From Thioalkalivibrio sp. XN8 (GTDB lineage Bacteria > Pseudomonadota > Gammaproteobacteria > Steroidobacterales > XN24), in contig NZ_JAALFH010000011.1 in NCBI RefSeq assembly GCF_011058255.1, positions 1-64,000 on the forward strand: DNA of 64,000 nt, written 5' to 3'. The translations under genes and the position numbers were made by a program. Shown here piece by piece: positions 1-64,000 of the stretch (its first letter is position 1; each line of letters opens with the position of its first letter). The notes under the pieces are model-generated. The model was not told the origin of the DNA, searched no databases, and saw only the letters and a program-made list of their open reading frames with translations.

Positions 1-1
1 C

Positions 2-2125
2 GGCGGGGCGCGCGGCGGGGCGCACGTAGGCGTCCTCGAGGTGCTCGACGAGCTGCGCGTCCCCGTGGACTGCGTGGCCGGCACCAGTATGGGCGCCCTG
101 GTCGGCGGGACCTTCGCCAGCGGCATGCCGCCCCGGGAAATCGAGCGCCGCCTCGGGGAGATCGACTGGGCCAAGGCCATCGCCTTCGCCGGCTGGCGCG
201 ACGAGCGGCCGATGCAGCGCAAGCTCTCCGGCGCCACGTACAGCAACAACATCGAGTTCAGCGCCTGGGGCGGCCAGCTGCACGGCAGCGGCGGCTTCAT
301 CCCCTCGCAGCACGTCGAGGCGGAAATCCGGCTGCTGATCGGCGACGCCCGCCGCATCCGGGACTTCGACCAGCTGCCCATCCCGTTCCGCGCGGTCGCG
401 ACGGACCTCAAGTCGAGCACCATGGTCGTGCTCGGTGAGGGGGACCTCGCCGAGGCGATGCGCGCCAGCATGGCGGTGCCTGGCTTGTTTGCGCCCATCG
501 CGCGCGGCGACTGGGTACTGGCCGACGGCGGCATCGTGCGCAACCTGCCGGTCGACGTGGCCCGCGAACTCTGCGCCGACGTGGTGATCGCCGTGGCCGT
601 GGCCGTGCCAGCCCCCGAGCCGGACGAGCTGCAGTCGTTGTTCGGCGCCGCAGCGCGCTCCATCGACGTGATAACGGAGGCCAACGAAAAGGCGCAGCTG
701 GCCACCCTGGGTCCCATGGACGTGGCCATCACGGTCCCGATCGGCGACATCGGTGCGGTGGATTTCGACCGGGTGCTGGAGACCATCCCGCTCGGCGCGG
801 CGACCGCCTGGGACAAGGCGGAAAGCCTGCGCCGCTACGCCCTGCCGGAGGCCGAGTACCGGGAATGGCGCGCGCGCCTGGGCCGGCCGGCCGCCGGGCC
901 GGTCGAGATTGCCTCGATCGAGTTCCGGCCCCTGCGCCATGCCTCGGCCGCCTACCTGGCCACCCGGATGGCAACGCGGCCCGGCGACCGCGTGACCCCC
1001 GTCGAACTCGAGGCGGACATGAACCGGATCTTCGCCAGCGGCGACTTCGAGCGCGTCGACTATCGGCTGCGGCCGCTGCCGGACGGCCGCGCGCGACTGG
1101 TGATCGACGCGGTGGAGATGCGGGGCGACACCGACTTCATCCGCTTCGACCTGGGCCTGGCCGGCTCGGCCGGCGGCGATGCCCTGTTCGTCCTGCGCGC
1201 CGACCACCGTCGTGAGTGGGTCAACGAGCTCGGCGGCCAGTGGCGCAACGCGCTCCAGCTGGGGCAGCTGTCGGTCCTGGAAACGGCCTTTTACCAGCCG
1301 CTCGACACGGCCCAGCGTTACTACGTCGAAACTCTGCTGCGCGGCACCCGTTCGCTGGAAGACTTTTTCATCGCCGGCGACCGGATCGCCACCTACCGGC
1401 GCCTGGAAGCGGTCGCCGGACTCGACCTCGGCGTGAATATCGGCAACCACGCCCGGCTGCATGCAGGCCTGCGCATGGGAGCCGCGGACTTCAACCTCGA
1501 CACCGGCACCCAGGGACTGCTGGACGAGGAGCGCAGCCGGGACAACAGTTTCCTGGTCGGCGGCCTCTACGACACCCGCGACAGCGCCTACCTGCCGACC
1601 AGCGGCAGCTATGCCCAGTTCGAATACCGCAACGCCAATCGCTGGCTGGGCGGCGAGGAATCCTACCGCCAGGTCGAGGGCGTCGTCGGCCACACCCTGG
1701 ACTGGCGCGGCCAGGTGATCCAGCTGGCCGCCGGCGCCGGCGACACCTTGAGCGGCGACCTGCCGAACTACCGCGATTTCAGGCTCGGCGGCGCCCGCAG
1801 TTTTCCGGCCCTGCAGCGTGGCGAGCTGCGCAGCGAGGGTTACTGGTCGGGCGCAGCCACCTGGCTGCTGCCGCTGGCCGACATCCAGGTGCTGTTCGGC
1901 CAGGTCTTCTACGGCGGCCTCGGCGTGCACTCCCTGCGGGTGCTCGATGCCGTGGACGGCAGCGGCGACCAGACGATTTTCGGCGCCTCTTTCACCCTCG
2001 GCGCCCGCACTCCGGTCGGGCCGCTGCTGGTGACCCTGGGCGCGGCCGACAACGACAGCGTGGAACTGCACCTGGCGCTCGGCCGGCCCATTCCCGAGGG
2101 CTCGATGCTCGACCGCCTGCAGTGA
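2..2125 (+). CDS. PlpD-like patatin phospholipase with POTRA and beta-barrel (type Vd autotransporter), 5' end missing
   Basis: The reading frame is open from base 2, so the signal peptide and first strand lie outside the window. The first visible residues, GGARGGAHVGVLE, are the patatin oxyanion loop. GTSMG follows, with the nucleophile Ser codon at 86-88, and the catalytic Asp is in ADGG near 520-530. This is a Ser-Asp dyad lipase domain. After about 290 residues a POTRA-like segment appears (IASIEFRP to VIDAVEMRG), and the rest is a BamA/D15-type 16-strand barrel with alternating aromatic strands and an LGGARSFP segment. Patatin-POTRA-barrel is the known order of PlpD from Pseudomonas aeruginosa, which delivers its own lipase domain across the outer membrane. 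Stop is TGA at 2123-2125. The product assignment is firm; the substrate is unknown. Confidence 0.88.
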   Translation, partial: GGARGGAHVGVLEVLDELRVPVDCVAGTSMGALVGGTFASGMPPREIERRLGEIDWAKAIAFAGWRDERPMQRKLSGATYSNNIEFSAWGGQLHGSGGFIPSQHVEAEIRLLIGDARRIRDFDQLPIPFRAVATDLKSSTMVVLGEGDLAEAMRASMAVPGLFAPIARGDWVLADGGIVRNLPVDVARELCADVVIAVAVAVPAPEPDELQSLFGAAARSIDVITEANEKAQLATLGPMDVAITVPIGDIGAVDFDRVLETIPLGAATAWDKAESLRRYALPEAEYREWRARLGRPAAGPVEIASIEFRPLRHASAAYLATRMATRPGDRVTPVELEADMNRIFASGDFERVDYRLRPLPDGRARLVIDAVEMRGDTDFIRFDLGLAGSAGGDALFVLRADHRREWVNELGGQWRNALQLGQLSVLETAFYQPLDTAQRYYVETLLRGTRSLEDFFIAGDRIATYRRLEAVAGLDLGVNIGNHARLHAGLRMGAADFNLDTGTQGLLDEERSRDNSFLVGGLYDTRDSAYLPTSGSYAQFEYRNANRWLGGEESYRQVEGVVGHTLDWRGQVIQLAAGAGDTLSGDLPNYRDFRLGGARSFPALQRGELRSEGYWSGAATWLLPLADIQVLFGQVFYGGLGVHSLRVLDAVDGSGDQTIFGASFTLGARTPVGPLLVTLGAADNDSVELHLALGRPIPEGSMLDRLQ

Positions 2126-2152
2126 GTCGCGCCGCCGGGGCGCCCCGGCGGC

Positions 2153-3259
2153 TCAGTCTGGCGCAGTAACGCGCAGCACGCGTCCGTCGCGACTGTCGGT
2201 CAGCAGGTAGATGGCGCCGTCGGGACCCGTAGCGACGTCGCGCAGGCGCTCGCCGAGCTCGCTGAACAGCGTTTCCTGGCCGACCACGCGGCCGTCCTCC
2301 AGGTCGATACGCCGCACTTCGCGCGCCACCAGCGCGCTGACCAGCAGGTCGCCGTCCCAGGCGGGAAACTCGCTGCCGCGATACAGCGTCATGCCGGCCG
2401 GGGCGATCGACGGCGTCCAGTGCAGCACGGGGTCCGCCATGCCGGGCCGCGAGGTGTAGGGGGAAATTTGCGCGCCCGAGTAATCGACCCCGAAGGTCGC
2501 CACCGGCCAGCCATAGTTCTCGCCCGGCTCGATCAGGTTGAGCTCGTCCCCGCCGCGGGGGCCGTGCTCGTGCGCCCACAAGCGGTCGCCGACCGGGTCG
2601 AAAACCAGCCCCTGCACGTTGCGATGGCCGTAGCTGTAGATTTCCGGCCGTGCCCCCTCGCGCCCGACGAAGGGATTGTCCGGCGGTACGCTGCCGTCGG
2701 GCCGGATGCGCACGATGGTGCCGGTGTGGCTGTCCAGGCGCTGGGCCTGTTCGCGGTAATCGAAAGCGTCGCCCAGCCCGATGACCAGCGTGCCGTCGCC
2801 GAGGAAATCCATGCGACCGCCGTAGTGGACCGGCCGGTCGCGCGGCGGCTCGATGTCGAAGATCACGTCGACGTCGACCAGCTCGTGGTCCCGCAGGCGG
2901 CCGCGCACCACGCGCGTGCCGCTGGCGGCGGCGTCGCCGTGCGCCAGCGACAGGTAAATCCAGCCGTTCTCCGCGTAGTCAGGGTCGAGCAGCACCTCGA
3001 ACAGGCCGCCCTGGCTGCGCACGAAAGCCTCCGGCACGCCGCGCACCGGCTCCGGCAGCAGCTCGCCGTCCGCAATCACCCGCAGCCGTCCCGCCCGCTC
3101 GGTCACGAGCCGGCGCCCGTCGGGCAGGAAGGCGATCGACCAGGGATGCTCGAGCCCGGTGGCGACGGTCTCGACCCGGTACTCGGCCGCCGGGACGGCG
3201 GCCGGCACGGCGGCGAGGAAGGCGAGAGCGAGGCAGGGCAACAGTCGGATGGCGTTCAT
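2153..3259 (-). CDS. PQQ-dependent aldose sugar dehydrogenase, YliI/GSDH family, secreted
   Basis: The protein has 368 residues. A cleavable signal peptide (about 1-24, ending in AVPAA) is followed by the glucose/sorbosone dehydrogenase propeller. Typical segments are GLEHPWSIAFLPDG near the N-terminus, YGGRMDFLGDGTLVIGLGD in the middle and AHEHGPRGGDELNLIEPG, the calcium/PQQ-binding blade, around residue 240. The family oxidises aldoses in the periplasm with pyrroloquinoline quinone. It converges on the patatin gene with 27 bp between stops. The start is ATG at 3257-3259. The family call is secure; the true sugar and whether PQQ is made here cannot be read from the window. Confidence 0.86.
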   Translation of the reverse strand: MNAIRLLPCLALAFLAAVPAAVPAAEYRVETVATGLEHPWSIAFLPDGRRLVTERAGRLRVIADGELLPEPVRGVPEAFVRSQGGLFEVLLDPDYAENGWIYLSLAHGDAAASGTRVVRGRLRDHELVDVDVIFDIEPPRDRPVHYGGRMDFLGDGTLVIGLGDAFDYREQAQRLDSHTGTIVRIRPDGSVPPDNPFVGREGARPEIYSYGHRNVQGLVFDPVGDRLWAHEHGPRGGDELNLIEPGENYGWPVATFGVDYSGAQISPYTSRPGMADPVLHWTPSIAPAGMTLYRGSEFPAWDGDLLVSALVAREVRRIDLEDGRVVGQETLFSELGERLRDVATGPDGAIYLLTDSRDGRVLRVTAPD

Positions 3260-3354
3260 GGCGTGCTTTGAGCTTGATGGCCTGCAACAATAATAGCCGC
3301 CCCGGCGCGTTCGGGGCGACCGTGGTCATGGCCTGGCCGAAGGGGAGCCACCCG

Positions 3355-3807
3355 ATGAAATTCCTGCGCCTGTTGCTGGCCTGGCTGCTGGCCGCCGTCC
3401 TTGCCGGGATTCTCGGCAGCGTTGTCCAGACCCAGTTCAGCCTGGCGGCGATCGCCGGGCTCGGCGCGCCCGTGCCGCTCGACGTCCGCCTGCTCACCAC
3501 GCTCCGGGACCTCGCGGGCTTTGCACCCATGCTTGTGCTCCTCACCGCCGGCGGCTTCCTGCCGGCTTTCCTGGTGGCGGGCCTGCTGCTGCGCTGGTGG
3601 CCGCGCCGGCGCACGTTCCTCTACACGCTCGCCGGTGCGGCGGCCCTGGGCGTGATCCTGCTGCTGATGGATGCCACGCTGCCGGTCACCGCCATCGGCG
3701 CCGCGCGCTCGCCGCTGGGCATCGGGGCGCTGGTCCTGGCCGGTGCGGCCGGCGGCCTGGCCTTCGCCCGGCTGGCGCCGGCACGGCGCGCCCCGGGCGT
3801 GGCATGA
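3355..3807 (+). CDS. hypothetical integral membrane protein
   Basis: The protein has 150 residues. ATG at 3355 is preferred over an upstream in-frame codon because a GGGGAGCC ribosome site lies just before it and the protein then starts directly with a hydrophobic helix (MKFLRLLLAWLLAAVLAGI). Four hydrophobic segments are visible: residues about 3-22, 52-73, 85-103 and 115-135, separated by an Arg-rich turn (RWWPRRR). No family signature was recognised. It is read divergently from the sugar dehydrogenase and ends about 95 bp before the DUF4920 gene. Confidence 0.7.
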   Translation: MKFLRLLLAWLLAAVLAGILGSVVQTQFSLAAIAGLGAPVPLDVRLLTTLRDLAGFAPMLVLLTAGGFLPAFLVAGLLLRWWPRRRTFLYTLAGAAALGVILLLMDATLPVTAIGAARSPLGIGALVLAGAAGGLAFARLAPARRAPGVA

Positions 3808-3901
3808 GCCCGTCGACCGCTGCTAAGCTGCGGAACCCGACGGGCCCAGGCGCGGTCGTATTCGGGTCTGGAACAAGTATTCCCCACGAGGAGTTGTCGG
3901 A

Positions 3902-4393
3902 ATGAGAAAGTCTGCTGCCCTGCTGAGCCTGCTGGCCGTCGTCGCGGCGTCGCCCGCCCTGGCCGGCGACGTCATTCGCCTGTCCGAGCCGGTCGAGGTC
4001 GGCGCAGGTTACGAGGTCTTCGGCGCGCCCGTGGGCGAGATCGGCGAGCCGGTCCGCCTCGGCGAGATCGTCGCCGCCAGCGACAAGTATGCCGGCGAGC
4101 AGGTCCTCGCCACCGCCAAGGTCGCCAAGGTGTGCCAGAAGAAGGGCTGCTTCTTCGTCGCCCATGACGGCGACGTCACGGCCCGCGTGACCTTCGTCGA
4201 CTACAGCTTTTTCGTGCCCACCGACTCGGGCGGCAAGGACGTGACCATCGTCGGCACCTTCAACCGCAAGGTCTTGTCCGAAGCGCAGGCGAAGCACTAT
4301 GCCGAGGACGCCGGCGACGATCCGGCCAAGGTGCGGGGGCCGCGCGAGGAGTACGCGATCGTCGCGACCTCGGTGGTCATCCCCACGACCTGA
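3902..4393 (+). CDS. DUF4920 periplasmic protein
   Basis: The protein has 163 residues with a clear signal peptide (about 1-21, SPALA then GDV). The remainder fits DUF4920: a beta-rich OB-like body with the pattern KVAKVCQKKGCFFVAHDGD, in which two cysteines are spaced CQKKGC, and a conserved VTIVGTFNRKVLSEAQAKHYAEDAG helix near the C-terminus. The function of the family is not known; the Cys pair may bind metal or form a disulfide. A good ribosome site (GAGGAG, about 3888) precedes ATG 3902. Confidence 0.82.
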   Translation: MRKSAALLSLLAVVAASPALAGDVIRLSEPVEVGAGYEVFGAPVGEIGEPVRLGEIVAASDKYAGEQVLATAKVAKVCQKKGCFFVAHDGDVTARVTFVDYSFFVPTDSGGKDVTIVGTFNRKVLSEAQAKHYAEDAGDDPAKVRGPREEYAIVATSVVIPTT

Positions 4394-4531
4394 GCTGTGC
4401 TCTGGCCCGACCGCAGCTTGTTGCGCGGCTTCGTCACCTGCCTGCCAGGGATAGTTTTCGGGTGTGCCCCCGCCCTTTGGGCAGGCCTTCCTGAACCGGG
4501 CTGAGCGGTGGCCCGACTTGCGGTGGTCGCA

Positions 4532-4604
4532 GGACGAGCCCGTTACGGGTCGGCCGAGCGGCATAAAGATTTCCAAGCGAGGGCGACCCGTAACGGGCTC
4601 GTCC
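4532..4604. repeat. long hairpin with a conserved 31-nt loop (copy 1)
   Basis: A perfect 21-bp inverted repeat (arms 4532-4552 and 4584-4604) encloses a 31-nt loop, 4553-4583. The loop carries GAGCG near its left end and AGCGAG near its right end, with ATAAAGATTTCC between. The same loop plan recurs at 40507-40561 and, on the other strand, at 40292-40341, with different arms each time. It fills most of the 228-bp gap between the DUF4920 gene and fetB, which converge, so it may also act as a transcription stop. Confidence 0.75.
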
Positions 4605-4621
4605 ACGCAAGGGCAGCACGG

Positions 4622-5419
4622 TCAGGCCAGGCGGTCGAGCCGGAGCCGCTGGCGCTCGTCGAACAGCCGCCGGCTCGCCGCCATCACCGCAGCCACGGTG
4701 CCGAAGCCGGTGCCGACCGCGATCATGAAGAAGACCAGCACCTGGTATTTCACCGCCAGGGCCGGCGGGCTGCCGCCCAGGATTTGGCCCGTCATCATGC
4801 CGGGCAGGCTGACCACGCCCGCGGCCGCCATGCCGTTGATGATCGGGATCATGCCGCTGCGCATGGCGTCGCGGCGCAGGTCGGCGACAGCGTCGCTCCA
4901 GCTCATGCCCAGCATCAGCCGGCCCTCGATCACGGTGCGCTGGCGCCAGGCCGTGTCCGTCAGGCGGTCCATGCCCAGCGCCACCCCGGTCATGGTGTTG
5001 CCGAGCAGCATCCCGAGCAGCGGGATGGCGTATTGCGGCGTGTACCAGGGCTGCGGCCCGACGATGGCCAGCAGCGCGAATACGGTGACGGCGAAAGACG
5101 AGATGAACATCGACACCGTGCCGATAGCGAAGGCCCAGCCCCCGGTCATCCGCCGCTTCTGGCGCGCCATCACCTCGCGGCCGGCCAGCAGCAACATCAC
5201 CACGGCCATCAGCGCTACCCAGTGAAAGGCTGCGACCGAGAACAGCGCCTCCAGCACCAGGCCCACCAGCGCCAGCTGGATGACCATGCGCGTGGCCGCA
5301 ACCACCAGGTCGCGGCTCAGGCCCAGGCGGCCGAAGTAGGTGACGACCGCCAGTGCCAGCACCAGCGCGGCGCCGATCGCCAGCTGCCACCAGGCGAGAT
5401 CGATCAGTTCCTGCTGCAC
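4622..5419 (-). CDS. fetB: FetB-type ABC transporter permease (UPF0014)
   Basis: The protein has 265 residues from GTG at 5417-5419, which overlaps the end of the upstream ATPase gene by 16 bp. The sequence is that of the UPF0014/FetB family: about seven hydrophobic helices, the cytoplasmic segment AGREVMARQKRRMTGGW, and the conserved LLGNTMTGVALGMDRL and PGMMTGQILGGSPP blocks. In E. coli FetAB exports iron and helps resistance to oxidative stress. Gene order ATPase-permease with overlapping ends supports a two-gene operon. The substrate in this organism is inferred from family only. Confidence 0.85.
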   Translation of the reverse strand: MQQELIDLAWWQLAIGAALVLALAVVTYFGRLGLSRDLVVAATRMVIQLALVGLVLEALFSVAAFHWVALMAVVMLLLAGREVMARQKRRMTGGWAFAIGTVSMFISSFAVTVFALLAIVGPQPWYTPQYAIPLLGMLLGNTMTGVALGMDRLTDTAWRQRTVIEGRLMLGMSWSDAVADLRRDAMRSGMIPIINGMAAAGVVSLPGMMTGQILGGSPPALAVKYQVLVFFMIAVGTGFGTVAAVMAASRRLFDERQRLRLDRLA

Positions 5420-6066
5420 GGCTGCTCCTCCAGGCGGTCGCCGCGGATGGCGAAGTGGCGGTCGCCGACGCGCGCGATCTGGTCCTGGTCGTGGGCCACC
5501 CACAGCACCGGCATGCCCTCCCGCCGGCAATAGTCACGCAGCCACGCTTCCACCTGCCGCGCCAGTGCCGGATCGAGATTGGCGGTCGGCTCGTCCAGCA
5601 ACAGGGCGCGCGGCTCGTGCGACAACGCGCGCAGCACGGCGAGGCGCTGTTTCTCGCCCGAGGACAGCCGGCCGATTTCCCACTCCAGCGCGCCTTCGTC
5701 GAAGCCGAAAGCCTCCATGCTGCCCGGCACCGGATCGAGGAAATGCTCCTTCACGGTGTCGGCCCACCAGCTGCTCTCGGCCGGCACCAGCATCACCCAG
5801 CCGCGCCAGCAGTGGGCGGCAACCGCGGCGCGCTCGTCGCTGCCGAGCGCCGCCTCGCCCTCGTGCGGCTCGAGATCGGCGATGGCGCGCAGCAGCCGGG
5901 TCTTGCCTGAGCCCGACTCGCCGGAAAGGCAGACGATTTCGCCGGGCTCGACCTCCAGGTTGACGCCGCGCAGCGGCCCCACCCCCAGCGCGCGCAACAC
6001 CAGCGCGTCGCCGCCGTCGGCGCGCTCCTTCGACTGTCCTGCAGCCTCACCCAAAGCGACCGTCAC
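5404..6066 (-). CDS. fetA: FetA-type ABC transporter ATP-binding protein
   Basis: The protein has 220 residues. Walker A is GESGSGKT (about 48-55), the signature is LSSGEKQR (about 137-144), Walker B is ALLLDEPTANLD (about 156-167) and the switch His is in WVAHDQDQ. The short length and the pairing with a UPF0014 permease mark it as FetA rather than a general importer ATPase. It is the first gene of the operon. A hairpin (GCCGAGCC/GGCTCGGC, about 6075-6110) lies in the 57-bp divergent gap upstream and could overlap its promoter. Confidence 0.85.
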   Translation of the reverse strand: MTVALGEAAGQSKERADGGDALVLRALGVGPLRGVNLEVEPGEIVCLSGESGSGKTRLLRAIADLEPHEGEAALGSDERAAVAAHCWRGWVMLVPAESSWWADTVKEHFLDPVPGSMEAFGFDEGALEWEIGRLSSGEKQRLAVLRALSHEPRALLLDEPTANLDPALARQVEAWLRDYCRREGMPVLWVAHDQDQIARVGDRHFAIRGDRLEEQPCSRN

Positions 6067-6123
6067 TCCTCATTAGCCGAGCCGGGGACCCGCAGTGTAG
6101 CGGCTCGGCGCTAGAATGACGCC

Positions 6124-7395
6124 ATGCAAACGCGGGCCTGCGACGTGGCGATCATCGGCGGCGGCATCATCGGCCTGGCTTGCGCCTGGTACCTGCGCGC
6201 GGCCGGGCGCGACGTCGTGGTGCTCGAGCGCGAGCAGCCGGGCGCCGGCGCCTCGCACGGCAACTGCGGCACCATCACGCCGAGCCATGCCCCGCCCCTG
6301 CCCGAGCCCGGCGTGCTCGGCCGCGCCCTGAAGTGGATGCTGCAGCCGGACGCTCCGCTCTATATCCCGCCCCGCTTCGACCCTGCGCTCTGGGCCTGGC
6401 TGCTGCGCTTTGCGGCGCATTGCAACCGGGCCGACCATGCGCACGCCACGCGGGTGCGGGCACAGCTGCTCAATGACTCGAGCGCGGCACTGGAGGCGCT
6501 GATCGCCGAAACCGGGATCGACTGCGCTTTCGAGCGCCGCGGCCTGCTGTACGTTTTCCGCCAGCCCACCTGGCGGGAACGCTTCGGGGACCTGCCGGAG
6601 ACCCTCGCGCCACTCGGCATCCGCGCGGAAGCCTGGGACGGCCGGCGCACCGAGGAGGAAGAGCCGGCGCTGCGGGCCGGCGTCAGCGGCGGCATCTGGT
6701 TCCCGGACGACGCCCACCTGCGGCCCGAGCGGCTGGTGGCCGGCCTGGCCCGGGCGGTCCGGGCGGCCGGGGTGGAGCTGCGCGCGGGCGCGCCGGTCAC
6801 GGACCTGGCCGTGCGGGACGGCCGGATCGAGACAGTGGTCACGCCGGATGCGCGGTGGCAGCCGCGCGAGGTCGTGCTCGCCATCGGCGCCTGGTCACCG
6901 CGGCTGGCGCGCCGGCTCGGCTTTCGCCTGCCGATCCAGCCCGGCAAGGGCTACTCGATGACCTTCGACCGCCCCGGGCTGGCGCCGCGGCGCGCCCTGG
7001 TGCTGAAGGAGTCCAGCGTCTGCGTCACGACCTGGCCCGACGGATTCCGGCTCGGCAGCACCATGGAGTTCTCGGGTTTCGACAGCCGGCTGAACCCAGT
7101 CCGGCTCGCCGCATTGCGGCGCGCGGCAGAGACGCACCTGCGCGAGCCGGGCGCCGGCGAACCGCAGGAAGCGTGGTCCGGCTGGCGGCCCATGACGCCG
7201 GACGACATCCCCGTTATCGGGCGCCCGCCGGGCCTGCAGAATGCCGTCGTCGCGACGGGGCATGGCATGCTCGGCATGAGCATGTCGGCCGCGACCGGCC
7301 TGCTGGTGCGCGACATCCTGCTCGGCGAGGCGCCGGCAAGCCGGCTCGCCCCGCTCGCGCCCGGACGGTTTACCTGGGCCGCGGGAAAAGGCTGA
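6124..7395 (+). CDS. FAD-dependent D-amino acid dehydrogenase-like oxidoreductase (DadA family)
   Basis: The protein has 423 residues. The N-terminal FAD site is VAIIGGGIIGLACAWYL (residues 8-24), followed by VVVLERE and the GASHGNCG segment typical of DadA-like DAO-fold enzymes. The C-terminus carries GWRPMTPDDIPVIGRPP and GHGMLGMSMS, the second half of the flavin site. DadA enzymes oxidise D-amino acids (classically D-alanine) to 2-oxo acids and pass electrons to the membrane. No alanine racemase gene is nearby. Its end overlaps the end of the convergent receiver gene by 26 bp. Confidence 0.82.
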   Translation: MQTRACDVAIIGGGIIGLACAWYLRAAGRDVVVLEREQPGAGASHGNCGTITPSHAPPLPEPGVLGRALKWMLQPDAPLYIPPRFDPALWAWLLRFAAHCNRADHAHATRVRAQLLNDSSAALEALIAETGIDCAFERRGLLYVFRQPTWRERFGDLPETLAPLGIRAEAWDGRRTEEEEPALRAGVSGGIWFPDDAHLRPERLVAGLARAVRAAGVELRAGAPVTDLAVRDGRIETVVTPDARWQPREVVLAIGAWSPRLARRLGFRLPIQPGKGYSMTFDRPGLAPRRALVLKESSVCVTTWPDGFRLGSTMEFSGFDSRLNPVRLAALRRAAETHLREPGAGEPQEAWSGWRPMTPDDIPVIGRPPGLQNAVVATGHGMLGMSMSAATGLLVRDILLGEAPASRLAPLAPGRFTWAAGKG

Positions 7396-8722
7396 ACTCG
7401 ACGCGGTTGTTGCGCGCCGCGATGGCGTTCCACTCGCCGGCCGTCGTCACGTCGGGCGGAAAATCGCGCAAGCGCTGCGAGTCGCGGCTGCCGCGCAGCA
7501 CCACCTCGAGGTCGATGCCGCCGCGGCTCAGCATGGGCGCCGCGGCGAGGAACTCCTGGAAGGCGCTGGACTGCGCCGCGGCGGGCGTGGCCTCGGCCAG
7601 CGGGTTGCCCACCACTTCGCAGGCGGTGAGCGGCGTGTCCGGGTCGGCCAGGCGATAGCGGCCCGTGGTCTCGTCCACCTGCATGCAGAACTCGCCGAGG
7701 TGGGCGTCCAGGCGCACCGAGCCGTCGAAGCCCGCCGCGGTCAGCCGCGCCAACAGCTCGGTCACCTGCTCCAGCCGCCGGTCGTCGAAGGGCAGCTCGC
7801 CGAAGCCGAAGCGCGTGTCCTGGCTGGTCGCCCAGCCCAGTGCCCCCACCAGCACGCGGTAGGCGGCGTCGGCGTCACCGGCGCCCGCGGTGCGCGGGCC
7901 CAGCGGGCCGTCCTGCGTCAGGCTGTCGATGGTCTCGGCCTGGGCGGCAATGGCCTGCCGCAGGCGGGCGTTGTCGGCCACCGCCTCGTTGCGCTGCTGG
8001 CTCGCCTGGCTGAACAGCAGGAACAACAGCGCAATCGGCACGATGACAAGGACCAGCAGCGTGGCCACCACGCCCCAGTTCGTGCCGCGCGAACCTGCCT
8101 CCGCCTCCTGGCGCGCCAGCTCGGCCTCGGCTTTCTGGCGTCCCCAGATCTCCTCCGCCACCCGGCGGGCGAAGTCGCGGTTGCTGGCCAGGATGTCGGT
8201 GCGCAGCTCGAGGTGCTGGTCCTGCAGCGTTCGCGTGATCAGCGCCTGGACGGAGGCGCCCATGGCCTGGCGCTCGAGGGCGCGGTCGGTCTCGTCCTCG
8301 CCGTCCGTCTCGGCCTCCTCGGTGCGCCGGCGGAGCGCCGCGCGCCGGTCCTTCACCAGGCCCAGCTTGAGCAGCATCTCGAACAGCACGCCCGGCTTGA
8401 CGTCCTTGGGCAGCACGCCGACAGCGCCGAGCGCCCGGGCCTGGCCGACGTAGACCTCGCCTTCCTTGGCCGTGTACATCATCACCGGGATGAGCGCCGT
8501 GCGCGCGTCGGCCTTGATCGCCGACACGGCCTCGAAGCCGTCCATCCCCGGCATGCTGTGGTCCATGAAGATGACGTCGACGGCCTGGTGCCGGAGGAAT
8601 TCGATGGCGTCCTCGCCGGACTCGGCGAAATCCACCTGGACGTCATAGCGCTCCAGCATGCGTTGCAGGGCTACACGGGCAGCCCTGGAGTCGTCGACGA
8701 CGAGAGCACGCTTCTGCGCCAT
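7370..8722 (-). CDS. receiver-domain protein tethered to the membrane, C-terminal domain unassigned
   Basis: The protein has 450 residues. Residues 1-125 are a CheY-like receiver with DD at 10-11, phosphoacceptor Asp54 (IFMDHSMPGMDG), the Thr switch (MMYTAKEG) and Lys in LPKDVKP. A charged helical linker follows, then one transmembrane helix at about 215-240 (VVATLLVLVIVPIALLFLLF), a coiled coil (about 240-270), and a C-terminal alpha/beta domain of about 170 residues ending in NNRVEFSLFPRPR. The ending and helix-strand pattern suggest a distant OmpA/peptidoglycan-type domain, but no clear signature is present. No signal peptide precedes the receiver, so the receiver should be cytoplasmic and the last domain periplasmic. 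No histidine kinase gene is adjacent. Confidence 0.75.
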   Translation of the reverse strand: MAQKRALVVDDSRAARVALQRMLERYDVQVDFAESGEDAIEFLRHQAVDVIFMDHSMPGMDGFEAVSAIKADARTALIPVMMYTAKEGEVYVGQARALGAVGVLPKDVKPGVLFEMLLKLGLVKDRRAALRRRTEEAETDGEDETDRALERQAMGASVQALITRTLQDQHLELRTDILASNRDFARRVAEEIWGRQKAEAELARQEAEAGSRGTNWGVVATLLVLVIVPIALLFLLFSQASQQRNEAVADNARLRQAIAAQAETIDSLTQDGPLGPRTAGAGDADAAYRVLVGALGWATSQDTRFGFGELPFDDRRLEQVTELLARLTAAGFDGSVRLDAHLGEFCMQVDETTGRYRLADPDTPLTACEVVGNPLAEATPAAAQSSAFQEFLAAAPMLSRGGIDLEVVLRGSRDSQRLRDFPPDVTTAGEWNAIAARNNRVEFSLFPRPR

Positions 8723-8786
8723 GGGCGAGACTTTCCTTCACTTCAGGCCATTAGTCCAGCCCGGGGCGTCCTGCTACCCTTGCGCC

Positions 8787-9140
8787 ATGCGGCGCGACGA
8801 ATTCGAACAGGTGGTCGACGAAGTCCTCGACCATCTCCCCGACTGGGCCCTGGAGCGAATCGACAACCTGCGCGTCGTGGTCGAGGAGTGGCCGACCGCC
8901 GAGCAGGATCCGGACGACCAGGGCCTGCTCGGGTTGTACGACGGCATCGCCCTGCCGGAGCGCGGCCTGGACTATGTCGACGTGATGCCCGATACCATCT
9001 GGATCTTCCGCCAGCCGCACCTGGAGCTCGGCCTGGTGGGCGAGGGGCTGCGCGAGGAGATTCGCCGCACCGTGCTGCACGAGCTGGCCCATTACTTCGG
9101 CCTCGACGACGACTACCTGGACGAGATCGGCTGGGGCTGA
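8787..9140 (+). CDS. zincin-like metallopeptidase family protein (PF06262)
   Basis: The protein has 117 residues from ATG at 8787. The zinc motif HELAHYFGLDD has its histidines at residues 98 and 102, with Glu99 as base and a downstream Asp as likely third ligand. The N-terminal part (FEQVVDEVLDHLPDWA) and the short total length match the minimal gluzincin-like family PF06262. Substrates are unknown. The gene stops 3 bp before a 51-bp palindrome. Confidence 0.85.
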   Translation: MRRDEFEQVVDEVLDHLPDWALERIDNLRVVVEEWPTAEQDPDDQGLLGLYDGIALPERGLDYVDVMPDTIWIFRQPHLELGLVGEGLREEIRRTVLHELAHYFGLDDDYLDEIGWG

Positions 9141-9143
9141 TCT

Positions 9144-9194
9144 GGGGCCTGTCCCTAGGACCGGTCCCGGGGACCGGTCCTAGGGACAGGCCCC
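9144..9194. repeat. GGGACNGTCCC-type palindrome, copy 1
   Basis: A perfect 51-bp palindrome centred on 9169, with 25-bp arms beginning GGGGCCTGTCCCTAGGACCG. It lies between the stops of two convergent genes and would form a long hairpin in either transcript. It is built of short self-complementary modules (GGACCGGTCC and others) shared with six other copies in the window. There is no T-run, so it is not a textbook terminator. Confidence 0.85.
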
Positions 9195-9197
9195 GGT

Positions 9198-10892
9198 TCA
9201 CCAGCCGCCGCCGCCGCCCCCGCCGCCGCCGCCGCCGGAGAACCCCCCGCCGCCCGAAGACGAGCCCGGCGCCGTCGAGGCCGAGGCGATCGCCGAGGTC
9301 AGCGAGGCGCCGACGCCGGAGGTAAAGGTCCCGAGCGAGCGGGCGTTGAAGTGCCCGTGGTACCACCCGGGGCGCCAGGCCCGGTCACGACCGGCCTCGA
9401 GCCGGGCGAACACCGCGGCGAACTTCTCGGCCCAGGCCTGCTCCACCCCCAGCGCCAGGGCGAAGGGGAGGTAGCGCTCGAACAGCTCGGGGGTCTTCTC
9501 GGGCGGGTTGCGCAGGTTGAGCTCGTCCTTCTCGGCCACCTCGAGGTAGCTCTTGAAGCCCTCCAGCTTGTCCATCAGCCGGCGCCCCCGGGCGGTCGGG
9601 GCACGAAGCAGCCAATAGAACAGCGGCAGGGCTGCGATCATCAGGCCGAACAGCACGAACACCAGCGGTCGCCATGCTTCCAGCAGGCCTACTGCAATAC
9701 CCAGCCCCAGGATGGCTCCCGCCGCCGGCAACAGCAGCGTGCCGTTGGTGATGAAGTAGATTTTCTCGTAGTCGCGCTTGAGCGCCTTGCGGTGGGCCTG
9801 CTTGGCGCCCGCCAGCAGCCGGTGGTTGTCCTGCTCGAGCTCGACCTTGGGGCCATCCTCGAACAGGGCGGCGAGCAACGCCTTTTCGCCGGCCGCCAGG
9901 GCTTCGCCCGAAGACGCCCGCTGCAGCGTGTAGTCGCCGTCCGACTCGAAGATTTCGACGTGGCCCTTCACCGCCAGGTTGACCACCGCGGCGACGAAGG
10001 CCCGGTTGTCGTAGCCCATCCTGCTGATGAAGCGGGCGGAGGCAGGGGAGTACCCGCCCGGCGGTTCATAGTGAGGAAAGATCACGCCGCGCGGCGGGTC
10101 CAGACCATAGCGGCGCCAGGCCCAGCCCAGGTAACCGAGCACCACCAGCAGCCCGCTGCCCGCCAGCAGCAGTCCCCTGTTGTCCCGTAGCAGCCAGCCC
10201 AGCCGCTCCTCCGCAGTGGGCTCATCGACATGTCCCTTCGGCCAGCTGACGACGATTGTCAGGCCCTCGCGCGGGCCGAGCGGCCGGCCGGCCGCGATGC
10301 GCACGGACTGGCCCTCGAGGCCGGCCTCGTAGGCCTGCTCACGGCTGCCTTGCGGGCCGGTGAAAGCCGTCGCGCGGATCGCGTCGGCCGGCACCGAATC
10401 CGGCAGGCGGACCAGCGCCCGGGCCGCGTCGATGGGCAGGTCCCAGCCGGTACCGGTGACGTTCCAGTAGAGCTCGTCGTGGTCGTCGAAGAAGCCCAGC
10501 TGGCGATCGGTCCGGTAGCGGATCACGTACTCGTGCCGGCCTGGTTCGAGCCGGCGGTCCGCGCTGCCGGCATAGACGCGCACCCCGTTGCTGCGCCGCT
10601 CGGTGTGCCAGGGCTCGGGCTGGCCGTTGCGCCGGACCTCCAGCACCTCGAAGCCGACGCGATAGCGGTTGCCGTAGCGGTCCCGGTAGTCGGTGGGGAA
10701 GTCGCGGAAGATGCCGCGCCGGATCATGTTCCCTTCGGCCTGGACGGCGATGGTCTCGCTCACCGTCATGGTGGCGTCGGCATGCACCTCGATCTCGCCC
10801 TGGTAGTCGAGAATCCGCTCCGCGGCGCCGGCGCCGGTGCTCGCCAGGGCCACCAGCACCATCGCCAGAGCGACTCCCCAGGGCGCGCGCAT
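9198..10892 (-). CDS. DUF2207 membrane protein with glycine-rich tail
   Basis: The protein has 564 residues. A signal peptide (1-24, TGAGA) is followed by the extracytoplasmic DUF2207 domain (ILDYQGEIEVHADATMTVSETI, GIFRDFPTDYRDRYGN), a transmembrane helix near 245 (GLLLAGSGLLVVLGYLGWAWRR), a cytoplasmic domain (GDYTLQRASSGE, YDNRAFVAAVVNLAVKG), two further helices around 390-430 and a C-terminus of almost pure Gly/Ser ending in GGGW. This is the usual plan for the family, whose role is unknown. It is encoded directly after lemA, sharing one base (TGATG). Confidence 0.85.
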   Translation of the reverse strand: MRAPWGVALAMVLVALASTGAGAAERILDYQGEIEVHADATMTVSETIAVQAEGNMIRRGIFRDFPTDYRDRYGNRYRVGFEVLEVRRNGQPEPWHTERRSNGVRVYAGSADRRLEPGRHEYVIRYRTDRQLGFFDDHDELYWNVTGTGWDLPIDAARALVRLPDSVPADAIRATAFTGPQGSREQAYEAGLEGQSVRIAAGRPLGPREGLTIVVSWPKGHVDEPTAEERLGWLLRDNRGLLLAGSGLLVVLGYLGWAWRRYGLDPPRGVIFPHYEPPGGYSPASARFISRMGYDNRAFVAAVVNLAVKGHVEIFESDGDYTLQRASSGEALAAGEKALLAALFEDGPKVELEQDNHRLLAGAKQAHRKALKRDYEKIYFITNGTLLLPAAGAILGLGIAVGLLEAWRPLVFVLFGLMIAALPLFYWLLRAPTARGRRLMDKLEGFKSYLEVAEKDELNLRNPPEKTPELFERYLPFALALGVEQAWAEKFAAVFARLEAGRDRAWRPGWYHGHFNARSLGTFTSGVGASLTSAIASASTAPGSSSGGGGFSGGGGGGGGGGGW

Positions 10893-11443
10893 CAGCCGAG
10901 CTCCACGCGTGGCGCCGCCCGGACTTCCTCTTCGTCGACGGCGAAGAACTCCGCCGGCCGGAAGGCGAAGGTGCGGGCCACGAACAGGTCGGGGAAGGTC
11001 TCGATGCGGGTGTTGTAGATGCGCACGGCGCCATTGTAGTAGCGCCGGGCGTACTGCAGCTGGTCCTCGGTATCGACCAGGTCGCGCTGCAGCTGCAGGA
11101 AATTGCCGTCCGCCTTCAGCGTGGGGTAGGACTCGGCGAGCGCGATCAGTCGATGCAGCCCGGCCGCCATCTCGTCCTCGAGGCGGGCCTTGTCGGGCAG
11201 CCGGCTGGCGGCCTCGGCGCGCGTCCTGAGTTCGGTGACGGCACTCAGCGTGGCCCGCTCGTACCCGGCGTAGGCCCGCACCGCATCGACCAGCCGCGGC
11301 ACCAGGTCATGGCGCCGCGTGAGCTGGACGTCGATGTCGCTCCACGCGGAGCGTACGCGGTTGCGGTCACGCACCAGCCGGTTGTAGACCCACACGCCCC
11401 ACAGCAGGAGGACCGCGACCAGCGTCAGCAACAGGATCGACAT
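10892..11443 (-). CDS. lemA: LemA family protein
   Basis: The protein has 183 residues from ATG at 11443. An N-terminal membrane anchor (about 3-20) is followed by the LemA helical bundle: VYNRLVRDRNRVRSAWSDIDVQL, RRHDLVPRLVDAVRAYAGYE, YPTLKADGNFLQLQRDLVDTE and the terminal ARRYYNGAVRIYNTRIETFP. LemA proteins accompany DUF2207 proteins widely and may help envelope processes. It is followed by the DUF2207 gene with a TGATG overlap, so translational coupling is likely. Confidence 0.9.
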   Translation of the reverse strand: MSILLLTLVAVLLLWGVWVYNRLVRDRNRVRSAWSDIDVQLTRRHDLVPRLVDAVRAYAGYERATLSAVTELRTRAEAASRLPDKARLEDEMAAGLHRLIALAESYPTLKADGNFLQLQRDLVDTEDQLQYARRYYNGAVRIYNTRIETFPDLFVARTFAFRPAEFFAVDEEEVRAAPRVELG

Positions 11444-11461
11444 GCACGGACCTCCGTCGGG

Positions 11462-11501
11462 ATGGGGCCTGTCCCCAGGACATGTCCTGGGGACAGGCCC
11501 C
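11462..11501. repeat. GGGACNGTCCC-type palindrome, copy 2
   Basis: A perfect 40-bp palindrome (arms start TGGGGCCTGTCCCCAGGACA) between natB and lemA, which are read in the same direction. It ends 3 bp before the natB stop codon and starts 18 bp upstream of the lemA start, so it may shape the 5' end of the lemA message or limit read-through. Confidence 0.85.
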
Positions 11502-11504
11502 AGC

Positions 11505-12677
11505 TTAACCGCTGATGGCCAGCTTCTCGCGGTGATACAGGCGCGCGGCGACCAGCCACAGCAGCAGCCCGAGGCCGAGGCCGGCGCCCGCATACACCAG
11601 CCATTCGAGCGCCGAGATCGTCTCCGCCCGCAGGACCATCAGCAGGGCCTGGTTCTGGGCCAGGAACGGCACGGCGAACATCCAAAGCTGGTTCTTCACC
11701 GGGCTGATCAGCAGCACCACGGTCGGAATGATCGGCAGCAGCATCAGCACGCTCATATAGCTCTGCGCCTCCTTCACCGACTTCACGCTGGCCGAGATCA
11801 GGGTCAGCAGCGTGGTGCCGATCAGCACCATCGGGGCCAGGATGGCGAGCAGCTTGGCCATGGCGAGGAAGGACACGTCCACGCCCTCGAACGGCCCCGA
11901 GCCGGCGAACTGGAAGCTGAGCTTGAAGCTCAAGAGGATCAGCAACAGGCTGAGCATGCCGAAGGCGCAGGCCGCGGCGATCTTCCCGCTCATGATGGCC
12001 TCCCGACTCGAGGGCGTCGCCAGCAGGGGTTCCAGCGACTGTCGTTCGCGCTCCCCCGCCGTGACGTCGATCACCAGGTAGGCGCCGCCGAGGAAGGCGC
12101 TCAGGATCAGCAGGTAAGGCAGGAATGCCAGCGCCATCCCGCGGCGCGCCTCGGGCGTGGACAGGTCGCGGCGCCCGGAAACCACGGCTTCGCCCAGTGC
12201 CGGGTCCACCCCGCGCATCATGAGCCGCATGGTCGCGACCTGGCGGCTGTAACCGCGCAGGTTGCCCTCGACCCGGCCAACCGGGATGCGCGAGTCCTGG
12301 CGGGAGCTGTCGTAGAGGATCTCCACCAGCGCCGGCCGGCTGTCGCGCCATCGCTGCGCGAAGCCCTCGGGGATGTGCAGGATCACCTCGTATTCCTGCG
12401 CCCGGATCGCCGCCTCCGGATCGGCCGGCGGGTCGATCACCGCGATGTTCTGGGTCTCGAGGAAGGCGATGAGGTTCGGCGCGCGCTCGGCGCCGATCAC
12501 CGGCAGCTCCAGGGTGCTTTCCAGCTGGGTGCGGGCACGCTGCTCGGCCAGGGCGCCGATGCCGAGGATCATTGCCGGGAAGATCAACGGCCCCATGAAC
12601 AGGCCGAGCATGACGGTGCGCCGGTCCCGGAACAGGTCCAGCAACTCCTTCTTCATCACAGTCCAGACGACGCTCAT
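11505..12677 (-). CDS. natB: ABC-2 type transporter permease, NatB-like
   Basis: The protein has 390 residues. An N-terminal helix starts after KKELLDLFRDRR (about 20-42), a large extracytoplasmic loop follows (about 45-185), then five to six helices in the C-terminal half, including the family motif DVTAGERERQSLEPLLATPSSR. This matches NatB, the membrane part of the NatAB sodium-exporting ABC system. Start ATG overlaps the natA stop (ATGA at 12674-12677). The substrate is inferred from the family. Confidence 0.83.
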   Translation of the reverse strand: MSVVWTVMKKELLDLFRDRRTVMLGLFMGPLIFPAMILGIGALAEQRARTQLESTLELPVIGAERAPNLIAFLETQNIAVIDPPADPEAAIRAQEYEVILHIPEGFAQRWRDSRPALVEILYDSSRQDSRIPVGRVEGNLRGYSRQVATMRLMMRGVDPALGEAVVSGRRDLSTPEARRGMALAFLPYLLILSAFLGGAYLVIDVTAGERERQSLEPLLATPSSREAIMSGKIAAACAFGMLSLLLILLSFKLSFQFAGSGPFEGVDVSFLAMAKLLAILAPMVLIGTTLLTLISASVKSVKEAQSYMSVLMLLPIIPTVVLLISPVKNQLWMFAVPFLAQNQALLMVLRAETISALEWLVYAGAGLGLGLLLWLVAARLYHREKLAISG

Positions 12678-13420
12678 GCCGCGAGCCCCTCTTCCGAGCC
12701 GATCAGCTTGACGAAGGCGTCCTCGAGGTTCTCCTCGCCGCTGATGCGGCGGAGCTCGTCGGCGCTGCCCTGGGCCGTGACCTTGCCCTTGGCGATGATC
12801 ACGATGTGGTCACACAGCAGGCCGACCTCCTGCATGATGTGGCTCGACAGGATCACGCAGCGCCCCTGGGCCTTGAGCGCCTGGAGGAATTCCCGCAGCC
12901 CGCGGGTCGTCATCACGTCCAGCCCGTTGGTGGGCTCGTCCAGGATCACGTTTTTCGGGTCGTGCACCAGCGCGCGGGCGATCGCGGTCTTGGTGCGCTG
13001 CCCCTGCGAGAAGCCTTCGGCCTGGCGGTCGATGAAGTCCTCCATGCCGAGGGCCTGCACCAGCCGCTCCGTGCGCTGCGAGATCTCGCCCTCGTCGAGG
13101 CCGTGCAGGCGTCCGAAGTAAGCGATGTTCTCGCGCGCCGTGAGCCGCTTGTAGACGCCGCGCGCGTCGGGCAGCACGCCCAGTGCCCGCCGCACCCGGG
13201 CGGCATCCTGCTCCACGTCGAGGCCGTCGACGAGCACCCGGCCCTGGTCCGGGCGCATCAGGGTGTACAGCATCCGGAGCGTGGTGGTCTTGCCCGCGCC
13301 GTTGGGCCCGAGCAGGCCGGTGATCCGCCCGTCGCGCGCCTCGAAGCTCGCTCCGTCCACCGCCCGGACCGGGCCGGACTTGGTCTTGAAAGTCTTGTGC
13401 AGGTTTTCGACCTTGATCAT
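12674..13420 (-). CDS. natA: ABC transporter ATP-binding protein, NatA-like
   Basis: The protein has 248 residues from ATG at 13420. Walker A is GPNGAGKTTTLRML (about 39-52), the signature region is FSQGQRTKTAIARAL (about 138-152), Walker B is NVILDEPTNGLD (about 157-168), and SSHIMQEV holds the switch His. The signature reads SQGQR rather than SGGQ, as is common in NatA and CcmA-like proteins. It lies 10 bp after the hydrolase gene and overlaps natB, so hydrolase-natA-natB look like one transcript. Confidence 0.86.
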   Translation of the reverse strand: MIKVENLHKTFKTKSGPVRAVDGASFEARDGRITGLLGPNGAGKTTTLRMLYTLMRPDQGRVLVDGLDVEQDAARVRRALGVLPDARGVYKRLTARENIAYFGRLHGLDEGEISQRTERLVQALGMEDFIDRQAEGFSQGQRTKTAIARALVHDPKNVILDEPTNGLDVMTTRGLREFLQALKAQGRCVILSSHIMQEVGLLCDHIVIIAKGKVTAQGSADELRRISGEENLEDAFVKLIGSEEGLAA

Positions 13421-13430
13421 CGCTCGCCCC

Positions 13431-14930
13431 TCAGGGTTCCCAGCCGTACAGGCCCGAGAAAGGCGGCCGCGCCGCCAGCCGGTCCAGGCATTCGGCGTCC
13501 AGCGCCGCCGGGTCGCCGGATTCCAGGAACTGCGCCGCCAGCTTGGGCATGCAGCCCGTGCCGAGCACGCTGTGGCCCTGGCCCGGCAGGACCAGGTGCC
13601 GGACGTTGTCCAGGGCCGCGGCAACCTCGTCGCCGTAACGGGGCGGCGTCACCGGGTCGTGCTCGCCCGACAGGATCAGGACCGGGAACGAACCGGTCAG
13701 CGGCGCGCGGAAGTTCGCGGGGCGCTCGCCCCGGGGCCACAGGGCGCACTGCTCGACCAGCACGTCGACCAGTTGCGAGCCCAGCACCGTGTCCTCGTCG
13801 GCGGGATCGACCGCCAGGTCGGCGGCATCCTCGGTGCACATCACCGAGTTGTGCATGCCGGTGGCGATCTGGCCGCCGAGATCGGTCACCATCATCCGGG
13901 TCATGGCCAGCAGCGCCTCGTAGTCGCCCTGGTGGGCCCGCCGGACCACCAGCGGCACGGCGGCCGCGGTGAGCGGCGAATAGGCATAGAGCCGCAGCAC
14001 CGTCGCCAGGTGCCCGTGCGTCGGCACTTCTTCCCGCCACTCGCCGCTGGTCGGGTCGCGATAGCGCACCGGCTCGAGCCCGCCGGGCTCGAGCCGGGCG
14101 GCCAGTTCATCGAGCAGCGCCCGCGGATCCCCGACGGCCTCCTCGCAGGCAGCCGTCTCGCGACAGCGCCGGAAGTGCGTCTCGAGCGCATCCTCCAGGT
14201 TGCGCGCGTGTTCCGAGCCGAGCGCCAGCCCGGGCGGCACGACGCTGTCCAGCACCAGGCTGCGCACGTGCTCAGGATGGGTCTTGGCGTACTGCTGCGC
14301 CACCCGCGTGCCGTAGGACACGCCGACGAGATTGACCTGCTCCGCCCCCACCGCCCGGCGCACGAAGTCGAGGTCGAACACGGCCTCGGCCGTCGAATAG
14401 AAGCGGAGGTCGGCCTTTTCTTCGAGGCTCGCGATGCACTCCAGGGTGAACTCGCGCAGCTCCTCGGGCGTCGGTTCCTCGACGCCCGCGAGCAGGCGTT
14501 CTTCCTCGATCGGGCAGGTGAGGAGATTCGAGCCCCCCGTGCCGCGCTGGTCCAGCAGCAGGAGATGGCGGCTGCGGTTGATGTCGCGGAAAGCGGGCGC
14601 CACGGCCGGGTAGCTCTCGCGCGCGGACTGGCCGGGCCCGCCGGCGATCATGAAGACGGGATCAGGCTCGGCCTCGCCCTCGACGGGGATCCAGGCCAGC
14701 GCGAGCTCGATGGTGCGCCCCGCAGGGTCCGCCGGGTTCTCCGGCACCTCCACCGTGGTGCATTGGGCCTCGGTCGGCCGCGGCAGGCCGGCGGCCGTCA
14801 GCACGCAGGGCTCGAACTCGAGTTCGCCCAGCGTACGCGCGGACAGGGGTGCCGCGCCCAGCGTGGCGAGGACGGCCAGCGCCATCCCGAGGACGGTGCG
14901 CCGCTGGAACCGGCTTTGGCGAGGGATCAT
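13431..14930 (-). CDS. secreted alpha/beta hydrolase, tripeptidyl aminopeptidase-like (TAP/S33)
   Basis: The protein has 499 residues. A signal peptide (about 1-31, ending PLSA) is followed by an alpha/beta hydrolase. MIAGGPGQS forms the oxyanion turn, DQRGTGGSN follows, and the nucleophile elbow is GVSYGTR. A lid of about 200 residues separates this from the C-terminal VLILSGEHDPVTPP (acid) and LPGQGHSVLGTGC (His). This is the TAP-like S33 architecture, which removes N-terminal peptides. It heads the apparent operon with natAB; a functional tie between the two is not evident. Confidence 0.83.
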   Translation of the reverse strand: MIPRQSRFQRRTVLGMALAVLATLGAAPLSARTLGELEFEPCVLTAAGLPRPTEAQCTTVEVPENPADPAGRTIELALAWIPVEGEAEPDPVFMIAGGPGQSARESYPAVAPAFRDINRSRHLLLLDQRGTGGSNLLTCPIEEERLLAGVEEPTPEELREFTLECIASLEEKADLRFYSTAEAVFDLDFVRRAVGAEQVNLVGVSYGTRVAQQYAKTHPEHVRSLVLDSVVPPGLALGSEHARNLEDALETHFRRCRETAACEEAVGDPRALLDELAARLEPGGLEPVRYRDPTSGEWREEVPTHGHLATVLRLYAYSPLTAAAVPLVVRRAHQGDYEALLAMTRMMVTDLGGQIATGMHNSVMCTEDAADLAVDPADEDTVLGSQLVDVLVEQCALWPRGERPANFRAPLTGSFPVLILSGEHDPVTPPRYGDEVAAALDNVRHLVLPGQGHSVLGTGCMPKLAAQFLESGDPAALDAECLDRLAARPPFSGLYGWEP

Positions 14931-15083
14931 GGCAAGGCGTCTCCTGGCCGGACAGCAAAAACGCCGCCGATTCTACACCGCCGTCCGTGACGCGTCCTCG
15001 GCGGGCCCCGTTACTCGAAATCACCCGCCCCAGCACCTAGAATCAATGCATCGTCCCAAGGCCCCGGCCTGGAAGAACCCGGC

Positions 15084-16259
15084 ATGCCGGCAGGCAGTCC
15101 CAGCGAGCAACGCTACTTCGTCATGCGCCGCGTCACCCTGGTGGGCGCGGTGACCAACCTGCTGCTGGCCACGGCCCAGCTCGTCGGCGGCGTGATCAGC
15201 CAGTCGCAGGCGCTGATCGCCGACGGCGCGCATACCCTGTCCGACCTTTCCAGCGACTTCGTCGTGCTGTTCGCCGCGCGCAAGGCGAATGCCGCGGCGG
15301 ACGCGCGCCACCCTTACGGCCATGGCCGGATCGAGACCCTGGCCACCGTGGCCATCGGCCTCGTGCTCACTGGCGTCGCGCTGGGGATCGTGCTCGACGG
15401 GGTGGGCCGCCTCGTTGCCCCGGAGGAACTGCTCAGCCCCACGCCGCTCGCGCTGGCGCTGGCCCTGGCGGCGATCTTCTCCAAGGAGGCGTTGTACCAC
15501 TACACCATCCGGGCGGCGCGGCGGGTGCGCTCCAGCATGTTGCAGGCCAACGCCTGGCATCACCGCTCCGACGTGGTGTCCTCGATCGTGGTGCTGGTCG
15601 GCGTCGGCGCCACGCTCGCCGGGCTGCGGTTCATGGACGCCGTGGCGGCCGTGCTGGTGGCCCTGCTGATCGGCCGCATGGGGCTGAAAATGATCTGGGA
15701 CAGCGCCTTCGAGCTGATCGACACCGGCGTCGATACCGAGACCCAGGAACGCCTGCTCGAGGCGGCCCGCAACACCGACGGCGTGCGCGGGGTCCATGAG
15801 CTGCGGACCCGGCGCATGGCCGGCACGCTGCTGGCGGACATTCATGTACTGGTCGGGCCGCGCATCAGCGTGTCGGAAGGCCATCGGATCAGCGAGGCGG
15901 TCGGTCGCGCGCTGCGCGAGGTCCATGACGATCTGGGCGACATCCTGGTCCATATCGACCCGGAGGACGACCAGGAGCGGGCGCCCAGCGGCCATCTCCC
16001 GGGACGCGCCCACGTGCTGCAGCGCCTGCGTCCCTGCTGGGAGGCCGTCGGCCTCCTGGAAGAGCCGGAAGTCGTGCTGCATTACCTTGGCGGCCAGCTC
16101 GAGATCGAGCTGCGGCTGCCGGCGGACGCTGGCGGCTCGGCAGCAACCGCCGCCGAACTCGCCGAGCAACTCGCGCAGGCCTGCCGCGGGATGGACTCAG
16201 TCCGGCGCGTGACGGTCCTTCTTGCCGTCGCCGGCGCCGGTCCCCGGGGGTTCGGCTAG
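15084..16259 (+). CDS. cation diffusion facilitator family metal transporter
   Basis: The protein has 391 residues. Six hydrophobic helices hold the two CDF metal sites: ADGAHTLSDLSSD (helix 2) and HHRSDVVSS (helix 5), with the HPYGHGRIETL loop between. A cytoplasmic CDF C-terminal domain (about 215-290) follows, then an extra tail of about 100 residues (from about GRAHVLQRLRP) that continues the fold pattern. CDF proteins export Zn, Fe, Mn or Co using the proton gradient; the Asp/His metal sites resemble FieF/MamB-type members. Metal identity cannot be decided here. Confidence 0.86.
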   Translation: MPAGSPSEQRYFVMRRVTLVGAVTNLLLATAQLVGGVISQSQALIADGAHTLSDLSSDFVVLFAARKANAAADARHPYGHGRIETLATVAIGLVLTGVALGIVLDGVGRLVAPEELLSPTPLALALALAAIFSKEALYHYTIRAARRVRSSMLQANAWHHRSDVVSSIVVLVGVGATLAGLRFMDAVAAVLVALLIGRMGLKMIWDSAFELIDTGVDTETQERLLEAARNTDGVRGVHELRTRRMAGTLLADIHVLVGPRISVSEGHRISEAVGRALREVHDDLGDILVHIDPEDDQERAPSGHLPGRAHVLQRLRPCWEAVGLLEEPEVVLHYLGGQLEIELRLPADAGGSAATAAELAEQLAQACRGMDSVRRVTVLLAVAGAGPRGFG

Positions 16260-16589
16260 GCGATAGCGCACCTCGCCCGAGTCGAGGCTCCAGCCCGCGG
16301 TGACGCGCCGCAGCCATTGCCCGGCCATCGAGCCGCCGAAGACGCCCGCCGTGGCGGCCGCCGCCGTCCACCACAGGAAACCGTCCCGCAGCACGCCGTC
16401 CGCGACCAGGGACTGCGGCTCGAACAGCCGCGCGCCCGCATAAATCGCGACAAAGAAGCCGCAGTAGAAGAACACGGCGTAGTGCCGGATCTCCCGGCCC
16501 TTGCGCTCGCCCCAGGTCGGGCGCGACCGCAGCGCCGTGACGAGAAACATGAAAGCGAAGAATACCCACCGCTGCAGCTCAGACTCCAT
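16197..16589 (-). CDS. hypothetical small membrane protein
   Basis: The protein has 130 residues from ATG at 16589, with a strong ribosome site (AGGGGAGGGCAGG) just upstream. Three hydrophobic segments are visible (about 8-22, 37-55, 66-85). Its 3' end overlaps the end of the convergent CDF gene by 63 bp, which is unusual but both frames are well supported. No family was recognised. Confidence 0.62.
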   Translation of the reverse strand: MESELQRWVFFAFMFLVTALRSRPTWGERKGREIRHYAVFFYCGFFVAIYAGARLFEPQSLVADGVLRDGFLWWTAAAATAGVFGGSMAGQWLRRVTAGWSLDSGEVRYRLAEPPGTGAGDGKKDRHAPD

Positions 16590-16705
16590 CCTGCCCTCCC
16601 CTTGCTCTGGCCATGCGCAAGCGGGGCCGGCCTGCTGCGCAGCAAGCTGCAGCAAGCCGGCCCGCCAATCCTGCCGTCCGCGGCGCGCCGGCGCCGCCCT
16701 CGGCA

Positions 16706-17275
16706 CTAGTAGACGTCCAGGGCGGAGCTCGTGCCCTCGATGCCGACGAGATAACCGAAGTTGGCGTAATCCCAGTGCCCGGCGCGGCGCGACAGGTCGA
16801 TGAAGGCGCCGGCATTCAGCATGTCCTGCACCGACAGGCTGTTGTCCGAACGGACCGCCAGCCACAGGTTGCAGACGACATACATGCGGCAGTCCTGGGG
16901 CCGACGGGGCAGTCCGCTAAGCGCATTCCAGCCGTTGGGACAGGTCAGGGGATTGCCGCCACAGACGTCGCGGACGAACTCGTTGTAGTCGAACGAGTTC
17001 TTCTGTTCTTCGAGCGACCGGTAATAGTCCTTGCACCTCTTCTTGACCGCGTCGGGCCCGTACTTGGTCGCGATATGGACGGACAGGGCCTTGCCCATGT
17101 CACCGAAGCCCAGTCCGGCGAGGTACCCGCCGAAGAACGAAATCCCTTCCGCCACCGCCGCGCAGGCGGTGTCCACGTCTTCGGGTACCGGTTCCTCCTC
17201 TTCTTCCGCGTGCACCGTAGTCCAGCCCGCCAGGGCGCCCATCACCATCATTGCAAGCCACGCTCCGTGTCTCAT
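16706..17275 (-). CDS. hypothetical secreted protein with six cysteines
   Basis: The protein has 189 residues. The signal peptide runs to about residue 23 (TTVHA) and is followed by an acidic stretch (EEEEEPVPEDVD). The mature part has six cysteines, which suggests three disulfides in the periplasm, and a central helix (YYRSLEEQKNSFDYNEFVRDVCGG). The last third (DMLNAGAFIDLSRRAGHWDYANFGYLVG) looks structured. No domain was recognised. The gene stands alone, 117 bp beyond the small membrane protein gene. Confidence 0.65.
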   Translation of the reverse strand: MRHGAWLAMMVMGALAGWTTVHAEEEEEPVPEDVDTACAAVAEGISFFGGYLAGLGFGDMGKALSVHIATKYGPDAVKKRCKDYYRSLEEQKNSFDYNEFVRDVCGGNPLTCPNGWNALSGLPRRPQDCRMYVVCNLWLAVRSDNSLSVQDMLNAGAFIDLSRRAGHWDYANFGYLVGIEGTSSALDVY

Positions 17276-17483
17276 TGCCGACCTCCATGTCTTTTGCTTG
17301 GTTTCCCCGCCCTACGCTCCATGCGGGGCGAGGATTCAGGCTGCCCCAGCGGCGGCCGGCGCGACAGGGGGGATTTCGAGCGGAAAACGCAGGAAATCCG
17401 CTGTCGGCTTTCCTGTCGGCGCAGGCTGGGGCAGGATTGCGTCTGTCGGCCCTGCGGGCCTGGTCGCTTGGAGCGGAGAAAAG

Positions 17484-18410
17484 ATGAGCTGGCACGCCTG
17501 CCCCCTGGCGGAGGCCCACGCGACCCCGCCCGACGAGCCCGCCGTCGAGCTGGAACTGGTGCCGCGCACGCGGGACCTCGGCGGCTTCGAGGTCGGTCGG
17601 GTCCTGCCCGCCGGCCGGCGCCGGTCGGTCGGCCCCTTCGTGTTCTTCGACCAGATGGGGCCGAGCATCTTCGCACCCGGCCAGGGCATGGACGTGCGCC
17701 CGCATCCGCATATCGGACTGGCCACGCTGACCTACCTGTTCGAGGGCGAGATCATGCACCGCGACAGCGTCGGCAGCGCGCTGGCGATCCAGCCTGGCGC
17801 CGTGAACCTGATGACGGCGGGCCGGGGCATCGTGCACTCGGAGCGCACGCCGGAGGCCGCACGCCCGGTGCCGGCGCCGCTGTTCGGCATCCAGGCCTGG
17901 ATGGCCCTGCCGCGCCAGCACGAGGAAACCGAGCCCGCCTTCCGCCACCATGCCGCCGGCGAGCTGCCGACCCTCGACGAGCAGGGAGTCAGGCTGCGCC
18001 TGGTCGCCGGCGAGCTGCTGGGACTGCAGTCGCCCGTGGAGACCCTGAGCGAGACGCTGTACGCCGACGTGGAACTCGACGCCGGGGCGCGCCTGCCGCT
18101 CGACGACCGGGTCGCCGACCGCGCGCTCTATCTCGTCGCCGGCGAGATCGAGGTCAACGGCCATGCGCACGCACCCGGGCGGATGCTGGTGCTGGGACGC
18201 GGCGCCCTAGAACTTCTGGCGCCGGCCGGCGCCCGGCTGCTGGTGATCGGGGGCGAGCCCCTCGACGGGCGGCGGCACTTATGGTGGAACTTCGTCTCCT
18301 CCAGCAAGGAGCGGATCGAGGCGGCCAAGGCGGACTGGCGCGAAGGCCGCTTCGCGGCGGTGCCCGGCGAACGGGAACACATCCCGCTGCCGGACACGCC
18401 AGGACCCTAG
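17484..18410 (+). CDS. pirin family protein
   Basis: The protein has 308 residues from ATG at 17484; a GGAGCGGAG site precedes it. The N-terminal cupin carries the pirin metal motif VRPHPHIGLATLTYLFEGE (about 73-91), with a further His in GRGIVHSE and Glu in the same segment. The C-terminal cupin has ALYLVAGEIEVNG and LLVIGGEPL. Pirins bind iron or other metals, and some are quercetinases; the bacterial role varies. Convergent with the next gene, sharing 4 bp at the stops. Confidence 0.87.
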   Translation: MSWHACPLAEAHATPPDEPAVELELVPRTRDLGGFEVGRVLPAGRRRSVGPFVFFDQMGPSIFAPGQGMDVRPHPHIGLATLTYLFEGEIMHRDSVGSALAIQPGAVNLMTAGRGIVHSERTPEAARPVPAPLFGIQAWMALPRQHEETEPAFRHHAAGELPTLDEQGVRLRLVAGELLGLQSPVETLSETLYADVELDAGARLPLDDRVADRALYLVAGEIEVNGHAHAPGRMLVLGRGALELLAPAGARLLVIGGEPLDGRRHLWWNFVSSSKERIEAAKADWREGRFAAVPGEREHIPLPDTPGP

Positions 18411-18835
18411 TTGTCTTCCACCTTGTGCAGGATCACGCTGAAGGGCTGCTCGGGGTTGTCCCGGTTGAAGCGCCCGCGGATCTGGTAGGTCTTGCCCGCC
18501 TCGAGCTCGAGCTCGATGATGTACTGCTCCGGGTCCTCGTCGCGGGGGCCGAGCCGGCGCTGGGGCGGCCGGGTGTGGGCGGCAAGGATGGCGACGCGGA
18601 TGCGATAGGTCCCGGGCTCGAGCCACATGAACTCGCGCGGCACGATATTGTTGCCGTTGATCTCGACGAAGCGCACCGCAAAGATGTCCTGGTTGCGCAA
18701 GGGCGGCGAGCCGCTGAGCTGGGCCGCATGCGGGCCCGGCTGGGTCGTCGGGACGGGGTCGGCGGCGAGCGTGGCTTGCGGCAGGGCGAGCGCGAACAGC
18801 ACGCACAGCAGGCCGGCAACAGGGCGAAACTTCAT
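18407..18835 (-). CDS. hypothetical exported protein
   Basis: The protein has 142 residues with a signal peptide (about 1-24, ATLAA). The mature part is predicted mostly beta: EINGNNIVPREFMWLEPGTYRIRVAI, then EDPEQYIIELELEAGKTYQIRGRF. The phrase 'LEPGTYRI' and 'LEAGKTYQI' resemble PEGA-like or DUF2846-like surface-layer beta repeats seen in small lipoproteins, but there is no lipobox. Function unknown. Confidence 0.62.
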   Translation of the reverse strand: MKFRPVAGLLCVLFALALPQATLAADPVPTTQPGPHAAQLSGSPPLRNQDIFAVRFVEINGNNIVPREFMWLEPGTYRIRVAILAAHTRPPQRRLGPRDEDPEQYIIELELEAGKTYQIRGRFNRDNPEQPFSVILHKVEDN

Positions 18836-18945
18836 GGCGGTCTCTCCGATGGCTGTGGAATTCGCCTGCAGCGTCGCCGCCGGGCAGCGGCAATACCATG
18901 GTAAAGACCTGAAATTTTCCTGGGATTTTCCTTAAGCCCGCGATT

Positions 18946-19863
18946 TCATTGGCCTGGCAGTTCCCGGCGGATGGCGGGCCAGGCTTCCTGCAGGCTGGCC
19001 ACGAGCGCCGCCACCGTCGCCGCCACCGGCGGTTGCGCGCCGGCCGGCATGCCGGCCGTGCCGGACCACAGCACGCGCCCGCCCGGCATCGCGAGCAGCC
19101 TCGCAGTCACCTGCCAGGTATCGCCCGCGCGGATCATGCTGCCCTCCACCAGCAGCTGCACGCCGAGGTCGCGCGCTACCGCGGTCGCGACATCGTCCCG
19201 CTCGCCGTAAGGCATCAGCGTGGCCCGGCCGATGAGCTCGACGCCGTCGAGTTCGACCCGCCACAGTTCGGCCAGGAACGCATCGGCCAGCAACAGCTCG
19301 AGCCGCGGGCCGGCGGCGGCCGGCTGGTCGTAGGCCTGGAAGGGCAGCACGGCCAGGGCACGGCTGCCGGCCGGCCCGGCCTGCGCAGGTGCCTCCGGGG
19401 ATGCCGCGGGGTCGCGGGCGGCGAGCCACCAGCCCGTCCCGGCCAGCGCCAGGACCACCAGCGCCGCGGTCACCCAGGCCAAGGGCCGGAGCGAGTGGCC
19501 GGGGCCTGCCGCCGTCCCCGGGAGCACCTCCGGCGTCGGCTCGGCGCGGAGGCGGTAGCCGCGCCGCGGGATGGTCTCGATCAGCCCGGCCTGCCCGTCG
19601 AGGTGGTCCAGCGCCTGGCGCAACTCGCGCACCAGCGCCGCCAGCCCGGCCTCGAAATCCACCACTGCGCCCTGGTCCCAGATGGCGCGCTGCAGCGCGT
19701 CGCGACCGACCACGCCGCCGTCGGCCGCCAGCAGTGCCTGCAACAGCCTCGCCGCCTGCGGCCGCAGCGACTCACCGCGGCCCGAGGGCACATGCTCCAG
19801 CCGGCCATCCGCCGGGTCGAAGCTGAAATCGCCGAATCGGGTAGGCTTGCTGGCCGCGCTCAT
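18946..19863 (-). CDS. CadC-like membrane-anchored winged-helix regulator with FlgO/TolB-N-like domain
   Basis: The protein has 305 residues from ATG at 19863. Residues about 8-105 form an OmpR/CadC winged helix (FDPADGRLEH, LRPQAARLLQALL, GVVGRDALQRAIW, LRQALDH, IETIPRRGYRL). One transmembrane helix follows at about 127-147. The C-terminal part (RALAVLPFQAYDQ, LLLADAFLAELWRV, ARDLGVQLLVEGSMIRAGD) has the same plan as the corresponding domain of the TPR protein at 23732-25525. It should bind DNA in the cytoplasm and sense in the periplasm. There is no obvious target promoter. Confidence 0.8.
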   Translation of the reverse strand: MSAASKPTRFGDFSFDPADGRLEHVPSGRGESLRPQAARLLQALLAADGGVVGRDALQRAIWDQGAVVDFEAGLAALVRELRQALDHLDGQAGLIETIPRRGYRLRAEPTPEVLPGTAAGPGHSLRPLAWVTAALVVLALAGTGWWLAARDPAASPEAPAQAGPAGSRALAVLPFQAYDQPAAAGPRLELLLADAFLAELWRVELDGVELIGRATLMPYGERDDVATAVARDLGVQLLVEGSMIRAGDTWQVTARLLAMPGGRVLWSGTAGMPAGAQPPVAATVAALVASLQEAWPAIRRELPGQ

Positions 19864-19967
19864 GCGGACATGATGCTTCAGGGCGCCGGCGGCCGCCAAG
19901 GCAGAACGCTGCAGCGTGGCTCGGGCATAATGTCTCCCCGTCAGTCGCCATCCACCAGGGAGTACGC

Positions 19968-20336
19968 ATGAAGCTGTTTGCGATCCTCGGCGCCCTGTTC
20001 GGCGGCCTCAGCGTGGCGGCCGGCGCCTTCGGCGCGCATGCGCTGCGGGCGCAGCTGGACGCGCGCATGCTGGAGGTGTTCGAAACCGGCGCACGCTACC
20101 AGATGTATCACGCGCTGGCCCTGCTGGCCGTGGCGTGGCTCGGCACCCAGGTGCAGGGCGCCGCGGTCCATCTCGCCGGCTGGGCCTTCGTCGCCGGGAT
20201 CCTGCTGTTCTCCGGCTCGCTCTACGCCATGGCCTTCACCGGCATGCGGGCGCTGGGCGCGATTACACCGATCGGCGGCGTCGCTTTCATCATCGGCTGG
20301 CTCGCGCTGGCCTGGGCCGCAACTCGCCTCGGCTGA
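19968..20336 (+). CDS. DUF423 membrane protein (YgdD family)
   Basis: The protein has 122 residues and four transmembrane helices. DUF423 hallmarks are GALFGGLSVAAGAFGAHALR at the N-terminus and YHALALLAVAW, SGSLYAMAFTG and GAITPIGGVAFIIGWLAL after it. Function unknown; the family is widespread in Proteobacteria. The start overlaps nothing, and a 128-bp gap with an FNR-like site follows before the cytochrome-porin gene. Confidence 0.88.
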   Translation: MKLFAILGALFGGLSVAAGAFGAHALRAQLDARMLEVFETGARYQMYHALALLAVAWLGTQVQGAAVHLAGWAFVAGILLFSGSLYAMAFTGMRALGAITPIGGVAFIIGWLALAWAATRLG

Positions 20337-20370
20337 GTCCGCGCCGCCGGCAACGTTACTTTCGCGTTTA

Positions 20371-20384
20371 CTGATATATATCAA
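20371..20384. promoter_or_regulatory. FNR/Anr-like box upstream of the cytochrome-porin gene
   Basis: CTGATATATATCAA matches the FNR half-site pattern TTGAT-N4-ATCAA in nine of ten defined positions. It lies 81-94 bp before the ATG at 20465, in an intergenic gap of otherwise high GC, so a chance AT-rich palindrome is less likely. It suggests control by oxygen or nitric oxide through an FNR/Anr/Dnr-type regulator; no regulator gene of that type is in the window. Confidence 0.55.
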
Positions 20385-20464
20385 CCAGCGCTCGTCCGCG
20401 CTGCGTTCTACTGTGGGGGCCGGCCCTGCTCCAGGGCCACAACTCCTCGAAAGGAGGCCCCACC

Positions 20465-21763
20465 ATGCGCAGGACTACTCTGCTCCATGCCACCTTCACC
20501 ACGCTCGCCCTGGTCATTGGCGCTGCCTGCCTGTGGCCGGACCCCGCCCAGGCCATGCCGGCCTTTGCGCGGCAATACCAGGTCAGCTGCAACACCTGTC
20601 ACTCGGCCTTCCCGCGCCTGAACGACTTCGGCGAGTGGTTCGCCGGCAACAACATGCGCATGCCGCAGTGGCGCGAAACCATGATGGATACCGGCGACGA
20701 CATGCTGGCATTGCCGAAAACGCTGCCGCTCGCGGTCCGCGCCCAGGCGTTCGTGCAGGGGCGCGAGGGCGAGGCCATCGACTACGAAACCGGCCCGACC
20801 GGCGACGGCTCCTCGTTCGACATCCAGGCACCGTACCTGATCAAGCTGCTGTCCAGCGCCCCCTTGTCGGACAACATCAGCTACTACTTCTACGCCATCT
20901 TTGCCGAGAAAGGCGAGAACGGGGAGGTCATCGTCGAGGACGCGTGGTTCAGCTATGCCGACATCGCCGGCAGCGGGATCAACGGCATGCTCGGCCAGTT
21001 CCAGGTCTCGGACCTGATGTTTCCGCGCGAGGTCCGCCTCACGTTCCAGGACTTCTACGCCTATCGTGCCGCCGGCATCACCTACGACCGCGGCATGATC
21101 TTCGACCGTGGCCTCGGGCCGGTCGAACTGGCCCTGGGCCTCACCAACGGCAACGGCGTCAGCAGCAACATCAACATCAACAGCCCGGGCTTCCGCAGGC
21201 CCGACCGCATGTTCGACAACGACTCGAGCAAGAACGTGTTCGGCCGCCTCGGCGGCGCGATCGGCCCGGTCAACGTGGGCCTGTTCGGCCTGGTCGGAGA
21301 GCAGCGCAGCGCGGCCGGGTTCGCCGGGGCGGACCGCGGCAGCCGGGATACCGACAAGACGATCTACGGCCTCGACCTGTCGGGGTCGCTGGGTCCCCGG
21401 ACGCACTGGTTCACGCAGCTGCTGTGGAACCAGTGGGACGAGTTCCTGGATGCCGACCCGAGCATCGACTACGAGTGGTTCGGCGGCTTCGCCGGGGTCG
21501 ATTTCATCATCAACGATCGCTGGGCCCTGTCGGCGCTGTACAACTACGCGGACGCCAGCGACTTTGACAATACCGGCACCATTTTCGAAGGCATCGACAT
21601 CAACTCGCTGACCTTCGGCGCCGCGTATTTCTTCATGCGCAACGTCAAGGGCGTGATGGAAATCAACGTCGACTTCCTCAGCGAGGACAACTTCGGCCCG
21701 CCCTTCGTCGGCCACCAGACCAAGGAACACTACATCCTGGTAGGCTTCGACGCCGCCTACTAG
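20465..21763 (+). CDS. outer-membrane fused monohaem cytochrome-porin, Cyc2-like
   Basis: The protein has 432 residues, with a strong ribosome site (AAAGGAGG) before ATG 20465. A signal peptide ends at AQA30. The mature N-terminus reads MPAFARQYQVSCNTCHSAFP with haem motif CNTCH at residues 42-46, followed by RLNDFGEWFAGNN. This 'PxFAR..CxxCHxxxPxLxxFG' arrangement followed by a beta-barrel is the architecture of Cyc2, the outer-membrane iron oxidase, and of a wider family of uncharacterised fused cytochrome-porins. The remaining ~380 residues alternate amphipathic strands (ISYYFYAIFAEKG, WFTQLLWNQWDEF) and end in an aromatic strand, HYILVGFDAAY. Iron oxidation here is only a possibility; the FNR-like box upstream points to low-oxygen use. 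Confidence 0.8.
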   Translation: MRRTTLLHATFTTLALVIGAACLWPDPAQAMPAFARQYQVSCNTCHSAFPRLNDFGEWFAGNNMRMPQWRETMMDTGDDMLALPKTLPLAVRAQAFVQGREGEAIDYETGPTGDGSSFDIQAPYLIKLLSSAPLSDNISYYFYAIFAEKGENGEVIVEDAWFSYADIAGSGINGMLGQFQVSDLMFPREVRLTFQDFYAYRAAGITYDRGMIFDRGLGPVELALGLTNGNGVSSNININSPGFRRPDRMFDNDSSKNVFGRLGGAIGPVNVGLFGLVGEQRSAAGFAGADRGSRDTDKTIYGLDLSGSLGPRTHWFTQLLWNQWDEFLDADPSIDYEWFGGFAGVDFIINDRWALSALYNYADASDFDNTGTIFEGIDINSLTFGAAYFFMRNVKGVMEINVDFLSEDNFGPPFVGHQTKEHYILVGFDAAY

Positions 21764-21793
21764 CCGCTGCCGGGCAGGAGTAGAATCCCGCCC

Positions 21794-22315
21794 ATGAGTA
21801 ACTCGCTGCTGATCGACGACTTCAGCCGCGGCGACGGCGTCTCGGCGCTGGGCACGCGCTGGGAAGGCTTCACCGACCGGGTCATGGGCGGCCGGTCGGA
21901 CATGGAGCTCGGCTACGGCCAGGACAACGGCCGCCCGGTGCTGAGCATGCGCGGCACCGTGCGGCTGGAGAACCGCGGCGGCTTCATCCAGGCCCGGCTG
22001 CCGCTCGATCCGCGCGGCAGGGCCCTCGATGCCCGCGCCTGGAGCGGCGTCCGCATCACCGCGCGCGGCCGCCCCGGGCCCTATTACATTCACCTGCGCA
22101 CGGGCCAGAACTGGCTGCCCTGGTCTTACTTCCGGGCGCCCGTCAGGGTCGCCACCCACTGGCAGGAGCAGTTCATTCCCTTCACGGCCTTCGAGGGCAA
22201 GTCCGTGTTCGGGCGCCTCGACGTCTCCGGCCTGAAGTCGATCGCGGTAGTCGCCTACGGCGAGGCGTTCGAGGCGGACCTCCAGGTCGCGCAGCTCGCC
22301 CTGGCGGATGCCTGA
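21794..22315 (+). CDS. CIA30 family protein (complex I intermediate-associated protein 30 domain)
   Basis: The protein has 173 residues. It matches the CIA30 domain along its length: LLIDDFSRGDGVSALGTRWEGFTDRVMGG at the start, GGFIQARLPLD, and GPYYIHLRTGQNWLPWSYFRAPV with WQEQFIPFTAF. The domain is a beta-sandwich related to carbohydrate-binding folds. Bacterial members have no proven role in complex I assembly. It lies 30 bp after the cytochrome-porin gene and may share its transcript. Confidence 0.85.
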   Translation: MSNSLLIDDFSRGDGVSALGTRWEGFTDRVMGGRSDMELGYGQDNGRPVLSMRGTVRLENRGGFIQARLPLDPRGRALDARAWSGVRITARGRPGPYYIHLRTGQNWLPWSYFRAPVRVATHWQEQFIPFTAFEGKSVFGRLDVSGLKSIAVVAYGEAFEADLQVAQLALADA

Positions 22316-22356
22316 TACCCTAGGCCGGGTTCGACCACGCTTCCGGGAGTCTCGCG

Positions 22357-23076
22357 ATGAAGTTCGCCAGGATCACTGTGCTGCTCGCCGTCGTCGCCGC
22401 CCTGCTGCTGCTGAGCGCCGGGCCGGGCACCCGCTTCGGGTTTTGGGAGTACGGCACCGGCTTCCAGCTCATGCGCTGGGCCTTCTTCGGCGGCGTGGCT
22501 GCCGCCCTGCTGGCGGTCGTGCTGCTGGTGATTCCGCGCACCCGCCGGGCGGCGGCACCCATGCTGCTCGCCGCCCTGGTGATCGGCATCTTGACGGCCT
22601 GGATACCGTGGAACGGACTGCAGACCGTGCGCTCGCTGCCCTTCATCCATGACATCACCACGGATACGGCCGACCCGCCGGTGTTCGTCGCCGTGCTGCC
22701 GCTGCGGGCCGATGCGGCCAACCCGCCCGAGTATCCCGGCGAAGAAGTCGCCGCGCAGCAGCGCGAGGCCTATCCCGACGTGCAGCCGCTGGACACCACC
22801 CTGGACCCCGCCGAGGCCTTTGCCCGCGCCGAGGCCGTGGCCCGGGACATGGGCTGGGAGATCGTAGCGGCAGTGCCGGCGGAAGGCCGGATCGAGGCGA
22901 CTGCCACGACCTTCTGGTTCGGCTTCAAGGACGACGTGGTGATCCGCGTCCGGCCGACGGCCACCGGCAGCCGGGTCGACATCCGCTCCAAGTCGCGCGT
23001 GGGCCGCAGCGACGTCGGTGCGAACGCGGCGCGGATCGAGAGCTTCCTGCAGGAGTTCCGCGCAGCGGGAAGTTGA
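22357..23076 (+). CDS. DUF1499 membrane protein
   Basis: The protein has 239 residues. Three hydrophobic helices occupy about 6-20, 38-60 and 66-87. The DUF1499 domain follows: DITTDTADPPVF, EAFARAEAVARDMGWEIV, RIEATATTFWFGFKDDVVIRV and RVDIRSKSRVGRSDVGANAARI. The function is unknown. It is 41 bp after the CIA30 gene and likely cotranscribed. Confidence 0.87.
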   Translation: MKFARITVLLAVVAALLLLSAGPGTRFGFWEYGTGFQLMRWAFFGGVAAALLAVVLLVIPRTRRAAAPMLLAALVIGILTAWIPWNGLQTVRSLPFIHDITTDTADPPVFVAVLPLRADAANPPEYPGEEVAAQQREAYPDVQPLDTTLDPAEAFARAEAVARDMGWEIVAAVPAEGRIEATATTFWFGFKDDVVIRVRPTATGSRVDIRSKSRVGRSDVGANAARIESFLQEFRAAGS

Positions 23077-23142
23077 GCGCGGGGGTTCGGCCTCAGGCGG
23101 CGACCCGAACACAGGAAGACCACCAGCAGCACGGCGGAATTG

Positions 23143-23661
23143 TCAGGCCTCCAGGGCCTTCAGCAGCGCCTTGCAGAAACCCGGCAGGTCGTCGGGCACG
23201 CGGCTGCTGATGAGGTTGCCGTCCACGACGACGGTCTCGTCGACCCACTCACCGCCGGCGTTGACCATGTCGTCGCGGATCGAGGCCACCGAAGTCACCT
23301 TGCGACCGCGGATGATGTCGGCCGATACGGCCATCCAGCCGGCATGGCAGATCCAGGCCACCGGCTTGTTCGCCTCCGCCAGCGCCCGCACGAAGCGCAC
23401 CATGCTGTCATGGCCGCGCATCTTGTCCGGCGCATAGCCGCCGGGGATGACGACGGCGTCGAAGTCCGCCGGGTCGACCTCCGCGGCGTCGGCGTCACAC
23501 TCGGCCGTATAGCCTTTCTTGCTGTGATAGACGTCCTTGCCGGCGCCCAGCACGCTGACTCTCGCTCCGGCCTCGATGAGGCGCAGGCGCGGATAATGCA
23601 GCTCCAGTTCCTGGTAATCGTCCTCGGCGAGAATGGCGACGTGCTTGCTGTTGATGCTCAC
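23143..23661 (-). CDS. DJ-1/PfpI family protein
   Basis: The protein has 172 residues from GTG at 23659-23661, with an excellent ribosome site (AAGGAGGT). The nucleophile elbow is WICHAGW with Cys105 followed by His106, and an acidic partner sits at about Glu18 (DYQELEL). VIPGGYAPDKMR and the SRVPDDLPGF C-terminus are typical of the PfpI/YhbO branch, whose members have been reported as proteases, chaperones or glyoxalase/deglycase-type stress enzymes. Which activity applies here is open. Confidence 0.86.
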   Translation of the reverse strand: MSINSKHVAILAEDDYQELELHYPRLRLIEAGARVSVLGAGKDVYHSKKGYTAECDADAAEVDPADFDAVVIPGGYAPDKMRGHDSMVRFVRALAEANKPVAWICHAGWMAVSADIIRGRKVTSVASIRDDMVNAGGEWVDETVVVDGNLISSRVPDDLPGFCKALLKALEA

Positions 23662-23731
23662 CGGAGACCTCCTTTTTTGCGATTCACGCCCAAAGGATAG
23701 TCACCGGAACCGGCCGCTGCTCGCGCAAGCC

Positions 23732-25525
23732 TCAACGCGGGCACTGGGCCTCGCCGGCATTCAGCGACGCGCAGTCGTCCGGCCAGCCGAACTCGCGCCA
23801 GTAATCGACCACGCCCCACCGCTCCATCCACTCCCGGAACGCCGGCGTCGAGCGCAGCGGACGAAAGCTTTCGCTCCAGACCGAAAAAGGGATCAGGCCG
23901 CAGCGATCCTCGGCCAGGAACTCGAGCAGGTAGGGCGACCCGAGGGCGGCGAGCGCTTCGCTGACGCTGCCGCGCACGAAATACCCTTCGAACGGCGCCG
24001 AGGTGCGCACGAAGTCCGCGAAATCCGCTGCCAGTGCGGGGTTCTCGAGCGCGGCATACCAGCGCACCGCCAGTTCCTTGCGCGGGCCCTCTGCCATCCG
24101 CTCCAGCAATTTGCCGACGTTCGCATGGTCGCCGCCCAGCGCTTCCGCCCGCACCGCCTTCACCTCGCCGCTGCCCATGCCGAGGACCCCCGCCTCGCGG
24201 TACAAGGTCGCCGCCGCTTCATGGTCGCCCTGGATCAGCAGGTAATCGGCCTCCGAGGAAATCACCGCGGTGATGAGCGGATCGATGGCCTTGGCCGCAC
24301 GGATCTCCTCCAGGGCGCGGGCGACGTGACCGTAGCGCGCCAGGTTGAAGGAATACCAGTGATGGGCTGTCGGATCCGAGGCATTCGCGGCGATCGCGCC
24401 CTCGAAGAGGTGCGCGGCATCCACCATGCGGCACTGGTAGATCGCGAGTTCAGCCTTGATCGTGAGGGCCTCGGACGAGTCGGGTCGGATCGCCAGCGCA
24501 CGGTCGACGGCCGACTGGGCCAGGGCCACGTACTCCTCGAACACCGCGCTGCTGTCGTAGTCGGGAATGCTCAGGTAGGCCGCCGCCATGTTGGACCAGG
24601 CCCGGTAGAACTGGGGATCGCGTTCCACCGCGCGCTGGAACAGCTCCACCGCCCGGCGCAGGCTCGTGGCCTCGCGCTGGCGCCACAGCTGGCGCCCCTG
24701 GAGGTACATGCGGTAGGCCTCGGCATCGCGGGTCAGTTCGTCGGCAGCCTCGGCCAGCGCCTGCCCGCCCAGCCGCACCTGCAGCGCTTCCACGACCCCC
24801 GCGGCGATCTCGTCCTGGATGCGAAAGATGTCGTCCAGGCGGCCGTCGAAGGACTCCGACCATACGGGCCGGTCCGCGGCGGCATCGATCAGCTGGGCGG
24901 TGACACGGACCCGGCTGCCGTCGGTGCGGATGCTTCCCGCGAGGATGTGCGCCACCCCGAGCCGGGCCGCGGCCCCCGAGATGTCGACCTCGTCATTGGC
25001 GTAGGGGCCGGCGAGCGCGAAGCTGGCGGTCCGGGACGCGACCTCGAGATCACCGAGGCGCACCAGCGCGTTGAGCAGTTCCTCGGCGATGCCCTCGCCG
25101 AACCAGGCCTGGTCACCGGCGGGACTGAGGTCGCGGAAAGGCAGGATGGCGATGGACTGCTCGGCCCTAGCCTCGCGGAAGCCCGGCTGGACGTTGTCCC
25201 AGGCGAAATAGACCAGGGCCACGACCAGCAAGCCGATGATGGCGTAGTCCAGCCGCCGGCCGGCATGGGGATCGGGCGGGCCTGGCTCGGCCGAGTCGTC
25301 CTCGCGCTTCACGCCTTCCGGCGTCAGCTCGTAGAACCAGGCGAGGACCACCGCGATGAGGAAGCCGACCGCCAGCGACGCCAGCAGGACCTGCATCACC
25401 CAATGGGGGGCGTCCAGGATCGGCAGCACCACGTCGGCCACCTGGAGCACCAGCCAGGCGGTCAGGACATACGCGAGTCCCACGCGGAAGACGTGACGGC
25501 GCTTGAGTTCGGAGAAGAAGCTCAC
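23732..25525 (-). CDS. membrane-anchored TPR protein with FlgO/TolB-N-like domain
   Basis: The protein has 597 residues from GTG. The N-terminus (MSFFSELKRRHVFRVGLAYV) and two helices at about 15-35 and 42-63 form the common anchor of this signalling family, and a third helix is at about 95-112. Residues about 122-240 form the nucleotide/ligand-binding-like domain (SIAILPFRDLSP, GIAEELLNALVRLGDLEVASRTA, LGVAHILAGSIRTDGSRVRVTAQL). The rest is helical TPR-like pairs (YRMYLQGRQLWRQRE, FYRAWSNMAAAYLSI, AKAIDPLITAVISSEADYL). Often such proteins carry an N-terminal winged helix or cyclase domain; this one has neither. Role probably in signalling or scaffolding. Confidence 0.78.
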   Translation of the reverse strand: MSFFSELKRRHVFRVGLAYVLTAWLVLQVADVVLPILDAPHWVMQVLLASLAVGFLIAVVLAWFYELTPEGVKREDDSAEPGPPDPHAGRRLDYAIIGLLVVALVYFAWDNVQPGFREARAEQSIAILPFRDLSPAGDQAWFGEGIAEELLNALVRLGDLEVASRTASFALAGPYANDEVDISGAAARLGVAHILAGSIRTDGSRVRVTAQLIDAAADRPVWSESFDGRLDDIFRIQDEIAAGVVEALQVRLGGQALAEAADELTRDAEAYRMYLQGRQLWRQREATSLRRAVELFQRAVERDPQFYRAWSNMAAAYLSIPDYDSSAVFEEYVALAQSAVDRALAIRPDSSEALTIKAELAIYQCRMVDAAHLFEGAIAANASDPTAHHWYSFNLARYGHVARALEEIRAAKAIDPLITAVISSEADYLLIQGDHEAAATLYREAGVLGMGSGEVKAVRAEALGGDHANVGKLLERMAEGPRKELAVRWYAALENPALAADFADFVRTSAPFEGYFVRGSVSEALAALGSPYLLEFLAEDRCGLIPFSVWSESFRPLRSTPAFREWMERWGVVDYWREFGWPDDCASLNAGEAQCPR

Positions 25526-25779
25526 CCGCCAATCTCACGCAGTCCGGCAGATTTTTGCAAGTGGCTACGCGGAGCGCGGGCCGAGGCTACGGCTACTCCG
25601 CGGGCGACGGCATGCAGAGCGACAAACAGACCACGCTCGATCCCGCGGCGGCGAAGGCCCCGCATGCTGCGGCCGGGCGCGGCCGGGTTTTCTCGATCCG
25701 CATCACATAAACTGCCGCAGCTTGGTGCGGTAATAATGGCGGGTTATGGTGGCCGTTCCACGGGAGGCCATGGCGAGAA

Positions 25780-26826
25780 ATGTTTCGGACGCACAGCCGA
25801 CTGGTGGGCGAGGATCGCCGCCTGGCGCTGCTGGTGATCTTCGGGGTCACGGCGGGGGCGGCTATTCTGCCGTTCGCGTTCTGGCGCGCCCTGCAGGGCC
25901 AGTGGGTCGTGGCCTCGCTCGAGTTCGCCCTGGTGTCCAGCTTCGGGATCGCCATCTGGTACGCCTGGCGCTTCGACCGGATCAGCCTGGTGGCCCGTTC
26001 CGTATCGTTCATCCTGACCGGCGCGGCGCTCGGCCTGAGTTTCGCGATAGACGAGCTGATCCTGCTCTGGGCGGCGCCGATCCTGCTGGTCAACCTGATG
26101 CTCGGGGGCCCGAAAATGGGCCTCGGGCTGAACGTGGTCCTGATCATCGGCCTGCTCGTGCTGCTTGATGGCGAAGCGACCCGAATCGAGCAGGCGACCT
26201 TTGCCGGCAGCGGCCTGCTGGTGTCGCTCTATGGTTACATTTTCGCGCTGGCCACCGACACGCAGCAGGCGACGCTCGAATCACTGGCGACCTTCGACGA
26301 GCTGACCGGCGCCGGCAATCGCCGCATGATGGAGCACGACCTGCGCGAAGCGATCACGGTCGCGCGCAAGCACGGCCTTCCTCATGCGCTGGCGGTCATT
26401 GACCTCGACCACTTCAAGCGCGTCAATGACAGCTACGGCCACGAGGCGGGCGACCGCGTGCTGAAGGCGCTGGTCGAGCACGTGAACCAGGCGCTGCGCA
26501 GCAAGGACCGGCTGTACCGCATGGGCGGCGAGGAATTCGTGCTGCTGCTGCCGGAAACCGACGAGGCCGGGCTGGAACTGGCGCTGGATCGCCTCCAGCA
26601 GCACCTGCGGCCGCGGCTGAGGTCGCCCGGCGGCCCGGTGACGGTGTCCATGGGCGGAGCCTTGCTGCAGTCCGACGACGAAGGCTGGTCGCAGTGGCTC
26701 GCGCGCGCCGACCAGGCGCTGTACGCCGCCAAGGAAGCCGGCCGCGACCGGGTGGGGATCGCGCCGGCGCCCGAGTCCGCGCCGGCGGAACTGCCCAGGC
26801 GGCGTGCCGGCGAGCGCGTGGCCTGA
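25780..26826 (+). CDS. membrane-bound diguanylate cyclase (GGDEF)
   Basis: The protein has 348 residues. About five to six transmembrane helices fill residues 18-165, followed by a short coiled linker and a GGDEF domain: FDELTGAGNRRM, AVIDLDHFKRVNDSYGHEAGD and the active-site loop GGEEF at 249-253. An inhibitory RxxD site (RSKD, 240-243) lies exactly five residues upstream, so product feedback is expected. It makes cyclic di-GMP; the 7-helix-like sensor is not a known family to me. Its stop lies at the left margin of the tRNA-derived repeats. Confidence 0.88.
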   Translation: MFRTHSRLVGEDRRLALLVIFGVTAGAAILPFAFWRALQGQWVVASLEFALVSSFGIAIWYAWRFDRISLVARSVSFILTGAALGLSFAIDELILLWAAPILLVNLMLGGPKMGLGLNVVLIIGLLVLLDGEATRIEQATFAGSGLLVSLYGYIFALATDTQQATLESLATFDELTGAGNRRMMEHDLREAITVARKHGLPHALAVIDLDHFKRVNDSYGHEAGDRVLKALVEHVNQALRSKDRLYRMGGEEFVLLLPETDEAGLELALDRLQQHLRPRLRSPGGPVTVSMGGALLQSDDEGWSQWLARADQALYAAKEAGRDRVGIAPAPESAPAELPRRRAGERVA

Positions 26827-26913
26827 TGGTCCGGAGAGATGGGCCGGCACCGCCGGCCTCGCGGTCGAACTCGCCATCGTCTGTCGGGAGTTCGAACCTC
26901 TCCAGATACATCG

Positions 26914-26956
26914 GTCAAACAAAAAAGGGTCCCGGTGGGACCCTTTTTCGTTTGAC
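26914..26956. terminator. terminator-like palindrome, repeat unit 1
   Basis: GTCAAAC (26914-26920) pairs with GTTTGAC (26950-26956), enclosing AAAAAGGGTCCC and GGGACCCTTTTT. The hairpin has an A-tract on one side and a T-tract on the other, so it could stop transcripts from both directions. On the minus strand it is placed as the 3' terminator of a tRNA-Arg transcript before the element integrated. Confidence 0.7.
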
Positions 26957-27076
26957 TGGCGCGCCCGGAGAGATTACCGGCGCCGCTATGCGGCACCGTT
27001 GTCTCGGCCGACTACGTCGGCCTCGGCTCGAACTCGCTCTTATTTGTCGGGAGTTCGACTCTCTCCAGATACATCG

Positions 27077-27119
27077 GTCAAACAAAAAAGGGCCCCGATG
27101 GGACCCTTTCTTGTTTGAC
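27077..27119. terminator. terminator-like palindrome, repeat unit 2
   Basis: Second copy of the bidirectional hairpin: GTCAAAC (27077-27083) and GTTTGAC (27113-27119) around AAAAAAGGGCCC and GGGACCCTTTC. It abuts the left attachment repeat of the integrated element directly, and would be the nearest terminator downstream of the uninterrupted tRNA-Arg gene. Confidence 0.7.
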
Positions 27120-27172
27120 TGGCGCGCCCGGAGAGATTCGAACTCCCGACCTTCTGGTTCGTAGCCAGACAC
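27120..27172 (-). repeat. left attachment repeat (displaced tRNA-Arg 3' part)
   Basis: Identical over 53 bp to 33678-33730. It contains the CCA end, acceptor 3' strand, T-arm and anticodon arm of tRNA-Arg(ACG) but no D-arm or 5' half: the match ends at AGCCAGACAC, after which GGCTGACG replaces the tRNA sequence TCTATCC. It cannot make a tRNA. Confidence 0.9.
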
Positions 27173-27314
27173 GGCTGACGGCATTTCATCTTTAGAAACA
27201 AAGCCCTATGGCTTTGGGTTGTCCCATAGATAGGGTCGGCCACCATCCGCTAAGGCATTGAAAAACAGAGAATATCGTTCCAGCTATGGGACACCAAGTG
27301 GAGGCATTGAATTT

Positions 27315-27345
27315 TCTCACTGGGAATATATACTGGCCAGTGAGA
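27315..27345. promoter_or_regulatory. inverted repeat in front of the first element gene
   Basis: TCTCACTGG (27315-27323) and CCAGTGAGA (27337-27345) are a perfect 9-bp inverted repeat with an AT-rich centre (GAATATATACT). It lies 20 bp before the ATG at 27365 and looks like an operator or overlapping promoter. Two further pairs are in the same 190-bp leader: GTCCCATAG/CTATGGGAC (about 27222 and 27286) and a direct repeat AGGCATTGAA (about 27252 and 27302). Confidence 0.5.
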
Positions 27346-27364
27346 CTGGACAGAGGGCGCTACG

Positions 27365-28060
27365 ATGTCGATCACTTTCACACTTAACGATGTAAAGCGG
27401 GTTAGCCGCGGAATATGGCTAGCAGAACTCTCCCCCGACGAAATTGGGGCTCTTGGCCCCCCAGTCCTGACCTACGGATCCGTCTCCATTGTGTTGGTGC
27501 TTCAGCATGTAGTCGATGCTCAGGACCGAATAGGCTTCTCCATGCCCGTCAAGGTCTTGAATCGAGGATCCTCGAAATACGCGGTATTCATCGATGCGAA
27601 TTCGTACAGGGAGCCCGAGGAATGGCAACGCGTCGTCTACAACGCCGGAGATTCCAATCCTCCACCTTCGGAATCCGAAGGAACAGAGAGTCCCGGCATC
27701 TCCATGGGACCCGGGGATACTAAGTTTCTGCAGGGCCTTCCGCCTGAATTAAAACGGACCGGAGAGCTTCTGTTGAGCCGAGTCAGAGAATGGCATTCGG
27801 GCCAGCTGATCTACCATGACAGCTCCAAGAAGTTCGTGGAGACGCCAAACTTCTGGGCCGTGGTAATTCAGCCGCGGGACGTATCTCTGCGAGTCACAGT
27901 TTATGGCTCGCTTGATAACTACTCGGAATCGACTCTGGACCTGAAGCGGGACTTGCCCTCCTACACATCATTCAAGATCGATCGAGAGGACCAGGTAGAC
28001 GAGGCTGCGCGAATCATCCGGAAGGCATATGCCCTAAAGCAGAGTCGGCAGATGGGTTAA
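27365..28060 (+). CDS. hypothetical protein with DUF5655-like C-terminal domain
   Basis: The protein has 231 residues. The N-terminal ~90 residues are beta-rich with no recognised family. A low-complexity Pro/Ser/Gly linker follows (about 98-118). The C-terminal ~105 residues (LPPELKRTGELLLSRVREW, TPNFWAVVIQPRDVSLRVTVYG, SYTSFKIDREDQVDEAARIIRKAYAL) have the strand-helix pattern of the DUF5655 domain found in predicted type IV restriction and defence proteins. This match is by eye and not certain. It is the first gene of a likely operon with the DUF3883 gene, 71 bp ahead of it. Confidence 0.6.
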   Translation: MSITFTLNDVKRVSRGIWLAELSPDEIGALGPPVLTYGSVSIVLVLQHVVDAQDRIGFSMPVKVLNRGSSKYAVFIDANSYREPEEWQRVVYNAGDSNPPPSESEGTESPGISMGPGDTKFLQGLPPELKRTGELLLSRVREWHSGQLIYHDSSKKFVETPNFWAVVIQPRDVSLRVTVYGSLDNYSESTLDLKRDLPSYTSFKIDREDQVDEAARIIRKAYALKQSRQMG

Positions 28061-28131
28061 GCAGGATGCCTCGCCCGGTAACGATCCGAGGGGTGCTCTG
28101 ACTCACATGAGGGACACGTGAGAGGAAAGTG

Positions 28132-29265
28132 ATGGCACAGATTCTGAAGGTGCGAAAGACGGGGGACTTCCAGGAAGGCAGCGCAAGAGAGCGCTGGTAC
28201 CACCGGTTACTTGAATTCGATGGTCGGTCAAAGGACGCATTCGTAACGAGCGTGGAGCATGATCCACCCTCCACACCCGAAACCGGATTACTCGAAGGCC
28301 AATTAGAGCCGGTCGCTGGATGGCTCCGTTTCTTCAGGAACGAAGGCCTTTTGGAATTCGAGGAAACCAACGAGTCGGGCTTTGAAATCCAAACGAAGCC
28401 AGCAAAGACGGGCGGCGACGAGTGGTCCGAGGAGGAAGTGCGAAGGGTCGTCTCAGACTACTTCGCGATGTGGCACAAGGAGCAGACCGGCCAGCCTTAC
28501 AACAAGACCAAGCATCGAAATCTCTTAATCGAGAACGGGCTCAATCGCTCCAAAGGCTCCATCGAGTTCAAGCATCAGAACATTAGCGCGGTCCTCTTGG
28601 ATGAAGGCCTGCCATACATCGCGGGTTATAAACCTGCCCGCAACTATCAACAGTTGCTAGCCGACATCGTTCGCCAGCACATTGCGGCGGAAGAACATCA
28701 ACTAGAGTCGGCATTAGAGACCGGTGACCTTGGGGTCGATCCAGAGCCGGAAACGGTCGATTTCTCGGGATGGGTTGTTTCTCCCCCAGATGCGCCCAGA
28801 GAATCTTCGAATACACGACCCACTCGGCGAGCAACTAAGATCGACTACTCCGCTAGAGAGGAAAGAAATCGAAAACTCGGTCGATCGGGCGAGAAAATCG
28901 TCCTTGAATACGAGGTCTGGCGACTAGAGACCGCGGGCCGCACAGACCTCGCCGAGAAGGTCCGATGGGTTTCGGATGTCGATGGCGACGGCCTGGGCTA
29001 TGACATTCGCTCCTTCGATGCGGATGGAGTGGAGATATTCATCGAGGTCAAGACGACTCGTAGTGGAATCGAAATGCCATTCTTGATTTCCGCGAACGAG
29101 GTCGAGGTTGCGAAAGAGTACGGGGAGCAGTACCGGGTATACCGAGTTTTCAATTACCCCAAGAACCCGCAGGTTTATGTTCAGACCGGCCAACTACTCG
29201 ATTCTTTCGAATTGGTCCCTCGCCTATTTGAGGCTCGCCCCAAAAGAACGACGAAACAAGAGTAA
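28132..29265 (+). CDS. DUF3883 (NOV_C) nuclease-fold protein
   Basis: The protein has 377 residues from ATG 28132. The C-terminal domain starts near residue 243 (RKLGRSGEKIVLEYEVWRL) and has GYDIRSFD (about 289) followed by IFIEVKTTRSGIEMPFLISANE (about 303). The spacing D-x(14-16)-E-x-K is the PD-(D/E)XK signature, as in DUF3883 proteins, which are common in restriction and phage-defence genes. The middle (about 96-180) has KHRNLLIENGLNRSKGSIEFKHQNISAVLLDEGLPYI, resembling the DNA-recognition-like segment that often precedes HNH or DUF3883 domains. The N-terminus is unassigned. A DNA- or modified-DNA-cutting role is inferred. Confidence 0.78.
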   Translation: MAQILKVRKTGDFQEGSARERWYHRLLEFDGRSKDAFVTSVEHDPPSTPETGLLEGQLEPVAGWLRFFRNEGLLEFEETNESGFEIQTKPAKTGGDEWSEEEVRRVVSDYFAMWHKEQTGQPYNKTKHRNLLIENGLNRSKGSIEFKHQNISAVLLDEGLPYIAGYKPARNYQQLLADIVRQHIAAEEHQLESALETGDLGVDPEPETVDFSGWVVSPPDAPRESSNTRPTRRATKIDYSAREERNRKLGRSGEKIVLEYEVWRLETAGRTDLAEKVRWVSDVDGDGLGYDIRSFDADGVEIFIEVKTTRSGIEMPFLISANEVEVAKEYGEQYRVYRVFNYPKNPQVYVQTGQLLDSFELVPRLFEARPKRTTKQE

Positions 29266-29334
29266 GTGCCTGAGGAGTTGTCAGGCCACCTTCCCTGTGA
29301 GATGTTGGCCACACGAACTCACCAGGTAGCAGCC

Positions 29335-29679
29335 ATGTCCGAGCGCGAGACCATCGATAGATTCGATGACAGGATCAAGGCCTTCAAGGGCCAGCTGCCA
29401 ACGCTCGAAAGCGCGATTGGCGCCTATGTCACCGGCCGTAAATTGGGTTGGAAGGTGCTCTACCTCGTTCACGACAAGCGGACGATCCGCAAGTACGAGG
29501 AAATCCTGGGTATTCGGTTTCGGGACGAGCTGCCAGCGGACGGCGAACACGCGGATAAATCCCTGGCCTGGGTGATGGCAAGCAAGCTATCGAATTTCTG
29601 GAAGGCCGTTTCCGGCGAGCTCAAATTTAAGGATAAGAAAGGCAAAGAGCACACCGTCAGAGATCCGACGCTCACCTAG
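29335..29679 (+). CDS. small hypothetical protein of the integrative element
   Basis: The protein has 114 residues from ATG 29335; an in-frame codon further upstream at 29266 is possible but lacks a clear ribosome site. It is charged and helical (IDRFDDRIKAFKGQLPTLESAIGAYV, LVHDKRTIRKYEEILGIRF) with a basic C-terminus (KDKKGKEHTVRDPTLT). No family was recognised. A strong terminator follows 25 bp after the stop, so it closes the transcript that begins at 27365 or has its own. Confidence 0.6.
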   Translation: MSERETIDRFDDRIKAFKGQLPTLESAIGAYVTGRKLGWKVLYLVHDKRTIRKYEEILGIRFRDELPADGEHADKSLAWVMASKLSNFWKAVSGELKFKDKKGKEHTVRDPTLT

Positions 29680-29704
29680 ACAGGGTCAACTCGAAACGAT
29701 GAAT

Positions 29705-29732
29705 AGAGGGGGATTGATTCCCCCTCTTTTTT
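29705..29732 (+). terminator. intrinsic terminator
   Basis: AGAGGGGGA and TCCCCCTCT form a 9-bp perfect stem with loop TTGAT, followed by TTTTT. It separates the small unknown gene from the Rep gene and ends 17 bp before the Rep start. Confidence 0.85.
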
Positions 29733-29749
29733 CGGCTAGCCTAAGGTGT

Positions 29750-30283
29750 ATGGAATCCACCTTAGAACAAGCTCTGGCCGACGAATACCGCAAGCATCCG
29801 AGGGTCTTGCGTCGCCTTGCCTTGGGCGAGTTCATCGCCAGGTATCCCTGGCAGTGGTTTGTCACCCTGACATTTACCGATGACGTCCATCAGGAACGAG
29901 CTTTCAAGCTCTACCGGGTTTGGATCAGCAAGCTGAATAAGCACCTGTTCGGCCACCGTTGGCACAAGCGCGAGCCGTTCGGCGTGTTTTGGGTGGTGGC
30001 CTACGAATTGACTAAAGGTGGCCGTATCCACCTACACGCGCTCTTGAGCGGTGTCGCAGAGACGCGTCGTTTGGACTGGATGGACAACTGGTTCGGCCTG
30101 GACGAAATCGCGGGCTACTCCCGGATTTGGCCCGTGGCAAACCCGGTGGCTGTTTCGATGTATGTGACCAAGTACGTGACGAAAGGTGGCGAGATTGAGT
30201 TCTCCCGCAACCTCCGTGACGTTTCCCGGGACCTCGTGGCCCTGGCCGGTGGCTCTGGTAACAGCCCCACACCCGCGAGGTAG
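29750..30283 (+). CDS. HUH-type rolling-circle replication initiator (Rep)
   Basis: The protein has 177 residues from ATG 29750, just after a terminator. Motif 1 is WFVTLTFTDDV (about 36-46); motif 2, the metal site, is GGRIHLHALLSG with His94 and His96; motif 3 is MYVTKYVTKGG with Tyr138 and Tyr142, a YxxxY pair. This is the three-motif pattern of HUH endonucleases of rolling-circle replicons and ssDNA phages. It should nick one strand of the excised circle to start replication. The protein is short and lacks a helicase domain, so host helicase would be needed. Confidence 0.82.
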   Translation: MESTLEQALADEYRKHPRVLRRLALGEFIARYPWQWFVTLTFTDDVHQERAFKLYRVWISKLNKHLFGHRWHKREPFGVFWVVAYELTKGGRIHLHALLSGVAETRRLDWMDNWFGLDEIAGYSRIWPVANPVAVSMYVTKYVTKGGEIEFSRNLRDVSRDLVALAGGSGNSPTPAR

Positions 30284-30372
30284 TCCCCGGGCGTGGATTG
30301 GCAACGGATCGGATGCGCAGGGGCGCACCGACCGTTGCTTGACGGTATAGGTGCGCCCATAGGAAATGTGAA

Positions 30373-30600
30373 TTGATTAACCAGCCCATATATCTGACGG
30401 ATCGCGAGCTCGAGGCCATCACTGGTCGGCGCCGATCGTCTGCTCAGATCCGCTGGTTACGCTCTAATGGGTTCCTTTGTATCCGCCGGGGTGACGGTCG
30501 CCCCCTAGTCTCCCGAAGCCACTTCGAGGCCGTAATGGGCGGGATCCTCCCGGCACCGTGCCTGGACTATCCTGAACCTGACTTCGAAGCCCTGCGGTGA
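30373..30600 (+). CDS. DUF4224 domain protein, putative excision/regulatory factor
   Basis: The protein has 75 residues; the only reasonable start is TTG at 30373, with AGGAAA ahead of it. YLTDRELEAITGRRRSSAQIRWLRSNGF and RGDGRPLVSRSHFEAVMG fit DUF4224, a small helix-turn-helix-like family found next to phage integrases. The last base of its stop is the first base of the integrase start (TGATG at 30598), so the two are coupled. A role in directing excision is inferred. Confidence 0.75.
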   Translation: MINQPIYLTDRELEAITGRRRSSAQIRWLRSNGFLCIRRGDGRPLVSRSHFEAVMGGILPAPCLDYPEPDFEALR

Positions 30601-31634
30601 TGCCAAAGCCACGGAAGCCCGAGAATCGCCCCCTCCCCGCCCGGTGGCGGCATAAGCACGGGGCCTACTACTACCGGGTCCCACCTGGCTCGGAGAGCCA
30701 GTGGGACGGAAAACAGGAATTTCGACTGGGGGTGACGCTGGCAGAGGCGTATCGGGTATGGGCACTGCGGTTGGATCCGCCCGAGGGGATAAGGCTACTT
30801 GGAGACCTCTTCGATCGTTACGCAGCCGAGGTGGTCCCCGCGAAGGCTCCCAAGACTCAGGTGTCGAACCAGCTCTCGCTCAGGCGCTTGAGGTTGGTAT
30901 TCGGCCAGGTGCCGGTAGCAGTGCTGAAGCCTCGACATGCCTATAGGTACCGGGACGAGGTTACACGCAGACACGGAGCCGCGTCTGCTAATAGGGACCT
31001 AGAGGTATTGTCACACTCCCTGTCTAAGTCGGTTGAGTGGGGAATTCTGGACAACAATCCGATAAAGGGACAGGTCAAGAAGAACCCGATCAAGCGGCGC
31101 GAACGTTATGTAGAGGACTGGGAACTCCGAGAAGCCTTGTCGGCCGCTGGAGAACCACTGCGGTGCTACATCACATTGAAGTTGCTTACGGGCCTCCGCA
31201 GATCAGATTTACTGCGGGTCACGACCGCCGATCTCAATACCGAGGGGATTCATGTTCGTACTTCAAAAACTGGTACCGCAGTGTTGATCCAGTGGACCAC
31301 GCAGCTTCGCAATGCCGTTCAGGAAGCTCTCGACTCGCGACCTCGGACAGATGTTCCTTGGCTATTCTGCACTCGGCGAGGAGACTGCTATGTGAAGGGC
31401 AGTGGCTCTGTCAGTGGGTTTGACTCATTATGGCAGCGGTTCATGCGTCGGGCGCTTAGGACGACTGCATTGGAGATCCCGTTTCAAGAGAAGGATCTGC
31501 GCAAGAAAACCGCTAGCGACATGCCACTATACGACGCACAGATGTTACTTGGACACAGTTCCGCAACAACCACGGCGAGGCACTATCGCCTCCGGGCCAA
31601 TAGAGTCACGCCTCACTCTCTAAGTGACGATTAG
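30600..31634 (+). CDS. int: tyrosine-type site-specific integrase
   Basis: The protein has 344 residues from ATG 30600. A short arm-binding segment with YYRVPPG and a core-binding helical domain precede the catalytic domain. Catalytic residues: Arg in LLTGLRRSDLL (about 197), Lys in RTSKTGT (about 222), KDLRK with Arg301, GHSS with His319 and nucleophile Tyr329 in ARHYRLR. The usual His of the HxxR box is Lys298, an accepted variant. It is the obvious enzyme for insertion at tRNA-Arg(ACG), although it lies inside the element rather than beside the attachment repeat. Confidence 0.88.
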   Translation: MPKPRKPENRPLPARWRHKHGAYYYRVPPGSESQWDGKQEFRLGVTLAEAYRVWALRLDPPEGIRLLGDLFDRYAAEVVPAKAPKTQVSNQLSLRRLRLVFGQVPVAVLKPRHAYRYRDEVTRRHGAASANRDLEVLSHSLSKSVEWGILDNNPIKGQVKKNPIKRRERYVEDWELREALSAAGEPLRCYITLKLLTGLRRSDLLRVTTADLNTEGIHVRTSKTGTAVLIQWTTQLRNAVQEALDSRPRTDVPWLFCTRRGDCYVKGSGSVSGFDSLWQRFMRRALRTTALEIPFQEKDLRKKTASDMPLYDAQMLLGHSSATTTARHYRLRANRVTPHSLSDD

Positions 31635-31679
31635 GCAACAACAGTTGTGTAGAATCCGGGTCAGGCTGGGAAAGAACTA

Positions 31680-32960
31680 ATGTATCTAAAGCTGCTCTCG
31701 ATTCATAACTACAAGTCGCTTCGTCGGATCGAATTTGAGCCGTCGCGCATGGCCTGCTTGATCGGCGCCAACGCCTCAGGCAAGTCTAATTTTGCTGACG
31801 CATTGGATTTCCTGTCTGAGGTCGCCACCGTTGGCCTCGAACTAGCGATTGCTAGGAAAGGGGGCTACGAAAACATCGCCTTCAGGAGACAACGCCGGTC
31901 AAAAGCGCCATTAGCGTTCCGCGTCGTCATTGAGGCTTCGTCGAAAGACCTCATTTCGATGGCGGAGGACCCGCATCCTTCGAGCGCTAGCGTACAAATC
32001 GATCACAGTTTTGTCTTTGGAACAAAAGGCGAATCGATCACAGCTCCGTTTCAGGTAGAAACCGAGCAGTTCGAAGTTAAGTATCGCGAGGCCTCAACCC
32101 AGCAATTCCGTCGAATCTATAGGATCGATCGCGACCAAGCTGGCGCCATCAAGGTTAGCAAAGGCAAGAAGATCCCCAAACATCTGAAGCATGAATCCGA
32201 CTTCATTTCTCTCTACGGAATAGAAAGCTGGCAACGAATTGACGCATCTGCGCAAAGGCTATTGGTTGGGCCAGATCGAATCATCGATTCGTTTACCTAC
32301 GCCTACAATCGCGCACTTTCAGAAACACAAGTTTTCCGATTCTCGCCTGACTCAACGCGCTCGCCAGGCGTCCCGACGCCGAATGCCAGACTTCGCAGCC
32401 TTGGCGAAAATCTTCCAGCGCTTGTTGATTGGTTGCAGCAGAACCACCCGCAGCAATGGCATCAGGTTATGGCTGGAATGCGTGATGTATTGCCGACCCT
32501 TCGAGAGGTTTCCGTAGATTACTCACCTTCCAAAACGCTCATCCTAAGGTTTCTCGAGAATGACACAGGGCGTCCTTGGGCGGCAGAGGATGTTTCGGAC
32601 GGAACGATCCAGAGCCTTGCCATTTTCTGCGCCGCTGCGGACCCGCGGATCACGATCCTCCTCATTGAGGAACCCGAAAACTCTGTTCACCCTTGGGTCG
32701 TAAGATCACTCTTAGATAGGTTTAGGGATCTTAGTCGCGCTAAGACCGTTATCTTGACGACTCACTCTCCTACACTGATAGATCGCCTGGAGCCAAGTCA
32801 GGTTTGGATCTGCACAAGGCGTAATCTTGAGACAAAACTCAAGCGACTGACTTCTTATGATGCGCAGATCGAGGCTGACTGGCGAGATGGGAAGTACCGA
32901 CTATCAGAATTCCTGGATTCCGGCTTGGTACCTAGTGCGGTCCCCGGGGGACAAGATTGA
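31680..32960 (+). CDS. AAA family ATPase (RecF/OLD-like, AAA_21)
   Basis: The protein has 426 residues. KLLSIHNYKSLRRIEFEP starts the RecF-like fold; Walker A is GANASGKSN (29-37), Walker B is ITILLIEEPENSVHP (about 323-337) and the switch is VILTTHSPTLIDRL (about 356-369). The ABC-like signature region is VSDGTIQSLAIF. There is no TOPRIM domain in this protein; a TOPRIM-like partner is encoded next with a 4-bp overlap (TTGA). Such ATPase-plus-TOPRIM pairs include known defence systems (Gabija, PARIS); this pair is inferred to act as one. Confidence 0.8.
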   Translation: MYLKLLSIHNYKSLRRIEFEPSRMACLIGANASGKSNFADALDFLSEVATVGLELAIARKGGYENIAFRRQRRSKAPLAFRVVIEASSKDLISMAEDPHPSSASVQIDHSFVFGTKGESITAPFQVETEQFEVKYREASTQQFRRIYRIDRDQAGAIKVSKGKKIPKHLKHESDFISLYGIESWQRIDASAQRLLVGPDRIIDSFTYAYNRALSETQVFRFSPDSTRSPGVPTPNARLRSLGENLPALVDWLQQNHPQQWHQVMAGMRDVLPTLREVSVDYSPSKTLILRFLENDTGRPWAAEDVSDGTIQSLAIFCAAADPRITILLIEEPENSVHPWVVRSLLDRFRDLSRAKTVILTTHSPTLIDRLEPSQVWICTRRNLETKLKRLTSYDAQIEADWRDGKYRLSEFLDSGLVPSAVPGGQD

Positions 32961-33574
32961 CTCTTGGGATTGTTGTAGACGGTCGAGCGGAAAGCCAAGC
33001 ATGGGCTCCTCTGGTTGATCGTCTCTGCGCGACTTTAGGCGTAACAGTTTGCCGCCCGGTCTATGCGGACATGCAACCGCGCGCCACCCCTCCCCAAGTT
33101 GCCCGAGCAGCCCTTAGTCGTATCCAGCTCTTGCGGCAACGTGGAGCGCAAAGAATCGTAGTTTTAATTGATCGGGATGACTCACCGATTTGCCCCGGTG
33201 AATTCGCCCGAGATTTGGAGGCAGCCCTTGATAATTTGGGAAGCCCTGCGAGCGTCGTCGTGAAAGACCAGTGCTTCGAAAACTGGCTTGTCGCAGATCC
33301 ATCCGCTTTCCGAGCGATGCCCAGCCGATTCGCAGTCACACAGAGTTTCGAGCGCTCAGTGGCGCCTAATCGGGCCGACAATGCAGATGCGCTGCGCCTT
33401 ATCAATCGAATCACGATACGACGAGAGTACGACAAGTCGTCTGATGCGCATGCTTTGTGTAAGCACGCCGAGCCAGCTCGGATGGCGGCAAATTCCCGTT
33501 CCTTCCGCCGTTTTCTTAGACTTCTCGGGCACCCAGACTTTGAATCGCAGAGCCGGAGGCCGGCACGTCAATAG
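32957..33574 (+). CDS. DUF4276/TOPRIM-like partner protein
   Basis: The protein has 205 residues from TTG at 32957, which overlaps the ATPase stop (TTGA). LGIVVDGRAESQA carries a Glu at residue 12, and IVVLIDRDD (67-75) gives the DxD-type acidic pair; together these are the metal-binding pattern of TOPRIM and of DUF4276. CFENWLVADPSAFRA follows, again as in DUF4276 proteins. A nuclease or effector role dependent on the ATPase is inferred from paired systems. Overlapping genes imply a fixed stoichiometry. Confidence 0.72.
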   Translation: MTLGIVVDGRAESQAWAPLVDRLCATLGVTVCRPVYADMQPRATPPQVARAALSRIQLLRQRGAQRIVVLIDRDDSPICPGEFARDLEAALDNLGSPASVVVKDQCFENWLVADPSAFRAMPSRFAVTQSFERSVAPNRADNADALRLINRITIRREYDKSSDAHALCKHAEPARMAANSRSFRRFLRLLGHPDFESQSRRPARQ

Positions 33575-33640
33575 GCGATCAGGGCGGGTGCAAGATTGGA
33601 TTGCACCAACATCTATGGGACAACGGGTAGGAGATGGGAC

Positions 33641-33671
33641 AAAAGAAAAGGGGTTGCTCTCGCAACCCCTT
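33641..33671 (-). terminator. intrinsic terminator downstream of tRNA-Arg
   Basis: AAGGGGTTGC (33648-33657) and GCAACCCCTT (33662-33671) form a perfect 10-bp stem with loop TCTC. Read on the minus strand, it follows the tRNA CCA end by 7 bp and leads into TTTTCTTTT. It replaces the original tRNA terminators that were displaced to the left end of the element, so the element restores 3' end formation for the gene it entered. Confidence 0.85.
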
Positions 33672-33677
33672 GATTTT

Positions 33678-33754
33678 TGGCGCGCCCGGAGAGATTCGAA
33701 CTCCCGACCTTCTGGTTCGTAGCCAGACACTCTATCCAACTGAGCTACGGGCGC
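33678..33754 (-). tRNA. tRNA-Arg (anticodon ACG)
   Basis: A 77-nt gene including an encoded CCA (TGG at 33678-33680). Acceptor GCGCCCG (minus strand, 33754-33748) pairs with CGGGCGC; the D-arm is GTAGCTCAGTTGGATAGAG; the anticodon loop CTACGAA has ACG at 33720-33718; the T-loop is GTTCGAATC. Its order next to tRNA-Ser(GCT) and csrA equals that of E. coli serV-argVYZQ. The 3' 53 bp is one attachment repeat of the integrated element. Confidence 0.95.
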
Positions 33755-33770
33755 GTACTTGAACTCGGCT

Positions 33771-33965
33771 CCGGGTCGAACCCGGTCATTGTTGCTTCGA
33801 GGGTTCGAATCCCGCGAAACACCCATTCCAATCTGTGGCGGAGAGGGAGGGATTATCGGCCGCCTGCGACGGCTCGTTCCCTGCGCCGGCTCCGCCGGCT
33901 CCGGGTCGAACCCGGTATTCGTTGCTTCGAGGGTTCGAATCCCGCGAAACACCCATTCCAATCTG
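33771..33965. repeat. tandem units carrying the 19-bp 3' end of tRNA-Ser(GCT)
   Basis: Between the two tRNA genes, TGGCGGAGAGGGAGGGATT (last 19 bp of tRNA-Ser, minus strand) occurs at 33836-33854, exactly 130 bp before the true gene end at 33966-33984. After it comes a GC-rich spacer with hairpins (GCCGGCTCCGCCGGC and others). The block CCGGGTCGAACCCGGT..GTTGCTTCGAGGGTTCGAATC with AAACACCCATTCCAATCTG is present twice, at 33771-33835 and 33901-33965, nearly identical. The plan is the same as at tRNA-Arg. Confidence 0.75.
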
Positions 33966-34059
33966 TGGCGGAGAGGGAGGGATTCGAACCCTCGAAGGGG
34001 CGTTTTAACCCCTTACTCCCTTAGCAGGGGAGCGCTTTCGACCACTCAGCCACCTCTCC
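33966..34059 (-). tRNA. tRNA-Ser (anticodon GCT)
   Basis: A 94-nt class II tRNA including encoded CCA (TGG at 33966-33968). Acceptor GGAGAGG (34059-34053) pairs with CCTCTCC; the anticodon arm reads CTCCCCTGCTAAGGGAG, giving GCT; the long variable arm is AAGGGGTTAAAACGCCCCTT; the T-arm contains GGTTCGAATCC. It is the serV equivalent in the csrA-serV-arg order. Confidence 0.95.
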
Positions 34060-34092
34060 GAAATCTTCACCTGCCGGTCGAAGCTGCCAGCA

Positions 34093-34244
34093 AACCCTCG
34101 AAGGGGCTTTATGACCCCTTACTCCCTTAGCAGGGGAGCGCTTTGCTCCGGGCGTCCTGCCCTCCGCCCTGCGGGTCAGCGCCGCTTCGCGGCCCTGACC
34201 AGGATCGCTCCCGGCGATCCTGTCGACCACTCAGCCACCTCTCC
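34093..34244 (-). pseudogene. broken tRNA-Ser(GCT) copy with a 79-nt insertion in the D-loop
   Basis: From 34093 the sequence matches the intact tRNA-Ser at 33966-34059 through variable arm and anticodon arm up to GCGCTTT (34138-34144). Then about 79 nt of unrelated DNA (34145-34223) interrupt the D-loop before the match resumes with CGACCACTCAGCCACCTCTCC (34224-34244). The T-arm and acceptor 3' strand are missing. The insertion holds two hairpins: GGTCAG/CTGACC and CAGGATCG/CGATCCTG. It cannot give a functional tRNA. The 34060-34092 and 34245-34332 flanks show nothing else. Confidence 0.8.
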
Positions 34245-34332
34245 GGCTTGTTCGGCCGGAGCCACGCTCCCGCCGAAAGGCGAAGCATGATACCGAGGGG
34301 TGCTGGACAGGTAAAGGGTACGGGGGGCGGGA

Positions 34333-34545
34333 TCAGGGTTCTTCGTTGCCCTGCTCGGGAGCTGCCTCGCCGCCGGGCGCCTGCTCCTTCTGGATGCGGT
34401 CGTAGATCTCGAGGCGATGCACGGTCACGTCCCGCGGAGCCGTGACGCCCAGGCGAACCTGGTTGCCCTTGACCCCGAGCACGGTCACCTGCACGTCGTC
34501 GCCGATGACGACCGTCTCGCCAACGCGTCTGGTCAGAATCAACAT
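34333..34545 (-). CDS. csrA: carbon storage regulator CsrA
   Basis: The protein has 70 residues. [27 protein letters not shown] at the start and [21 protein letters not shown] at the C-terminal half are canonical; Arg44 in the VHRLEIY segment region and the N-terminal LTRR are the RNA-binding residues. The acidic, Gly/Glu-rich tail (about 53-70) is longer than in E. coli (61 residues). It is a dimeric translational regulator that binds GGA motifs. A short palindrome, CGGACCGGTCCG (about 34560-34571), lies in its leader and contains GGA, so self-control is possible. Confidence 0.95.
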
Positions 34546-34688
34546 CTGTTTTCTACTTTTCGGACCGGTCCGGAGGACGAATAAGGGCCAATACTAGTCA
34601 ATTTTGGCCAAATCTACAGTAAGTGGCATTTAGACCCGGTATAAATCACTGTTTTTTCCCGCATAAGGGAAAATTCGCCCACTTCGCA

Positions 34689-35921
34689 TCAATTGGCGGC
34701 GACCGGCGCCTGGTCCAGTCCGAAGGCTTCATGCAGGCTGCGCACGGCGAGCTCCAGGTACTTCTCTTCGATGAGCACCGAGATCTTGATTTCCGAGGTC
34801 GAGACCATGCGCACGTTGACCCCCTCGCGCGCCAGCACCTCGAACATGGTCGTCGCCACGCCGGCATGGCTGCGCATGCCCACGCCCACCACCGAGATCT
34901 TGGCCACGCTGGCGCTGCCGAGCACGTCCCCCGCGCCGATCTCGACCGCCGCAGTACGGGCCAGCTCCATGGCCTGGTCGTATTCCTCCCGCGGCACGCT
35001 GAAGCTGAAATCCACGATCCCGGCCCGCGGCGCGTTCATCACGATCATGTCGACCACGATGTGCGACTCGGACACGCTCCTGAGGACGGCGTAGCCGTTG
35101 CCGGGACGGTCGGGCACGCCGGTGATGGTGACCTGGGCTTCGTTGCGCGAGAACGCGATGCCGGAGACGACGGGTGCTTCCACGTCTGGTTCCTCGTAAC
35201 TGATCAGGGTGCCCTCGCCCACGCCGCTGTTGTGCAGCACGCGCACGGGCACGTTGTACTTGCCGGCGAACTGGACCGAGCGGATCTGCAGCACGCGCGA
35301 TCCGAGGCTGGCCAGCTCGAGCATTTCCTCGAAGGTGACGCGCGCCAGGCGCCGCGCCTGCGGCACCATGCGCGGATCGGTGGTGTAGACGCCGTCCACG
35401 TCGGTGAGGATCTGGCATTCGTCGGCCTTGAGCGCCGCCGCCAGCGCCACGCCGGTGGTGTCCGAACCGCCCCGGCCGAACGTGGTCACCTCGTCGAGGC
35501 TGTCGATGCCCTGGAATCCCGCGACGACGGGGATCACGCCGGCATGCAGCTCCGCCTCGAGGCGCTCGGTCTCGACTTTCTCGATGCGCGCCTTGCAGTG
35601 CACGCTGTCGGTCAGGATCCGGACCTGGTGGCCGAGCAAGGAGCGGGCCGGAAAGCCCAGCTCCCGCAGCGCCATCGCCATCAGCGCGACCGACACCTGT
35701 TCACCCGACGACAGCAGCATGTCCAGCTCGCGGGGGTTGGGCCGGCCGGAAACGGCCATGGCTTTCGCCAGCAGCTCGTCAGTGGTGTCGCCCATGGCCG
35801 AGAGCACGACGGCGACCTCGTGGCCCGCGCGCCGCTGGCGCGCAATGACCTCGGCGGCGGCGCGGATGTGTTCCACCGTCGCCAGCGAGCTGCCCCCGAA
35901 TTTCATCACGTAGCGCGCCAC
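34689..35921 (-). CDS. lysC: aspartate kinase
   Basis: The protein has 410 residues from GTG at 35921. KFGGSS (7-12) is the kinase signature; LSSGEQVS, TTFGRGGSDTTGVALAAAL and DVDGVYTTDPR complete the amino-acid kinase domain. Two ACT domains follow (NEAQVTITGVPDRPG and VAKISVVGVGMRSHAGV), the feedback-sensing part. It phosphorylates aspartate, the first step to lysine, threonine and methionine. Length and plan fit the lysine/threonine-regulated class without homoserine dehydrogenase fusion. In the 143-bp gap to csrA a hairpin TTTTCCC/GGGAAAA (about 34655-34675) may act as its terminator. Confidence 0.94.
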   Translation of the reverse strand: MARYVMKFGGSSLATVEHIRAAAEVIARQRRAGHEVAVVLSAMGDTTDELLAKAMAVSGRPNPRELDMLLSSGEQVSVALMAMALRELGFPARSLLGHQVRILTDSVHCKARIEKVETERLEAELHAGVIPVVAGFQGIDSLDEVTTFGRGGSDTTGVALAAALKADECQILTDVDGVYTTDPRMVPQARRLARVTFEEMLELASLGSRVLQIRSVQFAGKYNVPVRVLHNSGVGEGTLISYEEPDVEAPVVSGIAFSRNEAQVTITGVPDRPGNGYAVLRSVSESHIVVDMIVMNAPRAGIVDFSFSVPREEYDQAMELARTAAVEIGAGDVLGSASVAKISVVGVGMRSHAGVATTMFEVLAREGVNVRMVSTSEIKISVLIEEKYLELAVRSLHEAFGLDQAPVAAN

Positions 35922-35953
35922 GGCGACCCCGCTCCGGTTCCGGCCTCGCCGGC

Positions 35954-38557
<2,604 letters not shown>

Positions 38558-38630
38558 GGCAGTCGGGCCGTCGGCTGGACGGCTGTAGAAAATGTAAGCG
38601 GAACATTGTGCGCCACAGCAGGAGCTGCGG

Positions 38631-39119
38631 CTAGTCCCCGATGGCCGCGCGGATCTGGTCGCCGGTGAAGCCGCGGTACTCGAGGAAGCGCGCCTGGCGC
38701 GCCCGTTCCTTCCACTCTCCCGGCGCCTCGGCGCCGAACCGGCGGCGGCGCGCGTCCCGCGCCAGTTCGTACCAGTCCACGCCCGCCGCCTCCAGCGCGG
38801 CGTCGATCTCATTCTCGGGCAGGCCCTGCTGGGAGAGGTCGCGGCGGATCCGCACCGGGCCCTGGCCACGGCTGACCCGGCTGTTCACCTGCGACTCGGC
38901 GTAGCGCTCGTCGGACTGCAGCCGGCGAGCCGCCAGGCCCGCGAGAACCTCGTCCACCAGCTCCGGGGGGATGCCCCGGGCCCGCAACTTGCGGCCGAGC
39001 TCGACGCGGCTGTGCTCGCGCCGCGCCAGCAGGCGCACCGCCGCGGCCTCGACCGCGGCCGCGGTCCAGTCCTCCGGCTCGCTCGCGGCCGCTGCGTCAG
39101 CCGGCCGTTTCTTCCGCAT
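38631..39119 (-). CDS. recX: RecX regulatory protein
   Basis: The protein has 162 residues. The three-helix repeats of RecX are visible: [51 protein letters not shown] and [21 protein letters not shown], and [20 protein letters not shown] closes it. RecX curbs RecA filament growth. Its start codon lies 23 bp inside the recA reading frame, so the two are made from one message with coupled translation. Confidence 0.93.
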
Positions 39120-40140
39120 CGGCCTCCTGCGCAGCCGCGGCGCCGGCCTTCTTCGGCAGCAGGATGTCGCGCAACCGCGTCTCGATGTCCGCAGCGATCT
39201 CCGGGTTATCGACCAGGTACTGCCGCACGTTGTCCTTGCCCTGCCCGATCCGGTCGCCGTTGTAGCTGTACCAGGAGCCGGACTTCTCGACGATGTTGTG
39301 CGCCACGCCGAGGTCGATGATCTCGCCCTCGCGGCTGATGCCCGTGCCGTAGAGGATTTCGAACTCGGCCTGGCGGAACGGCGGCGCCACCTTGTTCTTC
39401 ACCACCTTCACGCGGGTCTGGTTGCCGATCACCTCGTCGCCCTTCTTCAGGGCGCCGATGCGGCGAATGTCGAGGCGCACCGAAGAGTAGAACTTCAGCG
39501 CGTTGCCGCCCGTGGTGGTCTCCGGACTGCCGAACATCACGCCGATCTTCATGCGGATCTGGTTGATGAAGATCACCATGGCGTTGGTGCGCTTGATGGT
39601 GCCGGTCAGCTTGCGCAGCGCCTGCGACATCAGGCGGGCCTGCAGGCCGACATGCGAGTCGCCCATCTCGCCCTCGATCTCCGCCTTGGGCGTCAGCGCC
39701 GCCACCGAGTCCACCACGATCACATCCACCGCGCCGGAGCGCACCAGCATGTCGGTGATCTCCAGCGCCTGTTCGCCGGTGTCGGGCTGCGAGACCAGCA
39801 GGTCGTCCAGGTTCACGCCGAGCTTCTCGGCATAGGTCGGGTCGAGCGCATGCTCGGCGTCGACGAAGGCCGCCGTGCCGCCCGCCTTCTGCGCCTCGGC
39901 GATGACCTGCAGCGTCAGGGTCGTCTTGCCCGAGGACTCAGGGCCGTAGATCTCGACCACGCGCCCGCGCGGCAGGCCGCCGATGCCCAGCGCCACGTCG
40001 AGACCCAGCGAACCCGTGGACACCACGGGCACGTCGCGCACGATGGCCGAATCGCCCATGCGCATCACGGAGCCCTTGCCAAACTGTTTCTCGATCTGGC
40101 CGAGTGCGGCGGCCAGCGCCTTCTTGCGGTTGTCGTCCAT
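39097..40140 (-). CDS. recA: recombinase RecA
   Basis: The protein has 347 residues from ATG 40140. Walker A is GPESSGKT (66-73), the Walker B region is [12 protein letters not shown], loop 1 is [21 protein letters not shown], loop 2 lies in [30 protein letters not shown], and the C-terminus is acidic and Ala-rich. It drives homologous recombination and the SOS response. The 477-bp gap upstream holds two hairpin elements; no CTGT-N8-ACAG LexA box was seen. Confidence 0.97.
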
Positions 40141-40291
40141 CGGTATTCGTTCGCTCTCGGGAGGTGGCGTGGAGTGGGGACCGATTATTTCACATCCGGG
40201 CCGGCCCGGCAGCGGCCATTTCGGGGTGCAGCGACCCGATTCGCGCCAGCGCAGCGGCGGCGCTTGACGCCTGACCGCGGCGCCGGACCGC

Positions 40292-40341
40292 GCAAGGCTC
40301 CCTTCGCTCACAAAATTTCAATATCGCTCAGTGAGCCTTGC
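40292..40341. repeat. hairpin with conserved-type loop, minus orientation (copy 3)
   Basis: Arms GCAAGGCTC (40292-40300) and GAGCCTTGC (40333-40341) enclose 32 nt. Read on the minus strand the loop has GAGCGA near the start and GAGCGA near the end, spaced as in the elements at 4532-4604 and 40507-40561. It lies 151 bp upstream of the recA start. GCTCAC/GTGAGC gives an alternative pairing. Confidence 0.6.
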
Positions 40342-40506
40342 ACGTCCCGCCCCCGCTGCCATCAACCACCATCGGTCCACGTTGCGCACCGGAACTCCGC
40401 TGACATCGCCGACGCGTCCGTACGCCGCGGACAAGACCGACGCCTGGCGCGGATATCCGGTGCGCGACTGCCGGCCGGGCCCTGCAACCCGCCAGCGGGG
40501 CCGGGA

Positions 40507-40561
40507 CGTCATGGGCCCGTCGAGCGAGATAAGACTTCCCGAGCGAGAGGGGCCCATGACG
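40507..40561. repeat. hairpin with a conserved 31-nt loop (copy 2)
   Basis: A 12-bp inverted repeat (CGTCATGGGCCC, 40507-40518; GGGCCCATGACG, 40550-40561) encloses exactly 31 nt. The loop shares 22 of 31 positions with that of the element at 4553-4583, including GAGCG, ATAA, TT, CC and AGCGAG. Arms are unrelated. It sits in the gap between recA and thpR together with copy 3; nothing else in 40141-40617 was recognised. Confidence 0.7.
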
Positions 40562-40617
40562 GCGCGGTCTCGCGGTCAGGTCTTGGCTGAGCCATGGCTG
40601 ACAGTCCCGCTTCGCGG

Positions 40618-41130
40618 TCAGGGGTGCCGGTGGACGACGTGGTACACCGGCCCAGTGGGCAAGGTCTCCGAGCGCGCCAGCACGAAACCGTCAATGGGCC
40701 ACGCCACCGGCTGGATCTCGCCCTCCCAGTCGCAGCCGGGGCATTTGCGCAGCACCGTCAGGTGCGGCCGGAACGGCCGCGGGTCAGGCTGGAAACCTAG
40801 GGGCGCCAGCACCGCCCGCAGGTTCTCGGCCAGCGCAGCCGCCGCAGGCGAGGGCTGGCGGCAGCCGAGCCAGGCCGCGCGCGCACCCTTGAAATAGCCG
40901 TGGCGGTCGATCCGCAGCGTGCACGGCTCGAAGGTCACCCGCGCCGCCGCCGCATGCAGCTCGGGCAGGCGGTCCTCCGCCACGCTGCCGAGGAAAGCCA
41001 GGGTGAGGTGGTAATTGCGCTTCGGGACCCGCCGGCCGCGGCAGGCGTCCAGCAGCGGCCGGGCGGCCGCCGCCAGCGCGTCACGAACCTCCGGCCGGGG
41101 CCACAGGGCGTAGAACAGCCGCAGCTTCAA
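40618..41130 (-). CDS. thpR: RNA 2',3'-cyclic phosphodiesterase (2'-5' RNA ligase family)
   Basis: The protein has 170 residues from TTG at 41130, overlapping the pncC stop (TTGA). Two HxTx motifs, HLTLAFLG (about 42-49) and HLTVLRKC (about 121-128), are the catalytic pair of the 2H phosphoesterase fold; LRLFYALWP at the N-terminus and HGYFKGARAAWLG are typical of ThpR. It opens 2',3'-cyclic phosphates on RNA. Coupled translation with pncC is implied by the overlap. Confidence 0.88.
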   Translation of the reverse strand: MKLRLFYALWPRPEVRDALAAAARPLLDACRGRRVPKRNYHLTLAFLGSVAEDRLPELHAAAARVTFEPCTLRIDRHGYFKGARAAWLGCRQPSPAAAALAENLRAVLAPLGFQPDPRPFRPHLTVLRKCPGCDWEGEIQPVAWPIDGFVLARSETLPTGPVYHVVHRHP

Positions 41131-41624
41131 CTCATCGTGATCCCGGTGAGTGCGCGGGCCACGGCCTGGCGGCGGATGCCGTCCCGGTCGCCCTGGTAAT
41201 GCTCGAGCCGCGTCTTCACGCGCACATCCTCGTCGGTGCGGCGCGCCCAGGCGAACCACACGGTGCCGACCGGCTTCTCCTTGGTGCCGCCGGCCGGGCC
41301 GGCGATCCCGCTCACCGCCACCGCGCGGTTGGCTCCGGTCCGCTCGAGCGCCCCGCGCACCATGGCCTGCACGACCGCCTCGCTGACCGCGCCCTCGGCC
41401 CTGATCAGGTCCGCGGGCACCCCCAGCAGCGCCGTCTTCGCCACGTCGGCATAACTGGCGATGCCTGCCAGGAACCACTCGGAGCTGCCCGGGACGTCGG
41501 TGATCGCCTTGGCCACCCAGCCTGCGGTGCAGGACTCGGCGGTGACGAGACGTTCGTCGTGGGCGACCAGCCAGACGCCGACTTCACGCGCGAGCTTCAA
41601 CAGGCGGGAATCGTCAGGAATCAT
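41127..41624 (-). CDS. pncC: nicotinamide-nucleotide amidase (CinA C-terminal domain type)
   Basis: The protein has 165 residues from ATG 41624. It is the stand-alone C-terminal domain of CinA: VTAESCTAGWVAKAITDVPGSS with the catalytic Ser/Thr segment, ASYADVAKTALLGVP, AVSGIAGPAGGTKEKPVGTVWFAW. It removes the amide from NMN to give nicotinate mononucleotide in the pyridine nucleotide salvage. Position next to recA is the conserved cinA/pncC-recA order. Confidence 0.93.
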   Translation of the reverse strand: MIPDDSRLLKLAREVGVWLVAHDERLVTAESCTAGWVAKAITDVPGSSEWFLAGIASYADVAKTALLGVPADLIRAEGAVSEAVVQAMVRGALERTGANRAVAVSGIAGPAGGTKEKPVGTVWFAWARRTDEDVRVKTRLEHYQGDRDGIRRQAVARALTGITMS

Positions 41625-41700
41625 GCCGGCCTCCTCCCTCGGACGGCCTAAGCCTGCCATCAAGCCGGGCCGCGCAAAAGAGGGGGCGAAGAGCAGCTGC

Positions 41701-42651
41701 CTAGGCGCCGCTGCCCGCGGCCGCGGGGACTGGAGCCGCCACGCGATTGCCGCCCGCTTTCTTGGCCAGGCGCAGCGCCTGCGCGGCGCGCTGCAGCACG
41801 GTTTCCGCGCACTCGCCGGGCGCATGTTGCGCCACCCCGAAACTCGCCTGCAGCGGCTCGCGGATGGGCTCGATCTCCACCGCCTGCCAGGCGGTCCGCA
41901 TCCGCTCGGCGATCTCCGCCGCGCCGGCCCGGTCGATCCCGGGCAGCAGCACGATGAACTCCTTGCCGCCGTAGCGCGCCACGCAGTCCGAATCCCGGCT
42001 GGTCTGGCGCAGCAGCGTGCCAAAGGCCACCAGCACCACGTCGCCGACCGGGTGGCCGTAGCGCTCGTTGATGCGCTTGCAGCCGTCGGGATCGGCCGCC
42101 ACCAGGGACAGCACGCTGCCGTCCCGCGCGACCCGCTCGAGCTCGGCCGCCAGCGCCTGCTCGAGGGCGCGGCGGTTGCCCACGGCCGTCAGGCCGTCGG
42201 TCAGCGACAGCCGGCGGATCTCGTCCTCCCGCTGCCGCAGGGTCACGTTGGCCTGTGCCAGCGCATGCTTAGCGTCCGCCGATTCCCGGTTGAGCTCGAG
42301 CATGACGTCGTTCAGGCGTTGCAGCTCCTCGACGTCGTGTTCCGCCAGCAGGTACAACCGGCCCTCCCGGCGCCAGGCGCGTCCGCGCAGCGTCCAGGTG
42401 CGGCCGGAGTGATCGCCAATGGTGAACATGCCCTCGTGGCACGCCCCGTCCGGGCCCGTCGGCTGGTCGCGCAGCCGGGCGAACGCGGGCTGGATGAAAT
42501 ACGCAGCCACGGCCGTCGCCTCGTCTTGCGCCGGATCGAGCCCGAACAGCCGGCGAAAGCCGTCGTTCGCCTCCACCAGCTCGCCGTCGGTCGTGACGAC
42601 AGCGGCAGCGACGGCGCGCGAGCTGGCCAGCTGCGGGGAGATCCAGCTCAT
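41701..42651 (-). CDS. PAS-GGDEF protein with altered active-site motif (GGKEF)
   Basis: The protein has 316 residues from ATG 42651; a GTG at 42702 is possible. Residues about 1-105 form a PAS-like domain (AVVTTDGELVEANDGFRRLFG, GRTWTLRGRAWRREGRLYLL), a coiled coil follows, and the GGDEF domain runs from SLTDGLTAVGNRRALEQ. The active loop is GGKEF at 228-232, Lys replacing the usual Asp/Glu, and the first metal segment is AADPDGCKRIN rather than xxDIDxFKxIN. The RxxD inhibitory site (RDSD) is kept five residues upstream. It may be a receptor for c-di-GMP with poor or no synthesis. Confidence 0.8.
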   Translation of the reverse strand: MSWISPQLASSRAVAAAVVTTDGELVEANDGFRRLFGLDPAQDEATAVAAYFIQPAFARLRDQPTGPDGACHEGMFTIGDHSGRTWTLRGRAWRREGRLYLLAEHDVEELQRLNDVMLELNRESADAKHALAQANVTLRQREDEIRRLSLTDGLTAVGNRRALEQALAAELERVARDGSVLSLVAADPDGCKRINERYGHPVGDVVLVAFGTLLRQTSRDSDCVARYGGKEFIVLLPGIDRAGAAEIAERMRTAWQAVEIEPIREPLQASFGVAQHAPGECAETVLQRAAQALRLAKKAGGNRVAAPVPAAAGSGA

Positions 42652-42862
42652 GCCGAAGTCAGGCGGCCAGCGCCGCGGCGGCCGCGGAATCGCGCCAGGC
42701 ACTCCGGATCGAGTTTCACGATCATCCCTGTCTGCTCCAGGCCGGCCCGAGGGAAAAATGCCGGCGCCTGTCCTCGAGTAAGATGACTAGCTCAACCCGG
42801 GTCGGCACAATACGGGGTTTCCGGCAGGGCCTGCCGCCCCGGGGCCCGGTGGAGAGTGGAGC

Positions 42863-45481
42863 TTGAGCGAGATTTCCGAGCAAAAACAAGCTGATCCGCC
42901 GGAATCGCTGGAAGCGCACACGCCCATGATGCGGCAATTCCTGCGCATCAAGGCCGAGCACCCCGACACCCTGCTGTTCTACCGCATGGGTGACTTCTAC
43001 GAGCTGTTCTACGACGACGCCCGCCGGGCGGCGAAGCTCATCGACATCACCCTGACGACCCGCGGCCAGAGCGCCGGCCAGCCGATCCCCATGGCGGGCG
43101 TGCCGGTCCACAGCGTCGAGGGCTACCTGGCGAAGCTGCTGCGCCAGGGCCAGTCGGTGGCGGTCTGCGAGCAGATCGGCGACCCGGCGACGAGCAAGGG
43201 CCCGGTCGAGCGCCAGGTGGTGCGGGTGGTCACGCCCGGCACGGTGACGGACGAGGGCCTGCTCGAGGAGCGCCAGGAAGTGCTGCTGGGCTGCGTGCAT
43301 CCCGGCGCCGCCGGGATCGGCCTGGCCTGGCTGGACCTGGCCGCCGGGCGCTTCCGGGTCGCCCGGCTGGACGGCCCGGAGGCCCTCGCCGCCGAGCTCG
43401 AGCGGCTGCGGCCGGCGGAACTGCTGGTGGACGAGGAGGCCCGGCTGCCGGCCGCGCTGCGCGACCTGCCCGGGGTGAAGACCCGCCCGCCCTGGCACTT
43501 CGACCTGGACACGGCGACCCGACTGCTGTGCCGCCAGTTCGGCGTCGGTGACCTGGCCGGCTTCGGCTGCGCGGACCTGCCCGAGGCCGTGCAGGCCGCC
43601 GGCTGCCTGCTGCAGTATGTGCTGGACACCCAGCGCAGCGCCCTGCCGCACCTGCGCGGCCTGGCGACCGAGACGCGCGACGAGGCCTTGCTCATGGACG
43701 CGGCCACGCGCCGCAACCTGGAGCTCGACCGCAGCCTCAGCGGCCGCCACGAGCACACCCTGCTCGGCGTGATGGACGAGACCGCGACGCCGATGGGCGG
43801 CCGGCTGCTGCGGCGCTGGCTGAACCGGCCGCTGCGCGACCGCGCGGTGCTCGAGGGGCGGCACGAGGCCGTCGAGCGCCTGCTGCTGGCCGGCGACATC
43901 GCGGCCATCCGGAGCCAGCTGCGCGGCATCGGCGACCTGGAGCGGATCCTTGCGCGCGTGGCCCTGCGCAGCGCCCGCCCGCGCGACCTGGCGGGGCTGC
44001 GCGAGGGCCTGGGCCGCCTGCCGGCGCTGCGCGCGGCACTGGCGGAGGTGGGTGCGCCGCGCCTGGCGGAACTGGCCGCGGAGTGCGGCGAGCACGATGA
44101 AATTCACGGCCTGCTGGTGCGCGCGCTGGTCGAGCAGCCGCCGGTGCTGGTGCGCGACGGCGGCGTGATTGCAGCGGGCTGGGATGCGGAGCTCGACGAA
44201 CTGCGCCAGCTGTCGACCGAGGCCGACGGCTTCCTCGACGCCCTGGAGGCGCGGGAGCGCCAGCGCACCGGGCTGCCTTCGCTCAAGGTCGGCTACAACC
44301 GGGTCCACGGCTACTACCTCGAGATCAGCCGCGCCCAGGCGAAGAATGCGCCCGCCGACTACAGCCGCCGCCAGACGCTGAAGGCCGCCGAGCGCTTCAT
44401 CACGCCCGAGCTGAAGGCGTTCGAGGACAAGGTACTGTCGGCACGGGAGCGCGCGCTGGCGCGGGAGAAGGCGCTGTACGACGACCTCGTGGAAACGCTG
44501 GTGGCGCGACTCGGGCCGCTGCAGCTGATGGCCCAGGCGGTCGCCGAGCTCGACGTGCTGGCCAACCTGGCCGAACGGTCCGAGGCGCTCAACCTGAGCC
44601 GCCCGCGCCTGGTGGCGCAACCGCGGCTGGCCATCAGGGGGGGGCGCCACCTGGTGGTGGAACGCGTCTCGGCGCAGCCGTTCATCCCCAACGACCTGGC
44701 GCTGGACGACCGCCGGCGCATGCTGGTCATCACCGGCCCGAACATGGGCGGCAAATCCACCTACATGCGCCAGGCCGCGCTGATCGTCATCCTCGCGCAT
44801 GCCGGCAGCTTCGTCCCCGCCGAATCCGCCGAGCTCGGGCCCGTGGACCGCATCTTCACCCGCATCGGCGCCTCGGACGACCTGGCGGGCGGGCGCTCGA
44901 CCTTCATGGTGGAAATGACGGAAGCGGCCAATATCCTGAACAACGCCACGGCCCACAGCCTGGTGCTGATGGACGAGATCGGGCGCGGGACCAGCACCTT
45001 CGACGGCCTGTCGCTGGCCTGGGCCTGCGCCCATTACATCGGCGAGCAGCTCGGGGCCTTCACGCTGTTCGCCACGCATTACTTCGAGCTCACGGCGCTG
45101 GCACGGGAGTTGCCGGCCTGCGCCAACGTGCACCTTGACGCCACCGAGCACGAGGGCAGGCTGGTGTTCCTGCACAGCGTGCGCGAGGGCCCGGCGAACC
45201 AGAGCTACGGCCTCCAGGTCGCAGCGCTCGCCGGCGTCCCGCCGGAGGTCATCCGGCGGGCGCGCGGCTACCTGCGCGAACTGGAGCAAGGCCGCGCGAC
45301 GGCGCCGGGGCCGCAGCCCGAGCTGCCGCTGTTCGCGCCGCCGCCAAGGCCCGACCCGGTGGCGCAGCGCCTGCGGCAGCTCGATCCCGACAGTCTCAGC
45401 CCGCGCGAGGCGCTGGCAGTCCTGTACGAACTGAAAGCGCTGGACGGGCGCGACGACAAGGGCGGAGGCCCAGCCAAATGA
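42863..45481 (+). CDS. mutS: DNA mismatch repair protein MutS
   Basis: The protein has 872 residues from TTG at 42863. [34 protein letters not shown] holds the mismatch-contact Phe-x-Glu (FYE). Walker A is [15 protein letters not shown] (about 623-637), Walker B is [16 protein letters not shown], and FATHYFELT is the His switch. The C-terminal tail is present. It recognises mismatches as a dimer with MutL. It shares ATGA with the next gene. Confidence 0.97.
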
Positions 45482-46596
45482 CGGTCTTGCTGATGTTTTT
45501 CTTCCTGGCGATCCTGGTGTCCTTCGCCTGCTCGATCTGGGAGGCGGTGCTGCTGTCGGTGACGCCGAGCTACGTCACGCGCGCAACCGCAGAGGGCGGC
45601 CGCACGGGCAAGCTGCTGCAGGAGTTCAAGGACGACATCGACCGGCCACTGGCGGCGATCCTCACCCTCAACACCGTCGCCCACACCGTCGGCGCCATCG
45701 GCGTGGGCGCCCAGGCCAGCCGGCTATGGGGCAGCGGCGGCTTCGAGTTCGCCGGCATGACCATCGATTACGAGGCGATCGTGGCGGCCGTGACCACGCT
45801 GGGCATCCTGGTGCTGTCCGAGATCATCCCCAAGACCCTCGGCGCCAATTACTGGGAGCGGCTGGCGCCGCTGACGGTGCGGGCGATCAAGCTGCTGATC
45901 CTGGCGCTCTATCCCCTGGTGTGGATGAGCCAGGTCATCACGCGTTTCCTCAAGAAGGACAAGAGCCAGCCGGTGTTCAGCCGCATCGAGTTCCTGGCGA
46001 TGACCGAGATGGGGCGCCTCGAGGGCCAGCTTGACGAGCGGGAGGCGGAAATCATCCGCAACCTGCTCAGCCTCAACCAGCTGCGGGTGCACGACGTGAT
46101 GACGCCGCGGCGGGTGGTGGTCGGGGGGGACCGCGAGGAGACCGTGGCGGAATTCATGGCCGACAACCCGGAGCTCGTCTTTTCCCGCATCCCGGTCTAC
46201 CAGGGAGATATCGACACCGTCACCGGCGTCGCCTTCAAGGACGACCTGCTGGCCGCCATGGCGACGGGCGACGGCGAGCGGACACTGGCGGAGCTGGAAC
46301 ACGAGGCCCTGTTCGTACCCGAGACGCTGTCGGTGGCCGGCGTGCTGACCCAGCTGCTGGAGAAGCGCCAGCAGCTGGCCGTGGCGGTCGACGAATACGG
46401 CATCACGGCCGGGGTGGTGACGGTGGAGGACGTGCTCGAGACGCTGCTGGGCCTGGAGATCATGGACGAGCAGGACTCGGTCGCCGACCTCCAGCACCTG
46501 GCGCGCGAGCGCTGGCTGAAGCTGCACGAGCGAATCGGCAGCCCGGCCCTGGGGCCGGTGCCGCTGGATCCGTCGGCGAAAAAACCTTCCGACTAG
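45478..46596 (+). CDS. CNNM-CBS domain protein (hemolysin/CorC-like family)
   Basis: The protein has 372 residues. A CNNM/DUF21 membrane domain with about four helices ([75 protein letters not shown]) is followed by two CBS domains ([13 protein letters not shown] and [30 protein letters not shown]). The usual C-terminal CorC/HlyC transporter-associated domain is missing. Family members are linked to magnesium efflux. Start overlaps the mutS stop by 4 bp. Confidence 0.87.
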
Positions 46597-47063
46597 GCCC
46601 CGCCGGGGCCCGCACCCTCTGCGGCGAGCAGGCGCTCGAGCACGGCGCGGTTGCTCCAGGAGCTCGCCCGACTGATCGCGGCGGGCAGGGGCAGCCAGGC
46701 GTAGCTGCAATGCTCGGCCGGGTCGAGGCGGATCGCGGCCGGCGCGGGCAGGCGCAGGGCGAAGGCATGCTCGAGGTTCTCGGTCACGCCGGGCGCGAAC
46801 TTGTGCCGCCAGGCCGGCGCGATAATGAAGCGGTGGCTCACCTGCAGGTCGACGAGACCGTCGGCACCCAGGCCCGTCTCCTCGGCGAGCTCGCGGATTG
46901 CCGCCGCGCGGGGCGCCTCGCCGGGTTCCAGGCTGCCGGTCACGGACTGCCACCAGCCGGGCGGTTCGTGCCGCTCCAGCAGCAGCGCCTCGCCGGCCGC
47001 CGTGTAGACCGCCACCAGCACCGACTCCGGCCGCTTGGGGACTGTCCCCGGGACAGTCCCCAC
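46593..47063 (-). CDS. nudB: dihydroneopterin triphosphate diphosphatase (Nudix), start inside a palindrome
   Basis: The protein has 156 residues from GTG at 47063. The Nudix box runs GSLEPGEAPRAAAIRELAEETG with REL..EE at the metal site; WWQSVTGSLE and TENLEHAFAL are NudB features. It takes part in folate synthesis and pairs with aspS as in E. coli. Normal NudB begins close to KRPxSVLVVV; here the eight residues before it (GTVPGTVP) are translated from the palindrome 47037-47061, and no other start is near, so the repeat supplies the start region. Stop overlaps the CNNM gene end by 4 bp. Confidence 0.87.
   Translation of the reverse strand: MGTVPGTVPKRPESVLVAVYTAAGEALLLERHEPPGWWQSVTGSLEPGEAPRAAAIRELAEETGLGADGLVDLQVSHRFIIAPAWRHKFAPGVTENLEHAFALRLPAPAAIRLDPAEHCSYAWLPLPAAISRASSWSNRAVLERLLAAEGAGPGGA
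47037..47061. repeat. GGGACNGTCCC-type palindrome, copy 3, inside nudB
   Basis: GGGGACTGTCCC, one C, GGGACAGTCCCC: a perfect 25-bp palindrome lying 9 bp after the aspS stop and directly at the nudB start. Its translation in the nudB frame is GTVPGTVP. Confidence 0.88.
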
Positions 47064-47070
47064 CCTCGGG

Positions 47071-48843
47071 TTATTCGGCGACAGGCTTGCGCACCCGGAT
47101 CGACAGCTCGCGCAGCTGTGCCTCCGGGACCTCGCTGGGCGCGTCGGTGAGCGGGCAGCTCGCCGTCTGGGTCTTGGGAAAGGCGATCACCTCGCGGATG
47201 CTGGCGGCCCCGGTCATGAGCATCACCAGCCGGTCGATGCCGAAGGCGATGCCGCCGTGCGGCGGGCAGCCGTACTTCAGGGCGTCCAGCAGGAAGCCGA
47301 ACTTGCTTCGCGCCTCTTCCTCGCCGATGCCGAGCAGCTCGAACACGCCCTGCTGCATGGCCCGGTCGTGGATACGCACCGAGCCGCCGCCGATCTCCGA
47401 GCCGTTCAGCACCAGGTCATAGGCGCGCGACAGCGCTTCGCCCGGGTTGGCGGCCAGCAAGGCGTGGTCGTCCACCGCCGGCGCGGTGAAGGGATGATGG
47501 AGCGCGAACCAGCGCTGCTCGGCCTCGTCCCACTCGAACATCGGGAAATCGACCACCCACACCGGGCGCCAGCCCGTCTGCAGCAGGCCGAGGTCCGCGC
47601 CCAGCTGGTCGCGCAGTGCGCCCAGGGCGTCATTGACGACGCTCGCCTTGTCGGCGCCGAAGAACACCAGGTCGCCGGTCTCGGCGCCGGTGCGGGACAT
47701 GATCCCGGCCACGGCCTCATCCGGCAGGAACTTCAGGATGGGCGACTGCAGCCCCTCGCGCCCCGCCCCGGCGTCGTTGACCTTGATGTAGGCCAGGCCG
47801 CGGGCGCCGTAGCGCGCCACGAAGGCAGTGTACGCGTCGATCTCCTTGCGCGTCAGGCTGGCGCCGCCAGGCACCCGCAGGGCCGCCACGCGGCCCCTCG
47901 GGTCGGTCGCCGGGCCGGCGAAGACCTTGAACTCGACGTTGGCCACCAGGTCCGCGACTTCCACCAGCTCCAGCGGGTTGCGTAAATCCGGCCGGTCGGT
48001 GCCGAAGCGCTCCATGGCCTCGGCCCAGCGCATCCGCGGGAAGGGACCGGCCAGCTCGACCTCCAGCACCTCGCGGAACAGCTCGCGCACCATGGCCTCC
48101 ATCAGGCCCGTGATGCCGTCCTCGTCCATGAACGACAGCTCCACGTCGAGCTGGGTGAACTCGGGCTGGCGGTCGGCGCGCAGGTCCTCGTCGCGGAAGC
48201 AGCGCGCGATCTGGTAGTAGCGGTCCAGCCCCGACATCATCAGCAGCTGCTTGAACAGCTGCGGCGACTGCGGCAGGGCGTAGAACCTGCCGGGGTGGTT
48301 GCGCGCCGGCACCAGGTAGTCACGCGCGCCCTCCGGCGTGGCCTTGGTGAGCACCGGCGTCTCGACGTCGACGAAGCCATGGGCGTCGAGGAAGCGCCGC
48401 AGCGCCCCGGTGACGCGGTGGCGCAGGCGCAGGTTGCGCAGCATCTCGGGGCGGCGCAGGTCGAGGTAGCGATAGCGCAGCCGCAGGTCCTCGCCGGCCG
48501 GCTCGTCGTGGTGGAAGGGCGGCGTGTCGCTGCGGTTGAGCACCTTGAGTTCCCGGGCCACCAACTCGACCTGGCCGGTAGCCAGGCCGGGATTGGCGGT
48601 GCCCTCGGGCCGGCGCCGGACCTCGCCCGTCACCTGCAGCACGAACTCCGAGCGCAGGCTCTCGGCCAGGGCGAACATGGCCCCGTCGTCCGGGTTGAAC
48701 ACCACCTGCAGCAGGCCCTCGCGGTCGCGCAGGTCGACGAAGATCACCCCGCCGTGGTCGCGGCGGCGGTGCACCCAGCCGACGACCGTGGCCTGCTGGC
48801 CGATCAGGCTTTCGTTGAACTCGCCGCAATAGTGGGTACGCAT
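47071..48843 (-). CDS. aspS: aspartyl-tRNA synthetase
   Basis: The protein has 590 residues from ATG 48843. N-terminal OB fold: [30 protein letters not shown]. Class II motifs: [52 protein letters not shown], and C-terminal [15 protein letters not shown]. The GAD insertion domain lies between. The length fits bacterial-type AspRS, whose discriminating or non-discriminating nature cannot be judged by eye. It precedes nudB in the same direction. Confidence 0.96.
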
Positions 48844-48910
48844 GACCTTGGCTTCCTTCGAGAAGGGCTGTGCCGGCGCCCGGGACGCGGCCGGCGAAGG
48901 GCCGGGGATG

Positions 48911-49564
48911 TTACTGGGGCGTCTCAGGCCGTGCAAGGCTGGCCTTGGCGGCTTCAGGGCTGGTCCAGCGTGGGATCGCGACGCCGAGGGAGATGATGAA
49001 GCGCAGGCCCTCGTCGACCTTCATGTCCAGCGCCACCAGCTCGTCGCGGGGCACGAACAGGACGTAGCCGGAGGTGGGATTCGGCGTGGTCGGCAGGAAC
49101 ACGCAGACCACCTGTTGCGCGGTGCGGTACTGCACCTCGCCCTCGAGATCGGAGGTCTGGAAGCACATGCTCCAGAGCCCCCGGCGGGGATACTCGACCA
49201 GCAACACCCGCTTGAAGGCCGTGCTGTGGTCGGCGAACAGCGTCTCGGCCACCTGCTTGGAGCTGGAGTAGATGCCTCGGACCAGCGGGATGCGCGCGAC
49301 GATGCGATCGCCGATCTCCACCAGCCGGCGGCCGGCGAAATTGGTCACGAACAGGCCGGAGAACAGCAGGATCACCACCGCCAGCAGCAGGCCCAGCCCC
49401 GGGATGGAGAAACCCAGCAGGTTCTCCGGCCGCAGCGGCTCGGGCAGCAGCAGCAGGATCCGGTCCACGAAGCCGATCAGGAACCGGACCACCAGGAAGG
49501 TCACGACGAGCGGGATCCAGAGGATCAGCCCGGTGACCAGGTACTTGCGCAGGGTCTTCAGCAA
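48911..49564 (-). CDS. DUF502 membrane protein
   Basis: The protein has 217 residues from TTG at 49564. Two transmembrane helices ([21 protein letters not shown], about 9-30, and [25 protein letters not shown], about 54-78) precede the DUF502 core: [72 protein letters not shown]. Function unknown, common upstream of aspS. It follows the fmdB gene with 20 bp between. Confidence 0.9.
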
Positions 49565-49584
49565 GGCGCGCTACCTGCCGGCGC

Positions 49585-49950
49585 TCAGGCCGTGCCCTCC
49601 GCCTTGCCGGCGGCGGGCTTGCTCGCGGCGGCCGGCTTCGCGGCGGGCTTGTCCGCCGGCTTGGCGCCATCGCCCGCCGGCTTGCTGTCGGCCTTGCTGT
49701 CGGCCTTGCTGTCGGCCTTGCTGTCGGACTTGCTGTCGGACTGGGCCAGGTTGCGCTGCTTGTCGCCCTTGCCCTTGAAGTCGGTCTCGTACCAGCCGCT
49801 GCCCTTGAGGCGGAAGCGCGGCGCGGAGAGCTGGCGCTTCAGCTGGGGCTCGCCGCAGGTCGGGCAGTGCACCAGCGGTTCGTCGGACAGCTTCTGCAAC
49901 GCGTCCAGCGTGTGGCCGCATGCGCCGCACAGGTACTCGTAGATCGGCAT
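49585..49950 (-). CDS. FmdB-family zinc ribbon protein with low-complexity repeat tail
   Basis: The protein has 121 residues. MPIYEYLCGACGHTLDALQKLSDEPLVHCPTCG is the FmdB zinc ribbon with cysteines at 8, 11, 29 and 32. Residues about 70-90 are a run of D-S-K and A-D-S-K units (DNA repeats of 12 bp, TTGCTGTCGGCC, around 49680-49740) followed by PAKPAAASKPAA. Changes in the repeat number keep the frame, so length variants are expected. Role of FmdB-type proteins is not settled. It heads fmdB-DUF502-aspS-nudB. Confidence 0.88.
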   Translation of the reverse strand: MPIYEYLCGACGHTLDALQKLSDEPLVHCPTCGEPQLKRQLSAPRFRLKGSGWYETDFKGKGDKQRNLAQSDSKSDSKADSKADSKADSKPAGDGAKPADKPAAKPAAASKPAAGKAEGTA

Positions 49951-50016
49951 TTCAGTGATACCCCCACAGGACCGGGCCTGCCGGCCCGACGCAAGTATGT
50001 ACGAATCGGCCCCGCC

Positions 50017-50043
50017 TGGGGACTGTCCCGGGGACAGTCCCCA
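50017..50043. repeat. GGGACNGTCCC-type palindrome, copy 4
   Basis: TGGGGACTGTCCCGGGGACAGTCCCCA, perfect around 50030, sits just 2 bp after the clpB stop (read on the minus strand, TAA at 50047-50045) and 67 bp upstream of the fmdB start. Confidence 0.87.
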
Positions 50044-50044
50044 T

Positions 50045-52615
<2,571 letters not shown>

Positions 52616-52672
52616 GGGGGTTCCCCGGGAATGACTCGGTTTATTCCGATATGGGGTGTTCCGGCGCGGTTT

Positions 52673-53464
52673 TCAACGGTGGGACCGGTCCTGGGGACTG
52701 TCCCCAGGACCGGTCCCAAGCCAGACCAGGGTCGCCATCCGCCCGGTCGGCCGCTCGGCGCCGTCGCGGCGGTGGGAAAAGAAACGCTCGGGGTCGTCAT
52801 GGGTGCACCAGCCGCCCCCGTACACGCCCGCCAGCCCCAGCGCCTCGAGCCGGCGCCGCGCCAGGCCCGCCAGGTCGAGCTGCCAGTGCCCCGGCCGGCC
52901 CGGCCGGAAGAAGTCCGCGGCATCCGGGCCGGGCGCTGCCAGGCAGGCGTCGCGCACCTCGGCGCCCACCTCGTAGGCTGCGGCGCCGATGCCTGGACCG
53001 ATCCAGGCCATGAGTTCCGCCGGCCGGGCTGCCATGGCCGCCGTGGTGGCCTCCAGCACCCCCGCCGCCAGGCCGCGCCAACCCGCATGCGCGATGCCGA
53101 TCCGGGTGCCGTCTACCCGGCAGAACACCACCGGCAGGCAGTCGGCCGTCAGCACCACGAGCACCCGTCCGGGCCGGCCGGTCACGGTCGCATCGGCGGT
53201 CCGCTTGGCCGGGACCTCCGGCTGGTCGAGCACCAGCACTTCAATGCCGTGCACCTGCGCCAGCCACGCCGGCTCCGCCGGCAGCCCAAGCCCCAGCGCC
53301 AGGCGGCGGCGGTTCTCGGCCACCCGGGCAGGGTCGTCGCCGACGTGGCCGCCGAGGTTGAGCGAGTCCCAGGGCGGCGGGCTGACGCCGCCGAGCCGCA
53401 GCGAAGTGGCGGCATGGACGCCGGCCGGCGCCGGCCAGTCGGGCACGATCCAGGCCGGCCTCAT
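52673..53464 (-). CDS. pgeF: purine nucleoside phosphorylase/laccase-domain protein (PgeF/YfiH), C-terminus extended by a palindrome
   Basis: The protein has 263 residues. Zinc ligands: His in [10 protein letters not shown] region, Cys in [10 protein letters not shown] (about 108-117) and His in [15 protein letters not shown] (about 123-137), as in the YfiH/LACC1 fold. These proteins act on purine nucleosides and have been linked to peptidoglycan editing. E. coli YfiH ends at GRMATFIWL; here GRMATLVWL is followed by [14 protein letters not shown], of which the first twelve residues are translated from the palindrome 52681-52717. Start shares ATGA with the rluD stop. Confidence 0.9.
52681..52717. 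repeat. GGGACNGTCCC-type palindrome, copy 5, inside pgeF
   Basis: A 37-bp near-perfect palindrome (arms GGGACCGGTCCTGGGGAC region against its complement, centre near 52699) lies entirely within the last codons of pgeF and 65 bp before the clpB start. In the pgeF frame it reads [12 protein letters not shown]. Confidence 0.88.
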
Positions 53465-54411
53465 GCCTTGGCGTCCGCCCGCAGCACCGCCAGCAGCGCC
53501 TCCAGGTCGGCCGCCAGCGGTGCCTCGAACTGCACGGGCTCGCCGCTGCCGGGATGCACCAGCTCCAGCCGGGCCGCGTGCAACGCCTGGCGGCGGAACC
53601 CGCGCAGCGCCTCGATCAGGGCCTCGGTGGCGCCGGCCGGGACAACCAGGCGCCCGCCGTAGACGGGGTCGCCGACCAGCGGGTGGCGAATGTGGGCCAG
53701 GTGCACGCGAATCTGGTGGGTGCGGCCGGTCTCGAGCTGGCAGCGCAGGTGGGTATGGCCGCGAAAGCGCGCCTGGACCCGGTAATGGGTCACCGCTTCG
53801 CGCCCGCCCTCGCGCACCGCCATGCGCACGCGGTCGACCGGGTGCCGGCCGATGGGCGCGTCCACGGTGCCGCCGCCGGTCATCACGCCGACACAGACCG
53901 CGTGGTACTCGCGCTTGACGCTGCGCTCCTCCAGCTGCCGTACCAGCGCGGCATGCGCGCCGGGCGTGGCGGCGACGACCATGATGCCGCTGGTGTCCTT
54001 GTCCAGCCGATGGACGATCCCGGCCCGGGGCAGCACGGCCAGGCCCGGCCGGTGATGGAGCAGCGCGTTGACGAGGGTACCGGCGGGGTTGCCCGCGCCC
54101 GGGTGGACGACCAGCCCGGCGGGCTTGTTCAGCACGAGGATCTCCTCGTCCTCGTAAACCACGTCCAGCGCGATGGCCTCGGGCGCGTCGCGGCTCTCGT
54201 CCTCGAGCACCGCCGCCAGCCGGACGGCCTCACCGCCGTCGACCTTGTCGCGCGGGCGCAGGCAGCGTCCGTCCACCGTGACCTGGCCGGCCTTGATCCA
54301 GCCCTGCAGGCGGCTGCGCGAATAGTCCGGGAACAGCGCCGCCAGGACCTGGTCGAGCCGCTGGCCGGCCATCTCCGGGGGGATCACGGCCTGGTGTTCG
54401 ACGCGCTGCAT
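53461..54411 (-). CDS. rluD: 23S rRNA pseudouridine synthase RluD
   Basis: The protein has 316 residues. An S4 domain ([34 protein letters not shown]) precedes the catalytic domain: [22 protein letters not shown], the active-site [17 protein letters not shown] with catalytic Asp, [23 protein letters not shown]. It makes pseudouridine at 1911/1915/1917 of 23S rRNA. It diverges from bamD, the conserved gammaproteobacterial arrangement. Confidence 0.96.
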
Positions 54412-54428
54412 GCGGCGAGTTTAGCCGA

Positions 54429-54468
54429 TGGGGACTGTCCCCAGGACATGTCCTGGGGACAGTCCCCA
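54429..54468. repeat. GGGACNGTCCC-type palindrome, copy 6
   Basis: A perfect 40-bp palindrome (arms begin TGGGGACTGTCCCCAGGACA) in the divergent gap between rluD and bamD, 17 bp from the rluD start and 50 bp from the bamD start. Promoters for both genes must flank or overlap it. Confidence 0.88.
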
Positions 54469-54518
54469 CGGGCATCTCCGGTATACTTGCCCACCCTCGT
54501 CTCACGTTCCAAAGCGAC

Positions 54519-55268
54519 ATGAACCGACTCCCCGCCCTCCTGCTGCTGCTCCTCGCCCTGCCCACCGCGCCGGGCTGCGCCCTGTTCGGCGGCGACGACG
54601 AGGAAGACATCGACCCGGCCGACAACGCCGAGCGGATCTACGCCCTGGGCCAGAAGGCCGTCGAGGGCGGCAACTACGTGGCGGCGATCGGCGCCTTCGA
54701 GAACCTCACTGCGGTCTATCCCTTCAGCGAGGAGGCCCGGCAGGCCCAGCTGGAGCTGATGTACGTCTACCTGCAAAACGACCAGCCCGACTCGGTGGTG
54801 GCGGCGGCCGACCGCTTCATGCTCGAGAATCCGACCCATCCGCGGGTCGATTACGCGCTGTACATGAAGGGGCTGGCACGCTTCCCCCGGGACCCGGGGC
54901 CGCTCGAGCGGCTGTTCCGGGTGGACATGAACAAGCGCCCGACGGGCAGCATGCAGGACGCTTTCAACACCTTCCAGCAGCTGCTGCAGCAGCATCCCGA
55001 CAGCGTCTATGCCGAGGACGCCCGCCAGCGCATGATCTACCTGCGCAACCGCCTCGCGGCCCACGAGGTGACGGTGGCGCAGTTCTACCTCGACCGCAGC
55101 GCGCACGTGGCCGCCATCAACCGCGCCAGGCACGTGGTGGAGACGTTCCAGGAGACGCCGGCCGTCATCCCGGCGCTGGAGATCATGGCTACGGCCTACG
55201 ACAACCTGGGGCTGGACGAACTCGCCGCCGACACGCGGCGCATCCTCGAGGCCAACCGGTCGCGGTAG
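54519..55268 (+). CDS. bamD: outer membrane assembly lipoprotein BamD
   Basis: The protein has 249 residues. A lipobox TAPGC places the lipidated Cys at residue 20. TPR-like helical repeats follow (AERIYALGQKAVEGGNYVAAIGAFENLTAVYPFSEEARQAQLELMYVYL), and VAQFYLDRSAHVAAINRARHVVETFQET is the family signature. It is an essential part of the BAM complex. It diverges from rluD as in E. coli and is followed 5 bp after the stop by another palindrome. Confidence 0.95.
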   Translation: MNRLPALLLLLLALPTAPGCALFGGDDEEDIDPADNAERIYALGQKAVEGGNYVAAIGAFENLTAVYPFSEEARQAQLELMYVYLQNDQPDSVVAAADRFMLENPTHPRVDYALYMKGLARFPRDPGPLERLFRVDMNKRPTGSMQDAFNTFQQLLQQHPDSVYAEDARQRMIYLRNRLAAHEVTVAQFYLDRSAHVAAINRARHVVETFQETPAVIPALEIMATAYDNLGLDELAADTRRILEANRSR

Positions 55269-55273
55269 CTCGG

Positions 55274-55311
55274 TGGGGACTGTCCCGGGGACAGTCCCCA
55301 GGACCGGTCCC
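55274..55311. repeat. GGGACNGTCCC-type palindrome, copy 7
   Basis: TGGGGACTGTCCC, G, GGGACAGTCCCCA (55274-55300, perfect) followed by the module GGACCGGTCC (55301-55310). It fills nearly the whole 46-bp space between the convergent bamD and nadE genes, so it may serve as a two-way stop. Confidence 0.87.
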
Positions 55312-55314
55312 TAG

Positions 55315-56922
55315 CTACCTCGCGGCGAAACCCGAGGTAATGGGATAACGCCAGTCGCGGCCGAAGGCGCGGCGGCTGATGCGGATGCCCGGCGGCGCCT
55401 GGCGGCGCTTGTACTCGTTGCGCTTCACCATGCCGAGAATCCGGCCGACCACCTTGCGGTCGTAGCCGCGCTCGACGATCTGGTCCACCGAGCAGTCTTC
55501 CTCGATGAAAGCCTCGAGAATGGGATCGAGCACCTCGTAGGGCGGCAGCGCGTCGGTGTCCTTCTGGTCGGGCCGCAGCTCGGCGGACGGCTCGCGCTCG
55601 ATGACCCGCGGCGGGATCACCTCGGAGCGCGCGTTGCGGTACCGCGAGAGGCGGTAGACCAGGGTCTTGCTGCAGTCCTTCAGCGGCGCGAAGCCGCCGG
55701 CCATGTCGCCGTAGAGGGTGGCGTAGCCGACCGCCATTTCGCTCTTGTTGCCGGTGGTCAGCAGCATGTCGCCGAACTTGTTGGACATCGCCATCAGGAT
55801 CATGCCGCGGCAGCGCGCCTGGATGTTCTCCTCGGTGACGTCCTCGGGCATGCCGGCGAAAACCCCGGCCAGCGTTTCGCGCGCGCCCTCGAAGATCGGC
55901 TCGATCGACACCACGTCGTACTGCACGCCGAGCGTGCGGGCCATGGCCTCGGCGTCCTCGCGACTCATGTCGGAGGTGTAGCGCGAGGGCATCATCACCG
56001 CCCGCACGCGCTCGGGCCCCAGCGCGTCGACGGCGATCGCCAGCGTCAGCGCTGAATCTACGCCGCCGGAAAGCCCCAGCACCACGCCGGGGAAATGGTG
56101 CTTGTTGACGTAGTCCGCGACGCCCAGCTCCAAGGCCCGGTAGACGCCTTCGACCAGCTCCGGCGCCGGGTTGACGTGACCCGGCACGAGCCGGCCGCCC
56201 GGCGCCACCTCGAGCAGCTCCAGCGCCTCGGCGAAAAACGGCGCCCGGTAAACCAGCTCCCCGGCCGCGTCCAGCGCCATCGAGCCGCCGTCGAACACCA
56301 GCTCGTCCTGGCCGCCCACCAGGTTGGCGTAGATGACCGGCAGGCCGGCTTCCTCGATCCGCAGCCGCAGCTCGGCCTCGCGGCGGGCCACCTTGCTGGT
56401 GTCGAAGGGTGAGCCGTTGATGGAAAGCAGGACTTCCGCCCCGGCCGCGGCCGTGGCCTGCGCCACGCCCGGCGCCCACAGGTCCTCGCAGATGGTGAGG
56501 CCGAGCTTCACGCCGTGCATCTCCACCACGCAGCATTCCGTGCCCGCCTCGAAGTAGCGTTTCTCGTCGAACACGCCGTAGTTGGGCAGGTGCTGCTTGC
56601 GATAGACCAGCCGCGGCTCGCCCGGCCGCAGCAGGGCCGCGCTGTTGTAGAGGGTCTCGCCGGCGTACTCCGGGTAGCCGACCAGCACCGACATGCCGTT
56701 GAGGCTCTGCTCGAGCCGGGCCAGCGCATCGGCCACGTCGCGCCGGAACCCGCGATGCAGCAGCAGGTCCTCGGGCGGGTAACCGCACAACGCCAGCTCG
56801 GGAAAGATCACCAGGTCGGCCCGCAGCGCGTCGTGCGCCCGCCGGCACATCTCCAGCATGCGGGTGACGTTCGCCTCGACGTCGCCGACGACCGGATTGA
56901 GCTGGGCGATGGCGATCCGCAT
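55315..56922 (-). CDS. nadE: glutamine-dependent NAD+ synthetase
   Basis: The protein has 535 residues. The N-terminal nitrilase-type amidase has FPELALCGYPPEDLLL (catalytic Glu), KQHLPNYGVFDEKRYF (Lys) and LTICEDLW (Cys). The C-terminal synthetase has the P-loop VVLGLSGGVDSALTLA, SNKFGDMLLTTGNKSEMAVGYATLYGDMAGGFAPLKD. It makes NAD from nicotinate adenine dinucleotide with glutamine as nitrogen donor. It pairs in pathway terms with pncC, far away. Confidence 0.95.
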   Translation of the reverse strand: MRIAIAQLNPVVGDVEANVTRMLEMCRRAHDALRADLVIFPELALCGYPPEDLLLHRGFRRDVADALARLEQSLNGMSVLVGYPEYAGETLYNSAALLRPGEPRLVYRKQHLPNYGVFDEKRYFEAGTECCVVEMHGVKLGLTICEDLWAPGVAQATAAAGAEVLLSINGSPFDTSKVARREAELRLRIEEAGLPVIYANLVGGQDELVFDGGSMALDAAGELVYRAPFFAEALELLEVAPGGRLVPGHVNPAPELVEGVYRALELGVADYVNKHHFPGVVLGLSGGVDSALTLAIAVDALGPERVRAVMMPSRYTSDMSREDAEAMARTLGVQYDVVSIEPIFEGARETLAGVFAGMPEDVTEENIQARCRGMILMAMSNKFGDMLLTTGNKSEMAVGYATLYGDMAGGFAPLKDCSKTLVYRLSRYRNARSEVIPPRVIEREPSAELRPDQKDTDALPPYEVLDPILEAFIEEDCSVDQIVERGYDRKVVGRILGMVKRNEYKRRQAPPGIRISRRAFGRDWRYPITSGFAAR

Positions 56923-56931
56923 CAGGTGGGT

Positions 56932-57144
56932 TCAGGCGTAATGAGGGCGCGGGCGCGGCTCAGGAATGGCGCGCCCCAGCTCGGTCGCCAGTTCGATCCA
57001 CTCCCGGATCGCGGTTTCGGCATTCGCCGCAGCCTCCTGGTAACTGCTGCCGTCGGCCATGCAGCCGGGGAGATCAGGCACCTCGGCGACAAAGCAGTCA
57101 TCGGCCTCGCTCCACGAGATGACAATGTCGTAACGCTTATTCAT
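56932..57144 (-). CDS. hicB: HicB-like antitoxin, short form
   Basis: The protein has 70 residues from ATG 57144. YDIVISWSEADDCFVAEVPDLPGCMADGSSYQEAAANAETAIREWI is the HicB partial RNase H fold. The DNA-binding domain found in many HicB proteins is missing; the protein ends with RPRPHY. It overlaps the hicA stop by 8 bp, and translation is probably coupled. The pair lies between nadE and sucD. Confidence 0.82.
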   Translation of the reverse strand: MNKRYDIVISWSEADDCFVAEVPDLPGCMADGSSYQEAAANAETAIREWIELATELGRAIPEPRPRPHYA

Positions 57145-57397
57145 CGCCCGGCCCAATGCGGTACTTGAGTAACAGCAGTCTGACCTGCCTGACCTGGTAA
57201 GGCTTCGCATTCGCGCCCCTGGGCCGGAGGTTGATGATCTCCTCGAGATCGTCCCGCCAGAGGATATGGTGCGATCCACGCACTCTCGAGCAGAAACCCA
57301 AAAGTTCGAGCAAGCTTAGCAAATCGGTGAACGCAACGTTCGCATCCGATCGGCCGCCCACGACGCGCCAGTAAGTGTGCCGGTGCCTTCGGTTCAC
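57137..57397 (-). CDS. hicA: HicA-like toxin
   Basis: The protein has 86 residues from GTG at 57397. GRSDANVAFTDLLSLLELLGF and VRGSHHILWR, containing the catalytic His, then EEIINLRPRGANAKPYQVRQVRLLLLKY are HicA features; the family cleaves mRNA. Codon use and GC fit the surrounding genes less well than the neighbours, compatible with transfer. The start codon lies inside a hairpin (57383-57405) that could be an operator or a translational control element. Confidence 0.8.
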   Translation of the reverse strand: MNRRHRHTYWRVVGGRSDANVAFTDLLSLLELLGFCSRVRGSHHILWRDDLEEIINLRPRGANAKPYQVRQVRLLLLKYRIGPGDE

Positions 57398-57405
57398 GAA
57401 GGCAC
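57383..57405. promoter_or_regulatory. inverted repeat overlapping the hicA start
   Basis: GTGCCTTCG (57383-57391) and CGAAGGCAC (57397-57405) form a 9-bp perfect inverted repeat around GTTCA. AGTGTGCC upstream and GGCACACT downstream give a second, outer pair. Position at the start of a toxin-antitoxin operon suggests autoregulation by the HicAB complex; HicB here has no visible DNA-binding domain, so a different binder may be needed. Confidence 0.55.
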
Positions 57406-57442
57406 ACTGCGAGACTCCTCAGGATCTGGACCGGCCCGCTTT

Positions 57443-58312
57443 CTAGGAGAGTCGGGCCAAAATGGCGCTGCCCAGCTCCGCCGGCGAGCGCACGGTGGTC
57501 ACGCCCGCGGCATCCAGGGCCTTGAACTTCTCGTCCGCCGTACCCTTGCCGCCCGACACGATGGCGCCGGCGTGGCCCATGCGCTTGCCCGGCGGCGCGG
57601 TGACGCCGGCGATGTAGGCCACCACGGGCTTGGTCATGCGCCGGGCGATGAACTCGGCCGCGGCCTCCTCGTCGCTGCCGCCGATCTCGCCGACCATCAG
57701 CACGCCCTCGGTGTGCTCGTCGCGCTCGAACAGCTCGAGGCAGTCGATGAAATCCATGCCCCGCACCGGGTCGCCGCCGATGCCGACGCAGGTCGACTGG
57801 CCGAGGCCATTTTTCGTGGTCTGGTACACGGCCTCGTAGGTGAGGGTGCCGGAGCGCGACACGATGCCGACCTTGCCGGGCTGGTGGATGAAGCCGGGCA
57901 TGATGCCGATCTTGGCCTCGCCCGGTGTGATGATGCCCGGGCAGTTGGGGCCGATCAGGCGGCAGTCGTAGTCCTTCAGCGCGGCCTTGACCTTCACCAT
58001 GTCGAGCACCGGGATGCCCTCGGTGATGCACACCACCAGCTTGATGCCGGCGTCGGCGGCCTCGAGGATCGCGTCCGCGGCATAGGGCGCCGGGACGTAG
58101 ATCATGCTGACGTCGGCGCCGGTCTCGTTGACGGCGTCGTGCACGGTGTTGAACACCGGCAGGCCGAGGTGGACCTCGCCGCCGCGGCCGGGGGTCACCC
58201 CGCCGACCATCCGGGTGCCGTACTCGATGCACTGCTCGGAGTGGAAAGTGCCCTGGCGGCCGGTGAAGCCCTGGCAGATGACCTTGCTGTCGCTGTTTAC
58301 GAGGATGCTCAT
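57443..58312 (-). CDS. sucD: succinyl-CoA ligase [ADP-forming] subunit alpha
   Basis: The protein has 289 residues. CoA-binding N-terminus ([23 protein letters not shown]), [22 protein letters not shown], and the phosphorylated His in [17 protein letters not shown]. With sucC it interconverts succinyl-CoA and succinate in the TCA cycle. sucC precedes it by 11 bp. No sucAB or other TCA genes are here. Confidence 0.97.
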
Positions 58313-58323
58313 GTCGGGGTCCC

Positions 58324-59487
58324 TTACTGGCCGGCGGCCGCCACGGCCTTCTTGGCCGCGTCGGTCAGGTCTTCGGCGGCGATGATGTCCACGTCGCTCT
58401 GCTCGAGCAGCTCGCGCCCGCGCTCCACGTTGGTGCCCTCAAGGCGCACCACCACCGGCACCTCGACGCCCACTTCCTTGACCGCCTGGATGATGCCCTC
58501 GGCGATCAGGTCGCAGCGCACGATGCCGCCGAAGATGTTCACCAGGATGGCTTTCACGTTGGCGTTGGAGAGGATGAGCTTGAAGGCCTCGGCCACCCGC
58601 TCGGCCGTGGCGCCGCCGCCGACGTCGAGGAAGTTGGCCGGCGCGCCGCCGTGCAGCTTGATCAGGTCCATGGTGGCCATGGCCAGGCCGGCGCCGTTCA
58701 CCATGCAGGCGATCTCGCCGTCCAGGGAGACGTAGTTGAGGCCGTGCGCGGAGGCGCGGTTCTCCATCTCGTCTTCCTGCGAGGGGTCGCGCCACTCCAT
58801 CAGCCGCGACTGGCGGAACAGCGCGTTGGACTCGATGCCGATCTTGGCGTCCAGGGCATGCAGCTTGCCCTCGCCGTTGACGATCAGCGGGTTCACTTCG
58901 AGCAGCGCGCAGTCGCGCTCGACGAACAGCTGGTAGAGGCTCTGCAGCAGCTTGGTGAACTGGCCCACCTGCTCGCCGGTGAGCTCCAGCGCGAAAGCCA
59001 CCTGGCGCGCCTGGTAGGGCTGCAGCCCGGCGGCCGGGTGGACCGCGACGGTGACGATCTTTTCCGGGGTCTTGGCCGCGACTTCCTCGATGTCCATGCC
59101 GCCGGCGGCCGAGGCCATGACCACGATGCGCTCGCACGAGCGGTCCACCAGGAGGCTGAGATAGAGCTCGCGCTCGATGGAGGAGCCGGCCTCGACGTAG
59201 ACGATGTTGATCGGCAGGCCCTCGGGGCCGGTCTGGTGGGTCACCAGGCGCTCGCCCAGCATCTTCGCCGCAGCAGCGCGCACCTTGTCCGGCGTATCCA
59301 CCACCTTCACGCCGCCGGCCTTGCCGCGGCCGCCGGCGTGGACCTGGGCCTTGACCACCCAGGTGCTGCCGCCGATGTCGTCGGCCGCGCGGGCCGCGTC
59401 CTCGGCGTTGCGGGCCGGAATGCCGCGCGAAACGGGGATGCCGTACTCGGCGAAAAGCTGCTTGGCTTGGTACTCGTGGAGGTTCAT
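58324..59487 (-). CDS. sucC: succinyl-CoA ligase [ADP-forming] subunit beta
   Basis: The protein has 387 residues from ATG 59487. [19 protein letters not shown] opens the ATP-grasp domain; [19 protein letters not shown] binds nucleotide, [22 protein letters not shown] carries metal ligands, and [17 protein letters not shown] is in the C-terminal ligase domain. First gene of the sucCD operon, divergent from pilS with 104 bp between. Confidence 0.97.
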
Positions 59488-59591
59488 GCCGCGGGGACTC
59501 CGGTGGGAAAGGGTTTCGGGCCGGGCCGAAAGCTGGTTATTCTCCCCCATCGGTCCGCGTCGCGCCAAGCCCGGGACAAGACAAGCACCGC

Positions 59592-61217
59592 ATGAAGCCC
59601 CGCCCCGAAGTCATGGCCCCGGAGTTCGCCTGGCGCACCCTCCGGCTGCTCAACGCCTACCGCATGCTCTATGCGGCGCTGCTGTTCGCCATGCTGATCT
59701 ACCCCACCAGCCCGCGGCTGGTGGGCGAAGCGCACCCCGAGCTGTTCCTCGCCACCGTCCTCGGCGCCTTCGTCTGGGCGGCGGTCAATGACTTTGCGGT
59801 CAACCAGCACTGGCCTTCGCTGCCGGGCCAGGCCCTGGCCCAGGGGCTGTTCGATATCGCCGCGATCTCGCTGCTGACCTGGGCCAGCGGCGGGCTCGGC
59901 AGCGGCATCGCCAACCTGCTGATCATCTCGGTCGCAGCCCTCGCGCTCATCAGCTCCCGCCTGTGGGGCCTGGCCTTCGCCGCGCTGGCGGCCCTCAGCG
60001 TGCTCGGCATCCACGTCCTCGGCCTGGCCCGGGGCGTCGCCGACGTGGGCGACAGCACGGCCTCGGGCCTGTTCGGCGGGCTGCTGATGGTCGTGGCCCT
60101 GTTCGCGTGGCCCTTCGCGCGCCGCTTCGCCGAGAGCGAGGCCCTGGCCCGCCAGCGCGGGGTGGACCTGGAGAACGTCAACCAGCTCAACGAGTACATC
60201 GTCCAGAACCTGCGCGAGAGCATCGTGGTGCTGGATGCCGACGACCGCATCCGGCTGATGAACGAGGCCGCCGCCAAGTACCTCGGCCTTACCCCGGGCT
60301 GGCGCGGCCGGCCGGTGCGGGAGGCCTCCGAACGCCTGCACCAGGCCGTCCGGCAGTGGCGCGAGCACGGCAGCAGCGACCCGCCCCCGCCGTTCACCTC
60401 GGCCGACGGCGCCACCCAGATCGCGCCGTACTTCGCGCCGATCGGCCGGCCCAAGAGCGGCGCCCTGCTGATCTTCCTCGAGGACACGGCGATCCTGTCC
60501 GAGCGCGCCCAGCAGGCCAAGCTGGCGGCGCTCGGGCGGCTCTCGGCCAGCATCGCCCACGAGATCCGCAACCCGGTCGGGGCGCTCAGCCATGCCGCCC
60601 AGCTCCTCGGCGAAGCCGACAACCTGCAGGACAGCCAGCAGCGGCTGGCGACCATCATCGAGAACAACGCCGGCCGCGTCAGCGACATCGTGGAGAACGT
60701 GCTGCAGCTGTCGCGGCGGGAGCGGCTCAACCCCCAGCGAGTGGACCTGGTCGCCTGGGCCAAGCAGTTCCTGGAGGAGTACATCGCGTCCTCGGAGCTG
60801 CCCGCGTCCGCCCTGGACCTGTCGATCAACGACGCCCCGCTCGAGGTCCGCATGGACCCGAGCCACCTCTACCAGGTGGTCGCCAACCTGTGCGACAACG
60901 CGGTGCGCTACGGCACGCCCGCCGGCGGCGAGCCGCGGGTCGAGCTCGCCATCGGCCGCCGCAGCGGCACCAACCGGCCCTTTCTCGAGGTGCGCGACCG
61001 CGGTCCCGGCATCCCGCCCGAGCTGGCCGAGCAGGTCTTCGAGCCCTTCTTCCGCGCCGGATCTGACGCCGCCCAGCGCGCCGGCGCGGGGCTCGGCCTG
61101 TTCATCTCGCGGGAGCTGTGCGAGGTCAACCGAGCGAGCCTGATGTATGAACCCCGTACCGACGGCGGCGCCATTTTTCGTATTATCTTCGCCGACCCCA
61201 AGCGCTGGAGGACCTGA
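59592..61217 (+). CDS. pilS: type IV pilus sensor histidine kinase PilS
   Basis: The protein has 541 residues. Six hydrophobic helices span about residues 25-185, a PAS domain ([27 protein letters not shown]) follows at about 205-310, then HisKA with [22 protein letters not shown] (phospho-His about 322) and HATPase_c ([26 protein letters not shown]). It senses unprocessed pilin in the membrane in Pseudomonas-type systems. It ends directly against the pilR start. Confidence 0.94.
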
Positions 61218-62618
61218 GTGAGCCAGCCCACCGTCCTCATCGTCGACGACGAGCCGGACATCCGCGAGCTGCTCTCCATGACGCTCGAGGGCATGGACAT
61301 CCGGCCCGACACGGCCGCCGACCTGGCCGAGGCCCGGCGCAAGCTGCTGGCCGACGGGCACGATTTCTGCCTCACCGACATGCGGCTGCCCGACGGCGAC
61401 GGCCTCGAGCTGGTGCAGTGGATGCAGCGCAACGCGCCCACCGTGCCGGTGGCCGTGATCACCGCCCACGGCAACGTCGAGACCGCCGTGCGCGCCCTCA
61501 AGCTCGGCGCCTACGACTTCGTGTCGAAGCCGGTGAAGGTCAAGGACCTGCGCAAGCTGGTGGCCACGGCGCTGAAGCTGCGCAAGATGGACGAGGCCGA
61601 GCTGGTCGAGACCATTACCCACGGCGACGGCCCGCTGCTGCTCGGCAGCTCCCCGGCCATGGACCAGGTGCGGTCCATGATCGCCAAGGTCGCCCGCAGC
61701 CAGGCGCCGGTGCACATCGTCGGCGAGTCCGGCACCGGCAAGGAGCTGGTCGCCCGGCTGATCCACGAGTCCGGCGCGCGCGCCGGCCAGCCCTTCGTCC
61801 CGGTCAACTGCGGCGCCATCCCGGCCGAGCTGGTGGAGTCCGAGCTGTTCGGCCACGCCAAGGGCAGCTTCACCGGCGCTGCGGCGGACAAGGAAGGCCT
61901 GATCCGCTCCGCCGAGGGCGGCACCGTGCTGCTCGACGAGATCGCCGACCTGCCGCTGGCGACCCAGGTCAAGCTGCTGCGCGTCATCCAGGAGCGCACG
62001 GTGCGCCCCGTCGGCGACACCCGCGAGGTCCCGGTCGACGTGCGTTTTCTTTCGGCCACCCACCAGGACCTCGGCAAGCTGGTGGCCGACGGCCGCTTCC
62101 GCGAGGATTTGTATTACCGCATCAACGTCATCGAGCTGCGGGTGCCGCCGCTGCGCGAGCGCGGCGACGACGTCCTCGAGCTGGCCGATTACCTGCTGGG
62201 CCGGCTGGCTGCCCGCAACGAAGTGGCCAAGCCTGAGCTGACCCGCGAGGCCTGCCGGGTGCTGGAGAAGCATCGCTTTCCCGGCAACGTCCGTGAGCTG
62301 GAGAACACCCTGGAGCGAGCCCTGGCGCTGTGCGAGGGAGGACGCATCGAGGCCGACGACATCCAGCTGCGCGGGCCGGCTGCCGGGCCTCCCGACGCGG
62401 AAGCCGAGATCATTCCCCCGCCCGCCCGGGCCGTGCCGGCGGAGTCCTACATCAATCCTGAGGACACCAGCCTCGACATCAAGATCGAGGACATCGAGCG
62501 CGCCGCCATCGTCAAGGCGCTCGAGCAGACCCGCTACAACAAGACCCAGGCCGCCCGGCTGCTGGGGATCAGCTTCCGCGCCCTGCGCTACCGGATCAAG
62601 AAGCTCGGCATCGAGTGA
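61218..62618 (+). CDS. pilR: sigma-54-dependent response regulator PilR
   Basis: The protein has 466 residues from GTG 61218, with no gap after pilS. Receiver with acceptor Asp in LTDMRLPDGDG; AAA+ domain with Walker A GESGTGKE (about 171-178), sigma-54 contact loop GSFTGA (a GAFTGA variant) and VLLDEIADLP; Fis-type HTH at the C-terminus (NKTQAARLLGISFRALRYRIKKLG). It activates pilA from the sigma-54 promoter 138 bp downstream of its stop. Confidence 0.95.
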   Translation: MSQPTVLIVDDEPDIRELLSMTLEGMDIRPDTAADLAEARRKLLADGHDFCLTDMRLPDGDGLELVQWMQRNAPTVPVAVITAHGNVETAVRALKLGAYDFVSKPVKVKDLRKLVATALKLRKMDEAELVETITHGDGPLLLGSSPAMDQVRSMIAKVARSQAPVHIVGESGTGKELVARLIHESGARAGQPFVPVNCGAIPAELVESELFGHAKGSFTGAAADKEGLIRSAEGGTVLLDEIADLPLATQVKLLRVIQERTVRPVGDTREVPVDVRFLSATHQDLGKLVADGRFREDLYYRINVIELRVPPLRERGDDVLELADYLLGRLAARNEVAKPELTREACRVLEKHRFPGNVRELENTLERALALCEGGRIEADDIQLRGPAAGPPDAEAEIIPPPARAVPAESYINPEDTSLDIKIEDIERAAIVKALEQTRYNKTQAARLLGISFRALRYRIKKLGIE

Positions 62619-62755
62619 GCTGACCAAAACTGACGTGTCGCGTCAGTTTGTGACGCTGGAGCGCAGTTAGCGGCCGTCACGTTCTCGGCGCCATGTCCGG
62701 CCCGCCTTGCGGCATTCTCAAAGAAAACAATTGCTTGGATGAGGCTGAGCCGGGT

Positions 62756-62772
62756 TGGCACGGCGCTTGCTT
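62756..62772 (+). promoter_or_regulatory. sigma-54 promoter of pilA
   Basis: TGGCACGGCGCTTGCTT, with the -24 GG at 62757-62758 and the -12 GC at 62769-62770, exactly the required 10 bp between them, matching TGGCACG-N4-TTGCW. It lies 64-80 bp upstream of the pilA ATG. The 62619-62755 stretch above it, with inverted repeat AACTGACG/CGTCAGTT (62628-62648), is the likely PilR binding region. Confidence 0.9.
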
Positions 62773-62835
62773 ATTCTTCGGCACGTGCGGTGTATTCCGC
62801 GATCGGTTTTCTTACCACTCCAAGGGAGTATTCAA

Positions 62836-63291
62836 ATGCATAAGCAGCAGAAGGGCTTTACCCTTATCGAACTGATGATCGTGGTTGCGATTATCGGCAT
62901 TCTGGCGGCCATCGCGCTGCCGGCCTACCAGGACTACACGATCCGTTCGAAGGTTAGCGAGGGCATCTCGCTTGCTTCTGAAGCGCGTAGCGCCGTCGCC
63001 GAGACCGCATCTTCACTCGGTGGCCTCGCCAACGTGACTGCGGCCAATACCGGCTACACGTTCCCAGCCGCTGGTACGCGTTACGTTGATAGCATTGCCA
63101 TTACCGATGCTACCGGCGTGATCACCGTTACCATGGGTGGCTCTGACGGAACGGGCGCCTCTACCGAACCGGTAATCCTGTTGACTCCGACGCAGGCCAA
63201 CCCGGAAGACCCCATTACGTGGGCATGCAGCCTGAGCGCTGGCGAAGCAAAGCATGTTCCGGCCAACTGCCGTGGTGCCGCCGGTACCTAA
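62836..63291 (+). CDS. pilA: type IV major pilin PilA
   Basis: The protein has 151 residues from ATG 62836. The leader is MHKQQKG, cleaved by PilD after Gly7; mature Phe is N-methylated; Glu5 of the mature chain is present ([27 protein letters not shown]). The C-terminal disulfide loop uses Cys in [13 protein letters not shown] and HVPANCRG. The codon use is less GC-rich than nearby genes, as is often seen for pilins. Regulation by PilSR and sigma-54 is supported by the upstream promoter. Confidence 0.95.
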
Positions 63292-63365
63292 GCCTTCGCG
63301 CTTAACTTAACGATTAGGGTTTTTAGAACAAGCACATCCGGCTTTCCTAATTCCTCTTCGTTCTA

Positions 63366-63398
63366 AGGGCACCGCCATACCGGCGGTGCCCTTTTTTA
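63366..63398 (+). terminator. intrinsic terminator after pilA
   Basis: AGGGCACCGCC (63366-63376) and GGCGGTGCCCT (63382-63392) form an 11-bp stem with loop ATACC, followed by TTTTTT. It separates pilA from pilB, so pilB needs its own promoter in 63400-63524. Confidence 0.92.
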
Positions 63399-63524
63399 TA
63401 TTGGTCGATCAGCCCGGCTTGCGTTAGACTCCGGGTGATTATGTGAACCAATCGGCAGCCGCCTGGCTCGCCCGGCGGGACACTGTTCAATCTCGCCCCC
63501 ACAGGACCCCGGCCCGACAAAAGA

Positions 63525-64000
63525 ATGGCAGCGAACGTCCAACCCCGGCTCTCCGGCCTGCCCAGGCGCCTGGTGCAGGAAGGGGTCATCAACGAATCGA
63601 TCGCGGTCGAGGCCGAGGCCGAGGCGCAGAAGACCGCCAGCGCCTCGATCGTCACCTACCTGGTGGAGAAGAACCTGGCCGACGCCCGCGACATCGCCGG
63701 CGCGGCCTGCCACGAGTTCGGCGTCCCGGTCCTGGATCTCGACGCCATCGAGATAGACCTCGACACCGCCCGCTTGATCGACGAGCGCCTGATGCAGAAG
63801 CACCGGGTGCTGCCGCTGTTCAGGCGCGGGCGCCGGGTGTTCGTCGGTGTCTCCGACCCGACCCGGCTGCAGGCCATCGACGAGATCAAGTTCGCCACCG
63901 GGATGAGCATCGAGGCCATCGTCGTCGAGGAAAACAAGCTCGACGCCGTGATCGCCCGCTTGTCCGAGGCGCTGGACACCACGCTTGACAGCCTCGGGGG
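63525..64000 (+). CDS. pilB: type IV pilus assembly ATPase PilB, N-terminal part (cut by the window edge)
   Basis: ATG at 63525 opens a frame that runs to the end of the window without a stop. The visible 158 residues (MAANVQPRLSGLPRRLVQEG, VTYLVEKNLADARDIAGAACHEFGVPVLDLDAIEID, QKHRVLPLFRRGRRVFVGVSDPTRLQAIDEIKFATGM) match the T2SSE N-terminal domain of PilB. The ATPase core is beyond the edge. Placed 233 bp after pilA on the same strand. In Pseudomonas pilA and pilB are divergent, so this layout differs. Confidence 0.88.
   Translation, partial: MAANVQPRLSGLPRRLVQEGVINESIAVEAEAEAQKTASASIVTYLVEKNLADARDIAGAACHEFGVPVLDLDAIEIDLDTARLIDERLMQKHRVLPLFRRGRRVFVGVSDPTRLQAIDEIKFATGMSIEAIVVEENKLDAVIARLSEALDTTLDSLG

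Follow-up and report, generated by a model that had tools for sequence, protein, structure and literature searches.

Tandem hairpin units ending in tRNA 3′-end copies behind tRNA-Ser(GCT) of Thioalkalivibrio sp. XN8 share the design of the E. coli tyrT repeats

The closest described counterparts of the sequences considered here are the 178-bp repeats of E. coli K-12 tyrT/tyrV (RttR; Rfam family RtT, RF00391), which lie in tandem behind tRNA-Tyr. Each tyrT unit consists of an inverted T-arm/acceptor block, AAGGTTCGA, hairpins carrying CCCGAAGGGYGA and finally ATCCTTCCCCCACCACCA, which is the tail of the tRNA (positions 59-76). In the Rfam structure, the inverted block and the tail pair to form a closing stem. 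In PMC4986893, the tyrT repeats appear as one Rfam family with well-conserved relatives in Pasteurellaceae, RtT-family RNAs are detected in Actinobacillus, and an effect on the stringent response is cited for RtT. No description of a class-wide design was found among the literature matches listed, which comprise open-licence papers.

Units of the same design and order occur in a 64,000-nucleotide stretch of the genome of Thioalkalivibrio sp. XN8 (contig NZ_JAALFH010000011.1), the whole of which is called the window below. Their likeness to the sequences behind the E. coli tyrosine tRNA and their recurrence across the Gammaproteobacteria indicate that a 19-letter repeat first noticed at tRNA-Ser(GCT) is one end of a widespread, little-described element.

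Anatomy of the units at tRNA-Ser(GCT) and tRNA-Arg(ACG)

The 19-mer TGGCGGAGAGGGAGGGATT occurs exactly at 33836-33854 and again at 33966-33984, an offset of 130 bp, and 0.02 matches with up to three mismatches are expected by chance in the whole window. The tail repeat of the original prediction is real and not a product of chance, and the inverted T-arm-like block that it described is also present, as a 19-bp exact match of 33925-33943 and 33795-33813 to the tRNA at 33979-33997. The 19 bp at Ser(GCT) form one edge of a larger tandem unit: 33766-33854 and 33896-33984 are a single 89-nt direct repeat, 97% alike, with a period of 130. The spacer, which had been called unrelated, in fact includes the local T-arm in inverted form as well as hairpins. 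Read along the strand of tRNA-Ser(GCT), the tRNA is followed by a spacer, the inverted T-arm (19 nt), GGGTTCGA, 52 nt of hairpins, the tail copy and a truncated second unit that extends in the direction of tRNA-Arg; the final unit of an array is often truncated. The features of the locus are as follows.

33966-34059, minus strand: intact tRNA-Ser(GCT) (ARAGORN; Rfam tRNA)
33925-33943, minus strand: inverted T-arm copy, 19 bp, exact complement of 33979-33997 (repeat comparison)
33906-33913, minus strand: copy of T-arm positions 51-58 (GGGTTCGA) preceding the cassette (sequence)
33854-33905, minus strand: hairpin cassette (52 nt) belonging to the complete Ser unit, flanked by the copies of T-arm 51-58 and of 59-76 (sequence; model R2)
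33836-33853, minus strand: tail copy, tRNA positions 59-76 with CCA, 18 nt; the extra matching A is 33854 (sequence match)
33766-33835, minus strand: second unit, truncated, near tRNA-Arg, with spacer, inverted T-arm (33795-33813) and T-arm 51-58 (33776-33783) (sequence)

The boundary common to the copies lies at 18 bp, which correspond to tRNA positions 59-76 including CCA. Counted from the CCA end, 18 nt reach position 59, and the boundary therefore falls within the T-loop, right after TTCGA. At Ser-GCT and Arg-ACG the match is 19 rather than 18 nt because the base preceding position 59 happens to be A. Thus, of the claim that two tRNAs stop at exactly 19 bp, the common boundary stands, and the length is reduced to 18 plus an incidental A at the edge of a larger unit. 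A closing stem of 5 bp (GGGAT/ATCCC) is available in the Ser(GCT) unit and one of 12 bp in the Gly unit; the minimum-energy fold of the Ser unit leaves the closing stem unused. This fold is only modestly stabler than shuffles (z -2.1), and that of the Arg unit is far stabler (z -8.5).

The next gene, tRNA-Arg(ACG), carries an array of its own, and an island lies between the two.

33678-33754, minus strand: intact tRNA-Arg(ACG), which doubles as the attachment site of the island (ARAGORN)
30597-31634, plus strand: tyrosine integrase of the island (Pfam PF00589)
27120-27172, minus strand: attR-like 53-bp copy of the 3′ part of tRNA-Arg at the far island end (sequence)
26957-26974, minus strand: copy of tRNA-Arg(ACG) positions 59-76, moved away by the island (sequence match)
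26865-27138, minus strand: tRNA-Arg tail array, a 111-nt repeat (90%) of period 163 that comprises a terminator-like hairpin, the inverted T-arm, a copy of T-arm 51-58 and hairpins (repeat comparison)

The Arg(ACG) 19-mer does recur, as predicted for the same design at this tRNA, at 26957, 27120 and 33678. Of these, 27120 belongs to the far end of the island (approximately 27173-33677), whose two ends have 53 bp of tRNA-Arg(ACG) in common, and the true Arg tail copy is therefore the one at 26957. Besides its integrase, the island encodes an AAA_21 ATPase adjoining a DUF4276 protein, possibly a candidate defence pair, as well as a NOV_C protein and a G2P-like replication protein. Three further loci (L148, L151 and L161) resemble the window in having a unit behind a detached tRNA 3′ fragment, which suggests that islands may often enter array-bearing tRNAs.

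Occurrence in the XN8 genome and across the class

A genome-wide search for tail copies, proposed together with the original prediction, was positive for 7 of the 42 tRNA genes, with lengths of 18 or 19 nt. These are all four Ser genes, Arg-CCG, Gly-CCC and the displaced Arg-ACG, and six of them (Ser CGA, GCT, GGA and TGA, Arg CCG and Gly CCC) have an exact copy within 1.2 kb downstream. The copies measure 18 nt, or 19 at Ser-GCT and Arg-ACG; Ser-TGA has a further 18-nt copy with one mismatch, and a weak match at Thr-TGT (25 nt, four mismatches) was left out of the count. Each unit contains the inverted T-arm copy, T-arm 51-58 and GC hairpins, followed by 59-76. Stretches of N interrupt the arrays at Ser-GGA and Ser-CGA (L031 and L039); they are assembly gaps in tandem repeats and make the unit counts there unreliable.

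A MAFFT alignment of the units (A1) was poor, and an earlier covariance model (R1) that lost the closing stem was set aside. Its successor, R2, has a structure assigned by hand and was trained on 11 units, two of them from E. coli, with the window unit excluded. R2 matches the window Ser-GCT unit at 33836-33952 with 25.2 bits and an E value of 0.0075 over its own 3.1-Mb genome. Scoring of 150 of 2396 first-look candidates there gave at least five matches, the others being the Gly unit (a training sequence), Ser-CGA (E 1.4e-4), a place lacking a tRNA (E 0.87) and Ser-TGA (E 3.5). The Rfam RtT model matched no window unit between 26000 and 35000 at E values up to 1, its gathering score not being reached, and it found nothing in loci L008, L012, L031, L039 and L049. 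At 14 loci of other units only tRNA and tmRNA reach Rfam gathering scores. Weak matches to sX4 and miRNA families in the window and loci fall below these scores and were judged to be chance.

Among 80 csrA loci of other gammaproteobacteria, five have partial tail copies of at least 12 nt other than the neighbouring tRNA gene, all of them 19 nt long, and decayed units are visible at others. R2 matches (E 1e-4, strict filters) were obtained in at least 33 of 94 sampled genomes of the class, a lower bound with no more than 36 candidates scored per genome. The fetched regions contain 133 matches, which reduce to 129 distinct units. An intact tRNA lies within 1.2 kb upstream of 92 of them, 4 are behind a tmRNA, 1 is behind a detached tRNA fragment and 8 are located within or close to tRNA copies that precede a tRNA. 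The remaining 24 have no tRNA or tmRNA link by the rules used; some of these end like a tRNA (for example L210, L225 and L261) and others do not (for example L248, L250 and L256). The cognate tRNA is not in every case the nearest, as at L264. A separate pattern search yielded 16 matches in 12 of 369 genomes, and the reversed pattern yielded none in the same 369; on reading the loci, 15 of the 16 sit at a tRNA, tRNA copy or tRNA fragment, L152 being the exception.

Several placements depart from the common one. Units follow tmRNA genes at L182, L208, L221 and L243, the last at a distance of about 400 nt. In genome G031 (L241, L248, L250, L252 and L254), cassettes lie away from same-strand tRNA genes, within other repeated hairpin elements. 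In two genomes (L228 and L235) the unit faces an opposite-strand tRNA-Phe gene about 80 bp off.

All 18 tail nucleotides are kept in 47 of the 92 tRNA-linked units. Where at least 8 nt starting at position 59 match, which is the case in 59 units, identity goes on leftwards for 0 nt in 17, for 1 nt in 39 and for 2 nt in 3. Of the original interpretation, a common process bounded in the T-loop is supported by 7 of 42 tRNAs, by 5 of 80 csrA loci and by 59 of 59 units in this model-based sample, which depends on a model trained on units with that boundary; a breakpoint mechanism at this point may be presumed.

Cassettes and their flanking tRNA pieces

The comparison of tails and cassettes covers units in which at least four tail nucleotides match and a GTTCGA-like start can be recognised. 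In 52 of 60 cases, no other unit-bearing tRNA of the genome fits the tail copy as well as the nearest one does. Cassettes behave differently: identity is 0.742 for the same genome and different tRNAs (39 pairs), against 0.663 for other genomes and the same tRNA (164 pairs) and 0.660 for other genomes and different tRNAs (1228 pairs). These values come from 54 units of 29 genomes, one per locus and tRNA, with many sampled genomes fragmented and pairs of units not independent. The likeness within genomes has a p value of 0.0002 when genome labels are permuted, and all 69 units give 0.743 (same genome, different tRNA) against 0.667 (other genome, same tRNA). From these sequence comparisons we infer that the cassette moves apart from its flanking tRNA pieces.

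Cassettes also occur in other tRNA loops. Two such features lie upstream of the intact tRNA-Ser(GCT) gene of the window.

34093-34245, minus strand: truncated extra tRNA-Ser(GCT) copy, between csrA and the intact gene (repeat comparison)
34144-34222, minus strand: four-hairpin cassette of 79 nt that interrupts the D-loop of this extra copy directly after TCGA (sequence and fold)

The sister genome G001 (L035) has no extra tRNA-Ser copy between csrA and tRNA-Ser. In L188 (minus strand), cassettes are located in the anticodon loop of tRNA-Ser(CGA) copies, after TCGA, and a tRNA-Ser copy at L101 (3270-3520) has inserts in both the D-loop and the T-loop. Just upstream of an intact tRNA-Gln, L154 (1370-2112) carries three tandem 213-bp copies of a leader and a T-loop-split tRNA-Gln. 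Inserts follow TTCGA in T-loops and TCGA in the window D-loop and in L188; the D-loop insert of L101 follows CTGA, and other triplets are found in some non-tRNA copies.

One unit is present in one genome and absent from its relative. Downstream of tRNA-Gly(CCC), genomes G000 and G002 align over 719 bp at 76%, and the aligned flank begins at a distance of 171 bp from the tRNA in G000, compared with 1 bp in G002. A single 170-bp unit of G000 is thus missing at the same locus of the sister genome, where gain and loss are not distinguishable. What G002 retains is the terminator together with a remnant of the block, and the inverted block may accordingly come first, loss of the unit being equally possible. 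The other sister, G001, could not serve as an empty site at Gly-CCC because its downstream flank does not align. At Arg-CCG, G001 has no unit within 400 nt (synteny of the downstream flank unchecked), and the Arg-CCG pattern has no match in G002.

We lean towards the explanation that a hairpin cassette, acting as a DNA-level element, spreads into duplicated tRNA tails at 58|59 and that tandem amplification follows. A tRNA 3′ end would be duplicated to give a dead copy made up of T-arm 51-58 and 59-76 with CCA, and a GC-hairpin cassette, preceded by the inverted T-arm copy, would then split this dead tail between positions 58 and 59. The tRNA pieces on either side would derive from the local gene, and the cassette would pass from tRNA to tRNA inside a genome, entering loops of duplicated tRNA (or tmRNA) tails mostly after TCGA. 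Arrays may lengthen or shorten through recombination between repeats. The order of these events is conjectural, transfer could proceed by recombination or by single-stranded DNA transposition, and no RNA function would be required. Neither an excision product nor a new insertion was seen. Against the DNA-element reading, strand-specific loop motifs and covarying stems would also fit an RNA function, 24 of the 129 units have no tRNA or tmRNA link, and not all inserts follow TCGA.

A broader form of this proposal is more tentative, and we put it forward as a possibility that may well prove wrong. A class-wide, non-autonomous hairpin element would enter the loops of tRNA genes (T-loop at 58|59, D-loop and anticodon loop), mostly after TCGA, and its hitting of duplicated tails, not the gene, would drive tandem split-end arrays behind Ser, Arg, Gln, Glu, Gly, Tyr and tmRNA genes. 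On this view, one example has long been known, in the tyrT repeats of E. coli.

Alternative explanations and related systems

A functional RNA is an unlikely but serious alternative. The unit would be co-transcribed with the tRNA, fold into a multi-branched structure whose closing element mimics the acceptor/T-arm minihelix and be freed when the tRNA is processed, which is what has been reported for E. coli RtT. The pairing of block and tail in the Rfam RtT structure and the RtT-family RNAs of Actinobacillus are consistent with this, and the cassette stems covary strongly: in an alignment fitted to the model, 85.5% of cells pair, and both sides are changed in 574 cells against 169 in shuffles. 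A simple rule, which missed at least a Gly-type hairpin lacking a long T run, identifies no terminator before 39 of 65 first units, and the Ser units of the window are flanked by two tRNA genes; the same rule places 26 of the 65 behind a terminator-like hairpin, which argues against an RNA. The absence of the Gly unit from the same locus of a sister species points in the same direction, as does the closing stem, whose sequence goes with the tRNA and not with the tail of the unit itself. Among 22 units with a tail unlike the tRNA, 14 have an inverted block that pairs better with the tRNA than with the unit tail, 5 have one that pairs worse and 3 one that pairs equally well (three of the 22, from L264, were compared with a non-cognate tRNA, 2 being better and 1 worse). 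The closing stem thus appears to be largely inherited from the tRNA. At L055, L081 and L155, the inverted block continues the inverted repeat of the terminator into the tRNA tail.

G-T pairs are rare in two cassette stems, P3 (5/668) and P6 (6/352), and not low in P1 (75/720) and P2 (39/596). Since tRNA acceptor stems in the same loci are low as well (29/1315; T-stems, 47/938), this scarcity is merely suggestive against an RNA, and we did not retain it as proof of selection at the DNA level.

In one version of the functional-RNA explanation, the unit would be a CsrA/RsmA sponge, because many of its hairpin loops carry GGA. GGA hairpin loops are CsrA sites, and here GGA is found in 169 of 531 loops, compared with 6 of 496 on the other strand. 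Similarly, CANGGANG, the consensus used for the CsrA/RsmA test, occurs in 43 of 126 units; shuffled sequences give 9.2, and the opposite strand gives 0. Conversely, GGA is in no predicted hairpin loop of the four E. coli units.

It is distinctly improbable that the cassette is a non-autonomous element of the IS200/IS605 or RAYT type, moved as single-stranded DNA by a Y1 transposase that cuts after TTCGA. Such an element would account for insertion after TCGA in most tRNA loops seen, with no target duplication noticed, for hairpins at both ends and for the likeness of cassettes within genomes. GNA triloops are unusually stable in DNA, and C(GNA)G triloops are present in 132 of 531 loops, compared with 3 of 496 on the other strand. 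Y1 genes are weakly associated with the units, being found in 25 of 33 unit-bearing genomes and in 15 of 33 genomes chosen by the author from 61 without unit matches (Fisher p 0.023, uncorrected for genome size). Eight of the 33 unit-bearing genomes nevertheless have no detected Y1 gene, and 27 of 30 fetched Y1 loci show no model match, the other three matching at up to E 1 (best 7e-4); the XN8 genome itself has two Y1 matches. The survey of unit-bearing and unit-less genomes tied no transposase or recombinase to the cassette, and a Y1 transposase as its partner is not supported.

We consider it very improbable that integrases using tRNA 3′ ends left the 18-19 bp behind as att repeats, although these ends are classical att sites and a tyrosine-integrase island sits in tRNA-Arg here. 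The common end of that island is 53 bp, not 18, and the island lies between tRNA-Arg and its array. Complete units of 130-180 bp hold no integrase, the window units (130 and 163 bp) being too short for one, and the integrase is confined to the separate island; a single 58|59 boundary, moreover, recurs in many tRNAs and genomes. The att reading was therefore set aside on length and content. A parallel with the retroviral primer-binding site, which involves 18 nt and tRNA positions 59-76, was considered and not adopted; Gammaproteobacteria are not known to carry m1A58. Chance or an assembly artefact, for which N runs inside two arrays of this genome might speak, is negligible given the expectation of 0.02 matches, the occurrence of the design in the complete genome of E. 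coli K-12 and matches in at least 33 of 94 genomes.

If the tyrT repeats are indeed members of a class-wide family in which the T-loop boundary is fixed and the cassette spreads, their function and origin become testable by comparison, as do false tRNA and sRNA annotations around tRNA genes. Loops of tRNAs would then join integrase sites as preferred targets of small genetic elements.

Each of the related systems shares some traits with the units. Islands that integrate at tRNA genes also produce a direct repeat of the tRNA 3′ end, but the units have 18 nt rather than the 53 seen here, no integrase and a fixed 58|59 edge. REP/BIME and RAYT elements are likewise short, repeated, extragenic GC hairpins that are alike within a genome, whereas the units are mostly tied to tRNA or tmRNA (105 of 129) and inserted in loops. 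Sponges of the CsrB/RsmZ type also consist of repeated hairpins with GGA in the loop, and CANGGANG is enriched in the units; the likeness is limited to a third of the units, is missing from the E. coli loops and is often found behind terminators. Release by tRNA processing is reported for RtT RNA; the window units are not known to be transcribed. The window units also differ from E. coli RtT in belonging to other tRNAs and in their shorter, different hairpins, and some other units, unlike RtT, are preceded by terminators. Nonetheless, R2, trained in part on E. coli units, recognises the window unit, the arrays of window and genome consist of tandem units behind a tRNA that each close with its 3′ end, and the block complementary to the unit tail is found in both the Ser and Gly units, as it is in RtT.
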